DNA of 64,000 nt, taken from assembly GCF_014192335.1 (NCBI RefSeq), contig NZ_JACHXU010000013.1, positions 186,001-250,000 on the forward strand, given 5' to 3'. Under the pieces are notes generated by a model that saw nothing but the letters and a program-made list of their open reading frames with translations, had not been told where the DNA came from and ran no database searches. The stretch's first letter is position 1, and each line of letters begins with the position of its first letter. The translations under genes and the position numbers were made by a program. This document shows, piece after piece, positions 1-64,000 of the stretch. The stretch is from Aporhodopirellula rubra. GTDB lineage: Bacteria; Planctomycetota; Planctomycetia; Pirellulales; Pirellulaceae.

Positions 1-614
1 CTGTGTTTGCTGACTTGATCGGCAGCACGAACGAAAACGGTGGCGGCGGTCGGGGCGGTCAACCCAATCCTCAGGACTTTATCGAAGCTCTGCGGGGCGG
101 CGGACGTGGTGGACGCGGCGGTGGTGGATCAGCCCAAGCGGCGCCGAAGAGCGAAGCGAGTAAGATTATCGTCGCGGTCGACGAACGCAGTAACTCACTG
201 GTCGTGACGGCGACCCCACAAAACTTACAATCAGTCCGTGAACTGGTAGAAACGCTCGATCAGCAAGGTCTCGAATCCGAACAACGCGTGGAAGTCATCG
301 CGATGGGTGGATCGGTTCGGCCGGAAATCATGCTGCAGGCGCTTCAGTCGGTGACCGGAAAACAGGCAACGACCGCTGATTCCACCTCCGGTGGCAGTTC
401 GTCGAGTAGTTCGACATCAGGCAATCCTTCATCGAGCCCAAGTTCGGCAGAAGAGGTTCAAAGAAGAATCGATTTCTTCCGCTCGCGGTTTGGCGGAGGC
501 GACGCCGGTCGCGGTGGTGATTCTGGACGTGGCGGGTCAACGCGCGGCGGAGGATCGACCCGCGGTGGCGGAGGAGGCGGTAACACAGGCGGCCGAGGAG
601 GGCGCGGAAGATGA
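1..614 (+). CDS. Secretin N-domain (NolW-like) protein, 3' part only
   Basis: The reading frame is open at the left edge of the window, so only the C-terminal ~203 residues are visible. Residues around 50-90 (from IIVAVDERSNSLVVTATP to ETLDQQG) match the NolW-like/secretin_N fold of GspD and PilQ proteins, and a second similar stretch begins at QRVEVIAMGG. No secretin channel domain is visible. The rest is low complexity: Gly/Arg-rich stretches before and after the fold (GGRGG type) and a Ser-rich linker. The stop overlaps the start of gspE by four bases (ATGA), so it is co-transcribed with the secretion ATPase. It is probably a periplasmic part of the same type II secretion/type IV pilus machine. 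The full architecture cannot be judged here. Confidence 0.75.
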   Translation, partial: VFADLIGSTNENGGGGRGGQPNPQDFIEALRGGGRGGRGGGGSAQAAPKSEASKIIVAVDERSNSLVVTATPQNLQSVRELVETLDQQGLESEQRVEVIAMGGSVRPEIMLQALQSVTGKQATTADSTSGGSSSSSSTSGNPSSSPSSAEEVQRRIDFFRSRFGGGDAGRGGDSGRGGSTRGGGSTRGGGGGGNTGGRGGRGR

Positions 615-2302
615 TCATGCACGCGGCGGAAATTTTGTGCAGGCGAGGTCTGCTTACATCCCAACAACTCGAACAAAGTCGTAACGGCGACCCGGCGTCG
701 ATCGTCGATAATGCGGTGTCTTTGGGATACGTCTCCGCCCGTGCAGCGCTCGAGGCGATCGCGGACGAAGTCGGGTTGGACTTCATCGATCTGCGTACCG
801 CCGAAATTGATCTGACCGCGTTGCAAGGTTTTCCTCAAAAGCTGATCTATCGGCATTCGCTGTTCCCAATCGGTTGGGCCGACGGTGGATTGCGAGTTGC
901 GACGCCTGACCCGTTCGATTTGTATCCGCTCGATGAAGCGTGTGCGGCGACTGGAAAAACCGTCACGCCGGTGGTTGCCGAGCGGGCCGAGATCAACCGT
1001 CTCGTTAAGAAACATTTGGGCGTCGGTAGCGAAACGATCGAAGGCCTCGTTGCCGCGGCGGGCGACGAAGAGATCGAACTGCTCGAAAGCATCGAGACCG
1101 ACGGCAGTGAACTCAGCGAGATGGCTCAGGAAGCATCCGTTGTTCGGTTGGTTAACGAGATTTTGACCGAAGCGGTTGATTCACGCGCGAGTGACATTCA
1201 CATCGAATCGCAGTCCGACGGGTTAGTGATTCGGTATCGGATCGATGGGATTTTGCACCCGCAACCGGTGCCGCCGGAAATCAACCGGTTTCAAGCGGCG
1301 ATCATCAGCCGTTTGAAAATCATGGCTCGGTTGAACATCGCTGAAAAACGTTTGCCGCAGGACGGTCGCATTCGCCTCCGCGTTCACGGGCGCGAGGTCG
1401 ACATTCGTTTGAGTGTGATCCCGATGATCCACGGCGAAGGCCTCGTCATGCGTGTGCTCGATAAGTCGTCGATGGTCTTCGATCTGAAAGGATTGGGGAT
1501 GTCGGAAGAAATCTACAGCCGGTTCAAGAATTTGATCCGGATGCCGCACGGAATCGTTCTCGTTACGGGCCCAACGGGGAGTGGTAAAACGACGACGCTG
1601 TACAGCAGTCTGTTGGAGATCAAGAGTCCTGAGAACAAGATCATCACAACGGAAGATCCGGTAGAGTATCAACTCGATGGGATCAACCAAATTCAAGTCC
1701 ACTCCAAGATCGGCCTGACGTTCGCCGCGTCGCTGCGGAGCATCCTGCGTCACGACCCTGATATTGTTCTGGTCGGGGAAATTCGAGACTTGGAAACGGC
1801 CGAGAACGCGACTCAGGCGTCGCTCACCGGTCACCTCGTGTTTAGCACGTTGCACACCAACGACGCCGCGGGTGCGTTCACCCGGATGGTCGACATGGGT
1901 GTCGAACCGTTCTTGGTCGCGGGGACGGTGGAAGCCGTCATGGCCCAGCGATTGTTGCGACGACTCTGTCCGCATTGCAAAGAAGCCTACCAACCTGATC
2001 AGGCCGAATTGCCGAAGGATTTCCCCTTCGACGAGCTCGCCGGCGGGCCGCTGTATCGCAGCGTTGGGTGTCGCGAATGTCGAAACGTTGGGTACTCGGG
2101 GCGTCTGGGGATCTACGAATTGCTGGTGTCGAGCGAGCCGATTCGCGAACTCGCCCAAGCACGAGCGAGCAGTTGGGACATTCGCCGCGCCGCCGTTGCC
2201 GAAGGAATGCGAACCTTGCGAATGGATGCGTGGGACAAAGCCGTTGTCGGCGTGACCAGCATCGACGAAGTGTTGCGTGTTACCAAAGGCGAAGCCCTCT
2301 AG
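611..2302 (+). CDS. gspE: Type II secretion/type IV pilus assembly ATPase GspE/PilB
   Basis: A 563-residue cytoplasmic AAA-like ATPase that powers pseudopilus assembly. The N-terminal ~150 residues resemble the GspE/MshE N-domain. The core carries Walker A at residues 320-327 (GPTGSGKT), an Asp box (ITTEDPVEYQ), Walker B (DPDIVLVGEIRD) and the His box (FSTLHTND). The C-terminal zinc-binding tetracysteine of GspE is present at C453/C456 and C487/C490. The length is normal for the family. The ATG at 611 overlaps the upstream stop by four bases, and gspF follows after 92 bases. PilB is the alternative name; neighbours do not separate the two systems, but the DUF1559 pseudopilin-like genes in this window are plausible clients. 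Confidence 0.95.
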   Translation: MIMHAAEILCRRGLLTSQQLEQSRNGDPASIVDNAVSLGYVSARAALEAIADEVGLDFIDLRTAEIDLTALQGFPQKLIYRHSLFPIGWADGGLRVATPDPFDLYPLDEACAATGKTVTPVVAERAEINRLVKKHLGVGSETIEGLVAAAGDEEIELLESIETDGSELSEMAQEASVVRLVNEILTEAVDSRASDIHIESQSDGLVIRYRIDGILHPQPVPPEINRFQAAIISRLKIMARLNIAEKRLPQDGRIRLRVHGREVDIRLSVIPMIHGEGLVMRVLDKSSMVFDLKGLGMSEEIYSRFKNLIRMPHGIVLVTGPTGSGKTTTLYSSLLEIKSPENKIITTEDPVEYQLDGINQIQVHSKIGLTFAASLRSILRHDPDIVLVGEIRDLETAENATQASLTGHLVFSTLHTNDAAGAFTRMVDMGVEPFLVAGTVEAVMAQRLLRRLCPHCKEAYQPDQAELPKDFPFDELAGGPLYRSVGCRECRNVGYSGRLGIYELLVSSEPIRELAQARASSWDIRRAAVAEGMRTLRMDAWDKAVVGVTSIDEVLRVTKGEAL

Positions 2303-2394
2303 ACGTGCAAACACGGCACGCCACCGTTATCCTGGCGAACGCTGTTTGTCTTTCCCGATCACGTTCCCCCTCATTAACAGTTACGTAGCCACCG

Positions 2395-3606
2395 GTGCCT
2401 TCCTTCACATATTCCGCTCGCGATCTGTCCGGTAAAATGGTGACTGGCACCATTGAGGCGGGAACCGCGCGCGAGGCGACTTCACTGCTCTCGGGCAAGG
2501 AACTGTTTCCGACCAAGATTGTTGAACAGGCGTCGGCCAGTTCGGGTTTATTTGGCGGACGTCGGAAGAAGGTCAAGGGCCAAACGATGGCCACTTTCTA
2601 CGGCCAATTGGCGTCGTTGCTGCGCAGCGGTGTGCCGATGATCCGGTCGCTGACTCTGTTGGGTAACCAGTCGACCGAGCCCGTCTTGAGCGAGGTGATG
2701 ACGGAGATCAAAGCCCGTGTCGAAGACGGGGAAACCCTGGGCGACGCGATGGCACGCTACCCCGGTGTCTTCAGTGACATGGGCATCAACATGGTCCGCG
2801 CCGGAACCGAAGGCGGGTTCCTGGAAGATGCGTTGGACCGAGTGAGCGTGTTCACCGAATTGCAAGAAGACCTCAAGGGCCGGACCGTCAGTGCGATGGC
2901 ATACCCGACGTTCCTGTTCGCGGTCGGTACCGTGGTCGTTTCGGGATTGTTGGTGTTCTTCGTCCCGAAATTCGATATGCTGTTTGATCGGCTTCGCAAG
3001 AAAGGTGAGATGCCCGTGATGACGGAATGGCTGCTCGTGTTCAGTCACTTTTTGCAGAGCTACGGCATCTTCATTTTGCTCGCCCTCGTCGCTGGTGTTG
3101 TTGCCCTTCGCATGCATTTGCAAACGGACGTGGGGAAAGATCGCGCGGATCGGTTCAAGTTGAAAATTCCGGTTCTCGGTGACATCTTGATGAACCTCTC
3201 GGTGGCCCGTTTCTGTCGCGTGCTCGGCACGTTGCTGGGAAACGGTGTGCCGATCATCAAATCGTTGGACATCAGTCGCAGCGCAACGGGTAACCGTTTG
3301 CTCAGTCAATCGATCGGCGATGCGACCGACAACATCCGCAGTGGCGAGAGCCTCGCCAAACCGCTGGGCGATTCGGGCTATTTCCCGATGGCCGTGGTCG
3401 AGATGATCAAGGTCGGTGAGGAAAGTAACTCGCTCGATCGCGTGTTGCCCGAAATTGCTGACTCGCTGGAGAAGCGGACCTTCCGCCGGCTCGACCTGTT
3501 CGTCCGATTGCTCGAACCGATCATGTTGCTGATCATGGCGATCATGGTTCTCGCGGTCGTGCTCGCGTTGCTCGTGCCAGTGCTCAAGAGCAGCACGACG
3601 CTGTAG
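2395..3606 (+). CDS. gspF: Type II secretion/type IV pilus inner-membrane platform protein GspF/PilC
   Basis: 403 residues with two copies of the T2SSF domain (about 65-190 and 270-395). Each ends in hydrophobic segments, giving three membrane spans (about 170-190, 220-240 and 375-395). The N-terminus (PSFTYSARDLSGKMVTGTIE) is typical of GspF/PilC. The start is GTG at 2395; no ATG lies in a better place. It is the third gene of the secretin-gspE-gspF run and forms the platform that GspE acts on. A short perfect hairpin (AGACGG/CCGTCT, 3605-3621) overlaps the stop codon but has no T-run. Confidence 0.94.
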   Translation: MPSFTYSARDLSGKMVTGTIEAGTAREATSLLSGKELFPTKIVEQASASSGLFGGRRKKVKGQTMATFYGQLASLLRSGVPMIRSLTLLGNQSTEPVLSEVMTEIKARVEDGETLGDAMARYPGVFSDMGINMVRAGTEGGFLEDALDRVSVFTELQEDLKGRTVSAMAYPTFLFAVGTVVVSGLLVFFVPKFDMLFDRLRKKGEMPVMTEWLLVFSHFLQSYGIFILLALVAGVVALRMHLQTDVGKDRADRFKLKIPVLGDILMNLSVARFCRVLGTLLGNGVPIIKSLDISRSATGNRLLSQSIGDATDNIRSGESLAKPLGDSGYFPMAVVEMIKVGEESNSLDRVLPEIADSLEKRTFRRLDLFVRLLEPIMLLIMAIMVLAVVLALLVPVLKSSTTL

Positions 3607-4004
3607 ACGGACTTGCCGTCTCAGGACTCTCTCTCGTTTGCCTCCTGATGTGCCTCTTCACGTGCCTCGGCCCGTGAAGGCGATGATTCGTCGTCAATCG
3701 CCGCGGGCTGCTGTCCGGGCGGGAGGCTGCCCCCTGCGGGCAAAATGGCATGGCGGCTGTGGTTTTGCTCGTGGTTCGCTCGGCGGACGGCTTTGGGGCT
3801 GCGAATTCGTGGCTATAAATTCGGGGCTGCGGATCGGGGCCCTACGTCGCTTTCTCCAGTGCATGCCTTCCCTCGATGGGGAATTGAGGCGGCTGAAAGC
3901 AACGAATAGGGGGAATGGGATGTTTGCAATGGTCGTGAGGGCATTTAGGATGTCAGGGTTTGATCATCCCCCCCTTTCTGACGACTCCTGCAATATCTGC
4001 TGTT
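3607..4004 (+). other. Intergenic region, no gene recognised
   Basis: 398 bases between gspF and the LEPR-XLL gene. It opens with the small hairpin at 3605-3621. The one longer open frame here (from 3638) has no recognisable protein character and runs into the next gene in another frame. No clear promoter was seen. Confidence 0.5.
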
Positions 4005-7000
4005 ATGAAACGCTCCTTTTTGGGCCGTCGCTCACGAAAAACGAACCCGCTGGACACGCATGCACACCCGGGGTGGTCGATCACCCGTTTGGAACCTCGC
4101 CGAATGCTGGCTGGGGATGCGGGGGCGGAGGTCGCGGTTGCGATTGAATCTGGTTGTTCGGATGTCGATGTGGCCGAAGAGATTAGCGCGTCCGATGTCG
4201 CCATTTCTCAGAACGCGCCGACCGAGATTGCGTTCATCGATTCCGGTGTCGAGATGCACGATCAACTCGCCCAATGGGTGCGTGATGGTGTGGAGGTTGT
4301 CGTGATCGATTCCTCGTCCGATGCGATCTCGCAAATGGACGCGGTAATCCAAAAGCGATCCAACATTGCGGCGGTGCACGTGGTCTCGCATGGCGCCGCC
4401 GGTGAGCTTCGGATCGCTGGTCAGACGCTGGATTCGACGACGTTGCAATCGAACTCGGGTGTCATGGAATCATGGGCCGCGCACTTGACCGAGAACGCGG
4501 ATGTCTTGCTCTACGGTTGCGACGTCGGTGCGGGCGGTGAAGGTCAACGGTTTGTGCAGTTGTTGGCGAACCAAACGGGGGCGGATGTTGCGGCATCGAT
4601 TGACACGACCGGTTCGAACAGGCTCGGCGGTGACTGGAATTTGGAGCTGACAACGGGATCGGTGGAATCTGCGTTACTCGCAACGGCATCGCATCTCGAT
4701 CGTGTTTCCTCCGTGCTGCCCATCACGGTCTTTGCAGCCGGAGCGACGGGTGAGGAACAGATGCAGTTGGAGATCGACGGAACGATCGTGCAAACGTGGA
4801 ACAATGTTGCCGGAGATGCCGATGGTGGTGTCTTCCAAGAGTTCACATATAACGGCGCACCCGATGCAACGGCGGACCAAGTGCGTGTGCTCTTTAGTAA
4901 CGATGCGTACGAACCGGCTCTGAACCTTGACCGCAATCTGCGAGTCGATCGCGTCGTCGTCAACGGAAACACGGTGCAGTCAGAAGACCCACTCGTTTTC
5001 GGCACCGGGACATGGTTGCCCGCCGACGGGATCGCACCAGGATACCGGCAGAGTGAATGGATTCATGGCAACGGTTACTTTCAATACTTTGACAATTCCG
5101 AATTGCCCAGCGCGATATCCATCTTTGCCGCCGGAAATGAAAACAGCGAGCGGATGGAGTTGTGGATCGACGGATCACTCGCGCAGACCTGGAACAACAT
5201 CGGCGGCGATGCCGACGCCAGGGAATTCGTGCGATACGATTTCACCGCCGATTCTCAGGTCAGTATCGATCAAATCATGATCCGATTCACCAACGACCTT
5301 TACGAAAACGACGGGGAAGTCGATCGGAACTTGCGGATTGACCGGGTGGTTATCGACGGTGCCGTTTATGAAACCGAGGCACCGGATGTGTTTTCAACCG
5401 GTACGTACCAGGGTGACACCATCACTCCTGGTTACAAGCAAGCTGAAACGTTGCACATCAACGGTTACTTCCAATACGGAAGCACGTTGAACCCGGGTGT
5501 GGTATCGCTGCAGACGAGCAACGTGAACGTCGATGAAGACGCCGGGACGGTCAGTATCGAAGTCGTGCGAACCGGCGGCAGTGACGGTGAGATCACGGTC
5601 GACTATGAAACTCAAGACGGAACGGCGATCGGTGGAGCCGACTATGTCAGCAAGCAGGGGACACTGACGTTCGCGAACGGGGAGACCACGCAGTCGATCG
5701 TGATCACGTTGACCGATGACAACACGATTGAAGCAAACGAGTCGTTCAATGTCACGATCGACAACGTGACCGGCGGAGCAACGTTGTTGGTCCCACGCAC
5801 CGCGACGGTAACGATCGTTGACGACGAAGTGACTTTGCCGAGCTATTCTGACTTCAGTTCGGTCGCGGGTTTGGAACTCAACGGGGATGCCCGCCGCACT
5901 TCAAATGCGTTGGAACTGACAACGGATAATTTGAATCGCGCCGGCAGTGCATTTTACACCTCACCAATCAAACTCGATCAGAATGCGTCCTTCCGTTCGG
6001 CGTTTAGTTTCGACATCACCGGTGGTGGTGGGGCCAACGGTGCCGACGGATTTACATTCACCATCCAGAATGACCCGCGGGGTGCCGACGCATTAGGTGC
6101 CAACGGAGGGCGAATGGGATATGAAGGGATCACGAACTCCGTTGCTGTTGAGTTCGACACCTACCGCAACGGTGATCTCGAAGTCAACGCGAATCATGTC
6201 TCCATTATCTCGGGAACCATCTTCGATAGTTTGCGAACGGTGATTCCCGACATCGATTTGAATGACGGTGGTCGTTACTACGTGTGGGTCGACTACAACG
6301 GTGTCAGTGATAATCTTTCGGTGTATCTTGCCTCGACTCCGGACAAGCCCGCGTTGGCGTTGATGAAAGCCACGGTTGATTTGGCGGACATCGTGGGTGA
6401 CACGGGGTACGTCGGGTTCACCGCGGGTACCGGTGGGCTCGATAATTCCCATCGGATTCATCAATGGACGCTCGATCAGCAAGCCCCCGCGTTGGATCCG
6501 CCTGCTGAGCAACCGGACACGGTCTATTCGTTAACGTTGGCCGCGGGGCTGAATCAACCAACCGCGATCGATTGGTTGCCCGATGGCACCATCTTGATCG
6601 CCGAAAAGGGCGGCGTGGTGAAGGCCCGCGTGGGCGAGGGAATTGCGGCGACGCCATTCATCGACATCTCGGCGATGGTCAATGGGACACGCGACCGCGG
6701 ACTACTCGACATTGCAGTGCATCCTGACTTTGTGAACAACCCGTACGTCTATCTGTTGTTCACTTACGATCCGCCGGAAGTTTACAACCAAGCGGCGGGA
6801 ACGCTGGCCGGTCCGAACGGCAACGGCAACCGGGCCGGTCGATTGATCCGAGTGACGGCCGATGTGAACAACGGATACCACACCGCCGTGGCGGGCAGCG
6901 AAGTCGTCTTGTTGGGCAGCAATAGCACGTGGGACAACTTCAACGGTTTCGCCAACAGCACGTTTGACTTCACCGAACCGCCCGCGGGTGAGTTGCCCGA

Positions 7001-7781
7001 CGGAACGTTCATCGAAGACTTTATTGCGAGCGACAGTGAATCGCACACCGTCGGGGCACTGGCGTTTGCCAACGATGGGACACTGTTTGTTTCGATCGGC
7101 GACGGCGCGAGTTATAACCGAGTCGATGTTCGGGCTGATCGGGTGCAAGACATTGATAGCCTTTCGGGCAAGGTGTTGCGGATCGATCCCATCACGGGAG
7201 AAGGTTTGGCTGACAATCCGTTTTACAACGGTGATGCCGATGCGAACCGAAGCAAGGTCTATCAGTTGGGACTCCGAAACCCGTTCCGCATGTCGGTCGA
7301 TCCGGTAACCGGGCAACTCTATGTCGGTGATGTCGGTTGGACTAAGTGGGAAGAGATTAATGCGGCGGATGCCGGTGCCAACTTCGGTTGGCCGTTCTAC
7401 GAAGGCGGCAGCGGGACGAGTCTGGTGAACGTTGGTTACCGTGATACGCCGGAAGGTCAAGCGTTCTTTGCCCAGAGCGTGGACGTCGAAGCATCGATCT
7501 ACGGGCTCAATCATCAAACCGATGGGATCAACGCGATCGTGATGGGTGACGTCTATCGCGGAACGTTCTATGGCGATGAGTACGATGGCGATCTGTTTTT
7601 CAATGATCTCGGGCAAGGCATCGTGCGACACGCGTCGATCGATGCCTCCGGCAACGTCGTTGACGTTCAAACTTTCGTAACCGGTGCAAACGTTGTTGTC
7701 GCGATCAGTCAAGGTCCCGACGGCGCGTTGTATTATGTCGATTTGGATGACGGCCGCGTCGGTCGGTGGGAACTGGTGTAG
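4005..7781 (+). CDS. LEPR-XLL multidomain exoprotein: DUF4347, two xylan-binding-like modules, Calx-beta, lectin-like and sorbosone-dehydrogenase-like domains
   Basis: 1258 residues from the ATG at 4005; an upstream TTG at 3960 would add 15 residues. The N-terminus carries the planctomycete LEPR-XLL sorting motif (LEPRRML, residues 29-35). Then follow DUF4347 (about 73-220, with VVSHG and LLYGCDVG) and two related modules resembling calcium-dependent xylan-binding CBMs (about 238-350 and 370-490, each with FAAG...WNN and DRNLRVDRVV/DRNLRIDRVV). Next are a Calx-beta domain (about 500-610), an L-type-lectin-like domain (about 611-815) and a C-terminal glucose/sorbosone dehydrogenase-type beta-propeller (about 839-1258, with GLRNPFRMSVDP and GDVGWTKWEEIN). 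It is probably exported or cell-surface, binding polysaccharide and oxidising a sugar; the catalytic role is inferred from the family only. Confidence 0.9.
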   Translation: MKRSFLGRRSRKTNPLDTHAHPGWSITRLEPRRMLAGDAGAEVAVAIESGCSDVDVAEEISASDVAISQNAPTEIAFIDSGVEMHDQLAQWVRDGVEVVVIDSSSDAISQMDAVIQKRSNIAAVHVVSHGAAGELRIAGQTLDSTTLQSNSGVMESWAAHLTENADVLLYGCDVGAGGEGQRFVQLLANQTGADVAASIDTTGSNRLGGDWNLELTTGSVESALLATASHLDRVSSVLPITVFAAGATGEEQMQLEIDGTIVQTWNNVAGDADGGVFQEFTYNGAPDATADQVRVLFSNDAYEPALNLDRNLRVDRVVVNGNTVQSEDPLVFGTGTWLPADGIAPGYRQSEWIHGNGYFQYFDNSELPSAISIFAAGNENSERMELWIDGSLAQTWNNIGGDADAREFVRYDFTADSQVSIDQIMIRFTNDLYENDGEVDRNLRIDRVVIDGAVYETEAPDVFSTGTYQGDTITPGYKQAETLHINGYFQYGSTLNPGVVSLQTSNVNVDEDAGTVSIEVVRTGGSDGEITVDYETQDGTAIGGADYVSKQGTLTFANGETTQSIVITLTDDNTIEANESFNVTIDNVTGGATLLVPRTATVTIVDDEVTLPSYSDFSSVAGLELNGDARRTSNALELTTDNLNRAGSAFYTSPIKLDQNASFRSAFSFDITGGGGANGADGFTFTIQNDPRGADALGANGGRMGYEGITNSVAVEFDTYRNGDLEVNANHVSIISGTIFDSLRTVIPDIDLNDGGRYYVWVDYNGVSDNLSVYLASTPDKPALALMKATVDLADIVGDTGYVGFTAGTGGLDNSHRIHQWTLDQQAPALDPPAEQPDTVYSLTLAAGLNQPTAIDWLPDGTILIAEKGGVVKARVGEGIAATPFIDISAMVNGTRDRGLLDIAVHPDFVNNPYVYLLFTYDPPEVYNQAAGTLAGPNGNGNRAGRLIRVTADVNNGYHTAVAGSEVVLLGSNSTWDNFNGFANSTFDFTEPPAGELPDGTFIEDFIASDSESHTVGALAFANDGTLFVSIGDGASYNRVDVRADRVQDIDSLSGKVLRIDPITGEGLADNPFYNGDADANRSKVYQLGLRNPFRMSVDPVTGQLYVGDVGWTKWEEINAADAGANFGWPFYEGGSGTSLVNVGYRDTPEGQAFFAQSVDVEASIYGLNHQTDGINAIVMGDVYRGTFYGDEYDGDLFFNDLGQGIVRHASIDASGNVVDVQTFVTGANVVVAISQGPDGALYYVDLDDGRVGRWELV

Positions 7782-8394
7782 TGTGCATCGATCATTGATG
7801 TCGGATGATCGTCGGTATCGGGATGGACAGAGCGTTTGATGGAAAACATAGTTTCTTTTTCGAGTCATTCCTTCGGCGAACGAGAAGGCAATTCACGAAC
7901 AGATCGCGTTGCCAGCGTGATCGCGAGCCGCACGATCTTTGCCTGATCCTTGCCCGGCACGTTGCCACTGCCTATTAATAACTCGACGCCAAAGAGATTC
8001 GGCAGCCTTGCGAATGTGTGAGGTTTTGTGTTTCACAACGAATGATGTGAAACACGTTTCGAGTCCGAACTCTTTCTCAGCGCAGCGGACGCGCTAGCAA
8101 ATCCGGAAGACCGCCCCCGCTTTAATCGAACCCCGTTTCGCTTTTGTGGGGGCGACTTCGCTCGCCAAATTCTTGAGACAACGTCAGCGTATGTTCGTCT
8201 CTTGATCGTCCCAATCCGATCGATCGTACCCGCACAGGTGGGGTGGTTCGGGTCAGTGGAAATGGAGCGATTTTTTTTCGGCGCGGTTTTTTGACCGGGC
8301 ACAAATCGTGACCTAAGTTTGCTCAGCCGCGTCTTCTAGAGTGTCGATTTCGCGGCGGTCCCCCAATGCCCAGACACTCCAATGGATATTCCGT
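7782..8394 (+). other. Intergenic region, no gene recognised
   Basis: 613 bases between the LEPR-XLL gene and the S41 protease. Short open frames on the minus strand (8033-8304) are Arg/Lys-rich and not protein-like. T-rich runs at about 8271-8295 could be part of a promoter or terminator, but no clear hairpin precedes them. Confidence 0.45.
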
Positions 8395-10092
8395 ATGGAT
8401 TTATTGTCAAGCGTATCGTGTTGTCCTCCGCGTCGTTGTCGACGCGTGGGGATTGCGTTGGGATCGTTGGTTCTATTCTCGGCGATTCAGTTTTCATTGA
8501 TGACGCACGCCGGTGCCGCTGACGCGACGCCCGGTGGTGTTGGCAATGCGGTACAAACGCTCGACGGACAATCTGCTCGTGACCGTTCGCTCGAAGACGG
8601 TTTGGCTCTCGAACGGGCGGGACAGTGGGGCGATGCGATCGATCACTACGATGCGGCTACTCGGGCGTATCCGGAAGATCGGATTTTATATCAGCGGCTG
8701 TTGATCAGCCGTTTGCACTTTGACGTCAAACGACGCTACGAAGATAAAACGTACCTGGCGAGTATTCGCGAGATGACCACGTCGCAGACGTTGGATCTGT
8801 ACAGCGAGATTCTTGCGAATCTGCAAACTCATTATGTCGAAACCATCGAATGGTCGCGTGTGTTGCTGCACGGTACCGCCGCATTGGAAGTCGCGTTGAC
8901 CGAACCCGCGTTCGTTGACCGCGTCGTCGGCGCTGACAAACGCGAGCGTATCGAAGCGTTCCGTCAAGCAATCCACCATCGCATCGCCGAACGCTCGACA
9001 CAGAGCCGGTTTGATTTGCGATCCACGGTCGGCTTGGTCGCCACCATGGCACACGAAGAACTCGGGGTTGCCGGTACCGCCACCGTGCTCGAATATGTCA
9101 GCGGTGCGGTCTCAACGCTCGATACCTACACACGATTGCTGTCGCCGGGCCAACTCGATGAGATGTTCTCGACGATCGAAGGCAACTTCGTCGGACTCGG
9201 TGTCGAACTAAAGGCCGCAGAGAAATCGCTGCTGATCCTGTCGGTAATCCCGGGTGGACCGGCCGCGGAAGCTGGGATCGTTGCTGGAGATCGGATCTTG
9301 GCCGTTGGTGCCAATCGTGCTGATGAGCAAGACCCTGACTACATCGCTGACTTATTACGTGGACCTGAGGGAACCGCCGCGAGGTTGACGATTCTTAGTG
9401 CGGATCATTCGCAGCGAGAGTTGATGGTAACACGTCGACGTGTCGATGTTCCTTGTGTCGAGAACGTTCACATCGTTGATCGTGCGAAGGGGATCGGTTA
9501 CTTCCGATTGACTAACTTCCAAAAGACGACGCCACGTGAAGTCGAGCAAGCTTTGTGGGCGTTGCATCGTGACGGGATGCGGTCGTTGGTGATGGATTTG
9601 CGAGACAACCCCGGTGGGCTGCTGTCGGCGGCCGTCGAGGTGGCGGATCGATTCATGAGCGATGGCCGGATCGTGACAACGCGTGGTCGCAACGCACGTG
9701 AAAACTTTGACTACGCCGCTCATCGTCCCAACACGTGGGACGTGCCGATGGTGGTGTTGATCGATCGCAACAGTGCGAGTGCCAGTGAGATTTTCTCTGG
9801 TGCGATCCACGACAGCGAGCGTGGGGCCGTGATCGGCGAAACGAGTTATGGCAAGGGCAGCGTGCAAGGTATCTTCCGGATGCAATCGGCGAAGTTTGGT
9901 CTGTGTTTGACGACGGCGAAGTTCTACTCCCCGAGCGGGAAAGCGATCAGCCGAAACGGCGTGGAACCCAACATCGTCGTGCCTCCAACCTACATCGCGG
10001 CCCGACCCGACGACCAAGGTCGTTTGACAACCGAGTTGGATGATTCGGTCTTGCAAAAAGCAATCGAACACCTCAGTGCAGCGGGCTTCTGA
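8395..10092 (+). CDS. S41 family C-terminal processing peptidase with PDZ domain
   Basis: 565 residues from the ATG at 8395; a GTG at 8341 in the same frame would add 18 residues. A signal peptide/anchor is visible (VGIALGSLVLFSAIQF, cleavage near AGAADA). An N-terminal helical region is followed by a PDZ domain (about 265-345, GNFVGLGVELK to ILAVGANRAD) and the S41 catalytic domain. The Ser-Lys dyad is the middle Ser of NSASASEIF (S462) and K487 in SYGKGSVQG, 25 residues apart as in E. coli Tsp. It is a periplasmic protease cutting near the C-termini of substrates. It appears monocistronic. Confidence 0.92.
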   Translation: MDLLSSVSCCPPRRCRRVGIALGSLVLFSAIQFSLMTHAGAADATPGGVGNAVQTLDGQSARDRSLEDGLALERAGQWGDAIDHYDAATRAYPEDRILYQRLLISRLHFDVKRRYEDKTYLASIREMTTSQTLDLYSEILANLQTHYVETIEWSRVLLHGTAALEVALTEPAFVDRVVGADKRERIEAFRQAIHHRIAERSTQSRFDLRSTVGLVATMAHEELGVAGTATVLEYVSGAVSTLDTYTRLLSPGQLDEMFSTIEGNFVGLGVELKAAEKSLLILSVIPGGPAAEAGIVAGDRILAVGANRADEQDPDYIADLLRGPEGTAARLTILSADHSQRELMVTRRRVDVPCVENVHIVDRAKGIGYFRLTNFQKTTPREVEQALWALHRDGMRSLVMDLRDNPGGLLSAAVEVADRFMSDGRIVTTRGRNARENFDYAAHRPNTWDVPMVVLIDRNSASASEIFSGAIHDSERGAVIGETSYGKGSVQGIFRMQSAKFGLCLTTAKFYSPSGKAISRNGVEPNIVVPPTYIAARPDDQGRLTTELDDSVLQKAIEHLSAAGF

Positions 10093-10590
10093 AGCTACTG
10101 AATTTGAAAGAACACTCATTCGTGTTCACGAGCGCCAGGAGACGTCCCCGCGAATCATTCGCACGCTGGTATGCATCGCACGCGATGCAATCGGCGGATG
10201 ATGGGATGTCATCACCGCAATCCTACACGTGTTACATTGGCGTGATCCGCAGGCGAGCTGAAGTGTTGTTTTGCCCGCTAATGACGCGAATGGTTGAGGG
10301 TTTTGTGGTCGGGTTGGACGTCTCTTGTATGAGAGGCCGTGACGACGTGGCCGGTAATAGTTGTTTTGCGTAACGTGTTGGGTGCTGTAGATTACCCCGG
10401 AGTTCTTGTACGCCGAAGGCGTTTCAGATAGTAGCCGGCAGTCGAGCGAAGCGAACACTGCCGGATCTGTGTGAAAGAAGACAGGTTCGACCCCGAAGGT
10501 GGTCGCAGAATCACTTTGCCGTTTTTTGCGACCCGGTTCGGGGCGACGAGGTTCCGTTTTGCACGGATACTTTCTGTGAGATCTTGTTAG
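10093..10590 (+). other. Intergenic region with one REP-like palindrome
   Basis: 498 bases with no convincing gene. It holds the GTAG-headed palindrome at 10431-10464 described separately. A short inverted segment (GGTTCGACCCCGAA) lies near 10483. The upstream open frame from 10104 lacks protein character. Confidence 0.5.
10431..10464 (+). repeat. REP-like palindrome with GTAG head
   Basis: GTAG at 10431-10434 is followed by a perfect 8-bp stem, CCGGCAGT (10435-10442) and ACTGCCGG (10457-10464), with a 14-base loop. A GTAG head next to a palindrome is the hallmark of REP elements mobilised by RAYT transposases. Only this copy of this version was noticed in the window. Confidence 0.5.
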
Positions 10591-11001
10591 ATGACGGAAG
10601 TCGCAGACGATGTTGAAAGGGACGGCGCAAGGCCTGTTCCTTCTACGGTTGCAGATCGTCGAGAAGTCCGGGGCTTCTTTGCGGGAATTGGGCTGCTGGT
10701 TGGTTTCAGCATTGTGGTTTTGCTCGTTTGGTTGGTCGCGTTGCTGGTGCTCGCAGGCCTGATCTTTCTGGGGCTAACCGTCGCGACGAGATGGAACCTT
10801 GGGGCACGCGTCGGGGCTAGCTTCGTTTTCGCCTACCTCACTATGAAGTTGCTACGAATCGTCGCTGAAACGCTGGACCTGATCCCGGAGTCATGGATTG
10901 ACGGCAGCAAGAAATCGAAGCCTTGCCCCAATTGCGGAAAAGATCTGAGAACCGCTCTCGCACAACAATGCATGCACTGCGGCGCTGACTGGCATTCGTA
11001 G
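10591..11001 (+). CDS. Small membrane protein with C-terminal zinc ribbon
   Basis: 136 residues. After a charged N-terminal ~28 residues there are two hydrophobic stretches (about 29-67, one long or two short spans, and 72-88). The C-terminus is a double CxxC zinc ribbon, CPNCGKDL...CMHCGADW (about 111-134). The family is not one I can name. It is probably an inner-membrane protein with the ribbon in the cytoplasm. It starts at ATG 10591 and stands alone between two intergenic gaps. Confidence 0.7.
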   Translation: MTEVADDVERDGARPVPSTVADRREVRGFFAGIGLLVGFSIVVLLVWLVALLVLAGLIFLGLTVATRWNLGARVGASFVFAYLTMKLLRIVAETLDLIPESWIDGSKKSKPCPNCGKDLRTALAQQCMHCGADWHS

Positions 11002-11325
11002 AGCCCCGCAACATGGTCTTCGTATCCGGCTCGCTTGGCATGCCAGGGAAAGCAACGCGGGCATCGCTTTGATGCTAGGTTTCGAGAGACGGCTAAGCAC
11101 AAAAACTTCGATGCGTTCGGTTTTCGAATAGCCGTCGAGAGTATCCAGGTCTGGCGTCGCTCGATTCGACACGGATTATTTGAGAAGAACGCGTCGTCTC
11201 GGTATCTCCCCCGGGGCTCCAACGCGAAAGGCAGGATGAGTTTGCCAATCGCGTAACATTCTCCGATTGCCCGTTGTGCTAAAGCGGGTCAGCTATGACT
11301 TGCGGGGGGCCGCGATGGGAGCTGG
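11002..11325 (+). other. Intergenic region, no gene recognised
   Basis: 324 bases between converging genes. Open frames here are short and overlap on both strands. No hairpin with a T-run was seen. Confidence 0.4.
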
Positions 11326-11787
11326 TTAGCTTGATTTGCGGACTGGTTCGCCGCTCATCGATGCGTGGGCTGCGGGGGTGTCGCGGAGTAGTTTGGTGTA
11401 CTCGTCGACGCCTTCTTGTTCTTCGAGCAGGATGTCTTCGAGGAAGACGACGAGGCTACGATGTGGCTCGGCGAGTTCGAGTGCTTTGGTGTACATCTCG
11501 ACCGCTTTGGCTTCGAAGGCCAAGCTGAATTCGAGGACTTCACGGAGATCTTTGCTCTGTTTGATTTCGTTGCGGGTCGCGACCGGAACTCCACCCAACG
11601 CGGCGATTTTGTCGCCGATCAATTTTGCGTGCCGGAACGATTCTTTCGCGTCGCCTTCGAATTTCGACGCGTAGACTTCACGCCAGAGGCCTTCGATGAT
11701 GAAGGAGGCCTGCGAATACTGCGCGACGCCGGTCCACTCGTGTTTCAGGATTTCATTAAGACAGTCGATCAGGGCTTCATTGGCCAT
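11326..11787 (-). CDS. Ferritin-like/bacterioferritin-type protein
   Basis: 153 residues forming four amphipathic helices of the ferritin-like fold. Carboxylate/His ligands are visible in the expected places: E17 and W18 in ILKHEWTGVAQYSQ, then ESFRHAKLIGDKI with the E..H pair, an E in EFSLAFEAKAVEMY, and EDILLEEQEGVDEYTKLL in the last helix. The length fits bacterioferritin (about 155). It probably binds a di-iron centre and stores or detoxifies iron. It stands alone, reading leftwards. A Dps-like or rubrerythrin-like role cannot be excluded. Confidence 0.85.
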   Translation of the reverse strand: MANEALIDCLNEILKHEWTGVAQYSQASFIIEGLWREVYASKFEGDAKESFRHAKLIGDKIAALGGVPVATRNEIKQSKDLREVLEFSLAFEAKAVEMYTKALELAEPHRSLVVFLEDILLEEQEGVDEYTKLLRDTPAAHASMSGEPVRKSS

Positions 11788-12087
11788 GGCTGGTTTTCTT
11801 TTGCTAGAGGGGTGTGTGGCAGTTTAGGTTGATTGTGCGCTTGTCATTGTCGTCGGCGGGGAAGACCCGTGGGGGCTCGATCCGGATGAGGCCTGCTCAA
11901 GACGTTCGCGGACGCCGCAATCCGACGATTCGCTCGCACGCCCTCAATCTATCCGTCAGGAGCCCAATCATCTACAGGACATCCGCATTGACGCGATTTC
12001 CGCGGAGAGTTGAGAGCATCGATGCGAATGATGGACAGCTGGTGCAATTGGCGCACCAAGGGCATGGGAAGCGTGTGCAGTCATGCG
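11788..12087 (-). other. Intergenic region, no gene recognised
   Basis: 300 bases between two minus-strand genes. No convincing gene or terminator was seen; it should hold the promoter of the ferritin-like gene. Confidence 0.4.
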
Positions 12088-14985
12088 TTAGGGCAGTGTG
12101 GGATCGATCGGACGCAGCAGGGCGGTGGGGTTGGCGGTGGTTTCCCACGCGCGGACCTGGATGTTGTCGATGATCGCTTCGCCGCCGCCAATGACCTCCA
12201 TCATCACGTGAAGGGTCGAGTCGGGGCCGAGTTGCCGGAACAGGGTGACCGGCGTCCACTGCGGTTGGTCGCTGACCAAGACGCCCATCTCTTGCGTGCC
12301 GACTGAGTCGTAGATCAATAAGCCTTGGTGCGGGTTCGCGAAACCGAGCGTGCGGACGACGGCATCGATTCGGACAACCCCTTCGGTTTGCATTCGCACC
12401 GCCGGGCTTCGGACCATCAAGCAGGTGCCCTCGTATCCGCCGGGCAACGGGTCGCTGCCGTGAGGTGTCACTCGGAGTCGCAGGGCGCCGTTGCCCGAAA
12501 AAGCTCCACGGCGGATCAACGCGGCCTCGGCTTCGGCCCACTTGGCGTGCCGGCGGCCGAGCGTCCAGCCTTCCCGCTCGAGCGCGTCGGCTCGCGAGAT
12601 CGATCCTTGGCTTTCGAAGTCGCCACCGGAGATGCGGTTGACGCCCCAACGGGATCGCAGCCCTAATTGATTGACGACCGATGGGGCGAAAGTTGCCAGT
12701 TCATTCACCGGAGTTTTCAGCAGCGGTGACCATGCGACTTGTGTTTCGAAATCGCCCACGATCGCCGGCGGGCTGCTGACGAAGCGACCTGGGCTCGGTT
12801 CCGAGGAGGTGGTCATGGACGTCGTGTTGGGGTGGACATCCTCGAGCAACGCATCCTGAAGCATCCAGTCGCACTTGGCGCACCATGCGTCGGCGCGGCG
12901 TGACATGCGAAGCGATGATTCCGATTGGCCGCTGCGGACGAGTTGTTCGGCGCTCTCGAGCGAGGATTTGGCGACCTGCAACAGATCGTTGGGGGCCGAG
13001 CGTGAAACGACGCGGGCGGCGACGGCTTGGTTCCACGACAGTTCGCTGCGTTGGATCGCTTCGCTGGTCAACTGCCAGCGGTCCATCGCGGCTTGGCGAG
13101 CGAACCGTTTGGCCGCGTTTGCGATCTTGCCGGCTTCGGAAATGTCGTCACTGATCGCGATGACCTCGACCACATCCGGTGACACGATCGGGACGACGGT
13201 GCCTCCCAAATCGGTTTGCGGTGTGACACGTTCGGCGGAAAAGTGAGTTAACCGCCAAATCAATTTGCCTTGGTCGGAGGGAGGCAGGCGGATGCCGATC
13301 GATTTGCCGTCTCCGGCAATGGCCGCGTCTCCTCGCCCCATGGCGCTGGTCATGATGATCAGTGTGGTTGACCCCGTCGTGACCCGATGTGCGAAATAGA
13401 GCGGCCGATCAGTTTCCAAGTCATGAATCAACTCGCCTTGCGGATCGATCGTCGCGCCGCTGACCCACTGCTCGAGGGCGGCGGCGAATCGATTGACGAA
13501 GGACAACGACATCGCTCGGTTTTGTTGCAGCGGTGTCCCGCCGGACAGTGGCACCGAGGATCGAATGAGGATCGCGTTGGGGGCGTCACCGAGTGCATCG
13601 GCGACTTGCCTCCACATCCCATGCCACTGGAAACCTTCGCGTGAGGGCGTCCCGATTCGTGCGGCGATGCCATCTGTTTGCAGCGAAGCGACATGGTTGG
13701 CCATTCCCGAAATTCCGATCGCCATCGGTTTCCCACTCATGCGGATTGTTTGTTCTCGCCGGAATGATTTTGTCGCGGCGCTCGAAAGACTGCGGATTCT
13801 CGGAGGGGCATCAAGAACGACGGCGTCCAGCATCGCGGCGTATTCGCGAAACGACTCGACCGGGCAACCCACCAGGGGACGCTGCCACCGCGTAGGCATT
13901 TGACGCAGTCGTTGCACGTCGTCGGCGTGATCCAGTTCGTTCGTTGAGTCCATCGGACGATCGCCGCCCACGATCCAACCGGCGACCGGTTCGAGCAGCG
14001 GTGCGAGCGATTCGTCGGGGGAAGACGGCGCCGGGGCGTAGATCTTCATCCGCGCCGCGATCGCTTCGGATAGGATCGACGCGTTGGGTGGTTGCGACAT
14101 CCAGATGCTGTCGAATCCCAGCGAGCGGACCCACGCGAGCGGTTCGCCGTTGTGCTGCAGAATGCGAGTGACACGCCCTACCGGGAAAGCAGCCCCGACG
14201 GCTCTTGCTTGAGCGGGCAGCGATCCGATCGTTTGGCGACGTGAATCATACGCGTTGGAATCACGCGTTGTTACGCCCGTGAGGGCTTCGGCGGATCTTC
14301 CCGAAGCGTGGGCTGCGGCGAGGTCATCAATCAACGGAACCATCGCGTCAATCTTGAGCAGGTCCAATCGCACGGTGTGATTTCCCGGGCCGCCATAAAC
14401 GTTCATGACGACCGCGTCGACGTAAGGCGATGACACATCGGACCGTGCACCGAATTGGTTGCGCAGTGCGACACGTTTTAGTTTTAGATCACCTTCGATG
14501 TCGCTAATCCCGAGGCGTTGAAATTCGCCGATGTGTTCGTAGGAGGAACCATAGACGAGCAGCGATGCGGGGCGTTTGGTTTCGGGATCGATCAAGTAAG
14601 GGAACCGAACACGAAAGCCGATCCGAATTCCACGGCTAAGTCCCTTGACCGATATCGATGCCGTTAACGCATCAATCGGACGCACCGGTTCAATCGGGTA
14701 GACCAAGACAGCTTTCGTGCCGTGCGACATCAGCATTGTGACAGTTTCACAGCGTCCGCCTTCGGCACCGGCATCGTTGGCGTGGCCTTGTTCAGTGATG
14801 CGAGCGTCACAGTCGTTTTCGTCGAGCGACCAACGCGGCGGGAACGCATCGAGCGGATCGATTAACTGTCCCTGTGCGACGTTAGAAAAAAGAAACGTTG
14901 CCAGTGCGAAGGCGAGCAAACCTAACCGCACGCGAGGGCAACGCGTGAGCATCGGCTGAACAGTTTTCCTACCCGGCACAGCCAT
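12088..14985 (-). CDS. Large secreted protein of unknown function, glycoside-hydrolase-like layout
   Basis: 965 residues from the ATG at 14985. The ATG at 14952 directly precedes the signal peptide (from RLGLLAFALATFLFS to AQGQ) and is an alternative start; an open frame upstream to 15075 looks non-coding. The first ~250 residues are beta-rich and could be a carbohydrate-binding fold. The centre (about 280-600) contains strand-like segments ending in acidic residues (GFDSIWMS, VDAVVMNVYGG, MLDAVVLDAP), compatible with a degenerate TIM barrel. The C-terminal ~200 residues look like a CBM-type sandwich (ISGGDFESQG, GNGALRLRVTP, IDNIQVRAWE). I cannot name a family or identify a catalytic pair. 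Confidence 0.75.
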   Translation of the reverse strand: MAVPGRKTVQPMLTRCPRVRLGLLAFALATFLFSNVAQGQLIDPLDAFPPRWSLDENDCDARITEQGHANDAGAEGGRCETVTMLMSHGTKAVLVYPIEPVRPIDALTASISVKGLSRGIRIGFRVRFPYLIDPETKRPASLLVYGSSYEHIGEFQRLGISDIEGDLKLKRVALRNQFGARSDVSSPYVDAVVMNVYGGPGNHTVRLDLLKIDAMVPLIDDLAAAHASGRSAEALTGVTTRDSNAYDSRRQTIGSLPAQARAVGAAFPVGRVTRILQHNGEPLAWVRSLGFDSIWMSQPPNASILSEAIAARMKIYAPAPSSPDESLAPLLEPVAGWIVGGDRPMDSTNELDHADDVQRLRQMPTRWQRPLVGCPVESFREYAAMLDAVVLDAPPRIRSLSSAATKSFRREQTIRMSGKPMAIGISGMANHVASLQTDGIAARIGTPSREGFQWHGMWRQVADALGDAPNAILIRSSVPLSGGTPLQQNRAMSLSFVNRFAAALEQWVSGATIDPQGELIHDLETDRPLYFAHRVTTGSTTLIIMTSAMGRGDAAIAGDGKSIGIRLPPSDQGKLIWRLTHFSAERVTPQTDLGGTVVPIVSPDVVEVIAISDDISEAGKIANAAKRFARQAAMDRWQLTSEAIQRSELSWNQAVAARVVSRSAPNDLLQVAKSSLESAEQLVRSGQSESSLRMSRRADAWCAKCDWMLQDALLEDVHPNTTSMTTSSEPSPGRFVSSPPAIVGDFETQVAWSPLLKTPVNELATFAPSVVNQLGLRSRWGVNRISGGDFESQGSISRADALEREGWTLGRRHAKWAEAEAALIRRGAFSGNGALRLRVTPHGSDPLPGGYEGTCLMVRSPAVRMQTEGVVRIDAVVRTLGFANPHQGLLIYDSVGTQEMGVLVSDQPQWTPVTLFRQLGPDSTLHVMMEVIGGGEAIIDNIQVRAWETTANPTALLRPIDPTLP

Positions 14986-15481
14986 GTCGGCAAAGTCCAC
15001 CAAATGGATTCGAAGGGGCATTGATCGTTGACCCGAGCACCGGCGGGCGGAACAATCCACTCGCACGAAGATCACCCCGGCGAGGAAATCAAACAGTCAC
15101 CACGAAGCCTACCGACGCACGCCGAGAATCCCGGTTCTCACAGGAGTTTCGTTTCACGCGGCGGCGATGTGGCTCACAAACAACGACATGTTGCTTTTTC
15201 GCACCGAGGGTTAAAATCGAACTAAAATAAGACCTAAGTCCTTCTGGTATCAAGTTTTGGGTTCGCCGTCCAGGCTGATCCGGCGTTGCTTCCAGACAAC
15301 GTTGCGTTTAGGCAACAATTTATTCGATGTTCCGTAAGTCCTTTGAGGGCAGTGGTTTGCGGGGAATCGAGCGGGTGCCGCAGAGAAGTGGCATTTCGAA
15401 TGCAATGGAAGGCTATCAATCAAAAACAACACGGCCGCCGCCGACACGTCGGCACGAACTTTCCAATTGAAAGAATTGACC
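14986..15481 (+). other. Divergent intergenic region
   Basis: 496 bases between a minus-strand gene to the left and the coiled-coil gene to the right, so promoters for both should lie here. An A/T-rich stretch (about 15205-15235) is the likeliest promoter area, but no confident -35/-10 pair could be assigned. Confidence 0.4.
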
Positions 15482-15769
15482 ATGACCAAGATTGCCGCCA
15501 CCCAAACGAAACTCACCGACGAGACCCCTGTTGAACTGCAGGAAATGGCTGCGGCCATCGAAGCCCTCCCGCAACGCTATCGCGACGCCGTCGCACCGGC
15601 CCTGGCCCGCGTGGTTGAGTGCAGCACCCGTCGTCGCCGGATTTTGAACCTCGTTCAAGAAGCCCTGTCGCAACTGCGGCTCGACATGAAGTATCTGATC
15701 TTCGACCTCGAAGCGACCCGTCGCGAACGCGACCAATACAAAGAGATGCTCGAAAAAGACCAATCCTAA
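15482..15769 (+). CDS. Small coiled-coil/helical protein
   Basis: 95 residues from the ATG at 15482, chosen over a TTG at 15467 because a purine-rich GAAAGAA lies just upstream of it. The protein is almost wholly helical and charged, with a basic patch (STRRRRIL) and a C-terminal heptad-like stretch (LRLDMKYLIFDLEATRRERD). I do not recognise the family. A strong terminator follows after 44 bases, so it is a single-gene transcript. The strong terminator and compact layout suggest high expression, which is inference. Confidence 0.7.
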   Translation: MTKIAATQTKLTDETPVELQEMAAAIEALPQRYRDAVAPALARVVECSTRRRRILNLVQEALSQLRLDMKYLIFDLEATRRERDQYKEMLEKDQS

Positions 15770-15813
15770 GCCTCCGAAATTTGGATTGGCCGGTTTCTCG
15801 GTCATTCGCAAAC

Positions 15814-15845
15814 GCCGCCCGTCTCTCGACCGGGCGGCTTTTTTT
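15814..15845 (+). terminator. Rho-independent terminator
   Basis: Perfect 8-bp stem GCCGCCCG (15814-15821) and CGGGCGGC (15831-15838) with a 9-base loop, followed by seven T residues (15839-15845). It lies 44 bases after the coiled-coil gene. Confidence 0.93.
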
Positions 15846-15958
15846 GTGGCATTCCAGTAGCAAAACGCGGCGATTCTTTTATTGCAAATGGTTCGCAATA
15901 AGGCTTGCTCACATCTCGATGGCTGCTTAAATTGGGACCAAATTGACCCTGGCGAGCT

Positions 15959-16285
15959 ATGAGTTCGCAGGATTTCCCCAGACTCAGCGACTTTTTGATG
16001 GATTCAACGCCGCCGACATCTGAACCGACTGAGCCGGGTTCGCCCGTGCCGCCAGTTCCCGGTCCCGGATCCACAGCGATCGAATCGGCAGTGATTGAAA
16101 CCCGTGTCATGGGATCGGCTGACGGTGCGCCGTACGTCGCCGGCGGGGCCCATCCGCCTCATGCCTTGAAAGTGGTGAAATTTGAGAGTCTCGCCCGTTG
16201 TGGCGACGAGATCTGGATCGAGAACGAAGGTCAGCTTTACCGTCTGCGAAAAACGCGTCAGGGTAAATTGATCCTTACTAAGTGA
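15959..16285 (+). CDS. hemP: HemP-family hemin uptake protein with long N-terminal extension
   Basis: 108 residues. The last ~38 residues (from FESLARCGDEIWIENEG to GKLILTK) match the HemP family, whose hallmark is a C-terminal YRLRxTxxGKLILTK. The first ~65 residues are a Pro/Ser/Thr-rich extension absent from the usual ~60-residue HemP. HemP proteins are associated with haem/iron uptake genes; their biochemical role is poorly known, and some act as activators of the haem receptor gene. The stop overlaps the next gene by four bases (GTGA), so the two are translationally coupled. No haem receptor lies nearby. Confidence 0.82.
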   Translation: MSSQDFPRLSDFLMDSTPPTSEPTEPGSPVPPVPGPGSTAIESAVIETRVMGSADGAPYVAGGAHPPHALKVVKFESLARCGDEIWIENEGQLYRLRKTRQGKLILTK

Positions 16286-16806
16286 TTGAGCACGTCGTGA
16301 CACCTAACGAAAATATCTTGTCGGTGATTCCTGGGGCTTCCGAGCACCAACGGTTGGTGATTGTGCACCGTTCGATGGATTCTCGCGATTCGGTTCAGTT
16401 GTTCCGGCCCGAGCAGATGGGCGAATCGCCCGCTGAGGTTCTCGTGCCGTTGGCGACACGTCCGTTTTGCGAACAGGTTCAAGCGATCCGGGATCGGCCG
16501 ATCGTGTTACGGCAAGAATCCTTCAGCCCCGCGGTCGGTTGGTTCACGCAAAGTGAAATGGAACTGACGATGGAGCAGTGGGCGGCGATGCGAACAACGA
16601 TGTTGCCCGCGGAATCGTCTCCCCAGACAACCGGTGCCTCGTCACGGTTCGGTAGGACTCGGATTGGCGGGACGCGGTTCGGCAAAACACAGGGCCGCAA
16701 TCATTCGGTCCGCAGCGGTGCCGTGGTAGTTCGCCCGCGAGTCATGTCGGTGGACGGGGAAGTGATCGCATTGTCGATCGCATCCGAAGACGCTGTGCCT
16801 GCGTAG
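16282..16806 (+). CDS. Unknown protein coupled to HemP
   Basis: 174 residues, GTG start overlapping the hemP stop. The first ~105 residues look globular (LSVIPGASEHQRLVIVHRSMD, RPFCEQVQAIRDRPIVLRQ). They are followed by a basic Arg/Gly/Ser linker (about 115-145) and a short strand-rich tail. There is no signal peptide, membrane segment or recognised motif. The four-base overlap implies a joint role with HemP, perhaps in haem or iron handling; this is inference. Confidence 0.7.
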   Translation: MIEHVVTPNENILSVIPGASEHQRLVIVHRSMDSRDSVQLFRPEQMGESPAEVLVPLATRPFCEQVQAIRDRPIVLRQESFSPAVGWFTQSEMELTMEQWAAMRTTMLPAESSPQTTGASSRFGRTRIGGTRFGKTQGRNHSVRSGAVVVRPRVMSVDGEVIALSIASEDAVPA

Positions 16807-16921
16807 CCGGGCGGGTTCGTCCCGGTTGAATTCGTCCTAGTTGAATTCGGCTCACTCGGAAACATGAGCGTCAGCAGCGAATTGCTTCAGGCGACACGCT
16901 CCGTTGTGAGTGATTAGCGGT

Positions 16922-17770
16922 TCATTCGCCTTGAAAAACGATCGTTTGAATACGCTCGATGGCGGCTTGCGTTTGACCCCGTGAACGCAGCGGCGGGATA
17001 CGTTGCATGAATTTGTCATTGACCCCTTTGGATCGCAGATAGCGGATCAGCAATTCCGGGTCTCCGTCTCGCAACCGTTCGGCACCGTGGTATAGCCGAG
17101 GACCGTACGTCGCGTCGACCAATCGCTCGATGACGCTGGTCCACCACGCCATCCAGTCTGGTTCCTCGGATCGCGAGGCTTCGTTGCTGCGAGCGGGATC
17201 TGCTTTCGAGTTGGCTTTTTGACTCGCGTCGATCGATTCGTTTTCGGTGGAATCGTCGGAATGCGATTGAGCCGCGTTCCACTGTTTGGTGACCGAGGGC
17301 GGCAGGCACGGATCGATCGTCGTGGCTTCGAATTGCAGTGCCCCGAGAAGGCTGTCCTCGGGACACCGCTGGACGTACGCGTCCAGCAGCGACCCGCGCC
17401 AACTGCCACGTTGGATCGGGGTGCCCGTCGTGATCTCCATCGCGATCAGATCCGCGATCTCAATGTAGACTGCTTCCACGGTCGCTTCGAAAATGGCGGA
17501 GTGCGGAGGTGCCGAGCGAGCGGCAAGCAGCGACGTCGTGACGCGTTCGAGCAGCCACACTTTTTGATCGGGTTCCCACATCGAATACCAACGTGGCGGG
17601 TGGAAGCCGAAATCCGCGGTGGGCTCTTCATCGATGAACGGAGCTGCGGCGTCATCGGGTTCCGCGTTCAGTTCGCCGACCAGTTGGTCCACCATCATGC
17701 CGACGCCTCCTCGGAAGAGTGCTGCTTCCGGACCGGTGAGGCATCGTAAACCGTTGGTCAGTGGCCACAT
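16922..17770 (-). CDS. Unknown soluble protein
   Basis: 282 residues from the ATG at 17770; the same frame extends to 17824 with a Ser-rich N-terminus that looks untranslated. The first ~170 residues are helical and acidic (WYSMWEPDQKVWLLERVTTSLL). A polar Ser/Lys/Glu linker (about 180-205) precedes a C-terminal domain (from WMAWWTSVIERLVDATYG on). No signal peptide or known motif was recognised. It stands alone and converges with the hemP pair. Confidence 0.6.
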   Translation of the reverse strand: MWPLTNGLRCLTGPEAALFRGGVGMMVDQLVGELNAEPDDAAAPFIDEEPTADFGFHPPRWYSMWEPDQKVWLLERVTTSLLAARSAPPHSAIFEATVEAVYIEIADLIAMEITTGTPIQRGSWRGSLLDAYVQRCPEDSLLGALQFEATTIDPCLPPSVTKQWNAAQSHSDDSTENESIDASQKANSKADPARSNEASRSEEPDWMAWWTSVIERLVDATYGPRLYHGAERLRDGDPELLIRYLRSKGVNDKFMQRIPPLRSRGQTQAAIERIQTIVFQGE

Positions 17771-18103
17771 GTTTGAATACCGAGAGGAGGATGAGGAGAA
17801 CGTGTCAGACCCGCCCGTTTTCACCGGAGGGCAATTTTCGTGATCGCGATCGGTTTGACGGCCGCGAACGAGTTTGGGTTGGGGACACCGGTGACCCTAG
17901 TTTATTCCGGAATGTGACGTCTGCACCGACTTTGGAGGCCCCCATTTTGAGCGTTTGTTCACAAGTCCTGTACGTTTTGCCGTCCTGGCAGGAATAGGGA
18001 TTTTTTTGTGAGTTTTCGAATTATCCTGTGCATTGCCGGGAAACACTCGAAAATCCCGAATCCCCGAACAATGTCATCTGCCTGGTTTCTCACGAGAGTC
18101 CCA
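17771..18103 (+). other. Divergent intergenic region
   Basis: 333 bases between divergent genes, so both promoters should be here. In-frame codons upstream of 18104 exist, but the stretch is not protein-like. Confidence 0.4.
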
Positions 18104-18769
18104 ATGTCGAATCGAAATCTCATTCCCACGTTCCTTGCTGCCCTCGTATGCGTGTCCGGTCTCACCGCCACCGCACGCGTCGTCAACGCTCAGGACGTCG
18201 TCAAAGCCGAACCCGTGAAGGCCGAGCCGACCGAAGCAAAGCCGATTTCGCCGGCCAAAGCCACCCCGACGGTTCGCCCCTTGAGCGTCACGGTCGGATT
18301 GGTCAGCAATAACACGATCGAGGGAACGCTCACCGACACGACCCAATTGCAAATGCAGACCTCGTTCGGAACCGCCAGCATTCCGCTCTCGGAAGTCGCC
18401 GGCGTCCGATTCGCATCGGCTAATGACGCGACCACCACCGTCGTGATGCTCAACGGCGACTCGATCACCGGTGCGACCGACGTCAAGTTGATCACCGTGG
18501 AAACGGAGTGGGGCACGGCGTCGATCAACGGACCGAGCATCGCGGCGATCATGTTCGTGCCCGGCCTGACGTGGAATTCGCAATCAGGACTCAACGGCAA
18601 ACGTTGGACGTTGTCCGATGACAAAGGCAAATCGCCCGCGACGCCTGATCCGCGATCCAACCCACGGAGTTCGTCGCAGTTGCCACAACCGTCATCACGT
18701 GGCAACACGTTGCCCGCCCCTTCGCAAAGTTTTCAAAATAACGGGCAACCTTTTTTTCAGAACCGATAA
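18104..18769 (+). CDS. Exported protein with Pro/Ser-rich tail
   Basis: 221 residues from the ATG at 18104, which places a clean signal peptide at the N-terminus (PTFLAALVCVSGLTATA, then VVNAQD). Upstream in-frame starts at 18071 and 18008 would bury it. After a Lys/Glu/Pro linker there is a beta-rich domain of about 110 residues with short internal repeats (LVSNNTIEGTLTD, FGTASIPLSEVAGVRF, WGTASINGPSIAAIMF), followed by a disordered Ser/Pro/Asn/Gln tail. It is probably periplasmic. Family not recognised. Confidence 0.7.
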   Translation: MSNRNLIPTFLAALVCVSGLTATARVVNAQDVVKAEPVKAEPTEAKPISPAKATPTVRPLSVTVGLVSNNTIEGTLTDTTQLQMQTSFGTASIPLSEVAGVRFASANDATTTVVMLNGDSITGATDVKLITVETEWGTASINGPSIAAIMFVPGLTWNSQSGLNGKRWTLSDDKGKSPATPDPRSNPRSSSQLPQPSSRGNTLPAPSQSFQNNGQPFFQNR

Positions 18770-19238
18770 CGTCTCAACGTTAGGTTTGAAAGCAATTGCC
18801 TGAGAAGGCAGCGTGATCGCATCGCCGAGTCGTGGAGGGCTTGGTGAGCGACGTTTCACGTTATCAAAAAACATTGCGAAGTTTGAAGCTCGCGAATGTG
18901 AAGGCGTCGTTTTGCACGCGTAGGAACGCGTTTCTCGCAGCGACGCTCCCCCCAGATCAATCTTGACCCAGATTGCCAAATCGCTAGAATCTTTAATGTT
19001 GGCAAACCAGGGAAGACAGGTTGCTTGTGCCGCCTGCGGGCCGCACGCGTTCTGCACTCGCTAACGGGCTTTGAGCCCATGAAAAGAGTTTAGGGGCAAC
19101 GTGCTCGACTGCAGGGCATAAGTGCTAGTGCATCGTGCCCGAGGTTTTGCTAAATGAAGTGACACAGTGAAGGTGGGATATCTAAACCTTCGCTATTTTA
19201 GGTAATGGTACTACCCCACAGGGAGGATGGTTCCGGCC
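18770..19238 (+). other. Intergenic region upstream of the HTH-REC gene
   Basis: 469 bases with no gene. A short hairpin GGGCT-TTG-AGCCC lies at 19066-19078 without a T-run. The Shine-Dalgarno for the next gene (GGGAGG, 19221-19226) is at the right end. Confidence 0.5.
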
Positions 19239-19826
19239 ATGACCAAGAAAACTGTCTTTACGACTGGCGAAGCCGCAAAAATTTGCAAGGTAAGCCAACA
19301 GACGATTATCCGTTGTTTCGATAACGGGTCGCTCAAGGGCTTTCGAGTTCCTGGTAGCAAGTTCCGTCGCATCCCACGTGAACAGCTTTATATGTTCATG
19401 AAGGACAATGGCATCCCCACCGATGCCCTCGAAAGCGGCAAGAAGAAACTGTTGATCGTTGATGACGATCAGGATCTCGTCGACTTGATGCAAGACGGCT
19501 TCCAGCGAGACGGCCGATTCGAAATTCGGACCGCCAACAACGGCTTTGATGCCGGGATGGGCGTGAAGGAGTTTCGACCCGACCTTGTGGTTCTCGACGT
19601 GATGTTGCCCGACATCAACGGTAAGGAAGTTTGCCAACGCGTGCGTAGCGATCCTTCGATGGACACGGTGAAAATCCTGTGCATCTCGGGGATGGTCGAG
19701 CACAGCAAGGTAGACGGACTCAAAGCCGCCGGCGCTAACGATTTCATGCAGAAACCATTCTCGATCGACGACCTCGTCGGCCGCGCATGTGATTTGCTCG
19801 AAATGGAACGTGGCGTGATGGGTTAA
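19239..19826 (+). CDS. Response regulator: N-terminal excisionase/MerR-type HTH plus C-terminal receiver
   Basis: 195 residues from the ATG at 19239. GGGAGG at 19221-19226 is 12 bases upstream and abuts the alternative ATG at 19227, so 19239 is preferred. Residues 5-52 form an excisionase/MerR-like winged helix (VFTTGEAAKICKVSQQTIIR...GFRVPGSKFRRIP). A receiver domain follows from about residue 70, with acidic pocket D75-D77, phospho-acceptor D120 (VVLDVMLPD), S150 and K172 (FMQKPF). Domain order is the reverse of most DNA-binding regulators. Its stop overlaps the downstream kinase start (TAATG), making a coupled two-component pair. Confidence 0.9.
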   Translation: MTKKTVFTTGEAAKICKVSQQTIIRCFDNGSLKGFRVPGSKFRRIPREQLYMFMKDNGIPTDALESGKKKLLIVDDDQDLVDLMQDGFQRDGRFEIRTANNGFDAGMGVKEFRPDLVVLDVMLPDINGKEVCQRVRSDPSMDTVKILCISGMVEHSKVDGLKAAGANDFMQKPFSIDDLVGRACDLLEMERGVMG

Positions 19827-21160
19827 TGCCACCGACGACCATGCGTTACGCAGGTTGGCTGCCGCCGATACATCATCGCGGTGGCGGATGGCTCCCTCTC
19901 AAAGCGACTTCGGTCGCTGGAATTGTGGACGCGCTCGCCGTGGTCGAACCCGGTTCCACCCAACCCGGTGGAACGTCCAATCGCTGCGCCGATCTAACTC
20001 GTCGTCGAACGCTTCTCCGTGCATTGTCCACGGACCCGGCGTTGGTCGTCTTCACGGCCGCGCGTTGCTCTCAACAAGACAACGAATCTCTTACTGACGA
20101 CGTGTCATTTCGAGTAGGCGTGTGTGCGCCGATCAAATCGCTCGATGATCTTGCGCAGTGGTGGTTATGCCACGGTCGTGATGCGTGGCGGGAAACCGAT
20201 TGGTTGGCAGCTCCCGAATCCACTTCCGGCGATGTGTCGTTTGCCAAGTTCGAACGGCTCGATGACTATTTCCGTATTGTGCCGATTCGCAAATGGCTCA
20301 AACAATCCGATCCGTGGTTCGAAGCCGCCGGGACGTCGAATCCGATCCCGCAGTCCTGGAAAGACGCTTTCGAAACGGGGGCAGGCAGCGCTGGTGACGT
20401 ATCCTCATCGGCGGACGCTCATTTAACGATCGATCGACTGGTTCGCGGAGGCGACGAATGGATTGTTCGTGGGGCCGCGTTTTCCGAAGCGGTGGCGACG
20501 AACAAACGCGACCTGGCTCATCGGCTCGCGTATGGTTTGAGTCACGAGATCAACAACCCTTTAGCGAACATCTCGACACGAGCCCAATCGCTGGCTCATC
20601 AAGTCGACGAACCTGCCATTCAAGAATCACTCAAGCGGATCGTTGATCAGACATCACGTGCTCATGCGATGATCGCGGATTTGATGTTCTACGCGAATCC
20701 GCCGGCGGTCTCTTTACGCGAGTTTAACTTAGTCGCCCGCATCGAAACGGTTGTCGCGTCAGCGAACGAGACCGCAGAGCGACTCGGCATCGACATCGAC
20801 GTCGAAAATTCCAGTGGCGACGACGTGTTGATGATGAACGCGGACGAGGAAATGATCGGCGAAGCGGTTGGTGTTCTGGTACGCAATTCGATTGAAGCGA
20901 TCGGAGTCGATGGACAAATTCGGATTGACGTGAGCGTTGCTGAAGACAGGGTTCAGATCGCGGTCGCGGATAGCGGTCCCGGCATGACGGCGACCCAGGT
21001 TGAGAAGGCGATGGATCCCTATTACAGCGGTCGCGAAGCCGGGCGTGGCTTGGGACTCGGGTTGTGCCGTGCCGACCGGATCGCCGGATTGCATGGCGGT
21101 CAGCTTTGTTTGACGCCTGCCCTCGCCGGTTGCGTGGCGACATTGACGTTGCCTCGCTGA
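19826..21160 (+). CDS. Soluble sensor histidine kinase
   Basis: 444 residues. The first ~225 residues are a divergent sensory region without membrane segments or a recognisable PAS/GAF signature. A HisKA-type dimerisation helix follows with the phospho-acceptor H240 (YGLSHEINNPLANIS). The HATPase domain has an N-box (VLVRNSIEAIG), a G1 box (VADSGPGMT) and a G2 box (AGRGLGLGLC). The ATG shares a base with the stop of the HTH-receiver gene, so the regulator is the obvious phosphorylation partner. The signal sensed is unknown and presumably cytoplasmic. Confidence 0.9.
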   Translation: MPPTTMRYAGWLPPIHHRGGGWLPLKATSVAGIVDALAVVEPGSTQPGGTSNRCADLTRRRTLLRALSTDPALVVFTAARCSQQDNESLTDDVSFRVGVCAPIKSLDDLAQWWLCHGRDAWRETDWLAAPESTSGDVSFAKFERLDDYFRIVPIRKWLKQSDPWFEAAGTSNPIPQSWKDAFETGAGSAGDVSSSADAHLTIDRLVRGGDEWIVRGAAFSEAVATNKRDLAHRLAYGLSHEINNPLANISTRAQSLAHQVDEPAIQESLKRIVDQTSRAHAMIADLMFYANPPAVSLREFNLVARIETVVASANETAERLGIDIDVENSSGDDVLMMNADEEMIGEAVGVLVRNSIEAIGVDGQIRIDVSVAEDRVQIAVADSGPGMTATQVEKAMDPYYSGREAGRGLGLGLCRADRIAGLHGGQLCLTPALAGCVATLTLPR

Positions 21161-21168
21161 ATCCGTTC

Positions 21169-21711
21169 TTACGAAACTGCTACGTCGGTTTCGGTCGAGC
21201 CGTGAATCGTCGGTTTGACGATCAACGCGATCACGATCCCCGCGAGTGCCCAGGACAGAACGTCGTATCCGATATGGAACGCGGTCCACAAATACGGGTG
21301 ACGCCACCAAATCAAATGCCCTCCGTTGGCCCACACGGCGGCAAAGATTCCGAAGCAGGTGACCAAGGCGATGCGTCCGCGCGTCGACGCGATGTCCAAA
21401 CGTGAAACCACGAGGCTGACGAACAACGCGGTCACGAACATGTGCAGAAATCCTGCTCCCATGATTGCCAACATGGGGGCCGGTTCGGAGTTGTAAAACA
21501 ACAACGCCGTCGGTCCGCCCTGTTCTTGCGATGCGTAGTCGGGGTAGATGTAGAGCCCCGATTCAGCAAGTGAAGCGTCGATCTGTTCGGCCAGCGTTTC
21601 ATCCTCGAGCACGTGAGCGGGTTCGGCGATGATCATCAAAAATCCCCACCAAAAGAATCCCGCGAAGAACAACACGATGGCGGCTAACAGAGATGCAAGG
21701 ACGATTCGCAT
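21169..21711 (-). CDS. Small integral membrane protein of unknown function
   Basis: 180 residues with about four membrane spans (about 5-28, 78-102, 112-130 and 145-165). A ~50-residue extracytoplasmic loop follows the first span (EPAHVLEDETLAEQ to YASQEQGG). Trp/His-rich stretches lie near the membrane (NGGHLIWWRHPYLW). Family not recognised. It converges on the kinase gene, eight bases apart. Confidence 0.7.
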   Translation of the reverse strand: MRIVLASLLAAIVLFFAGFFWWGFLMIIAEPAHVLEDETLAEQIDASLAESGLYIYPDYASQEQGGPTALLFYNSEPAPMLAIMGAGFLHMFVTALFVSLVVSRLDIASTRGRIALVTCFGIFAAVWANGGHLIWWRHPYLWTAFHIGYDVLSWALAGIVIALIVKPTIHGSTETDVAVS

Positions 21712-21785
21712 GAGAGTTCTTTCGCGTTAGTGGTTGTCGAGGGAACGTTTGACGTTGTGGATGGCGAAGGCGGATTCGCGGAAGG

Positions 21786-22891
21786 TTACTTTAACATCGC
21801 GATCGCATCGGCGACCCTCTGGGCGATCACGTGACTGCCACGTGGGTTGCTGTGGATCCCGTCGTCGCTGAGGCGAGAGGATGGCGACATCCACATGCCC
21901 GGCGGCGCGATCGGGCTCATCAAGATGATCTCACGGAGCCATGAGTCGGCGATCAGTTGCACGTCTTTTTCATAAGCGATCTCCCGCTCCAGGCTCGCGA
22001 ACGGATCGAACATGAAACCGCGAGGGATTTCCATCAAAATGACCTCCGCGCCGTTCTCCCGCGACAGGTCAATCATTTGAACCAAATTGGCTTTGGTCGA
22101 CGCGCGGCTGTGCCCTTTCAAAAAGTCATGCCCACCGAGTTCGATCACCACGACCTTGGGATTGTGTTTGAGCACCCGAGGCATCAGGTCCAACCCTTGC
22201 CGCGTCGCGATTCCGGAGAAGCCTTCGTTGATGACGGGGTTGGGCAGCATTTTGTCGAGCGCATCGGGATAGCCGAGGTCCGGTCGCATGCCATCGGTGA
22301 GGCTGTCGCCGACGCAGACGATCGTGTCGCTGTCGTCAAATGATGCGAAGTGCGGACGGTTGCAGGTGATGATTGATTGGTGTTCCAAACGACCACGCCC
22401 CATGCCGCCCACGGAACGATGATGAATGGGATCGCCCACCGTGTGAGCGCAGCCGGATTTTGGCGATTTCGAAATCGCATGAAGATGATCACTAAGAGAA
22501 CGACGCCGAGCCCCAACATCGCAGGCGTTCGGGGAACTAATCGGATGATCAGCACCGTCAGGCAAATCGCCAACGGGACCCAAGCGGGGCGTTCTTTCCA
22601 CGCGAGCAACGTGTACGCGGCCAGCCAACCCGCGATCATCCACGGCAACACGCTCGGAAACGCTAGCAGCGAGAGAGCAACGACGGAGCCGATGGCAAGC
22701 GTCCGCAAAATTCGCAGTGATGAGGACGCGAGGTTGCCCGAGACCGACGAAGAGTTCTGAGGGGTATCTGCCGGATCTTGGGGGGCGTTCGCAGCGTTTT
22801 CCGGTTTGCTCGTGGGTGGCACGTTCGGTGACGCCGAACGGTCTGCATCGGAGTGGTCCGGCGCGTGGTCGCGTTGCGATGAGTCGTTCAT
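21786..22891 (-). pseudogene. Membrane-anchored SGNH/GDSL hydrolase split by a frameshift
   Basis: Frame A starts at the ATG at 22891 and encodes a polar N-terminus, three or four hydrophobic spans and the segment IPFIIVPWAAWGVVVWNTNQ. Frame B then carries a complete SGNH hydrolase: block I VCVGDSLTDG, block III-like VIELGGHD and block V DDGIHSN. The switch lies around 22370-22380 at ATCA repeats (AATCAATCATCACC on the coding strand). One extra ATCA unit would restore a single frame, reading NQSIITCNRPHF. A separate frame-B start at the ATG at 22403 could still give a free, unanchored hydrolase, so loss of all function is not certain. A sequencing error is also possible. Confidence 0.7.
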
Positions 22892-23375
22892 AAACGCCCT
22901 GGGGGTGGCACTGGACTGATGTCGATTCGGTTTCGCGGCCCAAGTTGCAAGCAGAAGGCATCTCGGTGGGACCGCTACCGAGAGTTCATTATGACCGACC
23001 GGACGGTTCATGGGGGTGACGGTCGCGGGGGCGATGAGAATGTGCGGAGGTGTTGGCGGAGCGTTCCAGGGTGTTAGGGCTTGCCGGAAGTTAGGGCCTG
23101 CAGGGAGTTGGAGCCTTGAGGGAGTTGGGAGCAAACGCGACGATGTGGAATTGCACGAGGTGGCGAAACGCACGCGAAGGGGAAACGCACGCGAAGCGGA
23201 GGTTTGCCGTTTTTTTCTGCTCGGGAGAGCGTCACGGGGCGTGTTTGGGCGAGCGTGGCGGGAGGGCTTCGTTCGGGGCCTACTTTATAGGGGAGGCATT
23301 GTTCGATACCCTCGGTCGGCCCGCACGCGAATTTGCCGCTGAACTCTTTATTATTTGCCCGGAATTTTGCCGAAC
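22892..23375 (+). other. Divergent intergenic region upstream of gatA
   Basis: 484 bases, purine-rich. It has G-rich near-repeats (GGGAGTTGG at about 23102 and 23120) and a tandem pair of AAACGCACGCGAAG (23166-23179 and 23183-23196, 17-base period). The open frame from 23010 has low protein character. Confidence 0.45.
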
Positions 23376-24881
23376 ATGTTGGACTCGACCTCGACGATTT
23401 TGGAACTGTTGGAATCCGGTGACGCGACCGCACGGGAAGTCACCGAAACGGCACTGCGTGCGATCGGAGCCACCGAGCCGACCAACAACGCCTACACGCA
23501 CGTCGGCTACGAATCGGCACTGCGAGCGGCGGATGCCGTCGATGCGGATCGCAAAGCCGGCCGTCCCTTGCCGCCGCTCGCCGGATTGCCCGTCGCGATC
23601 AAAGACGTGTTATGCACCTCGGACATGCCAACGACGTGTTCGTCGAACATGCTTCGCAACTTCACGCCGCCTTACGACGCGACCGTGGTGGCCAAGTTGA
23701 AACAGGCCGGTGCGATCGTGATCGGCAAAACGAACATGGACGAGTTCGCGATGGGGGCGTCGACCGAAACCAGCGCAATGGGCAAGACCTGCAACCCGTG
23801 GGACACCGACCGCACACCGGGCGGCAGCAGCGGCGGAGCGGCCGCGGCGGTTGCCTCAGGAACAGTACCACTGTCCATCGGCACCGACACCGGTGGCTCG
23901 ATCCGCCAACCGGCCGCGTTCTGTGGAATCACGGGACTCAAGCCCACCTATGGTCGTTGCAGCCGATACGGGTTGGTCGCGTTTGCCAGCAGTCTCGATC
24001 AGGCCGGACCGTTGGGTTGGTCAGTCGAAGACGTTGCGATCGGATTGCAAGCGATGGCGGGTTACGATCCGGCCGACAGCACTTCGGTCGATCATGAAGT
24101 GTCCGACTATCGAGCCGCGATCGCGGAGACGGACATGAAAGGCGTCCGCGTGGGCGTGCTGCGAGAGGCGACCGATCAAGAGGGCGTTGCGCCGGCGATC
24201 CGCACCGCCGTGGCAGAGGCGGAAAAGGTGTTCCGAGATCTCGGTGCGGAGATCGTGGAAGTTTCGCTGCAACACAGTCCGTATTGGGTGCCGACGTATT
24301 ACGTGATCGCACCTTGTGAAGCGAGCAGCAACTTGTCGCGTTTCGACGGGGCTCACTATGGTTATCGCCACGCGGCAGAAGAGAACGGGGCCAGCGAATC
24401 GTCGCTCGACAAAACCGAACCGCTCGAGGCGATGTATCGTGCCAGCCGGGCGGCCGGTTTCGGCAGCGAAGTCAAACGGCGGATCATGGTCGGGACGTAC
24501 GCGCTGAGCGAAGGCTACTACGACGCGTATTACAACCAAGCACTCAAAGTGCGGCGGCTGATTCGCGGCGATTATGACACCACCTTCGGCAGCGTCGATC
24601 TGATTCTCGGCCCCGTGACTCCATCGCCCGCATTTCGATTGGGTGAAAACACCGACGATCCAATCGCGATGTATCTGTGCGACTTGTTCACCGTTGGTGC
24701 CAACTTGGCCGGCGTGCCCGCCATTTCGCTGCCCGGTGGGATCGATGACGACGGGTTGCCGGTCGGAATCCAATTGCAGGCCCCGGTCATGCAAGAGTCC
24801 AAACTGCTCGCCGCCGGTGCCGCATTCCAATCGGCGACATCGCACCATCAACGACGCCCCGACAGCTTCGTGACGACCTAG
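23376..24881 (+). CDS. gatA: Aspartyl/glutamyl-tRNA(Asn/Gln) amidotransferase subunit A
   Basis: 501 residues from the ATG at 23376; a TTG at 23355 is the alternative. It is an amidase-signature enzyme that releases ammonia from glutamine for GatB to amidate Glu-tRNA(Gln) or Asp-tRNA(Asn). The Ser-cisSer-Lys triad is intact: K76 (VAIKDVL), S151 (TPGGSSGG) and S175 (DTGGSIRQP), with the same spacing as characterised GatA. The GGSSGGAAAAVASG block, GLKPTYGRCSRYG and the C-terminal LAGVPAISLPGG are all typical. gatC and gatB are not adjacent. Confidence 0.95.
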   Translation: MLDSTSTILELLESGDATAREVTETALRAIGATEPTNNAYTHVGYESALRAADAVDADRKAGRPLPPLAGLPVAIKDVLCTSDMPTTCSSNMLRNFTPPYDATVVAKLKQAGAIVIGKTNMDEFAMGASTETSAMGKTCNPWDTDRTPGGSSGGAAAAVASGTVPLSIGTDTGGSIRQPAAFCGITGLKPTYGRCSRYGLVAFASSLDQAGPLGWSVEDVAIGLQAMAGYDPADSTSVDHEVSDYRAAIAETDMKGVRVGVLREATDQEGVAPAIRTAVAEAEKVFRDLGAEIVEVSLQHSPYWVPTYYVIAPCEASSNLSRFDGAHYGYRHAAEENGASESSLDKTEPLEAMYRASRAAGFGSEVKRRIMVGTYALSEGYYDAYYNQALKVRRLIRGDYDTTFGSVDLILGPVTPSPAFRLGENTDDPIAMYLCDLFTVGANLAGVPAISLPGGIDDDGLPVGIQLQAPVMQESKLLAAGAAFQSATSHHQRRPDSFVTT

Positions 24882-24900
24882 AGTATTTCGATCTCCACGC

Positions 24901-24941
24901 TAGCCACCGTCGCCCGACGGATAGGCTGCGTTCTGGCAACG
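24901..24941 (+). repeat. Dispersed GTAGCC double-hairpin element, copy 1
   Basis: Degenerate copy between the convergent gatA and HAD genes. It reads TAGCCACCGTCGCCCGACGG followed by a GCGTTCTGGCAACG arm. See the other copies at 30837, 46951, 53379, 56100 and 57302. Confidence 0.5.
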
Positions 24942-24991
24942 ATCACGAACCACGTCATTTAAACAAGTGTTTTCGTGACGTCTCGTCGGTT

Positions 24992-25729
24992 TCACTCCGC
25001 GAACAACGCGTCGAGGACTTCCTCGGTGTTTGAGAAATCGGGGAACATTTGCGACGGGTTTTCGGCCTCGAGCGCTTCGATGGAAAACTCGCCCGTGGCG
25101 ACCGCGATCGTTTTCGCGCCGATCGCGTGACCGCACCGGATATCGGCGGGCGTGTCGCCGACGACGACCATTTCTTTGACGCGGTTGCCATGCCTGCGGG
25201 CGACGATCGCGGCGGTGCGGCGAGCCAGGTCGTCGCGATCGACGTGGGAGTCACCTCCCGCGATCCACGCAAACCACTGACGAAGATCAAAATGTTCCAA
25301 TTTCCGGGTTGCCGTCTCGGGGAAATTTCCGGTCATGACAGCAAGTTCGAGTGCGTCGCGGCGAAACAAATCCGTCAAAAGGCGGCGGATGCCGGGCAAA
25401 ACGATCCCGCCCTGACGAGCAAGCTGGCCGCCCATTAGACTGATGTAGCGGTCACGCAATCGATTGCAATGTTCGTCAGACGGTTCGAGGTTGTTCCGCT
25501 GCAACAGTTCGATGACGAGACTGCGATCGGTTCGCCCGGAAAACATCACGTCGCAGTCGGGCAGCAGCACACCGAACTCGTCCCGCAGTGCCTGCGAGAG
25601 AGCCGAATTGCCGACGCCTTTGGTCGTCAATAACGTTCCGTCGATATCAAATAAGAAAACCCGCACGTCGGCTCCCGCCGGCATTGTTCCAGCCAGCATT
25701 TTTAGTGGATTCAGATCAGTCACGCCCAT
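24992..25729 (-). CDS. HAD-superfamily phosphatase (phosphoglycolate phosphatase-like)
   Basis: 245 residues from the ATG at 25729; ATGs at 25699 and 25684 are possible and would still keep the nucleophile. HAD motif I is FDIDGTLL (D28, D30), motif II is VMTGN, and motif III/IV includes [13 protein letters not shown] with the expected Lys nearby. The helical cap between motifs I and II (about 45-110) makes it a C1-cap enzyme like Gph. It probably hydrolyses a small phosphorylated metabolite. The ATG at 25729 shares the palindrome CATG with the start of the divergent menG/ubiE gene. Confidence 0.85.
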
Positions 25730-26684
25730 GAGTGTCCCAGAGCCCAGCCGAGACGAACAGCCCATCCGCGACGAAGCGGCGTCACAGGACGAAAAGCCGC
25801 ATCAATCTGGGCCGACGGCCAACGGCCCCTCCGCTGCCGCGAGTGCCGGTTCGGGCACGAAATTGAAACGCGACGAGCCGCTCGACAAGAGCGGCCAGCG
25901 GGTTCGCGAAATGTTTCGGCAAATCGCACCCCGCTACGACACGATGAACCATTTGTTGTCGCTGAACATTGACAAGTGGTGGCGTCGCAAAGCAGTCGAT
26001 CGTTTGCAAATCAAAGGCGACGCACCGATCCTCGACATGTGTTGTGGTACCGGCGACCTGGCGATCGAAATTGCCAACCGAGCCGGCAGCGACGTGCAGG
26101 TGATCGGCAGCGATTTCTGCCATGCGATGTTGGAGATCGCACGCGACAAAGAAGATTCGCGGGTGCGTGATACCGCGGGCGGTTCGGGACGCCCGACGAT
26201 CCCCTTCTTCGAAGCCGACTCGATGCAGTTGCCGTTTACGGACGATCGGTTCCAGTGCGTGACGGTCGCGTTCGGGTTGCGAAACATTGTCGATACCGAT
26301 CAGGGCATTCGCGAGATGGTGCGGGTGTGTCGTCCGGGCGGTCAAGTGATGGTGCTCGAGTTTTCGCAGCCGACATTGCCCGTTTTGAAACAACTCTACG
26401 GGTTCTACTTTCGATCCGTTTTGCCGCGTGTTGGTCAGTGGCTAGCGCGCAACGATAAGTCGGCCTACGAATACTTGCCCGCCTCGGTCGGCCAATTCCC
26501 GTGTGGCGAAGCGTTAGCGGTTCGGCTTCGAGCGGCCGGGTTAAATGAAGTCGAGTTTCATCCCCTGACTCTCGGTGTTGCCACGATTTATATCGGTAAG
26601 AAACCCGGCAAACCCGTCGCCAAGAACGCAAGCGGGCCCGCACACCGGGAGGCTCCTGAGCCGATGCGGATGGTGACGCAGTGA
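25728..26684 (+). CDS. menG: Demethylmenaquinone methyltransferase (MenG/UbiE family)
   Basis: 318 residues from the ATG at 25728. It is a SAM-dependent C-methyltransferase that finishes menaquinone from demethylmenaquinone. Motif I is [16 protein letters not shown], and the UbiE signatures [25 protein letters not shown], FGLRNIVD and VLEFSQP are present. The first ~50 residues are a Ser/Pro/Glu-rich extension not usual for UbiE. The next gene overlaps by four bases (GTGA). With mqnE downstream and no ubiquinone genes in view, menaquinone is the likelier product. Confidence 0.92.
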
Positions 26685-27358
26685 CGATAGCGAATTCCTC
26701 GGAACGTCCACGCCGGATCGTTGTCGCGATCACGGGGGCCAGCGGTGCGCCGTACGCGGTGAAGTTGTTGCAGGCCCTCCGCAGGAGCGACGTGGAAGTT
26801 CACCTGACGATCAGTCCCAGTGGCGCTGCCGTGATTGCGCAGGAACTCGATCTGCAATTGAACCTCCGCCGTCCCGATTTAGACGCATTGATAACCTGTG
26901 TCCCCAAGTGGTCGAGCGAGCCCGCGTTTGAACTCGAGGGTTCCTTGGGTGAAAAAGGGGACGAGCGTTTCTTTTATCACCAACACGATGACTACATGAC
27001 GCCGATCGCCAGCGGTTCGTTTGTGACCGATGCGATGGTGGTTTGCCCGTGCAGCGGCAGTACGTTGTCGGGGATCGCTCGCGCCGCGGCGTCGAATTTG
27101 ATCCAACGCGCCGCCGAGGTCCACATGAAGGAACAACGCAAACTCGTTCTCGTTCCGCGTGAGACGCCGATGAGTGTGCTGCAGATCGAGAACATGCACC
27201 GACTCGCCGCCGCCGGTGCCGTGATGTTGCCCGCGATGCCGGGCTGGTACCACGACGTGCAGCGACTCGACGATTTGGTTGATTTCGTCGTCGCGCGAAT
27301 CTTGGATCAGATCGGCGTCGACAACGCGTTGATTTCACGATGGAAGGAGACGTCATGA
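26681..27358 (+). CDS. ubiX: UbiX-type flavin prenyltransferase (MqnM/UbiX)
   Basis: 225 residues, GTG start overlapping the previous stop. It makes prenylated FMN for a UbiD-type decarboxylase. Visible signatures are the N-terminal [20 protein letters not shown], the [23 protein letters not shown] flavin-binding block, and the [19 protein letters not shown] and AMPGWYH segments. A ~30-residue insertion (from [20 protein letters not shown]) is longer than in E. coli UbiX. Context suggests a late futalosine-pathway decarboxylation step; the UbiD-type partner is not in this window. Confidence 0.93.
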
Positions 27359-28311
27359 ATTCGATGAACGTGACGACGGATGAGTCCAGCGGATCGGGCG
27401 CCGCATCGGTGAGCGATTGGTTGGGGCTGATTCGGTTTTCGCACACGATTTTTGCCTTGCCGTTTGCTGTCCTCGCCGCGTTTTTGGCATGGTCGACGCC
27501 CGTATCGTCGGTCGATAACGCGACGCCTCCCATCCGAATCACCGACATTGTTGGTGTGCTGTTGTGCATGGTGACCGCTCGGAGTGCCGCGATGGCGTTC
27601 AACCGGTTGGTCGATCACCGGATCGATGCGGAGAATCCTCGCACGGCGACGCGTCATTTGCCCGCTGGTGTTCTCTCGCGTCGCGGCGTCGCGATGTTCA
27701 CGATCGCCTGCTCGATCGGGTTTGTGGCGTCGACGTTGTTGTTCTTGCCCAATCGAATGCCGCTGTACGGTTCGGTCCCGGTGCTCGCGTTCCTGCTCGG
27801 GTACTCGTTGGCCAAACGTTTTACCGCTTCGGCTCACCTGTGGCTCGGCGTGGCGTTGTCGTTGTCGCCGATTTGCGTTTGGGTGGCCATTCGCGGTGAT
27901 TCGATGTCGTGGGACTTCATTTCGATTCCGTTGCTGTTGGCCGGAGCGATCGCGTTTTGGGTTGCCGGGTTCGATATTCTGTACGCATGCCAGGATGCCG
28001 ATTTCGACCGATCAGCGGGGCTGCACAGCGTGCCGAGCCGGTTTGGCGTTGCCGGAGCGTTGCGGATTGCGGTCATGATGCATGTGGTGATGCTCGCGTT
28101 CCTCGTGGTTCTCGTGCTGACGGGGGCCCCGGCTGGCCTGGGTTGGGTATTCGCCGTCGCAGTTGGCTTGACAGCGGTGTTGGTTTTGGTCCAGCATTGG
28201 CTCGTCCGACCCGATGACCTCAGCCGCGTCAATGCCGCTTTTTTTCAAACCAACGCCATCATCAGTCTCGTGCTGCTGGTCGCCGGCATCGCCGACTGCC
28301 TGACCGGATAA
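27355..28311 (+). CDS. mqnP: UbiA-family polyprenyltransferase (MqnP-like)
   Basis: 318 residues from the ATG at 27355, overlapping the ubiX stop by four bases (ATGA). It is an integral membrane prenyltransferase with about eight or nine spans. The first Asp-rich motif appears as NRLVDHRIDAENPRT (NDxxDxxxD type) and the second as YACQDADFDRSAGLHSVPSRFG (DxxxD type). The sequence from SHTIFALPFAVLAAFLAW to ITDIVG is typical of MqnP/UbiA-like proteins in futalosine organisms. It probably attaches the isoprenoid chain to the naphthoate precursor. Confidence 0.9.
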   Translation: MNSMNVTTDESSGSGAASVSDWLGLIRFSHTIFALPFAVLAAFLAWSTPVSSVDNATPPIRITDIVGVLLCMVTARSAAMAFNRLVDHRIDAENPRTATRHLPAGVLSRRGVAMFTIACSIGFVASTLLFLPNRMPLYGSVPVLAFLLGYSLAKRFTASAHLWLGVALSLSPICVWVAIRGDSMSWDFISIPLLLAGAIAFWVAGFDILYACQDADFDRSAGLHSVPSRFGVAGALRIAVMMHVVMLAFLVVLVLTGAPAGLGWVFAVAVGLTAVLVLVQHWLVRPDDLSRVNAAFFQTNAIISLVLLVAGIADCLTG

Positions 28312-28429
28312 AACCCAAAACAACCTCGCCACAAGTTCACCTGCTACCTCCAGTCCTATCCACCGGTCGCCTGTCAACCTGTAGCCTGTTTACCTGTCAC
28401 CAGCTTACCTACCACCTTCAAACCCATTC
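28312..28429 (+). other. Spacer with degenerate CCTGT repeats
   Basis: 118 bases between mqnP and mqnE. It contains several imperfect repeats of the type CCTGTCAACCTGTAGCCTGT (about 28369-28400) in a pyrimidine-rich context. No terminator was seen, so mqnE may share the upstream transcript. Confidence 0.4.
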
Positions 28430-29587
28430 ATGTCTAACTCCAACATTCGTGCTCGCCTGCGTGAAATTCGTGACAAAGTCGAGGCCGAAGAACGATTGTC
28501 GCTGAAAGATGGTTTGTTCCTCTACGAACCCGATGTTTCGATCCAAGCGATCGGTGAACTCGCCAATTACGTGCGAGAACGGATGAACGGGAACGTTGGC
28601 TATTACAACATCAACACCCACCTGAATCCGACAAACGTTTGCGTCTATCGGTGTCGCTTTTGTGCGTTCCGCAAAGACCTGCGTGACGAAAACGGTTACG
28701 CGATGACGGACGAACAGATTTTGGAACGGGGACGCGAAGCGACTGCCAACGGTTGCACCGAAATGCACATCGTCGGAGGATTGCACCACCAACGAAAATA
28801 CGAGTGGTATCGCGATCTGATCTCGATGCTCAAAGAGAACTTCCCGCAGATCCATCTGAAGGCGTGGACCGCGGTCGAGATCGATTGGTTCCGTTTTCAA
28901 ACTAAGAAATCGTTCAAGTGGGTGCTCGAAGATATGCGGGCCGCGGGCCAAGGCAGCATGCCCGGTGGCGGCGCCGAGATCTTCCATCCCGAAGTCCGGG
29001 ACCAGTTGTGCGAACACAAAGCCAACACGCCTTCGTGGATCGAAATTCACAAGACCGCTCACGAAATCGGCATGAAGACGAATTGCACGATGTTGTACGG
29101 TCACGTCGAGAAGGCGTATCATCGAATCGATCACCTGATGCGTCTGCGTGAGTTGCAAGACAAAACCGGTGGTTTCCAAGTCTTCATTCCGCTGGCGTTT
29201 CACCCCGAGAACACGCAGTTGTCGGATTTGAAAAAGCCGTCCGGGTTGATGGATTTGCGAACCGTTGCGGTCAGCCGGTTGATGCTCGACAACGTGCGGC
29301 ACATCAAGGCGTACTGGATCATGCTCGGGATCGAAACGGCGCAAGCGGCGTTGGCGTACGGTGCGGACGACCTCGACGGGACCGTCCGCCATGAGTTGAT
29401 CTATCACGACGCGGGAGCCCAGACGCCGGAGTTCCTTTCGGTCGATCAGATTCAGAATCTGATCCGTGAGGCCGGACGCGAACCGGTCGAACGTGACACG
29501 ACCTACAACCGCGTCATCCGAGACCCCAACGACTTTACGAAGTGGCAATCGGGTGAAAGTGTCGATGCCGAGTTGGCTACCGTTTAG
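28430..29587 (+). CDS. mqnE: Aminofutalosine synthase MqnE (radical SAM)
   Basis: 385 residues. It is a radical SAM enzyme that joins the chorismate-derived enolpyruvyl benzoate to adenosyl to give aminofutalosine, the first committed step of the futalosine route. The cluster-binding cysteines are C71, C75 and C78 (CVYRCRFC). Other MqnE/CofH-type signatures are NINTHLNPTNVC, EMHIVGGLHHQ, GGGAEIF and IPLAFHPENTQL. Length and motifs fit MqnE better than MqnC. It follows menG, ubiX and mqnP on the same strand. Confidence 0.94.
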   Translation: MSNSNIRARLREIRDKVEAEERLSLKDGLFLYEPDVSIQAIGELANYVRERMNGNVGYYNINTHLNPTNVCVYRCRFCAFRKDLRDENGYAMTDEQILERGREATANGCTEMHIVGGLHHQRKYEWYRDLISMLKENFPQIHLKAWTAVEIDWFRFQTKKSFKWVLEDMRAAGQGSMPGGGAEIFHPEVRDQLCEHKANTPSWIEIHKTAHEIGMKTNCTMLYGHVEKAYHRIDHLMRLRELQDKTGGFQVFIPLAFHPENTQLSDLKKPSGLMDLRTVAVSRLMLDNVRHIKAYWIMLGIETAQAALAYGADDLDGTVRHELIYHDAGAQTPEFLSVDQIQNLIREAGREPVERDTTYNRVIRDPNDFTKWQSGESVDAELATV

Positions 29588-29731
29588 GCAAAATATGCTC
29601 CGTGAATCTTCGCGGGTACGTTTGTTTACTGGTTAATTGTCGTTTTTCGGGGGAATAAACGCTTCCCCGCGGCGGGATATTGGGCGAAAATGGGCACGGT
29701 CTCGCCCTTCCTCCCCACGTTCTGGTTCTCC

Positions 29732-30727
29732 ATGCCGTCGACGCGCCCGTACTCGCAATCACGTCGATCTGGTTTCACGCTGGTCGAGTTACTGGTTGTG
29801 ATCGCGATTATCGGTGTGATGGTGGGGCTGTTGTTGCCGGCCGTCCAGGCCGCACGTGAGGCTGCCCGACGCGTCCAGTGTGCGAACAACCTGAAACAGA
29901 TCGGCCTCGGGATTCACAACTACGAGGCAACCTACCGGCGGATACCCTGGGGCGCCAAAGGCGGTTGGGGATTGAGTTGGACGACCGACATCTTGGGCTT
30001 CATCGAAGAGACCGCTCTCGCCGATATCGTTCCCTATGGCGAACCGGGCGGACCAACGGGCGGGCATCCCGAAAGTCAGCGGTTTCGGCAGCTGGCACAA
30101 ACTCCGGTGATGACATTCCGGTGCCCATCGCAATACGGTCCGATCGCGGTTGGTGAATCGATCGACCAAATCGAAGGCCGGATCCTCAACAGCTATCTCG
30201 GCATCGGTGGCGGTAACGTTAATTCAGACAACTATTCGACGTCGTCGAAAATCGGGTTCGAGCGTGGCAACGGTGTTTTCTTAGCAACCGATTTTTGCCA
30301 CATCGTGAACCCGTCGGACGATTGCGACAACGTCCCCGAACGAAAAGCGATTTCGTTCGCCGACATTCTCGACGGGCTCAGCAACACGGCGATGGTCGGT
30401 GAGACTCGCTATATCGAGTTCAACGCTTGTGAAATCTGTGACCACTTTTCGCTCTACCATCCGGAGATTGACGCATGGAACGGGCAAGATTTCTCTGAGG
30501 TCCTCGGATCGCTTCACTTTGGTTTTAACCTCAATGAAGGAACCGTTGAAAAGCCAGTTACAGCCGAGATGAAAGAAATCTCTTTGGGCAGTTATCACCC
30601 CGGCGGGCTCCATATCCTGATGTGCGACGGGTCGGTCCGCTTCACGAACGAAGCGATGAACGACGAAGTGCGACACGCGATCGGATCACGTGCTCAACAC
30701 GAAGTCATCGACGCGTCACAGTTCTGA
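29732..30727 (+). CDS. DUF1559 pseudopilin-like protein (1)
   Basis: 331 residues from the ATG at 29732; an ATG at 29690 adds 14 residues. The N-terminus is a prepilin-type signal: a short basic leader, then [20 protein letters not shown], with the conserved Glu at +5. The following [20 protein letters not shown] is the DUF1559 hallmark. The C-terminus has the family's ILMCDGSVRFTNEAM block. It is presumably processed by a prepilin peptidase and exported or assembled through the type II machinery. It has no lipoprotein partner next to it, unlike two other paralogues here. Confidence 0.9.
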   Translation: MPSTRPYSQSRRSGFTLVELLVVIAIIGVMVGLLLPAVQAAREAARRVQCANNLKQIGLGIHNYEATYRRIPWGAKGGWGLSWTTDILGFIEETALADIVPYGEPGGPTGGHPESQRFRQLAQTPVMTFRCPSQYGPIAVGESIDQIEGRILNSYLGIGGGNVNSDNYSTSSKIGFERGNGVFLATDFCHIVNPSDDCDNVPERKAISFADILDGLSNTAMVGETRYIEFNACEICDHFSLYHPEIDAWNGQDFSEVLGSLHFGFNLNEGTVEKPVTAEMKEISLGSYHPGGLHILMCDGSVRFTNEAMNDEVRHAIGSRAQHEVIDASQF

Positions 30728-30836
30728 GCCGCTTCCCACAAGCGACCAATCTCCCGCCGCGTCGGAGCCGGATACGTTTACTAAGTAGACACGTTCCACT
30801 TTCGCAACCGCAGCTCAATCCGCCTTTCGCGTCTTC

Positions 30837-30888
30837 GCGTAACTGCCGTCGCGAGACGGTGGACCACGTTCTTGCGAACGTAGCCACG
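30837..30888 (+). repeat. Dispersed GTAGCC double-hairpin element, copy 2
   Basis: Well-preserved copy between convergent genes. Hairpin 1 is CCGTCGCGAGACGG and hairpin 2 is CGTTCTTGCGAACG, ending in GTAGCCACG. Confidence 0.6.
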
Positions 30889-30926
30889 TTTGAGAGCCGG
30901 CGTCATTTGCGAGAACACTCTGAAGG

Positions 30927-33209
30927 TCAGGCTTTGGCCGTCTGACACAGGGCCAAATCCTTTGCTCCCTTCAAGTCGAGTTTGCCGGTTCCGAGCAATG
31001 GGATCGCATCGACTTCGATAAACGAATCGTTTGCGGGAACAAACAGGTTCGGCAATCCCGCGGCGCGCAGACCGTCTCGGATATCGTCAATCGATCGCGA
31101 GGTCGGCGTGTGCAAAACAATGATGCGTTCGCCTTTCTTTTCGTCGGGCACCGCCGTGACGCAGGCACGTAATTGATCGTCCTCGTCGCCTTCGCAAAGA
31201 ATCTTGCCGATCTCTTCCTCGATCTTGAGGTGCGGCACCATTTCGCCACCGATTTTGGAGAACCGACTGAGCCGGCCGGTGATGTGAAGGAAACCGTCCG
31301 CATCGATGTGTGCGATGTCGCCGGTGGAATACCATCCGTTGACGACTGCTTTTTCGGTGAGTTCTTTTTGTCCGGCATAACCACGCATCACGTTGGGGCC
31401 GGTCACCATCAGCATGCCGTCTTCGCCCGTGGACAATTCGGTACCGTCGTCCGGCGAAATGATCTTCGCCGAGATGCCGGGCAACGGACGCCCCACACTG
31501 CCTTCGACGCGGTCAGGTTGGTACTTGGCGAGCGACCGTGACATCGGAATGTTGACGCTGACCAGCGGGCTCATTTCCGTTGTGCCATAGCCTTCGACCG
31601 GACGAACGCCGAACTTCTTCTCGAAGGCATCGAACAGATCGATCGGCATTTTTTCGGCGCCGACGACGACGACGTCGAGCGTCTTGAATTGCTCTTCGGT
31701 CACGCGGCGCAGGTATCCACGTATAAACGTGGGTGTCCCCAAGAGCACCGTTGCTTTGTACTTCTCGGCGAGCTTTCCGATTTGTTTGGAATCGAGCGGG
31801 TTAAAGTGATAGACACCGGCGGGCCCGAGCGTTTGGGCGGCCCACAGCGTGACGGCGTATCCGAACGAATGGAAAAACGGCAGCACTCCGATCACGACGT
31901 CCTCTTGATCGAGCCGGATCGCACGGCCGACGGCGTCGACGTTGTGACTGACGTTCGCGTTGGACAACAACACGCCTTTGGGCATGCCCGTTGATCCACT
32001 GGTGAAAATCACCGTCAATAAATCGTCGCTCTGCACCTTGTGAAGACCGAGGATACGATCGAGCAACCATGCCGGAACGACGGTGGCTTGGAGAGCAGCG
32101 ATGACTTTGTCGAGCGTGGAGACTTTCTCTTTGAGTTTATCGAGGGAGACGATTTCCGCATCGAGATCGAGATCCAGTTTTTCCATGAATCGGTCACTGG
32201 TCAAAACATGTTTGACACCGACATCGTGGATGCAGTGGTTCATCACGTCGCTGGTCACGGTGTAGTTCAAATTCGCGCTGACGCGGCGGTCGGCCGCGAG
32301 TGCGACGTTGACCGCGACCGCAGCCACGCTGGGCGGCAATAACACGCCGATGAACTGTTCGTCATCGGTGAAAACTTCGCGGCGCAGGCAACGACGCAGC
32401 GCCAATGTACGCATCAGCAGCGAGCGACCACCGACTTCGACGCCGAGCGTGTCGGCGGCTTGCAGGCGTTTGCCCCGGCGGCGCCAACCTTTGAGAACGC
32501 GTCTCGCTAGAACCGGGAATTGACGCCGGTTGTCGATTTGTGCTTGCGAGCCGAGAGCTTGAACTCGGGTGCGAATCGTCGAGATCGGCGTCTCCGGTGG
32601 TAACGGTTCACCGATGTACAACGTGATCGTACGTCGAAATTGTGTCGGCCATTTCTTGAAGAAGCGTCCGCCCGAGAAACTGAAGATGCTGCCCCAGATC
32701 CCTTCGAGGTAAACCGGCACGACCTGTGCGGTTGTCTTCTGCAGGATTTTGGTCATGCCGGGTTTGAAGGCTTGCAGTTGACCGGTTCGCGTGATGGTTC
32801 CTTCGGCAAAAATGCCGATGACGTCACCGTTGTTGAGTCCTTCTCGGGCCGAACGAAGGGCACGCCCGATCGCTTTCGGGCCGCCCATCATGTAGATCGT
32901 GTCAAACGCGCGGCCCAGGTAATCGCCCAACTTCGATTTGAAGTTCCCGCCGTCGACAACGAAGCGAACGTTGCGTGGTAGCAACCATAAGATCAGGATT
33001 CCATCGATCCACGACACGTGATTGCTGACCAGCATCACGCCGCCTTCGGTGGGCAGGTTCTCCAGACCAACCGTCCGTCCGCGGTAGAACGTTCCTAATA
33101 TCGGGCGGAAAATCGCACGCACAAACGGACGAGGGTATTTCCACGCGAAAAATGCCAGAATCGCAATGACGATTGCAATGATCAGCAAGGTAATTATCAG
33201 CGGTAACAA
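30927..33209 (-). CDS. aas: Acyltransferase/acyl-ACP synthetase fusion (Aas-like)
   Basis: 760 residues. An N-terminal membrane anchor (about 3-23) is followed by a PlsC-type acyltransferase with the HX4D motif H64-D69 (NHVSWID) and a FAEGT motif (134-138). An AMP-forming adenylation domain comes next, with the P-loop TSGSTGMPKG (403-412), EGYGTTEMSP and GWYSTGDIAH. This is the layout of E. coli Aas, which reacylates lysophosphatidylethanolamine; E. coli Aas is ~719 residues. The MFS domain found in some fusions is absent. It faces the DUF1559 gene with a dispersed repeat between them. Confidence 0.9.
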   Translation of the reverse strand: MLPLIITLLIIAIVIAILAFFAWKYPRPFVRAIFRPILGTFYRGRTVGLENLPTEGGVMLVSNHVSWIDGILILWLLPRNVRFVVDGGNFKSKLGDYLGRAFDTIYMMGGPKAIGRALRSAREGLNNGDVIGIFAEGTITRTGQLQAFKPGMTKILQKTTAQVVPVYLEGIWGSIFSFSGGRFFKKWPTQFRRTITLYIGEPLPPETPISTIRTRVQALGSQAQIDNRRQFPVLARRVLKGWRRRGKRLQAADTLGVEVGGRSLLMRTLALRRCLRREVFTDDEQFIGVLLPPSVAAVAVNVALAADRRVSANLNYTVTSDVMNHCIHDVGVKHVLTSDRFMEKLDLDLDAEIVSLDKLKEKVSTLDKVIAALQATVVPAWLLDRILGLHKVQSDDLLTVIFTSGSTGMPKGVLLSNANVSHNVDAVGRAIRLDQEDVVIGVLPFFHSFGYAVTLWAAQTLGPAGVYHFNPLDSKQIGKLAEKYKATVLLGTPTFIRGYLRRVTEEQFKTLDVVVVGAEKMPIDLFDAFEKKFGVRPVEGYGTTEMSPLVSVNIPMSRSLAKYQPDRVEGSVGRPLPGISAKIISPDDGTELSTGEDGMLMVTGPNVMRGYAGQKELTEKAVVNGWYSTGDIAHIDADGFLHITGRLSRFSKIGGEMVPHLKIEEEIGKILCEGDEDDQLRACVTAVPDEKKGERIIVLHTPTSRSIDDIRDGLRAAGLPNLFVPANDSFIEVDAIPLLGTGKLDLKGAKDLALCQTAKA

Positions 33210-33471
33210 CGTTCAGGCTCCCGGAGGTTCGGTGACGGACTCGATCGAGATCACGCGAACCTCGTAATAGGTCTTCATCAATTCATCAAAACGCATGATG
33301 ATACCGATCTTGTGCCCCCCGCGCAGAGGCCGATGCGCGAGAAATGACTCCGATCGCCGAGAAAAGTGCCCCCGTGTGTCAGGGGCTCCGAAATCCGAGC
33401 CGAGATGATAGGATTCACGGTTCGGACTCCCCACTCCCATCGCATGACTCCACATCAGCAGTCTTTCAATT

Positions 33472-34179
33472 ATGAGCGAAGAATCCAACAGCGACGAATC
33501 CGAATCCCGCGTCAAACCACTAACGGCGATCGCCCGCCGGTGCCTCGGTGTGTTGGTCGAAAAGGCCAAAACGACACCCGACAGCTACCCGCTCAGCCTC
33601 GCGGGGATCATCACGGGGTGTAACCAAAAATCAAACCGCGACCCGAAAATGGAAGTCGACGAAGGGGACGCGTTGCGGGCACTCGACGAATTGAGAGAAG
33701 CCGGTGCGGTGCGGGAAATTCAAGGCAGCGGCCGCGTCACCAAGTATCGACACGCCGCCTACGAATGGTTCGACGTCGACAGCCCCGGTTCGGCGATCAT
33801 GACGGAGCTGATGCTACGCGGCCCGCAAACGCTCGGCGAGTTGCGAACGCGTGCGTCGCGGATGCACCCGTTCGTTGATCTGACCGCGACCCAAGCGGAG
33901 GTCGATTCGTTGATCGAGAAAGGGTTGGTGTTTGCCGTCACGCCCGCCGGTCGTGGTCAGACGTTTGCCCATTGCCTGTACACTCCCGTCGAACGGCAAC
34001 ACCTCGCCGCGAAGGTCGAAAAGCAGGCGGCCGCGGGTGCGAGTGCCGGATCCGAAACGACGGGCAAACCGGGATCGCTGGCGAATGAAGGTCGGATCGA
34101 TAAAATCCAACAACGTCTCGATGACGTGACCGCTCGGTTAGAAGCTCTCGAAAAGAAGCTCGCCGATCTGGAATCGTAG
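33472..34179 (+). CDS. yceH: YceH-family protein (DUF480)
   Basis: 235 residues. The two winged-helix-like DUF480 repeats are clear: ARRCLGVLVEKAKTTPDSYPLSLAGIITGCNQKSNRDP is the family signature, and AIMTELMLRGPQTLGELRTRASRMHPF opens the second. The C-terminal 40 residues form a coiled coil (IDKIQQRLDDVTARLEALEKKL). Cytoplasmic; molecular function in the family is not established. It stands alone, convergent with the CotH operon. Confidence 0.92.
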   Translation: MSEESNSDESESRVKPLTAIARRCLGVLVEKAKTTPDSYPLSLAGIITGCNQKSNRDPKMEVDEGDALRALDELREAGAVREIQGSGRVTKYRHAAYEWFDVDSPGSAIMTELMLRGPQTLGELRTRASRMHPFVDLTATQAEVDSLIEKGLVFAVTPAGRGQTFAHCLYTPVERQHLAAKVEKQAAAGASAGSETTGKPGSLANEGRIDKIQQRLDDVTARLEALEKKLADLES

Positions 34180-34214
34180 GCCCTGCGTCGACTCGTAAAC
34201 GCTCCGCATTCGAG

Positions 34215-34248
34215 CGTGAACCGTTGACGGCAATTTCAGCGGTTCACG
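34215..34248. terminator. Possible bidirectional terminator hairpin
   Basis: Perfect 9-bp inverted repeat CGTGAACCG (34215-34223) and CGGTTCACG (34240-34248), loop 16 bases, between the convergent yceH and DUF4956 genes. There is no T-run on either side, so intrinsic termination is uncertain. Confidence 0.35.
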
Positions 34249-34259
34249 TTCAATCCGGG

Positions 34260-34937
34260 TCAGGTTTCTTTCGTTGCGACCGATTCGACCGTGGGCAATC
34301 CGTTGAGAGCCGCGACCATTTCGACCGCGTTCGAGTTGGGCGTCGGAATCAATCGGTAGACCAATTCCATCGCGCCGCCGCGGCGGGTCGTTTCGGCCGA
34401 GAGCAGTTGATAGCTGTCGGTGAATCGTTCAATTTCCGATTCCCATCCGTCGGTTGAGCTGAGTCCAACGACTATCGTCAGCCGCCACGATTTCTGTTTC
34501 GGGGCGGTCGGCTTGCTGTCCGGCTTGGCCGTTTCCGTCCGATTGAACTGGCTCGCCAAGGCGACGAAACAAAGTCCAAAGCCAGCGACCCAGTATTGTC
34601 CGGCTCCGACGGCCATGCCAACGACGACGGCTGCCAAAACGAACGCCACGTCTCGGGTGGCAGGAACCGCGGTGCGGAATCGGACAATGGAAAGAGCACC
34701 GACGAGGCTGAACGCGCGAGCGATGTTGTCGCCGATGATCTGAGTCGCCATTGCGATCAAAATGCTCATCAAGATCAGCGTGAGCGTCAACGTGTCGGGT
34801 GACCCCGCAGGACGTTGACGTCGCGCCAGCCATGCGACCACGCAACCACACAACCACGCCAGTCCCAGGCGGGTGACCAGCACCGACAGTGCCGGATCGA
34901 CCTGAGTCGTCGTCATGTTTGTGAGCCATTCAGGCAT
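34260..34937 (-). CDS. DUF4956 membrane protein
   Basis: 225 residues with about four hydrophobic spans in the first half (about 16-38, 50-68, 95-113 and 117-132). The DUF4956 signature lies between the second and third (DNIARAFSLVGALSIVRFRT). The cytoplasmic C-terminal half is a small alpha/beta domain (WRLTIVVGLSSTD to MVAALNGLPTVESVATKE). It overlaps the VTC gene by eight bases and is the last gene of the CotH-VTC-DUF4956 operon. The family often sits beside VTC and CotH genes; its function is unknown, a transporter or partner of the polymerase being possible. Confidence 0.88.
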   Translation of the reverse strand: MPEWLTNMTTTQVDPALSVLVTRLGLAWLCGCVVAWLARRQRPAGSPDTLTLTLILMSILIAMATQIIGDNIARAFSLVGALSIVRFRTAVPATRDVAFVLAAVVVGMAVGAGQYWVAGFGLCFVALASQFNRTETAKPDSKPTAPKQKSWRLTIVVGLSSTDGWESEIERFTDSYQLLSAETTRRGGAMELVYRLIPTPNSNAVEMVAALNGLPTVESVATKET

Positions 34938-35829
34938 TGGTCATGTGCTCCGTACGGTGGCCCTGATTGAAGGACGGCATTGCGACGCCGGCATGCGGCC
35001 CTTCGACATGCGGTCCGGCGGCACGAGGCTCAGTAATTTGCGGCTCAGTGATTGGCCCCGTGTCGACGTGCGAGCGGTTAACGCCAGTCAGCTTTTGCTC
35101 CATTCCGGTTCGGAATTTGGAAAACTTCGTACCGGGAATCGGAAAGCTGCTCAACAGCTCTTTAAAGATCGTTGGCATTTGATTCTGAAACTTGAGTTCG
35201 AGAATCTCAAAATCTCCGATCGATCGAAAGCCCCGGTTGAGTGCCGAGGACGCATCATGTCGAGGCGTCGCGACGTTCCAACCATTCGGCGCACACGCGG
35301 CCATGTTGCTGTCGATGGTCAGACGCAGGTTCTCATCGTTAACCGTCGTCGTACGAGCGAACCGTCGGTATGCGATCTGAATCGCGGGAGTGAGTCGACG
35401 ATCGGCGATGCGATTGATGAACCAATCACCGCACCAGAGATCGGCGTCGTCCGCATTCGGTTCGCACGCGATCTTGGGTTGCATTGGATTCGCTGCACGG
35501 GCCATGAAGTCGGATTCGAAAACGGCGGTGCGATTCTTGCGAACGACCATCTTCTTTTTGCGTTTAGTTTCGAGCACCAGCATTTGATCGCGACCGTATC
35601 GGCGGACGCGATGCTTCGCTTTGCCGATGACGCCCGTTTGGTAGTACATGTCCGACTCCGGCGTGTCGAGATACAACGTGTTGATGTCGTAACTATTGCT
35701 GCCATCGCCGGCACAGTTTTCGTCGACGCCGAGGCGATCGATCGCCCATTGTCTGACTTGCTCCGACAAGGCCGCGTCGATCATGAACTTCATTTCGACG
35801 CGGCGAAGTGAGGGGGCGGTGTAGGTCAT
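34930..35829 (-). CDS. VTC-domain (polyphosphate polymerase-like) protein
   Basis: 299 residues. The VTC tunnel-fold signatures are visible: an N-terminal RRVEMKFMID strand, YDINTLYLDTPESDMY, a basic strand RVRRYG...LVLETKRKKKMVVRKNR, IAYRRFARTT and the late acidic-Lys strand ILELKFQNQMP. In yeast Vtc4 this fold makes polyphosphate from ATP; bacterial homologues are largely untested. The C-terminal ~50 residues are a Pro/His/Glu-rich tail. The start overlaps the CotH stop by four bases (ATGA). Confidence 0.9.
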   Translation of the reverse strand: MTYTAPSLRRVEMKFMIDAALSEQVRQWAIDRLGVDENCAGDGSNSYDINTLYLDTPESDMYYQTGVIGKAKHRVRRYGRDQMLVLETKRKKKMVVRKNRTAVFESDFMARAANPMQPKIACEPNADDADLWCGDWFINRIADRRLTPAIQIAYRRFARTTTVNDENLRLTIDSNMAACAPNGWNVATPRHDASSALNRGFRSIGDFEILELKFQNQMPTIFKELLSSFPIPGTKFSKFRTGMEQKLTGVNRSHVDTGPITEPQITEPRAAGPHVEGPHAGVAMPSFNQGHRTEHMTNA

Positions 35830-37946
35830 TTGGTTGTCTCCTTCAACAAATAGTCACGTCGTCCGTCGGCGAATATTTTCAGATTCATTGAACCGTGACC
35901 ACGTTGAGGTGTGGCCTGATGGGTCGTGTCGGGCGTGTCCGACGTCGCGGCGACAAAACCTTCGTAGCTTCCCAAACGTCTGGTTTCGGCTTTGATGGCT
36001 TCGTCGATCATCGACCGTTGCTGGTCGACGAAAGGCCCGAGTGTTTTCCAGTCGAGTGAAGTTTCGGCCAATTCGCGAACGTTGCTCAGGTACTGTTCGC
36101 GGTACTTAGGAACAGCCAACACTTTACTGCGTAGCGGTTTGGTGGGATCGTCGAGTCCGATCAATGGATCCAGTTCGACGGCGGATCCGGTTGCCGCGGT
36201 TTGTCCTCCTTCGCGTTGACGATCCATTTCAGGTGGACCGCCGCGTGCGGCGTCACGATCTCCGGTTCCACGCCCACGACGACCACCGGCTTCGGGGCCA
36301 AATTCGCCAGGGCCTGCCATGTCACGACCACCGAAATCACGTCCGCCTCTTCCCGGACCGCCACGTCCTGGGCCGCCGGGACCGCCTGGGCCACCAGGAC
36401 CGCCCGCACCGCGGAACGCTTCGTTCATATCATGCGGGATGAAATGGAACTTGTCGTCGTCATCCAAGTAGATGCTGTAGTCGCTCGCACGAATCCAGTA
36501 GCCGTCGGAGTTGATGAGGCCGTTGTCGAGGGCCAGGAACCACAGCAGTCCGTCGACATCGACGATCGGTTCGAGAGCCTCAGGTAAATCGGAGGCGGGG
36601 GTTTGTTCGAGGATGCGGCACAGTTCGATCAGTTTGGCGAGTGATTTTTCGCCGCCCGATTTTTGCTCGTAGGGGTATTGGTAGTTCGCAGGATCGTCGC
36701 CGCGATAGTCGAGTCCGCCGCCACCGCGTGGTGAGCCGCTGACTTTCCATCGGGCGCCCTTGCCGCTACCGTAGTTTTCTTTCAAGAAGTCTTTGTTGAA
36801 TTGTTGAACGTTGGAGAAAACGCCCCAGTATTCGCCGTTGACCACGACGCGAACCAAGTTCGCTTTGGGGGCAGGAATGTGTTCACGTGCGATTTTGGAA
36901 TACAGCACGGTGCTCAACATGGATTCGTCGCCGTTGCAGTTAAGCAGGTTGAGTGTTTTGTAACCGAGAAGCCGTTGGTCTTCGTCGGCCATGTCCATCG
37001 ACACGTTGAACGAACGTTTGTATCCGGTGGGCACCATGCCATAGGAGGACATGCCACGAAAGTGAATTCCGCAATTCGAGTAGGCTTTGCCGTCGACGGT
37101 TACCGTCGCAGCAACGTCGACATCGGTACCGTGAAAGTCTTCGAGTTCGCTTTCCCAGTCATCGTTTACGAAGTCGATGAAAATGGTGCGCAGTGCAGAC
37201 GTGTCATAGAGGTCATTGTCCAACGGTTCGACCGAGTCTTTCTCGATTGTCATGCCGGGGGTCGGTTCGGGGCGATTTTGTCCCGGTCCGCCACCCATCG
37301 GGCCGCCACGACCCGGGCCGCGCCCTTGACCACGTCCGCCACCGAAACCACCGTCACGGCCTCGTCCGATGTCGCGTCCCATTTCACGACCCGCTCCTCG
37401 GTTATCGCCACCACGGTCACCTTGATCGCGGGCGTCCTCGGGGCGGCCTCCGTCACGTCTTCCTGGTTCGAATCGATCCCGGTCTGCCGGCGGTTCAAAT
37501 CCAGGAGGTGGTCCGAATCCTTCAGGTGGTCCGAATTCGCGTGGTGGGCCGAATCCCTCGGGACCGCCGAAGCCATCACCGCCGTCTCGCGGTCCAGGGC
37601 CACCGGCGCCAAATCCGCCTCGTTCATTTCCACCACCGGGACCGCCCATTCCTGGACCGCCCATTCCTGGACCTCCGGGGCCGCCAAATCCACCCGGGCC
37701 GCCAGATCCACCGGGTCCGCCAAATCCACCCGGGCCGCCGCGTCCTCGGCCCTGCGTTGGGTTTTCTTTGATGAACTCACGGGCTTCCTTGCGTTCCGCT
37801 TTGTTGAGCCAACCGTTCTGGTCGGCGTCGAACTGATCGAGGATCTCACGGTCTGCCTGCTGCATTCCGGGCGGTTGGGCGAGCGAGAATGTGGACGCCG
37901 CAGCGACGCCCAGAACAAGAACTATCAAACCGGCACGGGACAACAT
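35826..37946 (-). CDS. CotH-family kinase with EF-hand-like motif and Gly/Pro-rich linkers
   Basis: 706 residues. A signal peptide (GLIVLVLGVAAASTFSLAQ) is followed by an EF-hand-like loop at 40-51 (DADQNGWLNKAE). A very long Gly/Pro/Arg/Asp-rich linker runs to about residue 240. The CotH kinase core follows, with IHFRGMSSYG, KRSFNVSMD, NLLNCNGDESMLSTVLYSKI, VVNGEYWGVFSNVQQFNKDFL and the acidic IPHDMNEAF near the end of the lobe. A second Gly-rich insertion (about 510-560) interrupts the C-terminal part. CotH kinases phosphorylate secreted proteins. It is the first gene of an overlapping operon with VTC and DUF4956. Confidence 0.88.
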   Translation of the reverse strand: MLSRAGLIVLVLGVAAASTFSLAQPPGMQQADREILDQFDADQNGWLNKAERKEAREFIKENPTQGRGRGGPGGFGGPGGSGGPGGFGGPGGPGMGGPGMGGPGGGNERGGFGAGGPGPRDGGDGFGGPEGFGPPREFGPPEGFGPPPGFEPPADRDRFEPGRRDGGRPEDARDQGDRGGDNRGAGREMGRDIGRGRDGGFGGGRGQGRGPGRGGPMGGGPGQNRPEPTPGMTIEKDSVEPLDNDLYDTSALRTIFIDFVNDDWESELEDFHGTDVDVAATVTVDGKAYSNCGIHFRGMSSYGMVPTGYKRSFNVSMDMADEDQRLLGYKTLNLLNCNGDESMLSTVLYSKIAREHIPAPKANLVRVVVNGEYWGVFSNVQQFNKDFLKENYGSGKGARWKVSGSPRGGGGLDYRGDDPANYQYPYEQKSGGEKSLAKLIELCRILEQTPASDLPEALEPIVDVDGLLWFLALDNGLINSDGYWIRASDYSIYLDDDDKFHFIPHDMNEAFRGAGGPGGPGGPGGPGRGGPGRGGRDFGGRDMAGPGEFGPEAGGRRGRGTGDRDAARGGPPEMDRQREGGQTAATGSAVELDPLIGLDDPTKPLRSKVLAVPKYREQYLSNVRELAETSLDWKTLGPFVDQQRSMIDEAIKAETRRLGSYEGFVAATSDTPDTTHQATPQRGHGSMNLKIFADGRRDYLLKETTK

Positions 37947-38405
37947 GGAAATCTTCTCGCATAGTCAGGTGATGAGGCAATTAGCAGTCCTGATTCCGAA
38001 TACAACGCCGCCCTTGATGAAGGCGTGGTTTCCATGGCATTTCGCAAGGCATTGAGCCTGGCGATGCGGTGCCATCGATCGCCGTTGAGGAACGGCGTCA
38101 GTCTGCTGTTGAGTGAGTTGCGAGCTTCGCGAAGAACCGCCGCAAGAAATTCACAATTTCTTTATTGGGAGCACGTGCGGGGGGGCGAGAGGGTGAACTG
38201 AGGGATGCCTCGCGGTGGCTGCAAGATGCCTCGTTCTTGCAGCGTCAGGATCCTTCCAGAACGCACAATCTCCCCAGTTGGTCATTAAACCGCACCGGTG
38301 GCGTAGAAGATTAAGTTGTTGTCGCAAAAACGCAGGAAAAGTATTGGACCGTTGAGATAATGCGCAGCGTCGTTTTGTTGTTACTTAACCTTTGGAGATG
38401 CGTAG
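37947..38405 (+). other. Divergent intergenic region
   Basis: 459 bases between the CotH operon and the second DUF1559 gene, so it should carry both promoters. Two copies of GATGCCTCG (about 38203 and 38226) were seen. GGAG at about 38393 is a plausible ribosome site for the DUF1559 start. Confidence 0.4.
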
Positions 38406-39653
38406 ATGAAGAAATTTGGTGCTCGTGGTGGTTTTACTTTGGTGGAACTGCTTGTTGTGATCGCAATCATTGGAGTCCTCGTTGGACTCTTGCTGCCGGC
38501 GGTTCAGGCCGCTCGTGAAGCTGCTCGTCGGATGAGCTGCAGCAATAATTTCAAACAGCTCGGTTTGGGAGTGCATAACTATCACTCCGCCTACAACCAG
38601 TTGCCGACGCAAAAGTCGGGAACAGGGTTACCCGTTGGCGGAACGACTTGGGATGTCAGCTCGGCAACGACCAACTGCGAGGAACTCAGTGCCCTCGTTG
38701 GATTGCTCCCCTTCGTTGAGGCTCAAGCCCTTTGGGAGCAAATCAGCAATCCGAACGCGCCAAACAAGGACGGTTCGGCAGCGACACGACCTGCGATGGG
38801 GCCAACGCCCGACAATGGTACGGGGAATGCGAATTATGGTCCTTGGAATACCGAGTTGCCGTTTTTGCGTTGCCCGAGCGATCCCGGACTCGGTTTGCCA
38901 TCGGCCGGTCGTACGAACTACGCCGTTTGCCTCGGCGACAGCATCGTGTCATCGACTGACGGACCGACGACGCACCAGCTGAACAAGAAGAATTCAAACT
39001 CGGGCCAGATGGCACGTGCGAACTGTCGTGGCGTGTTTGTACCACGTCAGAAGGCTAAATTCCGGGACATCCTCGATGGTTTGGCCAACACGGTCATGAT
39101 GGGCGAAATCGTTACCGACCTCGGTGACCGAGACATTCGAACGAACCCACGTTCGGCGGGCGTGACGTCGGGGCTGGCTGCCGATCCTTCGATTTGTGGA
39201 TCGGCCACCTTCGTCGATTCAACTCGTCCTCAATTCTGGGCCACCGGAGCATCGTTGATCAACAGCGGTAGCATCGGACGCGGATATCGATGGGCCGACG
39301 GCAATCCGATTTACTCGGGAATGATGACCATCAGTCCGCCCAACAAAGCAGTCTGCGTTGCGGACGAAGGCATGTATGACGGTAGTGCTCTCATGGCGAC
39401 CGCGTCGGCCGACAAACGCTACGCGTTGGTCCCATCGGGAAGCCGTCACCAAGGTGGATGTCATGTCCTGATGGGCGACGGAGCGGTCAAGTTTATTACC
39501 GATTCGATCGAAGCTGGCAACCAAAGTAGCCCCATGGTCGCACATATCCATAACAACAATTCCGGTTTGGCGGCAGGATCGCAAAGCCCTTACGGTCTCT
39601 GGGGCAAACTCGGAACGAAGGCTTCGAAGGAAGTCATCAGCGAAGAGTTCTGA
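38406..39653 (+). CDS. DUF1559 pseudopilin-like protein (2)
   Basis: 415 residues. The leader is only MKKFGARGG before the prepilin-type [20 protein letters not shown], then [16 protein letters not shown]. It has the middle segment [37 protein letters not shown] and the C-terminal [20 protein letters not shown] block shared with the paralogues at 42272 and 47094. It ends in the family's KEVISEEF. A hairpin with a short T-run follows at 39727. Likely an exported, pseudopilin-like surface or periplasmic protein. Confidence 0.92.
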
Positions 39654-39726
39654 TTTTCGCTGCTAGGAAAGACGGAAAAGCATGATTGGTTTCGATCGCA
39701 ATCGCGATCAAAACTAAGACACAACC

Positions 39727-39763
39727 AGAGGCCTGAGTCGCAACCGCAACTCAGGCCTCTTTG
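39727..39763 (+). terminator. Terminator-like hairpin
   Basis: Perfect 12-bp stem AGAGGCCTGAGT (39727-39738) and ACTCAGGCCTCT (39749-39760) with a 10-base loop, 73 bases after the DUF1559 stop. Only a short T-run follows, so it may act by stabilising the mRNA end as much as by termination. Confidence 0.65.
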
Positions 39764-40022
39764 CGTTGGAGGATGAAGCGTGCTGAAGACAATTTTGATT
39801 TTGGTAGTCCTGCCAGCTAGTACCGGATACGCACTGCAGTGCTGCTAAGGGAAGATTCTTCCCTCCACGAGCCCAGCTCACAACATTTGTTGGGCATTTT
39901 CGTTAAGCTATTGGGGAATTGTGCAGGATTGAACAGTTGCTGTTAGTAATTAAACAGTTGATTGCAGCGATCAGAATAGGGCAAGATGCCATCACGGAAT
40001 TACGTCCCAATGGTGATATGCA
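39764..40022 (+). other. Region upstream of the PEP-CTERM gene
   Basis: A/T-richer than its surroundings. It holds AACAGTTGCTGTT, an imperfect palindrome, and a second AACAGTTG about 20 bases later (about 39933-39962), possibly an operator. No gene was seen. Confidence 0.35.
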
Positions 40023-40700
40023 ATGTCAGTGAAATTTAAATCGGTTATTGTTCTTCTTCTATTCGCCGTTCCACTGGGCTCTAGCAGTCTATCTGCAGCA
40101 ATTGTCACCTTTGACCTCACTGATCCGATCGGTTCGAACGGCTTTGCCGGTGAGGCTCTCGAGAGTGCTGGAACGGTAACACAATTCGGCATTACGTTAG
40201 ATGTCAGCGTGGTAGGCACGGCGGATCCTGCGTCGTTCAGTGCAGTCACTGACAGCGCGGGTGTGAATTCAGATGACGACACCACCACTGAAACACGTAA
40301 TAGAATAGAAAATGGCGAATTCATTGAATTTCAAGTTTCATTCGACCCACAACAATTGGTGATTTCGATCAACTCCATCGATTGGCGATTCCAGGAAGGT
40401 AACGTCAGTGCGGGGGATGCAGCAACGTTCCAAATAAATTCAGATCCGGTGCTTTTCTTTGGTTCGGATTCATCAGACTACGATGCAAGCGACGATATTT
40501 GGTCTCCTTCTTCGGTCTTTGCAGTATCGTCTGGTGACACACTGCGATTCGGCGCTACAGACCAAGTAGGGCTTCAAGCGATTACGTTTAATGCTACTGC
40601 AGTTCCAGAACCTAGCGGGTTGGTTGCAATTTGTGTTATGGGTGTCGTTGGATTGGTGCGTCGAGGAAGGCGACGGACGGAGAAAATACGTAAGGGCTGA
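40023..40700 (+). CDS. PEP-CTERM sorting-domain protein
   Basis: 225 residues. An N-terminal signal peptide (VIVLLLFAVPLGSSSLSA) precedes a beta-rich domain of about 160 residues. The C-terminus is a PEP-CTERM signal: VPEPSGL, a hydrophobic stretch (VAICVMGVVGLV) and a basic tail (RRGRRR). Such proteins are cleaved by an exosortase and displayed outside the cell; no exosortase is in this window. Base composition is lower in GC than its neighbours, which may point to recent acquisition. The function of the domain is unknown. Confidence 0.88.
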   Translation: MSVKFKSVIVLLLFAVPLGSSSLSAAIVTFDLTDPIGSNGFAGEALESAGTVTQFGITLDVSVVGTADPASFSAVTDSAGVNSDDDTTTETRNRIENGEFIEFQVSFDPQQLVISINSIDWRFQEGNVSAGDAATFQINSDPVLFFGSDSSDYDASDDIWSPSSVFAVSSGDTLRFGATDQVGLQAITFNATAVPEPSGLVAICVMGVVGLVRRGRRRTEKIRKG

Positions 40701-41099
40701 ATGGCATTTGGCCGGTCAAGTCTTGTTCCGCAAAAGGAGGGCAGTACCAAACTTTCTTCTCGAGTACCTCCCACCTCAAGCACTGATCAGGTTGATCTGA
40801 GCGATCTAACGTGTTTCGTCGATTTTCATAGCTTCGCATCGCTGCTGTTGATTAGTTCGTAGGCATGTTTTCTTGTAGTGCGAAATGCCTGCTCCCTGTT
40901 TCCGTGGCAACATGAGGGGCGGATGTCTTTATGCTCAGTAGATTCGTTTCTACTGCGACTCTACTTAACAGTTGCGAGCCTTTGGGAAGTGGATGAATTT
41001 GCCCCTAATCTTGGGAGTCGCTTGATGGCTATGGTGTGTTTGTTGGTCGATGGTCATTTATGCTCAGGCAAGTCGTTTGCTCGTGGATCGGTGAATGGG
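40701..41099 (+). other. Intergenic region, no gene recognised
   Basis: 399 bases. An open frame reaches upstream from the next gene to 40878, but its translation is not protein-like and would bury the signal peptide. No terminator was seen. Confidence 0.4.
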
Positions 41100-41873
41100 A
41101 TGTGCAGGCTGTTGGTTGTTTTGATGGTGGGCGTTTGGTGGGTGTTGATGCCCGCGACTGCTTCGTCCGAGGAGATGTCGATTCGAACGTTTTATGACTT
41201 TGATAACGCGACGGATGACGATCGCCGCTTTCAAGAATTCCTCCAACAAAAACTTGAGGGGCGGTTTCGCGATGGAAGGCTGGTGGTCTCCTCATCGCTG
41301 GGCGAAAAGGATGGCCGGCTGCAAGTCTTTACGCTGGCCACGCAGCCGGGCACCGTTCAAACCGTCTATGCAGACATCACGGCAACGTTTGACGCGGTGC
41401 CTGACAATCGCGACCAGTCACTCCTTGCCGGGCCGGGGCTAATCATGCGTTCGGGAGAAGGCAATTCGATGTTTGTCTTCACCGTGACGCCCGAAGGCAA
41501 GGCTTGCGTTGCCGCGTTTGCCAACGGGAAAGTTGGATCGCAATCGGTATCGCCGATCGAAGGATATCGCCCCGGGCAAACTGTCCGTCTGGCGGCGAGA
41601 GAGAACGGGCAGGGGGCCACGTTCATGGTGAACGGCCACAAAATTGCGACGTTATCTGACAGTGGGATTCCCGGTCGAGGAGTTGGATTGATCTACTTCG
41701 GTGCCGGTGATTTCACGTTCGATAATTTTGGGCTCAACAGCGAAGGCAAGTTGCCCGACGCCAATCCTGTTTCACAGCCGAAGAAAGAAATCAAAGAACC
41801 GAACGCATCGTTTCCGGATGTGAACAGTCTATTCGATGAAGCCAAACGTGAGGCAGAGTCAGGCGGTCCGTAA
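41100..41873 (+). CDS. Exported LamG/concanavalin-like domain protein
   Basis: 257 residues from the ATG at 41100, which gives a proper signal peptide (LLVVLMVGVWWVLMPATA, cut near ASSEE). The body is beta-rich and jelly-roll-like, with VYADITATFDAV, GLIMRSGEGNSMFVFTVTP and GVGLIYFGAGDFTFDNFGL, as in 3-keto-disaccharide hydrolase/LamG-type folds. A polar, Lys/Glu-rich tail of about 45 residues follows. The specific family is uncertain. It converges on a small lipoprotein gene. Confidence 0.7.
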   Translation: MCRLLVVLMVGVWWVLMPATASSEEMSIRTFYDFDNATDDDRRFQEFLQQKLEGRFRDGRLVVSSSLGEKDGRLQVFTLATQPGTVQTVYADITATFDAVPDNRDQSLLAGPGLIMRSGEGNSMFVFTVTPEGKACVAAFANGKVGSQSVSPIEGYRPGQTVRLAARENGQGATFMVNGHKIATLSDSGIPGRGVGLIYFGAGDFTFDNFGLNSEGKLPDANPVSQPKKEIKEPNASFPDVNSLFDEAKREAESGGP

Positions 41874-42003
41874 CGGATGCCTAACTCTGTGTCTCACATC
41901 GGGAAGTTCTCTTGAAGAGCTTGCTGCTGCTGCGTGAAGACCGATCGGTATCAGAGGTCTAGCGAGTCGTCTTCTGCCGATCGGTCATTCGATCGCAGAT
42001 GGT

Positions 42004-42201
42004 TCAATCGTCTGGCGTGACTTCAGGCGTCGGTGTCGCTTCCGACTCCTGCATCGCGCGTTCGGAATCTTTGATCGCTTGTTCGTACGACGCGATCGCA
42101 TCTTTGTCAGTCGGGTCAACGACAGATCGGTTCTGTGGATCGCCGCAGCCGGTGGCAAAGAAGATTGCCATTAATAGTATCGGAGTTGTTATCGACTTCA
42201 T
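42004..42201 (-). CDS. Small lipoprotein
   Basis: 65 residues from the ATG at 42201; an in-frame ATG at 42228 adds nine. The type II signal peptide is short (MKSITTPILLMAIFFATGC) with the lipobox Cys at residue 19. The rest is a polar helix rich in Glu, Asp and Ser. It lies 70 bases downstream of a DUF1559 gene on the same strand. Another DUF1559 gene in the window also has a lipoprotein downstream, so the pairing is probably meaningful. Confidence 0.75.
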   Translation of the reverse strand: MKSITTPILLMAIFFATGCGDPQNRSVVDPTDKDAIASYEQAIKDSERAMQESEATPTPEVTPDD

Positions 42202-42271
42202 CGGGAAGTTCTTTGTTGGAAGGAACATTTGTTAGGAGTTGTGGTGACAGGGTTTAGGGTTCCGCATTGGT

Positions 42272-43516
42272 TTAGAATTCCGCATCGATGACTTCTCGCG
42301 CGGCTCGTGTCCCGAGGCTTCCCCACAAACCGTAGGGGCTAGGCAGTCCCGGTCTTTGGGCAGCCCAGGTGATATTGAAGACCATTCCTGCGCGGGAGTC
42401 GCCCGCTTCGATCGAATCGGTCAAAAATCTCACCGCACCATCGCCCATCAAAACGTGCGCGCCACCTTGGTGCCGGCTCGACACACCTGCGATGCATCGT
42501 GTGTTGTATCCGTTCGATTGGATGCAGACCTCTCGGTTGGGCGGCAAGATCGTCATGACGGAACCATAGAACGGCATGTGCGACGCCCAGCGGTAGCCGC
42601 GGCCAGCGATGGCCGTGTTCCCGGTGTTGCCTGGCGCCCAGAATCGTGGTCGTTCTGGATCAATCAAACCGTTGTCGGCGCAGTAGCTTGGGTTTTGACG
42701 AATATGGTTGATGTGGGGGGAACCGGAAACGTTGGGGACTTTGGTGCGAACGTCTTCGTCGCCCAAGTCGGTAGCGATTTCACCCATGGCAATCGTGTTT
42801 GATAACCCATCGAGACAATCGCGGAAGGCTGTCCTTTGTCGAGGCATGAAGAATCCACGGCATGCGGCACGTGCATCTTCGGCGGCGCTTCGATCAAACG
42901 GTGAGACGTTCAAATAGGGACCGTAGTCCGACTGGACGGCCGAATCACCGATACAGGCGGCAAAGTTAGTTCGGCCTAACGCGGGTAATCCGAACCCCGG
43001 ATCACTGGGGCATCGGTACGCGACGATCTCAGTTGCCCATGGAATGTAGTTGATGTCTTGGGGCGTAGGGCCCATCGGGTTCCATGGATTGGCAATCGTT
43101 CCGATCGCCGCTCCTAAGTTGCCATCGGTTCGTTCTGCACTGGGATTGCTGATCTGTTCCCAAATCGCCTGTTGTTCAATGAACGGCAGGATTCCAACCA
43201 GCATGCTGAGGCTTTCACGACTCGCGGTCGTCGAGCTTCGCCACACCTGCGATGGGCCGTCGGCGACGTTCCCGGGTGGCTGCAAGAGTGGCATCGTCCC
43301 CGATCCGTGGGTCGGAAGCTGTTGGTAGCTGGAGTGATAATTGTGGATCGCCAACCCGATTTGCTTGAAGTTGTTGCTGCAACTCATGCGGCGAGCAGCC
43401 TCTCGCGCGGCCTGGACGGCGGGTAGCAACAGACCGACGAGGACGCCAATAATTGCAATGACCACAAGCAACTCCACCAACGTAAAGCCGCGCTGTTTTG
43501 GTTTAGACAAACGCAT
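42272..43516 (-). CDS. DUF1559 pseudopilin-like protein (3)
   Basis: 414 residues. The leader MRLSKPKQRG precedes [20 protein letters not shown] and [16 protein letters not shown]. The central YRCPSDPGFGLPALGRTNFA, FRDCLDGLSNTIAMGEI and C-terminal [20 protein letters not shown] match the paralogues at 38406 and 47094. AAGGAA lies about eight bases upstream of the ATG. It is followed by a small lipoprotein gene. Presumed exported pseudopilin-like protein. Confidence 0.92.
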   Translation of the reverse strand: MRLSKPKQRGFTLVELLVVIAIIGVLVGLLLPAVQAAREAARRMSCSNNFKQIGLAIHNYHSSYQQLPTHGSGTMPLLQPPGNVADGPSQVWRSSTTASRESLSMLVGILPFIEQQAIWEQISNPSAERTDGNLGAAIGTIANPWNPMGPTPQDINYIPWATEIVAYRCPSDPGFGLPALGRTNFAACIGDSAVQSDYGPYLNVSPFDRSAAEDARAACRGFFMPRQRTAFRDCLDGLSNTIAMGEIATDLGDEDVRTKVPNVSGSPHINHIRQNPSYCADNGLIDPERPRFWAPGNTGNTAIAGRGYRWASHMPFYGSVMTILPPNREVCIQSNGYNTRCIAGVSSRHQGGAHVLMGDGAVRFLTDSIEAGDSRAGMVFNITWAAQRPGLPSPYGLWGSLGTRAAREVIDAEF

Positions 43517-43949
43517 CAGAAGATTCCTTTTGAATAGAGAAAAAGTATTGGGATCGTGGTCGGAATTAACGATTGTTCGTTCCGAGCCATTCTCGGTTAA
43601 CAGATAAGGCCAACCCGTTAATGAGCGTTAGGCGGTCCTTGATCGGTGAATAGAGGTTCAATTGTAGGCCCACGCGTTCGTCGGGCTATCAGGTGAATAC
43701 AGGATAAGAGGGGGGCTTGAGGTGTGCCCCGTAGATATGCCCGCTAAAAAAGGCCCGCTGAAAGCGGGGCCAACCACGCGCAAGATTGGCGTGGGAAAGA
43801 TTGGGCAGCGGTTTTGGCACTGCGACGTTGCTCGACGTCGGGATACGTATCGCTGGCCGCAGCACGAAGGCATCCGGCCCGTCTGACACGAGTCGGCTTC
43901 ATCAGAGTTGATTGCCGGCAATGCGGAAGGATGCCTCGCACCGAGAGGC
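43517..43949 (-). other. Intergenic region with terminator
   Basis: 433 bases between the LuxR-type regulator and the third DUF1559 gene, both reading leftwards. It contains the intrinsic terminator at 43746-43771 and a second small hairpin CCACGC/GCGTGG at about 43773-43793. Confidence 0.55.
43746..43771 (-). terminator. Rho-independent terminator of the two-component operon
   Basis: On the minus strand GGCCCCGCT pairs with AGCGGGCC (one bulged base, 3-base loop), followed by six T residues. It lies about 180 bases past the stop of the LuxR-type regulator. Confidence 0.8.
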
Positions 43950-44603
43950 TCACCCTTGCTGATTGAGCAGCCCGAGTTGGTGTGCTTGATGAACGGCGCC
44001 GGGAGCATTGCTGACGCCTAGTTTCTCATAGATGTGAGCGATGTGAGTGTCGACGGTCGCGTATCGAATCCCGAGTTGATTGGCGATTTCCTTTTTAACC
44101 AACCCCTGAGCCAGCAGTCCGAGGACCTCCAACTCACGCTGCGTGAGTATTTCGTTGTCCGCTGTTTGACGGTTAGAACGCAACGCATCGAGCAGGTATT
44201 TGGCAACGCTTTTGTCGATGGTCGCGTCACCGCGCATCACGGCGAGGATTCCCTCGGTGATCTCGTCGAGCGTCACGGTCTTGAGCAGATAGCCTGCGGC
44301 GCCGAGAGTGATCGCCCGCACGACATCTTGCGGTTTGTCCGACTGCGTTAGGATGATGACTTTCGATTCGGGAATGTTGGTAAGGATCTTTTTCAAAGCC
44401 GCGAGGCCATCCATTCCTGGGAGTCGAAGATCTAGCAAGATCACGTCGGGCCGAGACCGTGCGTCGGCGCTGACAAGTGTGCGAATCGCAATCTCCGCGG
44501 TTCCGAATTGGCTGGCCAGAAAGATGTTGGGGTGATCCTCCAACGCAATCCGAACGACCTCGCGGTATTCCGGATTGTCCTCAACTAGCATCACGTTGAT
44601 CAT
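43950..44603 (-). CDS. NarL/FixJ-type response regulator
   Basis: 217 residues from the ATG at 44603; upstream in-frame codons lie inside the kinase gene region. The receiver domain has MLVEDNPEYREV, phospho-acceptor Asp in VILLDLRLPGMDG, Thr in VIILTQSD and Lys in GYLLKTVT. The C-terminal LuxR HTH is clear (LTQRELEVLGLLAQGLVKKEIANQLGI, then TVDTHIAHIYEKLGV). It is 17 bases downstream of the discoidin-type sensor kinase, its likely partner, and is followed by an intrinsic terminator. Confidence 0.93.
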   Translation of the reverse strand: MINVMLVEDNPEYREVVRIALEDHPNIFLASQFGTAEIAIRTLVSADARSRPDVILLDLRLPGMDGLAALKKILTNIPESKVIILTQSDKPQDVVRAITLGAAGYLLKTVTLDEITEGILAVMRGDATIDKSVAKYLLDALRSNRQTADNEILTQRELEVLGLLAQGLVKKEIANQLGIRYATVDTHIAHIYEKLGVSNAPGAVHQAHQLGLLNQQG

Positions 44604-44620
44604 GTTTGTAGCGATTCGAT

Positions 44621-45979
44621 TTACGTTGGCTTTTTGTGGGGATGCCAGTGCGAGATGCCTCGCGGACGTAACTGCAACGTGATTCGCGTTCCCTGGTTGT
44701 CGAGATCCTCGGCTGCGACGTGGGCACCCAAGAATCGAGCACGACGGTTCAGGGATTTGGGAACGCGGCTGCCGATTGTATCTGCGAGGCCGCGTCCGTT
44801 GTCCGTCACGGTCAGGCGGACGTTGTTGCGCTCGGCGACTAATTGCGTCGACGCTTGTGTGGCATTGGAATGCTGAAGGATGTTCGCGAGGCATTCTTTG
44901 TAGAACAGAAACAGATCGATCCGATTGCGATGTGACAGCGACTCGAGGTGCTCTTCGCCGGTGATCGTAATCTCATGGTGTAGGTCGGCCATCATACGTT
45001 CAGAAGTCCTGCGCATGTCGTGCACGAGATTCTCGAACAGCCCATTGGATTCCAACAGGTTCGAGCAGTAGCGGGCCGCCGCTCCGCTGCGCCGAGACAG
45101 GTCGCGAATGCGTTGCAGGAGATCAGCGAGTTTTTCAGGTGAGGCTCGATTCGAATGCGCGATATCGGCCAGCAGACTGAGTGCATGCAGATTGGCACCC
45201 AACTCATCATGAACATCCGCCGCGATTTGTTCACGAGTATTGTTGATCGCACGCCGGCGTCGCACATGGCCGATTAAGAAAACGGCGAGCGTTCCCAGTG
45301 CGAGCACGGCAACGAGCCAGAGCAAACGCCGGATGACGTTGGATTGTTGGTTGTAGCGGCCGTTCAGTTCCGCAACGATCAGAGGGCGTTCGGTTTCGAA
45401 TTCATGTCGTTGAGACAGTTCTCGCAGCCATTGTTTGATCGGTAGGATTTGACCATAGATATTGTTCCCGTCCGTCAGCGATTCGATTCCTCGGGCGAAT
45501 CCGAATACGTGGAAGTTCGCCTCGAACGGTCGGTGTCGAGCGACATTGACGCCATCACTGAATAGCTCAATTTCTGCGAAACCGATGACTCGAGTCGTTT
45601 CGTTTTCGGCGTCGCGTGAATCGAGGTTGAGGCACGTCAACCGCACGTAACGACATTCGCGTTTGGGGAAACGCTGCATGACGATCGGACCCGTATCGAG
45701 TTCCGATTTACTCGAATAATCGATCAACACCACCGCGTCTGAAAAATCACTCTGGAGTGCGCCTTCGACGATGATTTGTCCGGGCACGGCGAAACTTTCC
45801 GGGGCACTCGCGGGGATCGTGTCGCTGAAATCAGTTGCATGAAAGTGAATCCGTTCCAGCTCAAAGGCCCGTCCGAGATCGACGGACAGGACGGGAGCTT
45901 TGATGTCTTCGTCGTTGCTGACTTTGCTCACGAACGCGATGCTTTGTTCACCTCCGAATCCGTTCATGAGGTACGGCAT
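44621..45979 (-). CDS. Sensor histidine kinase, C-terminal piece after an in-frame stop
   Basis: 452 residues if started at the ATG at 45979, but the same frame continues upstream for 24 codons to a TAA at 46052-46054 and then on into the gene at 46052-46657. The visible part has a discoidin-like sensory domain (about 1-145), a membrane span (about 219-238), a HisKA_3-type helix with phospho-acceptor H257 (IAADVHDELGANLHALSLL) and an HATPase with VTDNGRGL. The start at 45979 falls inside a discoidin domain and leaves no signal peptide, so this piece is probably not made as a proper sensor. Partner: the LuxR-type regulator 17 bases downstream. Confidence 0.8.
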   Translation of the reverse strand: MPYLMNGFGGEQSIAFVSKVSNDEDIKAPVLSVDLGRAFELERIHFHATDFSDTIPASAPESFAVPGQIIVEGALQSDFSDAVVLIDYSSKSELDTGPIVMQRFPKRECRYVRLTCLNLDSRDAENETTRVIGFAEIELFSDGVNVARHRPFEANFHVFGFARGIESLTDGNNIYGQILPIKQWLRELSQRHEFETERPLIVAELNGRYNQQSNVIRRLLWLVAVLALGTLAVFLIGHVRRRRAINNTREQIAADVHDELGANLHALSLLADIAHSNRASPEKLADLLQRIRDLSRRSGAAARYCSNLLESNGLFENLVHDMRRTSERMMADLHHEITITGEEHLESLSHRNRIDLFLFYKECLANILQHSNATQASTQLVAERNNVRLTVTDNGRGLADTIGSRVPKSLNRRARFLGAHVAAEDLDNQGTRITLQLRPRGISHWHPHKKPT

Positions 45980-46051
45980 GAAGCCGTCAACAAGATATTG
46001 TTGCTTTCGAGGACCCTGAGCCCATTCGTCGCTCGATGACGCCTCGACCTG

Positions 46052-46657
46052 TTAATTCAACGCAACGTTTTCCGAGTTCGAAAATACCAGTAGTTCAGCG
46101 AGTTGCAGTGAGTACAGCCCGTCCCACGCACGCGGAGTCAACTCGGTCGCAACCAAGCGTATCCAAGATGCCTTTTGAGGTTCGATATCAACGACGACGG
46201 GTGCGATTCGCGGGAGCAGCTGGTCGTCGGCGTCGTATTGAGCGACGACGTGTCCGCTCTCGTCGTCGTCGGTTCCCACGAGGATGTGAAATGCGACCGG
46301 AAATCCATCGGCCCGAAATCCAAACGTCTTGTTTCGCCAGATCGCGGGAACCAAGACGATTTGGTCGATTTGCTCTTCTGCTTCGAATCGAATCGTCACC
46401 TCGACTGACTGATCAGGCACCGGCGAAGTTCGCGAGCGATAGCCGATCGCGCCAACGCCGCTCCGCATGTTCGGTTGAGCTAACATCTGCAGGCATGCGT
46501 CAATGTTCGCGAGCCGATCTTCGAGTTGCTGCAGGCTCATCGATTGATGCAAAGTCTTTTGCATCACGGTCTCGGCGACGAGGGAGGATCCCCCAACGCC
46601 TACCAGCCATAGCAGCGCGAGCGTGTGTGCTAATCGGGCGGGACAGTGTGCAGCCAA
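46052..46657 (-). CDS. Sensor histidine kinase, N-terminal piece before an in-frame stop
   Basis: 201 residues. A signal peptide (LALLWLVGVGGSSLVAE) precedes a short helical part and a discoidin/F5-8-like domain (VEVTIRFEAEEQIDQIVLVPA to LQLAELLVFS). It ends at SENVALN followed by TAA. A comparable domain in the downstream piece continues through the equivalent point as DGVNVARHRPFEA, so the TAA sits where the chain should run on, and the codons after it read QVEASSDEW. The two pieces together would make one 678-residue extracytoplasmic sensor kinase. Confidence 0.75.
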   Translation of the reverse strand: MAAHCPARLAHTLALLWLVGVGGSSLVAETVMQKTLHQSMSLQQLEDRLANIDACLQMLAQPNMRSGVGAIGYRSRTSPVPDQSVEVTIRFEAEEQIDQIVLVPAIWRNKTFGFRADGFPVAFHILVGTDDDESGHVVAQYDADDQLLPRIAPVVVDIEPQKASWIRLVATELTPRAWDGLYSLQLAELLVFSNSENVALN

Positions 46658-47093
46658 ATCGTGTGCGGCTCGTCGACAAGATGCGGAGCAAGATATTTGC
46701 CAGATCGATGGATCTGGTTTCGAACTCCAAAGTCTAACGCATTGAGAAGTGGCGGACTTCCTCTATCAGGTAAAAACGGGATGCCAGAAGCAGCCCGTTG
46801 ATCGCACGTCGAATTGCAAAAGCGTTTTCGAAAATGAGGGCGCCGACGTCGGCAGACTGAATTCTGGTACCTCAAGCGACCGGGAACGGGCACCAAATCA
46901 TCTGGAATGATTTAGAGCGTTTCTGTATTGAGGTGAGTTTTCAGAGGTTGTGACGTTCACCAGAACGTCGGCCACTGTCGGGCAACGGTGGCTACAACAG
47001 AAAGAGAAATGGTCTCAGCATTCCATTTCACGGAATACGCTCGGGGAGTTTTTGCCCCGGATGCGTATCGACCGTGTTTCGCGAGAGCTTAGT
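46658..47093 (-). other. Intergenic region with one dispersed repeat
   Basis: 436 bases between the sensor kinase gene and the fourth DUF1559 gene, both reading leftwards. It holds the inverted copy of the GTAGCC element at 46951-46996. No terminator with a T-run was seen. Confidence 0.5.
46951..46996 (-). repeat. Dispersed GTAGCC double-hairpin element, copy 3
   Basis: On the minus strand it reads TGTAGCCACCGTTGCCCGAC, then a second arm ACGTTCTGGTGAACGT. This is the only copy noticed in the reverse orientation. Confidence 0.6.
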
Positions 47094-48311
47094 TTAAAAG
47101 CTCTCTTCGATGACTTCTTTGGCACCGCGTGTGCCGAGGGCGCCCCAAAGACCGAAGGGTGATTCGCGTCCCGCGGCGAGTCCACCGGATGCGTTGGAGA
47201 CTTGAGCGCTGTTGCTGTTACCCGCTTCGATTGAATCGGTGATGAACTTGACCGCGCCGTCACCCATCAAGACGTGACAGCCACCTTGGTGCCGACTGCT
47301 CGGAGGGCAAACTCCCGCGGAGCTGTGGTCGCCCGACAAGCAGACTTCGCGGTTGGGTGGCAGGATCGTGTTCATGCCCGTGTACGCGATTCGTCCGAAT
47401 GCCCATTTGTAACCGCGACGGCGATCCGACTCGGAGTCATTGACGGTCACTTGTGAGCCCCAGAATTGGGGCCGCGTCGGATCGGTTCCGTCACAGGCCA
47501 ACGCGCCGTTTGGGCCGACCATGTCACGGCCGTCATCGTTCGTTCCGCCGGAGGCACCCCAGTGGGTTCGTTTGTCACGGTCGCCAAGGTCGGTTGTGAT
47601 TTCGCCGGCGGCAATGGTGTTCGAGAGACCGTCGAGAATGTCGCGGAACGACATGCTGGTGCGTGGTACGAAGAAACCGCGTTGGCCGTGGCGGACCGCG
47701 ATCGCGCGAGTGTTGTTGATTTGCTCGTTGTTATCGAGTGATCCCCAATCGCCCATATGTACGGAATCGCCGGCGCAATAGGCGTAGTTGGTTCGCCCGT
47801 CTGAAGGCAGCCCGGTACCGGGGTCGCTGGGGCAGCGAAGCGTTTGCAATTCAGTGATCCATGGTTCGTACGGAGTGCTGCCGTAGTTGCTTTGCGAACG
47901 CTTCGGGTTTGGCCCCATGGCTTGGAATGTCCCGCCCGTGATCGTCAACGGGTTACTGATCTGTTCCCAAACCGCTTGTTGTTCCATGAACGGGGTCAAG
48001 CCAACCAACCAGTTCAAATCGGAGCGGTTGAATCCGGTCCCGACGGCTTGGGATTCCGCGTCGCTTCTCGTCGGGTTGGTCGTTCCGCCTTGCGACGTTG
48101 GGCAGCGATCGTATGCGGAGTGATAGTTGTGAAGGGCCAAACCGATCTGTTTGAAGTTGTTGCTGCAGCTCATCCGTCGTGCGGCTTCGCGGGCGGCTTG
48201 GACTGCCGGGAGCAGCAGACCGACGAGGACTCCGATGATCGCGATGACGACGAGAAGTTCCACTAAAGTGAAGCCCCGGTTCCGTTTCGATGACGAGAAT
48301 GGGTTTGGCAT
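47094..48311 (-). CDS. DUF1559 pseudopilin-like protein (4)
   Basis: 405 residues from the ATG at 48311; an in-frame start at 48374 would give an unusually long leader. The leader MPNPFSSSKRNRG precedes [20 protein letters not shown] and [16 protein letters not shown]. It shares [37 protein letters not shown] and [20 protein letters not shown] with paralogues 2 and 3, so the three form a close subfamily. No lipoprotein gene follows directly. Confidence 0.91.
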   Translation of the reverse strand: MPNPFSSSKRNRGFTLVELLVVIAIIGVLVGLLLPAVQAAREAARRMSCSNNFKQIGLALHNYHSAYDRCPTSQGGTTNPTRSDAESQAVGTGFNRSDLNWLVGLTPFMEQQAVWEQISNPLTITGGTFQAMGPNPKRSQSNYGSTPYEPWITELQTLRCPSDPGTGLPSDGRTNYAYCAGDSVHMGDWGSLDNNEQINNTRAIAVRHGQRGFFVPRTSMSFRDILDGLSNTIAAGEITTDLGDRDKRTHWGASGGTNDDGRDMVGPNGALACDGTDPTRPQFWGSQVTVNDSESDRRRGYKWAFGRIAYTGMNTILPPNREVCLSGDHSSAGVCPPSSRHQGGCHVLMGDGAVKFITDSIEAGNSNSAQVSNASGGLAAGRESPFGLWGALGTRGAKEVIEESF

Positions 48312-48642
48312 GTCTGATGATGCTCCGGTAAGAAGACGGATCTTGCGGTTTGTTAAGGCGCGGAATGACCGCAATAAGGGGTGCTATAGTAATATTGGTG
48401 CGGGATATCGCATGTCGTCTGTTTAGTTGACGCGCAATCTGCGCCCTTGCCTGGGGAGGGGGGGAATGCGTTTTTGTCCAGGCGAACAACTTTTGTTCGC
48501 TCGGTGTTCAAGAAGCGGGGATGAGAAGATGGATTCCTGACGCTGAATCGTATAGATTGTCCAGGTTGCTTAACTGAGTGAGTTCGGCGTCGCCGACGGT
48601 TCGCTCAGAAGAGTCCCGCCTACCTTCCCGCCTGAATGCTGT
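48312..48642 (+). other. Divergent intergenic region
   Basis: 331 bases between the fourth DUF1559 gene and the cytochrome gene. It should contain both promoters; a G-run lies at about 48454-48466. No gene was seen. Confidence 0.4.
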
Positions 48643-51087
48643 ATGACCCGCTTGTTTGCCCGAGCCTTTCTGGCTGTCTCCCTGTCTGCGCTGATTCCCG
48701 CGAGTCTCTTTGCCGAAGAAAAGAGCCACGAACTCGACTTCGCGCACGACGTCGTGCCAATATTGAAACGCAATTGCGTGCATTGTCATGGCGGTCGCGA
48801 GGAGGAAGGCGGTTTTTCGTTTAACAATCGAGAATTGGTTTTCGATTCGGGGCACGTCGATCTCGATGAACCGAACGACTCGTATCTGCTGGAACTCGTC
48901 ACGTCGGACGACCCGGATACGCAAATGCCGCCCGCCGATCGACCGCGGATGGGTGCTGACGAAATCGAAACACTCCGCCGTTGGATCGCGGGTGGATTGA
49001 AATGGGATGCGGATTTCACGTTCGCGATTCGAACCTACGAACCACCCCTTCGTCCTCGTGTTCCTGAATTGCCAATCAGTCGCAATGGACGTGATCATCC
49101 GATCGACCGGATCTTGGACGAATACTCGATTCAGCGAGACCTGCCGATTCCATCGGGCGTCGACGATGCAACGTTTTTGCGTCGCGTTTCGCTCGATCTG
49201 ATCGGGTTGTTGCCGAGTGAATCGCAACTTAGCGCATTTCTGGCCGATGACGATCCGCTCAAACGTGAACGTCTCGTCGACGAGTTGCTGAACGATTCGG
49301 TTGCCTACGCCGATCACTGGCTGACGTTTTTCAATGATCTGTTACGCAACGATTACAGCGGTACCGGTTTCATCACCAATGGGCGCAAACAGATCAGCGG
49401 ATGGCTTTACGAGTCGCTCGTTGTGAACAAACCGTTCGACGAGATGACGCGTGAGCTGATCGCGCCACCGACCCAAGAGAGCCAGGGGTATATCGACGGA
49501 ATTAAATGGCGCGGCGAAGTGAGTGCCGGGCAGACGTTGCCGATTCAGTTCTCGCAGAGCATTTCACAATCGTTCTTGGGCATCAACATGAAGTGCGCCT
49601 CGTGCCACGACAGTTTTGTTGACCGATGGACGTTGAAGGAAGCGTACGGTCTCGCGGCGATTTATGCGGACGAATCGTTGGAACTGCATCGCTGCGACAA
49701 GCCGATCGGGGAAACCGCCGAGGCCGCATGGTTGTTTCCTGAATTGGGGCAAGTCGATCCGGTGGCCCCACGCGAAGAACGTTTGCAACAACTCGCCGAG
49801 TTGATGACTCATCGTGAAAACGGTCGCTTTGCCCGTACGATCGTCAATCGTTTGTGGTATCGCATGATGGGGCGCGGCATCGTCCATCCGCTCGACGCGA
49901 TGCAGACCGAACCGTGGAGCGAAGATTTGTTGGATCACCTCGCGACGGATTTGGTTGCCAACGGATTTGACTTGAAAGCGACGCTGCGAAACATCGCCAC
50001 CAGTGCCGCGTACCAGTCTCAGTCAGAGGTCGTCGGCGAGGAAACCGGGCAGGAGGACTACGTCTATCGTGGGCCGCGTGCCCGGCGGATGACGGCCGAA
50101 CAGTTTCTCGACAGCGTCTGGACGCTGACAGGAAATGCGCCTAAGAAAGTCGAAGCCCCGATCCCGCGACACGAATACACGCCGGGCTCAACGCAGCCCG
50201 TGATTGCTAGCGGCGATTGGATATGGGGGCCGCTCGAGAACGGATCGGTGCCAGCGGGACAATCCATCGTGTTGCGAAAACAACTCACGCTTGCGAAAGA
50301 CGCCGTCGGTGGAGCGGCGGTGTTGACGTGCGACAACCAATATCAGTTGTACGTGAATCGAAAACTGGTCAGCAGCGGCGACGATTGGAAACAGCCTCAA
50401 TCGGTTTCGCTAGTGAGCCACATGACTGAAGGCACCAACACGATCGATGTGATCGCGACCAACGACAACGGCAAACCGAATCCCGCCGGATTTTTTTTAG
50501 AGGGTTGGGTTGTGTTCGCCGACGGATCGCAAGTCACGTTTCAATCGGATGATTCGTGGACCTATTGTTCCGACGTCGTGGCGGCGCGAGGCGGTGTGAT
50601 CGACACGACCAACGACGATTGGTATCCCGTCACGGTGGTTCCTGGTTTGCCTGTTTGGAGGGAAGTTGTCGATCAAAAGGTCCGTCCACTTCTGCAGCAG
50701 CCGCGGAACGCAGTTGACGGGCCGGTGATGGTGCGGGCTTCACTGCTGAAGAATACGGCGTTGATGAAGTCGTTGGGCCGCCCCATGCGAGAGCAAATTG
50801 TCTCGATGCGGCCGGACACGATCACAACGCTCGAAGCAATTGATCTCGCTAACGAGCCGACTCTCTCGAAATCATTTGCCGCCGGAGCTGAACGGTTGAT
50901 CGCGTCGACTGGCGGTGATCCGGACACGATCATTCGGTCAATGTTTCGTTCGGCTCTCGCTCGAGATCCGTCCTCGGACGAGCACCGATTGATGATGGAA
51001 ATGTTGGGCCAGAGTCCTGATCGGTTGGCCGTGCAAGATGCGATGTGGGCGGTGTGCATGCTGCCCGAATTTATGCTGGTTCGATAA
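48643..51087 (+). CDS. PSCyt1-DUF1549-DUF1553 planctomycete cytochrome protein
   Basis: 814 residues with a signal peptide (LAVSLSALIPASLFAEE). The N-terminal PSCyt1 domain binds c-type haem at CVHCH (VPILKRNCVHCHGG) and has the distal QMPP motif. DUF1549 (about 150-360, HPIDRILDEY...RRVSLDLIGLLPSE) contains a second haem-like motif CASCHD. DUF1553 (about 390 onward, from HRENGRFARTIVNRLWYRMMGRGIVHPLD on) includes an inserted beta-sandwich segment (about 520-660). The DUF1501 gene follows after 32 bases. Such pairs are widespread in planctomycetes, with a proposed but unproven periplasmic redox role in polysaccharide use. Confidence 0.93.
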   Translation: MTRLFARAFLAVSLSALIPASLFAEEKSHELDFAHDVVPILKRNCVHCHGGREEEGGFSFNNRELVFDSGHVDLDEPNDSYLLELVTSDDPDTQMPPADRPRMGADEIETLRRWIAGGLKWDADFTFAIRTYEPPLRPRVPELPISRNGRDHPIDRILDEYSIQRDLPIPSGVDDATFLRRVSLDLIGLLPSESQLSAFLADDDPLKRERLVDELLNDSVAYADHWLTFFNDLLRNDYSGTGFITNGRKQISGWLYESLVVNKPFDEMTRELIAPPTQESQGYIDGIKWRGEVSAGQTLPIQFSQSISQSFLGINMKCASCHDSFVDRWTLKEAYGLAAIYADESLELHRCDKPIGETAEAAWLFPELGQVDPVAPREERLQQLAELMTHRENGRFARTIVNRLWYRMMGRGIVHPLDAMQTEPWSEDLLDHLATDLVANGFDLKATLRNIATSAAYQSQSEVVGEETGQEDYVYRGPRARRMTAEQFLDSVWTLTGNAPKKVEAPIPRHEYTPGSTQPVIASGDWIWGPLENGSVPAGQSIVLRKQLTLAKDAVGGAAVLTCDNQYQLYVNRKLVSSGDDWKQPQSVSLVSHMTEGTNTIDVIATNDNGKPNPAGFFLEGWVVFADGSQVTFQSDDSWTYCSDVVAARGGVIDTTNDDWYPVTVVPGLPVWREVVDQKVRPLLQQPRNAVDGPVMVRASLLKNTALMKSLGRPMREQIVSMRPDTITTLEAIDLANEPTLSKSFAAGAERLIASTGGDPDTIIRSMFRSALARDPSSDEHRLMMEMLGQSPDRLAVQDAMWAVCMLPEFMLVR

Positions 51088-51119
51088 CGAGAGTTTTTGG
51101 TTTTCTAGGACGAATTGTC

Positions 51120-52580
51120 ATGATGAACTTCCACGAAGATCCGTCTGCGCCCGAGTCGATCGTGCGGCGAGACTTCCTACGTCGATTGTCCGCGGCCGGT
51201 GCGGCGGCGTTGGCCAGTGGTGCGCCCCGTTTGCTCGCGAACGGTTCGCTCGGTGAGATCGAACACCCACGGCCTAAGGCGGACGCGTGCATCCTGTTGT
51301 GGATGGCCGGTGGGATGGCGGCGCCCGATACGTTTGATCCGAAACGGTATCATCCCTTTGAAAAGGGATTGCCGGTGAAGGAAATGCTGAGCACGTTTCC
51401 GGCGATCGATACCGCGGTCGACGACATCAAAATTTGTCAGGGGCTCGAAAACATCGCGTCGGTGATGGACCGAGGAACGTTGATCCGCTCGCACGTCCAA
51501 CCCGACCTCGGCAGCATTCTGCATTCGCGGCATCAATACCAATGGCACACCGGCTATGTGCCGCCGCAAACCGTCGCGGCGCCGCATATCGGCGCCTGGA
51601 TGGCTCGTGTTCTTGGTGCCCCAAACGAGGTGATGCCGGCGTTCATCAATATCGGACAAAGGCTCGAAGGGATCGGCGAAAGTGAAGAGCTGAAGGCGTT
51701 CACGACGGCGGGATTCTTCGGCAGCGAATTCGGTCCGATGAACCTGCCGTACCCGGATCAGGCGGCGGTGTCGGTGCGTCCGCCCAAAGGCATGGAGTCC
51801 CAACGATTCGCAAACCGAAACCGACTGTTTCGCAAGTTGGTCGACGCGAGTCCTGACCGTGATCGCATGAGCGACTATCAGCAGGAGTCGATGTTGCGAT
51901 CGATGGACGCCGCGTATCGGTTGCTCAGCAGCAAAGATCGCGAGGCGTTCGACATCACGCTCGAACCCAAAGAGAGCTTTGAAAAATACGATACCGGGCG
52001 ATTCGGACAAGGGTGTTTGCTGGCGCGTCGGCTGGTCGAATCGGGGGCTCGGTTTGTCGAGGTGACGACCGAGTATGTGCCGTTTCTTCACTGGGACACG
52101 CACAACGACGGTCACACGACGACGACGAGGATGCACCAAGAAATTGACCGTCCGATCGCACAACTGATCCGTGATCTGGAAGACCGCAAACTGCTCGACC
52201 GAACGTTGGTGATCGTCGCATCGGAATTCAGTCGCGACGCGTTGATGGAAGGCAAGCCCGGATCAAACGCGAATGATCAGGCGCGCGAGAAAGTCGATGC
52301 TCTCGGCGAAATGAAACACTACGGATTGCATCGGCACTTTACCGGCGGTTCGAGCGTGTTGATGTTCGGCGGCGGAATCAAGAAAGGCCAACTCTACGGC
52401 TCAACGTCTCCCGAACGACCATTAGTCGCGATTGAAAATCCCGTCAGCATCGAGGACCTGCATGCGACCATCATGACCGCGATGGGCATCAGTCCTCGCA
52501 TGGGATATGAAATCGAGGGACGCCCGTTCTACGTGACCGAAGACGGGAACGGCCGCTCCGTCGACGCGCTGTTCGCGTGA
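51120..52580 (+). CDS. DUF1501 protein with Tat signal
   Basis: 486 residues from the first of two tandem ATGs at 51120. The N-terminus carries a Tat-type signal (VRRDFLRRLSAAGAAALASG). The DUF1501 sulfatase-like fold is evident from ACILLWMAGGMAAPDTFDPK, HSRHQYQWHTGY, VEVTTEYVPFLHWDTHNDG, LVIVASEFSRD and the GGGIKKGQLYG stretch near the end. It lies 32 bases after the cytochrome gene and is probably secreted folded and partnered with it. The reaction is unknown. Confidence 0.93.
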   Translation: MMNFHEDPSAPESIVRRDFLRRLSAAGAAALASGAPRLLANGSLGEIEHPRPKADACILLWMAGGMAAPDTFDPKRYHPFEKGLPVKEMLSTFPAIDTAVDDIKICQGLENIASVMDRGTLIRSHVQPDLGSILHSRHQYQWHTGYVPPQTVAAPHIGAWMARVLGAPNEVMPAFINIGQRLEGIGESEELKAFTTAGFFGSEFGPMNLPYPDQAAVSVRPPKGMESQRFANRNRLFRKLVDASPDRDRMSDYQQESMLRSMDAAYRLLSSKDREAFDITLEPKESFEKYDTGRFGQGCLLARRLVESGARFVEVTTEYVPFLHWDTHNDGHTTTTRMHQEIDRPIAQLIRDLEDRKLLDRTLVIVASEFSRDALMEGKPGSNANDQAREKVDALGEMKHYGLHRHFTGGSSVLMFGGGIKKGQLYGSTSPERPLVAIENPVSIEDLHATIMTAMGISPRMGYEIEGRPFYVTEDGNGRSVDALFA

Positions 52581-52729
52581 TCGGCGGTTGCGTGAGCCGT
52601 CCGTTTTTCTCTCAGTTTGAAACTCTCTAAAACGATTTGGCCGGGATTCGGGCGTGTCCCTTTGTTGCGAATAGGAACACCATCGTTTGATATGTTTTTG
52701 GTCGTGGGAAATCTCGCCGTTCGCGGGTG

Positions 52730-53266
52730 TTAGCTTTTCAGCGGTGTGACGGTCGAACCGTCCGACTTCAAATGAAAATCCAGCACGGAGTCGCCGCTGG
52801 TAATTTCAACCGTCAATTCGGACTTCTTGTTGTACTCGGAAGGAACCCGCTCACCGGGATTCGATGTGCCCTTCTTACTGGGTTTTGAACGTCGAGCCGG
52901 TGTGTTGTCCTCGTCTCCGTCTTCGTCCTCTTCTTCGCCTCCTTCTCCGGTGCTCGCCGTCGTACTGATTCGGACGATTTTGGTTCCCGGCTTCACGCCA
53001 TCGACTTCGCTGTTGAACTTGATCTTGTAATGTCCTTCTTCATCGGTCGTGGCGTATGCCTGCGTCAGGTCGGGGGATTCAAAGAACACGACCGCGCCGG
53101 AGAGTGGTTCGCCATCAAGGGTGACTTCGCCGGTGATCGGGACCAGGCCCAGCGAACTGTAGTCGACGCCGGGGCCCACGTCGCAACCTGCTAAGCCGGT
53201 AAGTCCGATCGTGATGATGCTGGAGACCAAAATGATTGAGCGTAACAGTTCTGTCGGAGGTTTCAT
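52730..53266 (-). CDS. Lipoprotein with carboxypeptidase-regulatory-like domain
   Basis: 178 residues. A type II signal ends in LTGLAGC (lipobox Cys at 28). A small beta-sandwich follows (from GLVPITGEVTLDGEPLSGA through YKIKFNSEVDGVKPGTKIVRI), as in carboxypeptidase regulatory-like/transthyretin-type domains. An acidic-then-basic insertion (EGGEEEDEDGDEDN, ARRSKPSKKG) interrupts it before the last strand. It lies downstream of the fifth DUF1559 gene, the usual place for such lipoproteins in planctomycetes. Confidence 0.85.
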   Translation of the reverse strand: MKPPTELLRSIILVSSIITIGLTGLAGCDVGPGVDYSSLGLVPITGEVTLDGEPLSGAVVFFESPDLTQAYATTDEEGHYKIKFNSEVDGVKPGTKIVRISTTASTGEGGEEEDEDGDEDNTPARRSKPSKKGTSNPGERVPSEYNKKSELTVEITSGDSVLDFHLKSDGSTVTPLKS

Positions 53267-53378
53267 GTCGTTTGATGTGGAGAGAGGTTGGGTGGGATTG
53301 GACGCGATGCTGCGCCGTGGGACACTGCATCGCGGGTGAGGACGGACCGGCGATGGGTTTAAACGCTCTGATCTGATT

Positions 53379-53429
53379 CGTAGCCACCGTCGCCAAACAG
53401 CGGATCACGTTTCGCCGAACGTCGCGGCG
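53379..53429 (+). repeat. Dispersed GTAGCC double-hairpin element, copy 4
   Basis: CGTAGCCACCGTCGCC is intact, but the matching stem half is degraded (AAACAGCGG). The second arm is ACGTTTCGCCGAACGT. It lies between the DUF1559 gene and its lipoprotein gene. Confidence 0.5.
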
Positions 53430-53462
53430 TATCGACGACGCCATGTCCATCGCGGAAACGAT

Positions 53463-54461
53463 TTAGAACTCTTGAGGCACTTCGCGACCATCACGTGAAC
53501 CGAGCCCCTCGTAGACTTCTTGGTTGACCGATTCGGTGATGAACTGGACGGAACCGTCGCACAGCAAGAAGTAGGCACCACCGGTGTGGTAGCTGCCGAA
53601 CGACAGTTCCATCAACCGACCGTGCAGATCGGGATGGCGAATTCGCGAGTTGATCGGCGCGATCGTTGTTCCGACAACTTCTGAAAACTCGGTGCCGCCC
53701 GTGCCACCATCACATCGGCATGGATCGGCTTGAGGAGATCCGATGTACCAGTAGTCCATACCCTGGCCGTCTTTGGTGAAGCCGGGATCGTTGTACGATT
53801 CGCCGATCATGATGGTGTGGCTGGTTCCATCGAGAATGTCGCGGAACTTCGTTTTACTGCAGGCATAGAAAATGCCGTCTTGATCCAAGCTCTCTAGCGA
53901 GATCGTGCCGGGCAGCGCGGTGCTGGTGTCGTCGGACGTGGCTTTGGTTCCCGCGCTTCCTCGGTAACTCGCGGGCACTCGCTCGGGAATGCTGCCGTTT
54001 TCCATGTGCTCGGGCAACGCCATGCTGGGGCAGCGGTATGTTCCGATGTAGGTTCCCGCGGCGGCTTCGTTGGGGCCATCGTCGGTTCCCCAGTTGCCGA
54101 GGCCTGATTCTTGAAAGACGAGCGTTTCGTACAAACTGCCTTGTTCGATCTGGGGCAGGATGTGGGCGCTCCAGGTGGTGCCACGGGTGTCCCAGCCGTA
54201 AGGGAATTTGCCAAACGTGTCGTGATAGTTGTGCATCCCCAGGCCAATCTGTTTCAGATTGTTGCTGCAGGACATTCGTCGTGCTGCTTCGCGAGCGGAT
54301 TGGACGGCCGGCAACAATAGTCCGACCAGGACACCGATGATCGCGATCACAACCAGGAGTTCGACGAGCGTGAACGCCGAGCGTGTTCGTGAGCGATTAG
54401 CCGCGTCGCTGCGAGTCGTGCGCGTGATCAGTGCGTGTGTGGATGTCGAGTTGCAATTCAT
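53463..54461 (-). CDS. DUF1559 pseudopilin-like protein (5)
   Basis: 332 residues. A longer leader than the others (about 28 residues, Ser/Thr/Arg-rich) precedes [20 protein letters not shown] and [16 protein letters not shown]. It has the shorter DUF1559 body: [50 protein letters not shown] and the C-terminal [16 protein letters not shown]. In length and middle region it resembles paralogue 1 more than 2-4. A lipoprotein gene follows on the same strand. Confidence 0.92.
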
Positions 54462-54791
54462 CGGTTTGCTTGGACACTCTGCTTAGGGGGACAGGAAGGT
54501 ATTTGCGGTGTTCCGAACAACGACGCCATTAGAAGCACCAGTTCGAGGCGCGGAACATAGCGACCTATCGGTAGTCGATGGTTAAGGACCAATGAAGGCA
54601 ACATTAAACTGTTGAGGTGGATCTCGAGGCAAAGATGAGGGCGAATGAGCGGGCGTTCTCGAACAAGGAACGGTGTCGATCAGCACGCAAAAACCGTCCC
54701 CCTCACGTGGGAAAACTGTCGAGAATCGACGAGGTCTTTGTCGAGGTGTGAATTGTGACCACGCGAGGGATGATCTCGGTGCCGTCATTAA
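54462..54791 (-). other. Intergenic region, no gene recognised
   Basis: 330 bases between the fifth DUF1559 gene and the transporter remnant. A short inverted pair (GTCGAGAATCGAC-like) lies near 54718. The sequence that completed the transporter's C-terminus is not here. Confidence 0.4.
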
Positions 54792-55742
54792 TCACGCAAT
54801 CGGAAGAGCTAGCGCAGAGTGGGGCACCGGTTGCGATGCGGATTGCGGTCCATAGGCAAAGAATCCGGTTAGCAATAACAACGGAATGGTGAGCATGTGT
54901 CCGCCGGGCAACACGTACATTGCCAATGATGACGCCGTAGCCAAGGAGAGGAACAAGCTGTTAACGCGGGAGCGATTGGAATGAATGAGGCGGTCCGAGA
55001 GCCATCCGCTGGTGATCGCGCCCAACGCCATTCCGATCGGCAGCGCGAGACTCATCCATTTCGTGTCGGAGTTCTTCCAGTCGTCGCCCAGGAAGTGAAC
55101 AGGAACCCAGATCAATAATCCGTACCTGGCCATGCTTTGAAACCCGATCGCGAGGCACGCGATCAGGAAAGGCGGATTCGTGAGTGCGGAGAGGTAACGT
55201 TGACGCGATGTCTCGTTGACCGTTTGCAGGCTCGCGTCCGCATCGTTGTCTTGTCCCGTTTGCGACTTCGTCTGCGGCCCGGTTGGTTGTTCGTCAGGGA
55301 GCGGCGAGAAACCGAGTTCCTCGGGAGTGTCGCGGACGACGAAGTAGTACGTGGCACCGCCGACGAGTAGTAACAAAACGGGGACACGATAGATCCACCG
55401 CCATCCGAGATCGAGTTCCAAGATCAACGTGGACGTTGCAAACGCCAACACGGACGCCATTCCTGCGGCAAACACGTAGACGCCGTAAATCTTGCCGCGT
55501 TCCGAAGCCGGCCACCAACTCGACAACACGTTGCTGCCCGATGCCCATCCCATCGATTGGTCGTATCCGTTAAGTGCCCAGGGGGGCGACGAGGCCGGGC
55601 AAGGTTTGTCCGAAACTCGTGACCCAGTTGAGGAGACAAGAAAGGACCGCCCCCACACTCATGAGTCGTCGTCGCCGAACTTGTCACCCAGGTTTCCATT
55701 GATCGATTGCCCGATCGCGTAGGACCACAACCTCCAGCTCTA
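54792..55742 (-). pseudogene. Decayed MFS transporter (GlpT/organophosphate-antiporter type)
   Basis: Pieces of one transporter lie in three frames. Frame 1 (55742 to a TGA at 55659) reads WSYAIGQSINGNLGDKFG, close to the GlpT-type YAIGQFxNGxxGD. Frame 2 (about 55670 to a TAA at 55570) reads RRLMSVGAVLSCLLNWVTSF. Frame 3 (from about 55590) continues WALNGYDQSMGWASGSNVLS for another ~270 residues. The second shift sits on a run of six G (55581-55586). The first ~50-60 residues are missing, and the C-terminus breaks off after FFAYGPQSA, lacking the last few spans. It cannot encode a working transporter. Confidence 0.8.
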
Positions 55743-55791
55743 CTCGTAAACGCTCTAGCCATCCGGGACACCCCAGGCGGTTCCCTCCGCA

Positions 55792-56082
55792 TTGGCGCAA
55801 GGTCCGCACAACACACCGATCGAACGTGAGCGGTTGATTGGCAATTGGAGTCACCTCGCCTACACGTTCGAATCCGATCTGCTCACGTTGTATCTCGACG
55901 GCGAGTCGATCACGTCGCACAAACTGCCCGTCCCAGGCCCGGCATCAGAGCTCGGGGGAATGGTGATTTGCGGACATCGCGCCGCCGTGGGGCGGAATTT
56001 TGATGGGCTGATGGACGAGATCCGAGTCGACCAATCGGTTCTGCGACCCGAGCAAATCCACGAAATCGCCAACACGCCGTAA
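55792..56082 (+). pseudogene. LamG-like domain fragment
   Basis: About 96 residues with no proper start. LIGNWSHLAYTFESDLLTLYLDGE and FDGLMDEIRVDQSVLRPEQIHEIA are the end of a LamG/concanavalin-like domain as found in large planctomycete exoproteins. The N-terminal part of the domain and any signal peptide are absent, and the transporter remnant lies immediately to the left. It is probably the leftover 3' end of a larger gene after a deletion. Confidence 0.7.
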
Positions 56083-56099
56083 TAGACAGACCGGTTTCG

Positions 56100-56140
56100 T
56101 CGTCACCGTCACCAGACGGTGAACTCCGTCCTGCAAACGC
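56100..56140 (+). repeat. Dispersed GTAGCC double-hairpin element, copy 5
   Basis: CACCGTCACCAGACGGTG forms a perfect first hairpin. The GTAGCC head is changed to GTCGTC and the second arm is degraded. It lies between the convergent LamG fragment and nucleoside hydrolase. Confidence 0.5.
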
Positions 56141-56175
56141 AATTGCAACGAACGAGAGGCGATCAAAGAAACACG

Positions 56176-57273
56176 CTAACGGGCTTTCGGTGGTTCGCTC
56201 GAAAGTAGTTGAAACGCCTCCAGCGTTTTTGACTTGGACGCTTCGTCAACGATTAAGTAGCGGTGCTTGCCGGTTGCCTCATGCTGGAAGGTCGTGAAGG
56301 CTTCGTCGTCAACGGTGACCGTGCCCGGATCGGACAATCGGAAGTAGCCGTGATCGGGACGAATCGCGTGCAGCACGCTGGTCAGATCCCATGTCGGGCG
56401 ATCGTGTGGCGGCGGGTTGTAGTGCACGTAGGCTTCGCGGAGCGGATGATGTTCGACGCAACCGAAGTCGTTCTCGATGCTGCGATGCGGATACGGCAAC
56501 GCGATGCCGACTTCGAAACCACTCCAAGCAATCGGCGTTGGCCACTCGCTCGCGATTCGTTGGGCCGCCGGAATGTCCTTGATCACGTTGTACTCTTTGT
56601 AGTCGCGGGGGTGTCCCGATTCGTCTTTGATCTTTGCAAACGCGCCGGCCATCATTGACAGTGAACTCACTTTCGTCGTGACGAGTTCAACCCCGTTCAA
56701 CGGACTGATTTCATCGGGGGCAGAGGCGAGCAGGGCGGCCAAGTTGGTGGAGAAACCGACTTGGATCACCGCGACCGAATGATCGTCCGCGGTCGCGAGA
56801 GCTCGCCGTAAAACCGCAACGGCGTCCGGTGCGTTTTCACCGGAAGCGAGGTCGTGAGGATATCGCAGTTCGCCGTCGTCTCGTGCTTCGGCGAGCCCAT
56901 TGAATCTGCCTTCGTGGTCCGTGATGCCACTGCGGCAGACACCGATCGGAATGTTGCCGTTTGAGTAGAACGTGTTGACCGCATCGACGAACGGGGCCGC
57001 CAAGGCGTGATCTTTCGTGATCGTCACCGCGACCAGTTGGCATTCGCCACGTGATTGCAGGGCATGAATCATTCCCAACGCCAGGACATCATCGCAGTCG
57101 TTGCCCATGTCGGTATCGAAGATGACCGGCAGTGGCGGTTGGGCGGCGTCGCATGTGGAAACGTAGATCGCCGGAAAGCAGATCGCGGGGACACAGATTG
57201 CGGTGAAACAGCTCGCTAATGCGAATGTCGCGAACAAGATTGGCGTTTTTGCCTTGGGAAGTGTTGGGAGCAT
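56176..57273 (-). CDS. Exported nucleoside hydrolase-like protein (IUNH family)
   Basis: 365 residues. A hydrophobic N-terminal signal (FATFALASCFTAICVPAICF) ends near DAAQPP. The nucleoside hydrolase calcium-binding signature is VIFDTDMGNDCDDVLAL (D53, D55 and the following DD). Other family blocks are a GVCRSGITDHEG segment, VIQVGFSTNLAALL, LVTTKVSSLSMMAG and the active-site-like EYNVIKDIPAAQ region. It probably cleaves N-ribosides in the periplasm. Family members with signal peptides are common in planctomycetes, and the substrate cannot be read from sequence. Confidence 0.88.
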   Translation of the reverse strand: MLPTLPKAKTPILFATFALASCFTAICVPAICFPAIYVSTCDAAQPPLPVIFDTDMGNDCDDVLALGMIHALQSRGECQLVAVTITKDHALAAPFVDAVNTFYSNGNIPIGVCRSGITDHEGRFNGLAEARDDGELRYPHDLASGENAPDAVAVLRRALATADDHSVAVIQVGFSTNLAALLASAPDEISPLNGVELVTTKVSSLSMMAGAFAKIKDESGHPRDYKEYNVIKDIPAAQRIASEWPTPIAWSGFEVGIALPYPHRSIENDFGCVEHHPLREAYVHYNPPPHDRPTWDLTSVLHAIRPDHGYFRLSDPGTVTVDDEAFTTFQHEATGKHRYLIVDEASKSKTLEAFQLLSSEPPKAR

Positions 57274-57301
57274 GAGCGGTCGGTAGGTGGGGATTTGGAA
57301 T

Positions 57302-57347
57302 CGTAGCCATCTTCGTCTGACGGTGGGCCGCGTTGGGGCGAACGTTG
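57302..57347 (+). repeat. Dispersed GTAGCC double-hairpin element, copy 6
   Basis: CGTAGCCATCTTCGTCTGAC, then GGTGGGCCGCGTTGGGGCGA. The layout is recognisable but both stems are imperfect. It lies between two minus-strand genes. Confidence 0.5.
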
Positions 57348-57456
57348 TAAGAGTTTCTAACCTGTGTCTTTTGCCGAAACGTGTGTCAGCGGTTGTTCGG
57401 CGGGCGGCCTATTCTATCGAGAACCCGCGCACGACGTTTGGCGTGTTCGGGGGTCG

Positions 57457-58779
57457 CTACTGCGGGACACGGAAGTCCACGACCGAGATCCTTTTGCCTC
57501 GTTGCCCGATGGCGGATATCCAACCGTCGTGCTGGAAACGTTCTCGATCGACCGCAGTCTTTCCGTCACGAAAGAGCTGCGCCGGTGCGGAGGCGATCGT
57601 GGTGACTTCGCCGACGCGGGATGCCGAAAGCCGGTGAAGTCCGCCTTCGGAGACGAGGAAAACATGCTCACCGTTTCCCGCGGCCAATGCTCCCAGATAA
57701 CGCGTGTCGCCGTGGTCCCATTTTCCTGTGTCGGGATCGCGTGTGGCGTGGAACGGTTCTCCGCTTTCACCTCGCATCACCACATGGACTCGGCCGTTCT
57801 GGTCCACGGTCATCGAACCGCCATTCACAAACGACGTGGCGGCCGGAATGTCGATCGCCACGACGCCATCGGAGTCCGCAGTGATAAACATCTTGCCGAT
57901 GCGGCCGATCGGTTTGCCGTCATTGTTCCGCCATGTCTCGCCGTGATCGTCACTGTAGCTGTAACAAAGATCATGCGATGTGCTGGCCCGTGGGGTGTCT
58001 CGCCATGACCATGTCAGATGGCGACGACCGTTGCGTACGACCATGGAATGCGGATAGGCGTTCACCGTTCCATCGCCGCCGGGCCATTGTTTGTCGATCA
58101 ATTTGCTCGAGGGCATATCGTTTCGAAGCCAGCGACCGTTTTCGTATTCCATGAAATGAGAATCCGCGTCTCCGGACCCACCGTTCAAACGCAGGTAGAG
58201 CAACATTCGGTTCCCATCGGCCGTGAAAGAGGGATACGTCACACGTTCGATTTTGGGGCCACCCAGGTTGTCTCGGACTGGGCCGAATAACTCGGGCGTC
58301 CAATCGTGTTGCGAGGGTTCGTTCGCGATTCGTTTGACGCTGCAGCGATAGTGCAGCGTCGAGAGATGATGATCAAACGCGAGGTGGATGACGCCATCGG
58401 CCGAGATGCCCATCGAAACCTTTTCATGACCGTCGCCAAAACCACGTGAGATAGCGCCGGCTTTGCCGCGATCCACGTTTTCGGTGCGTTGATATCCAGG
58501 CAATGAGGCCACCGACCATTTTCCCGATGGGAGTTGCCGCCGAGCCACGGAGACTTGTCGGGCATCATCCCAGTACGCCGCGTATTGCCAACCTCGATAG
58601 GTCCTCAGGGAACCGCTTCCGAAGTTCCAGATCGAACCTCTCGGGACGATGTCCTTCGGCATACCGTTGTGAGCGACGGTCGAGACGCGGTACGCCGCGT
58701 CGGATTCCGGTTGAGCGAATGCGAGTTGAGCAGACAGCACAGCAATGAGTGACAGGACGCATGCAACTGGATAGGCCAT
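57457..58779 (-). CDS. Secreted BNR-repeat protein (BNR_4 type)
   Basis: 440 residues with a signal peptide (VACVLSLIAVLSAQLAFA). A beta-propeller follows, with BNR/Asp-box-like repeats (YSYSDDHGETWRNNDG is the clearest, MSVDQNGRVHVV-like strands elsewhere) and the BNR_4 segment HLAFDHHLSTLHYR. This family includes ulvan lyases (PL24/PL25) and many planctomycete proteins of unknown substrate. The HDH-type HHLSTLHYR segment is compatible with a lyase, but this is not proof. It lies in tandem with the nucleoside hydrolase, 183 bases apart. Confidence 0.82.
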   Translation of the reverse strand: MAYPVACVLSLIAVLSAQLAFAQPESDAAYRVSTVAHNGMPKDIVPRGSIWNFGSGSLRTYRGWQYAAYWDDARQVSVARRQLPSGKWSVASLPGYQRTENVDRGKAGAISRGFGDGHEKVSMGISADGVIHLAFDHHLSTLHYRCSVKRIANEPSQHDWTPELFGPVRDNLGGPKIERVTYPSFTADGNRMLLYLRLNGGSGDADSHFMEYENGRWLRNDMPSSKLIDKQWPGGDGTVNAYPHSMVVRNGRRHLTWSWRDTPRASTSHDLCYSYSDDHGETWRNNDGKPIGRIGKMFITADSDGVVAIDIPAATSFVNGGSMTVDQNGRVHVVMRGESGEPFHATRDPDTGKWDHGDTRYLGALAAGNGEHVFLVSEGGLHRLSASRVGEVTTIASAPAQLFRDGKTAVDRERFQHDGWISAIGQRGKRISVVDFRVPQ

Positions 58780-59039
58780 CGAAATCTTCCGCCGAAGTCT
58801 GACATGAAAGGCACCGTGGTCGAGCGTGATGAAGGCGTGTCTTTGAACGACAGCCCCGGCTCAGCATCCTTGCCCCTTCAATGTAGCTAATCGTCCACCA
58901 CAAACACACAATCTTGACGAAGTTACTTGTCCAGGCATTCCCTTCGCGTGCGTCATGGTCGAGCCACGTCGCATTCGCCCTCCAGGCAGGAGAAGTGATC
59001 GCAGCGAAGTCGATTGGTGACGGGCCGGTTCTGTTTCGG
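58780..59039 (-). other. Intergenic region before the first repeat array
   Basis: 260 bases with no gene; it should contain the BNR gene promoter. A partial repeat-like stretch (GCAGGAGAAGTGATCGCAGCGA, about 58985) already resembles the array unit. Confidence 0.4.
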
Positions 59040-60240
59040 ACTCTGCGTGTTTTTTACCACGAAATACACGAACGGCACGAAAGTACTTCTCCGTGAATTT
59101 TTTGATCGAAGTAGGCCGGATCAAGGAACAACGTGACGCCGCTCCGGCATTGACGCTGTGAACTGCCGGAACATCGCTCCGATTGATTCGACTCCACGAT
59201 CTTCACCCTCCTGGCAGGAGGGGCGAGCGAAGCGAGGGGAGGTCGAACGTTTGGGGGCTGGTTCTGTTTTTAACCTGTTTTGGGCTGTGCGGATTGGGAA
59301 GCGGTGCATGGGTGATTCAGCCACAGAGAGCACTGAGGTCACGGAGGGGATTGGTGTGCAATTCCTCTGTGCTCTCGGTGTCCTCGGCGGCTTGTTTTTT
59401 GACCACGAAATACACGAACGATACGAAAGTACTTCTCCGTGTATTGTTCTTTGAACCAAGTAGGCCGGATCCAGGAACAACGTGACGCCGCTCCGGCAAT
59501 GGCGCCGTGACGTGCCGGAACATCGCTCCGCTCGGTCCGGCCTACATCATTTGCCGCTCTCGCAATCTTCATCATCCTGGTCGGAGCGTCGAATGCAGCG
59601 AGGAGAGGTCGAACGGTTGGACGCTGGATCTGTTTTGTCCTGTTTTGAGGTGTGCAGATTGGGAAGCGGTGCATGGGTGATTCAGCCACAGAGAGCACAG
59701 AGGTCACGGAGGGGCTTGGTGTGCAATTCCTCTGTGCCCTCGGTGTCCTCGGTGGCTTGTTTTTTGACCACGAAATACACGAACGGCACGAAAGTACTTC
59801 TCCGTGAATTTTGCTTTGAACCGAGTAGGCCGGATCAAGGAACAACGTGACGCCGCTCCGGCAATGGCGCCGTGACGTGCCGGAACATCGCTCCGCTCGG
59901 TCCGGCCTACATCGATTTGCCTCTCTCGCAATCTTCATCCTCCTGGTCGGAGCGTCGAATGTAGCGAGGGGAGGTCGAACGGTTGGGGGCTGGATCTGTT
60001 TTATCCTGTTTTGGGCTGTGCGGATTGGGAAGCGGTGCATGGGTGATTCAGCTACAGAGGTCACGGAGGGGCTTGGTGTGCAACTCCTCTGTGCCCTCGG
60101 TGTCCTCGGTGGCTTGTTTTTTGACCACGAAATACACGAACGATACGAAAGTACTTCTCCGTGTTTTTTTTGATCGAAGTAGGCCGGATCAAGGAACAAC
60201 GTGACGCCGCTCTGGCCGCTGCCGCGTCCGACCCTCCCGC
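59040..60240 (+). repeat. Composite repeat array 1 (3-4 units of ~345-365 bp)
   Basis: Each unit has, in order: ACCACGAAATACACGAACG...GAAAGTACTTCTCCGTG; a BIME-like block GTAGGCCGGA...TCCGGCCTAC; a CTCCTGGCAGGAGG-type palindrome with GAGCGAAGCGAGGGGAGGTCG; GATTGGGAAGCGGTGCATGG; and an imperfect hairpin CACAGAGAGCACAGAGG/CCTCTGTGCTCTCGGTG. BIME blocks start at 59111 (right side lost), 59460, 59825 and 60179 (right side lost); the two full ones are 86 bp. Open frames running through the array (for example a 301-codon one on the minus strand) repeat with the unit and are not genes. Confidence 0.9.
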
Positions 60241-60402
60241 ACACGGGAGGGTGAAGTCAGGACGTGCAGATTGATGTCTCGACGGCGGGTGAACGCTTGA
60301 AGTCGTTTCCTTGCGTTGCAGGCTCGTAGAGCTATCGTTCTTCTTTTTAGAAAATGCAACTCCGCGGAATGTACAGCTGGCCCCTTTTAAAACACTCGCC
60401 TG

Positions 60403-61809
60403 CTAGGGTTTCGGCTCGTCAGGGGATTTGGAAGTGTGGTCGTGCACAATTTTCCATCCATCAGGGAAGTGCCGAAAGATGAGTGTGAATCGTCCTCCAA
60501 TCGGCAGATCGCGTTTGAGATTCCAAACACCGAGAACTTGCATTGCCGATGTATCGAGTGGCAGGAACTCAAGCTCTGAGAACGTGAGTTTTCCCATTTC
60601 GACTGACGTCGGATAGCGTTTTTTGTATCTCGCCAATGTCGCGTCGAACCCGCGAGAGATTTCGCCACCTGATGAAAACGTGAGCTGTTCGCTCTTCCAA
60701 TAGACGTTCATGAACGCATCGATGTCGCCGTCATTCCAGTCTGCCGCTTGTTGCTCGATGAGAGCCTCGATTTCCGCTTCGGGTGACTCGCTGATCGCGT
60801 CCGCGGGGGCTCCACCGTTTTCAAGGACAAGGTGCGTATCGAATCGTCCGGTGCTGTCTGCTGCTCCGCAACTCATGCCCGGCGTGTTGTGCTGCATCAC
60901 AATATCGCCTTGTTGGGAAACGGCGATCAGACCACCGGTACCGGGCGAAAGACGTTCGAGCATGATTTCGGTGATCGATGACTCGAGCGACTTTCCCGCG
61001 TAACGCATCTGCGCAGCGACGTCGTACGCGACGCTGTTTCGAATGTACTCTTCACCGACACCGGTTCCGGACACGGCACACAGTCCATTCGCGGCATAAG
61101 TGCCGGCACCCACGATCGGTGAGTCGCCGACGCGGCCCGGCAATTTCTTGGCGGTGCCTCCGGTACTCGTTCCGGCAGCAAGGTTCCCGTGGGAGTCGAG
61201 CACGACGCAACCCACCGTACCGTAGTGAATGTCTGCCGAATCGTGCGTTGACGAAACGATGGTCGCTGCGTCGTGGACGACTCGTTTGGTGATGAAATAG
61301 TCGGGATCGACCAATGGCACCTGTTGGCCTGCGGCAAATTGATCGGCGCCGGGGCCGGCCAGTAATACGTGTTTGGTGTTGGTCATCACGCGGCGAGCGA
61401 GCGAGATGGGATTCGCGACCTTGGTCACTCCCGCGACTGCGCCGCAACCGAGCGTTTTGCCATCCATGATCGAAGCGTCCAGTTCCGCTCGTCCGTCTTC
61501 GGTTAGCACGGCACCTCGACCGGCGTTGAAGATCGGATCGTCTTCCATGAGACGGATAACCGCTTCGACGGTATCCACTGCGGTGCCGCCGCCGGCCAGT
61601 AAATCGCGGCCCTTCTGTAACGCATTTTGCAATCCTTGGCTGCGTTTTTCACTCGACGCCTCATCCAACTGCGCCGGAGAACTGCCCGCTCCGCCGTGAA
61701 TGGCGATCGCCCAATTTGCACGATTGGTCGCTTCTTCCCCGTGGCTGGCCCCTACGGGAAAAAGGGGACACAGCAGCGTAAATGCTAAAACGGACGCATG
61801 GAATTTCAT
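60403..61809 (-). CDS. Isoaspartyl peptidase/L-asparaginase (Ntn type) fused to a SnoaL/NTF2-like domain
   Basis: 468 residues from the ATG at 61809, which gives a signal peptide (MKFHASVLAFTLLCPLFPVGASHG); the open frame upstream to 61968 is repeat-derived. The plant-type asparaginase (residues ~30-325) begins WAIAIHGGAGSSP, has NAGRGAVLTEDGRAELDASIMDG, and is autocleaved before T198 in HYGTVGCVVLD; the substrate loop GTSTGGTAKKLPGRVGDSP is intact. Residues ~330-468 form an NTF2-like fold (AADWNDGDIDAFMNVYWKSEQLTF...FPDGWKIVHDHTS) of the DUF4440/SnoaL type. The combination is unusual. Probably periplasmic. It sits between two arrays of the same repeat. Confidence 0.9.
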   Translation of the reverse strand: MKFHASVLAFTLLCPLFPVGASHGEEATNRANWAIAIHGGAGSSPAQLDEASSEKRSQGLQNALQKGRDLLAGGGTAVDTVEAVIRLMEDDPIFNAGRGAVLTEDGRAELDASIMDGKTLGCGAVAGVTKVANPISLARRVMTNTKHVLLAGPGADQFAAGQQVPLVDPDYFITKRVVHDAATIVSSTHDSADIHYGTVGCVVLDSHGNLAAGTSTGGTAKKLPGRVGDSPIVGAGTYAANGLCAVSGTGVGEEYIRNSVAYDVAAQMRYAGKSLESSITEIMLERLSPGTGGLIAVSQQGDIVMQHNTPGMSCGAADSTGRFDTHLVLENGGAPADAISESPEAEIEALIEQQAADWNDGDIDAFMNVYWKSEQLTFSSGGEISRGFDATLARYKKRYPTSVEMGKLTFSELEFLPLDTSAMQVLGVWNLKRDLPIGGRFTLIFRHFPDGWKIVHDHTSKSPDEPKP

Positions 61810-61956
61810 GGCAGAAATCTTAACCGGAGTAACCCATCGAGCTTGATTGCACGTTCGGGATCCTGTCCCCCAAACCATTGCATTGGACTGGCGATTGGAC
61901 CCCCTTTCGCGAACACCGTCAAGCGACACCGAAGCTCGCCTGGCCACATCGATTCG

Positions 61957-63310
61957 CAGGCTACACAATCTTTACCCTTCTGGCAGGAGAGGCGAACGCA
62001 GTGAGGGGAGGTCGAACGCTGACGGGCTGGTTCTGTTTTGGGCTGTTCGGATTGGGAAGCGGTGCATGGGTGATTCAGCCACAGAGATCACCGAGAGCAC
62101 AGAGGTTACGGAGGGGCTTGGTGTGTAACTCCTCTGTGCTCTCGGTGTCCTCGGTGGCTTGTTGTTGACCACGAAATACACGAACGGCACGAAAGTACTT
62201 CTCCGTGTGCTTCGTTTTACGATCGACCATCCCGCCGCGAGACAACGCGATCGTATTTTCGATCTTGCCTCATAGTAGGCCGGATCAAGGAACAACGTGA
62301 CGCGGCTCCGGCAATGGCGCCGCGACCTGCCGGAACATCGCTCCGCTCGGTCCGGCCTACATTGATTCGACTCTGCGATCTTCATCCTCCTGGCATGAGC
62401 GGCGAATGTAGCGGGGGGAGGTCGAACGTTTGGGGGCTGGTTCTGTTTTGATCCTGTTTTGGGCTGTGCGGATTGGGAAGCGGTGCATGGGTGATTCAGC
62501 CACAGAGAGCACAGAGTTCACGGAGGGGATTGGTATGCAACTCCTCTGTGCTCTCGGTGTCCTCGGTGGCTTGTTGTTGACCACGAAATACGCGAACGGC
62601 ACGAAAGTACTTCTCCGTGATTTTTTTGATTGAAGTAGGCCGGATCCAGGAACAACGTGACGCGGCTCCGGCATTGGCGCCGTGACGTGCCGGAACATCG
62701 CTCCGCTCGGTCCGGCCTACATCATTCGCCGCTCTGTCAATCTTCATCCTCCTGGCAGGAGGGTCGAGCAAAGCGAGGGGAGGTCGAACCGTTGTGGGTT
62801 GGTGCTGTTTTGATCCTGTTTTGGGCTGTGCGGATTTGGAAGCGGTGCATGGGTGATTCAGCCACAGAGAGCACAGAGGTTACGGAGGGGCTTGGTGTGT
62901 AACTCCTCTGTGCTCTCGGTGTCCTCGGTGGCTTGTTGTTGACCACGAAATACACGAACGATACGAAAGTACTTCTCCGTGTAATTATCATTGAACCAAG
63001 TAGGCCGGATCAAGGAACAACGTGACGCCGCTCCGGCAATGGCGCCGTGACCTGCCGGAACATCGCTCCGCTCGGTCCGGCCTACATCATTCGCCGCTCT
63101 GTCAATCTTCATCCTCCTGGCAGGAGGGTCGAGCAAAGCGAGGGGAGCTCGAACCGTTGTGGGTTGGTGCTGTTTTTATCCTGTTTTGGGCTGTGCGGAT
63201 TGGGAGGCGGTGCATGGGTGATTCAGCCACAGAGAGCACGGAGTTCACGGAGGGGATTGGTATGCAACTCCTCTGTGTTCTCGGTGTCCTCGGTGGCTTG
63301 TTGTTGCTGG
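61957..63310 (+). repeat. Composite repeat array 2 (about 3-4 units of ~361-412 bp)
   Basis: Same unit and same orientation as the array at 59040-60240. Three complete 86-bp BIME-like blocks lie at 62275-62360, 62635-62720 and 63000-63085. GATTGGGAAGCGGTGCATGG-type segments lie at about 62050, 62471, 62833 (GATTTGGAAGC) and 63197. The array begins inside a unit at the palindromic CTTCTGGCAGGAG part and ends inside one, after CCTCGGTGGCTTGTTGTTG. Units are highly similar to each other but not identical. Confidence 0.9.
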
Positions 63311-63560
63311 AGCTGAACGGGTGATGTGTTCCAACTTGTCCTGCGTACGGATTGTGGGGTAGGGCCAATCGTCGTAGCGGTTAGCCGACGTTTTCGCCAT
63401 TGTCATTGTCGTCGGCGTTGCGACATTTGGGCGCATGTCCGATGCACTGCTTACTGATCGCAATTTGTTCGTCGAGCGGCTCGGATGCTTTCGTGACGCT
63501 TGGCGTGGGGGTATGCTCAGGGATGCCGTCCGCAACCATTCTTTTCATGGAGCATGAATC
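63311..63560 (+). other. Spacer before the zinc-ribbon gene
   Basis: 250 bases after the second array. No gene was seen; it should carry the promoter for the gene at 63561. Confidence 0.4.
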
Positions 63561-63995
63561 ATGCAGTGCCCACGCGATGGAGCAACGTTAGTCAGTACCA
63601 AGTACGAGGGCGAGATCGTCGTCGATCAGTGTCCGTCGTGTGGCGGAGTTTGGCTCGACTCCGGTGAGTTGCAAGCGTTGCAGCAGTTGGTTGAGCGTGA
63701 TCACAAGACTCATCTGCGACGTATCGATATCATCGCGCGAGCGTATGAGTTTGCCCGCCAAAAGACTCGCGCCGAAATCACCTGTCCGAAATGTGGCGGA
63801 CGAATGGAGTCGGGTGAGTACGTGTATTGTTCTCAGATTATGATCGACCGCTGCGTCGACTGCTCAGGCGTTTGGCTCGACAAAGGTGAACTCGCGGCCC
63901 TCGAACAGTTCTTTGAAGAGGCAGGGTTACAGGAACAGGAAGAGAAGGATTTGAATCTGCGTCACAGTTTCTTCGCGAGTTTGTTTGATCGCTAG
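63561..63995 (+). CDS. Double TFIIB-type zinc-ribbon protein
   Basis: 144 residues. Two copies of the zf-TFIIB/zinc-ribbon-like domain are visible: CPRDGATL...CPSCGGVWLDSGELQAL (about 3-42) and CPKCGGRM...CVDCSGVWLDKGELAAL (about 75-113). They are joined by a basic helix, with an acidic coiled-coil tail (EEAGLQEQEEKDLN) after them. All eight Cys (or the Cys-x2-Cys pairs) are intact. Cytoplasmic. Proteins of this type are common and uncharacterised; a nucleic-acid or metal-handling role is possible. Confidence 0.88.
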   Translation: MQCPRDGATLVSTKYEGEIVVDQCPSCGGVWLDSGELQALQQLVERDHKTHLRRIDIIARAYEFARQKTRAEITCPKCGGRMESGEYVYCSQIMIDRCVDCSGVWLDKGELAALEQFFEEAGLQEQEEKDLNLRHSFFASLFDR

Positions 63996-64000
63996 AAAGC

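Follow-up and report, generated by a model that had tools for sequence, protein, structure and literature searches.

A sensor kinase gene of the marine planctomycete Aporhodopirellula rubra is interrupted by a single in-frame TAA, most probably through a recent nonsense mutation in one paralogous DesK-like (HisKA_3) membrane sensor kinase, a family of which other members are also damaged. The window, by which we mean the whole stretch of 64,000 nucleotides that was analyzed, contains one minus-strand frame (46657–44621) with 678 codons ahead of its final stop, and the TAA at 46052–46054 (codon index 201, zero-based) is the only stop inside it (table 1). This bears out the split described in a preliminary description of the sequence, as does the count of 24 open codons between the TAA and the next ATG at 45979. 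The residues which that description gave after the stop were mistaken: The sequence reads QVEASSSDEWAQG, with three Ser.

Table 1. Features of the interrupted sensor kinase gene and its neighbors in the window.
Feature	Position	Strand	Basis
Upstream piece (201 residues, closed by the TAA): TTG start, signal-like N-terminus, first discoidin-like domain	46052..46657	-	sequence; TTG at same aligned place in R. sallentina
Internal in-frame TAA; column is Gln in 19 of 30 homologues	46052..46054	-	sequence, alignment
24 open codons without ATG, GTG, or TTG; predicted opening of second discoidin-like domain	45980..46051	-	sequence; model strand 173–176 after stop position 172
Downstream piece from first ATG: remaining second sensor domain, membrane helix, kinase, final stop	44621..45979	-	sequence
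Hydrophobic stretch LLWLVAVLALGTLAVFLIG, probable membrane helix	45269..45325	-	by eye
HisKA_3 domain with phospho-acceptor His region	45068..45235	-	Pfam PF07730, E 2.4e-6
HATPase_c domain	44684..44920	-	Pfam PF02518, E 1.4e-4, under curated cut-off (22.7 vs 26.4 bits)
LuxR-type response regulator, open; 76–77% identical in R. sallentina	43950..44603	-	sequence, comparison
Terminator-like hairpin, then six T	43754..43768	-	sequence
DUF1559-like gene adjoining kinase–regulator pair; 90% identical to R. sallentina counterpart at same place over 198 residues	42272..43516	-	N-terminal motif
Second DUF1559-like gene, upstream of kinase	47094..48374	-	sequence

Codon scores are coding-like on both sides of the TAA (0.18 for the 60 codons before it, 0.15 for the 24 after, and 0.30 for the 80 after), although this score discriminates weakly, the wrong-frame 99th percentile being 0.18 at 60 codons against a coding median of 0.23. 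A scan of 464 kb of the A. rubra genome for stops flanked within their frame by 80 open codons on either side placed the site third to fourth (tied) among 431 when ranked by the lowest of the three scores; with stricter cut-offs the scan returned no site from the genome stretches covered, the TAA included. Because the score is a weak separator, homology is the real evidence for a broken gene.

Homologues were collected from 241 genomes of the family, using the part after the stop as the query (E 1e-40); 33 places in 15 genomes matched, and the kinase piece has four other matches in the A. rubra genome. Single frames of 666–780 codons without inner stops account for 27 of these places, the other six being the window copy, the copy of Rhodopirellula sallentina SM41, a shorter frame of 566 codons (G177), two pieces in G010, and a fragment in G152. 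A copy of 664 codons from an Akkermansiaceae MAG brings the full-length homologues to 28, and all are single frames (664–780 codons) that run continuously through the stop site. A premature stop thus stands where homologues are continuous, as in a nonsense pseudogene. A natural organization as two genes, which the preliminary description had named as a possible refutation if homologues existed as two proteins with the same boundary, was ruled out: The 28 full-length homologues are single frames, and the R. sallentina copy is frameshifted within the same linker.

The column of the stop was read from an alignment of the window sequence with 30 homologues (the 28 full-length ones, G177, and R. 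sallentina). A residue is always present (30/30): Gln in 19, Cys in four, Arg, Lys, and Gly in two each, and Glu in one. None of the 30 has a stop at the aligned position. The TAA falls within the motif N-V-A-L-x-Q-x-V-x-x-S-S, unbroken in the homologues, so the earlier view that the stop breaks a continuous motif holds. A one-base origin had also been suggested there, with AAA (Lys) as the example; Lys is the less favored ancestor (2/30), compared with Gln (19/30).

The domain assignments agree with a sensor kinase. The window piece matches HisKA_3 (PF07730) with 28.4 bits, over the cut-off of 24; this domain is found in 29 of 29 aligned members and HATPase_c in 25 of 29 (E 0.01), and the H-box and ATP-binding residues are among the positions that do not vary across the 29 aligned rows, the window protein being one of these rows. 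The label "discoidin" given to the sensor domains in the preliminary description is upheld for the family, with 22 of the 29 aligned members matching F5/8 type C (PF00754) in Pfam. The window protein itself has no such match at E 0.01, and the upstream piece alone no Pfam family match at E 1, so for this copy the name is borrowed from its homologues and should be read as putative. Together with an alignment of 28 homologues, the read-through sequence without its first 30 residues was used to model a fold (mean pLDDT 81, pTM 0.60). The model shows beta-rich domains, and the stop (model residue 172) is predicted to lie just before the first strand (173–176, a short one) of the second discoidin-like sensor domain. 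Among the best 50 Foldseek matches, DesK–DesR complexes occupy ranks 1–25 and tandem CBM32 structures ranks 26, 28, 30, and 33; for the latter, structural scores across the two discoidin-like domains are low (TM 0.15/0.23).

Uninterrupted, the protein would be a sensor kinase that carries two successive discoidin-like (F5/8 type C) domains on the outside and has the LuxR-type regulator as its partner. A nonsense change at this point, immediately ahead of the second sensor domain's first strand, would truncate the product after 201 residues and leave a short exported first domain; the anchored kinase would no longer be made, a useful downstream product would presumably be absent, and the regulator would be left without its partner. 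The frame probably starts at the TTG at 46657, since this codon is conserved in both the window and R. sallentina. The ATG at codon 12 of R. sallentina is ACG in the window (46622–46624). A lost start codon (ATG to ACG) was considered as a second lesion and dropped: With the upstream TTG retained in both copies, the ACG is not counted.

Apart from its stop the gene has barely decayed, with one disablement in 678 codons and no second stop. Compared with R. sallentina, dN/dS is about 0.19 for the first piece, 0.11 for the second domain and membrane part, and 0.10 for the kinase part, with 0.10 for the regulator; since dS is saturated (1.6–2.2), these ratios are rough and mostly reflect the time before the loss. 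The same procedure was applied to five pairs of intact members as a control, and the pair from the same two genomes (L041/L042) gave about 0.14, 0.10, and 0.06 with a dS of 0.35–0.57. Of 147 conserved columns, the window copy deviates from the family at 12, sharing 9 of these deviations with R. sallentina (between 0 and 32 deviations occur in each of the other 29 rows); unshared changes number three in the window and none in R. sallentina. No rate excess was seen in the window copy, either in the end branches of the tree (0.28 each for window and R. sallentina) or in relative-rate counts with seven outgroups (34/36, 33/38, 36/36, 35/33, 38/25, 39/31, and 33/28). In neutral simulations (400 runs per step), the probability of no new stop together with three or fewer changed conserved columns was 0.32 at 1%, 0.06 at 2%, and 0.003 at 3% divergence. 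By this simulation, the loss of the window copy dates to within about 2–3% neutral divergence.

So little decay means either that the loss is recent or that the stop is an error, and it counts to some extent against a recent loss that a wrong base call fits the same data. If the TAA were a base-call or assembly error, the gene would be an intact sensor kinase, and the remainder of it does look functional, with its single disablement, kept catalytic positions, equal branches, and open regulator. A single wrong base that makes a stop should, however, be rare in an assembly of 75 contigs with 99.98% completeness. It should be noted that the low decay is explained equally well by such an error, which we disfavor because of this prior only; we regard it as unlikely, though the least unlikely of the alternatives, and take the stop to be probably real in the cell. 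Of the three options offered in the preliminary description, recent loss therefore fits best, a sequencing error keeps this minor share, and genuine readthrough, discussed below, found no support.

The nearest relative of the window copy is that of R. sallentina (L034), 72–73% identical and its sister in the tree (support 100/100). It adjoins the same regulator and the same DUF1559-like gene; upstream the two differ, R. sallentina having a frame that by eye resembles aldo-keto reductases and the window a DUF1559-like gene. The R. sallentina copy is broken too: Roughly 18 codons beyond the window stop site, an A4 run has one base too many, and this frameshift may be a homopolymer error. A shared ancestral break was ruled out, as each copy is intact at the lesion site of the other: R. 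sallentina has Gln at the position of the stop, and the window is continuous at the frameshift. That the two nearest relatives are broken so close together by different lesions speaks against a simple recent loss; for random decay it is a mild coincidence (about 6%, a rough estimate). In the same two genomes, the window cassette (42272–46657 against L034) has a dS of 1.4–2.2 and the L041/L042 cassette one of about 0.35–0.67. The window cassette thus diverged well before the other, simple orthology of the two broken copies is open to doubt, and the contrast suggests different histories or exchange.

The paired lesions could also point to a tolerated split, with a secreted first domain and an internally started kinase piece, perhaps signaling without sensor input, and the R. 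sallentina frameshift as a second, convergent case. The conserved downstream piece (dN/dS of about 0.10) is in keeping with this, as is the in-frame loss of most of the second domain in G177; the regulator frame of G177 is also short, however, so that this system may itself be decaying. A product begun at 45979, the first ATG after the start-free codons, would lie inside the second sensor domain and lack its beginning, with neither a signal peptide nor an evident ribosome site. The lesions moreover differ and share no boundary, and one of them is the possible homopolymer error. We consider such a split improbable.

Genuine readthrough of the TAA, with frameshifting in R. sallentina, would yield a minor full-length sensor. 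The frame past the stop is conserved and CAG follows the stop; a CA start after a stop codon recalls leaky contexts. Against this, the stop itself is unconserved, with a residue at its column in every homologue, and the stop that a readthrough gene should keep among its relatives, along with a conserved extension, is seen in 0 of the 30. Three RNA folds gave nothing notable as a recoding signal, with no unusual structure after the stop (z −0.85) or around the R. sallentina shift (z −0.22), and no slippery motif fitting the needed shift was seen in the R. sallentina sequence (by eye). Readthrough is therefore very unlikely. A broader form of these ideas would make the opening of the second domain a repeated place of separation in this branch (a stop here, a frameshift in the sister), giving an exported carbohydrate-binding-type domain and a kinase running without it, either by convergent fission or by recoding that doses the full-length sensor. 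We give this little credence; functional lesions in both copies would make this a rare example of a sensor split convergently.

The recent nonsense mutation, our preferred reading, becomes less surprising in view of the turnover that looks common in this DesK-like kinase family, with damage also in G010, G152, and G177. The G010 gene (L040 and L045 / L125) is divided over two contigs, its halves lying at the end of one and the start of the other, and directly past HDELGA of the kinase H-box its frame diverges, perhaps through an insertion or because the assembly is broken there. The G152 copy is a fragment. In G177 (L063 / L124; 566 codons), most of the second sensor domain is lost in frame, and the regulator frame has only 144 codons. 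The Akkermansiaceae MAG (L035:4001–7417) carries two kinases of the family, one on each strand, that flank a regulator.

The regulator and terminator had been described as intact. For the regulator this stands: Its frame is open, and a regulator frame adjoins 29 of the 30 homologues. The hairpin and T6 are present downstream, but the region has 4 terminator-like sites, no more than shuffled sequence (mean 4.3). The gene beyond (42272–43516) belongs to a family that we take to be DUF1559 from its N-terminal motif. DUF1559-like frames with a pseudopilin-type N-terminus were found in the surrounding stretch, mostly about 13 kb, of 21 of 30 homologous kinase genes, a count whose rows are related and hence nonindependent and which excludes the window (which has them), L035, and the G152 fragment; among the nine genes without such a frame, L117 and L062 have short flanks. 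L035 gave no DUF1559 match within the 9.3 kb examined, and the G152 locus has a frame with the same N-terminal motif. In 400 kb of A. rubra, in stretches that were hand-chosen and include kinases of this family, six DUF1559-like frames occur, three beside such kinases and three away from them.

A recent nonsense mutation would mean little beyond this genome, other than to show turnover in an expanded planctomycete sensor kinase family. A more useful lead is the proximity of these kinases to DUF1559-like genes, as the function and control of DUF1559 appear unsettled in the literature surveyed. One paper there mentions both DUF1559 and histidine kinases; it gives 74 DUF1559 genes for R. baltica, nine of them up-regulated in cold and salt shock (PMC2754498).

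Among known systems, the gene most resembles DesK-like (HisKA_3 / HPK7) kinases with LuxR-type regulators, in its HisKA_3 domain, its structural matches to DesK–DesR, and its adjoining regulator. It differs from them in the large outer part of the members described here, where a partial third repeat accompanies the two discoidin-like domains, and in the stop that interrupts the window copy. The outer part resembles F5/8 type C (discoidin, CBM32-like) domains through the Pfam matches of most members and the tandem CBM32 structures, whereas the window protein itself falls short of a match and its structural scores over the two domains are low. With ordinary nonsense pseudogenes it shares a lone premature stop in a gene that relatives keep intact, but unlike them the window copy has barely decayed further.
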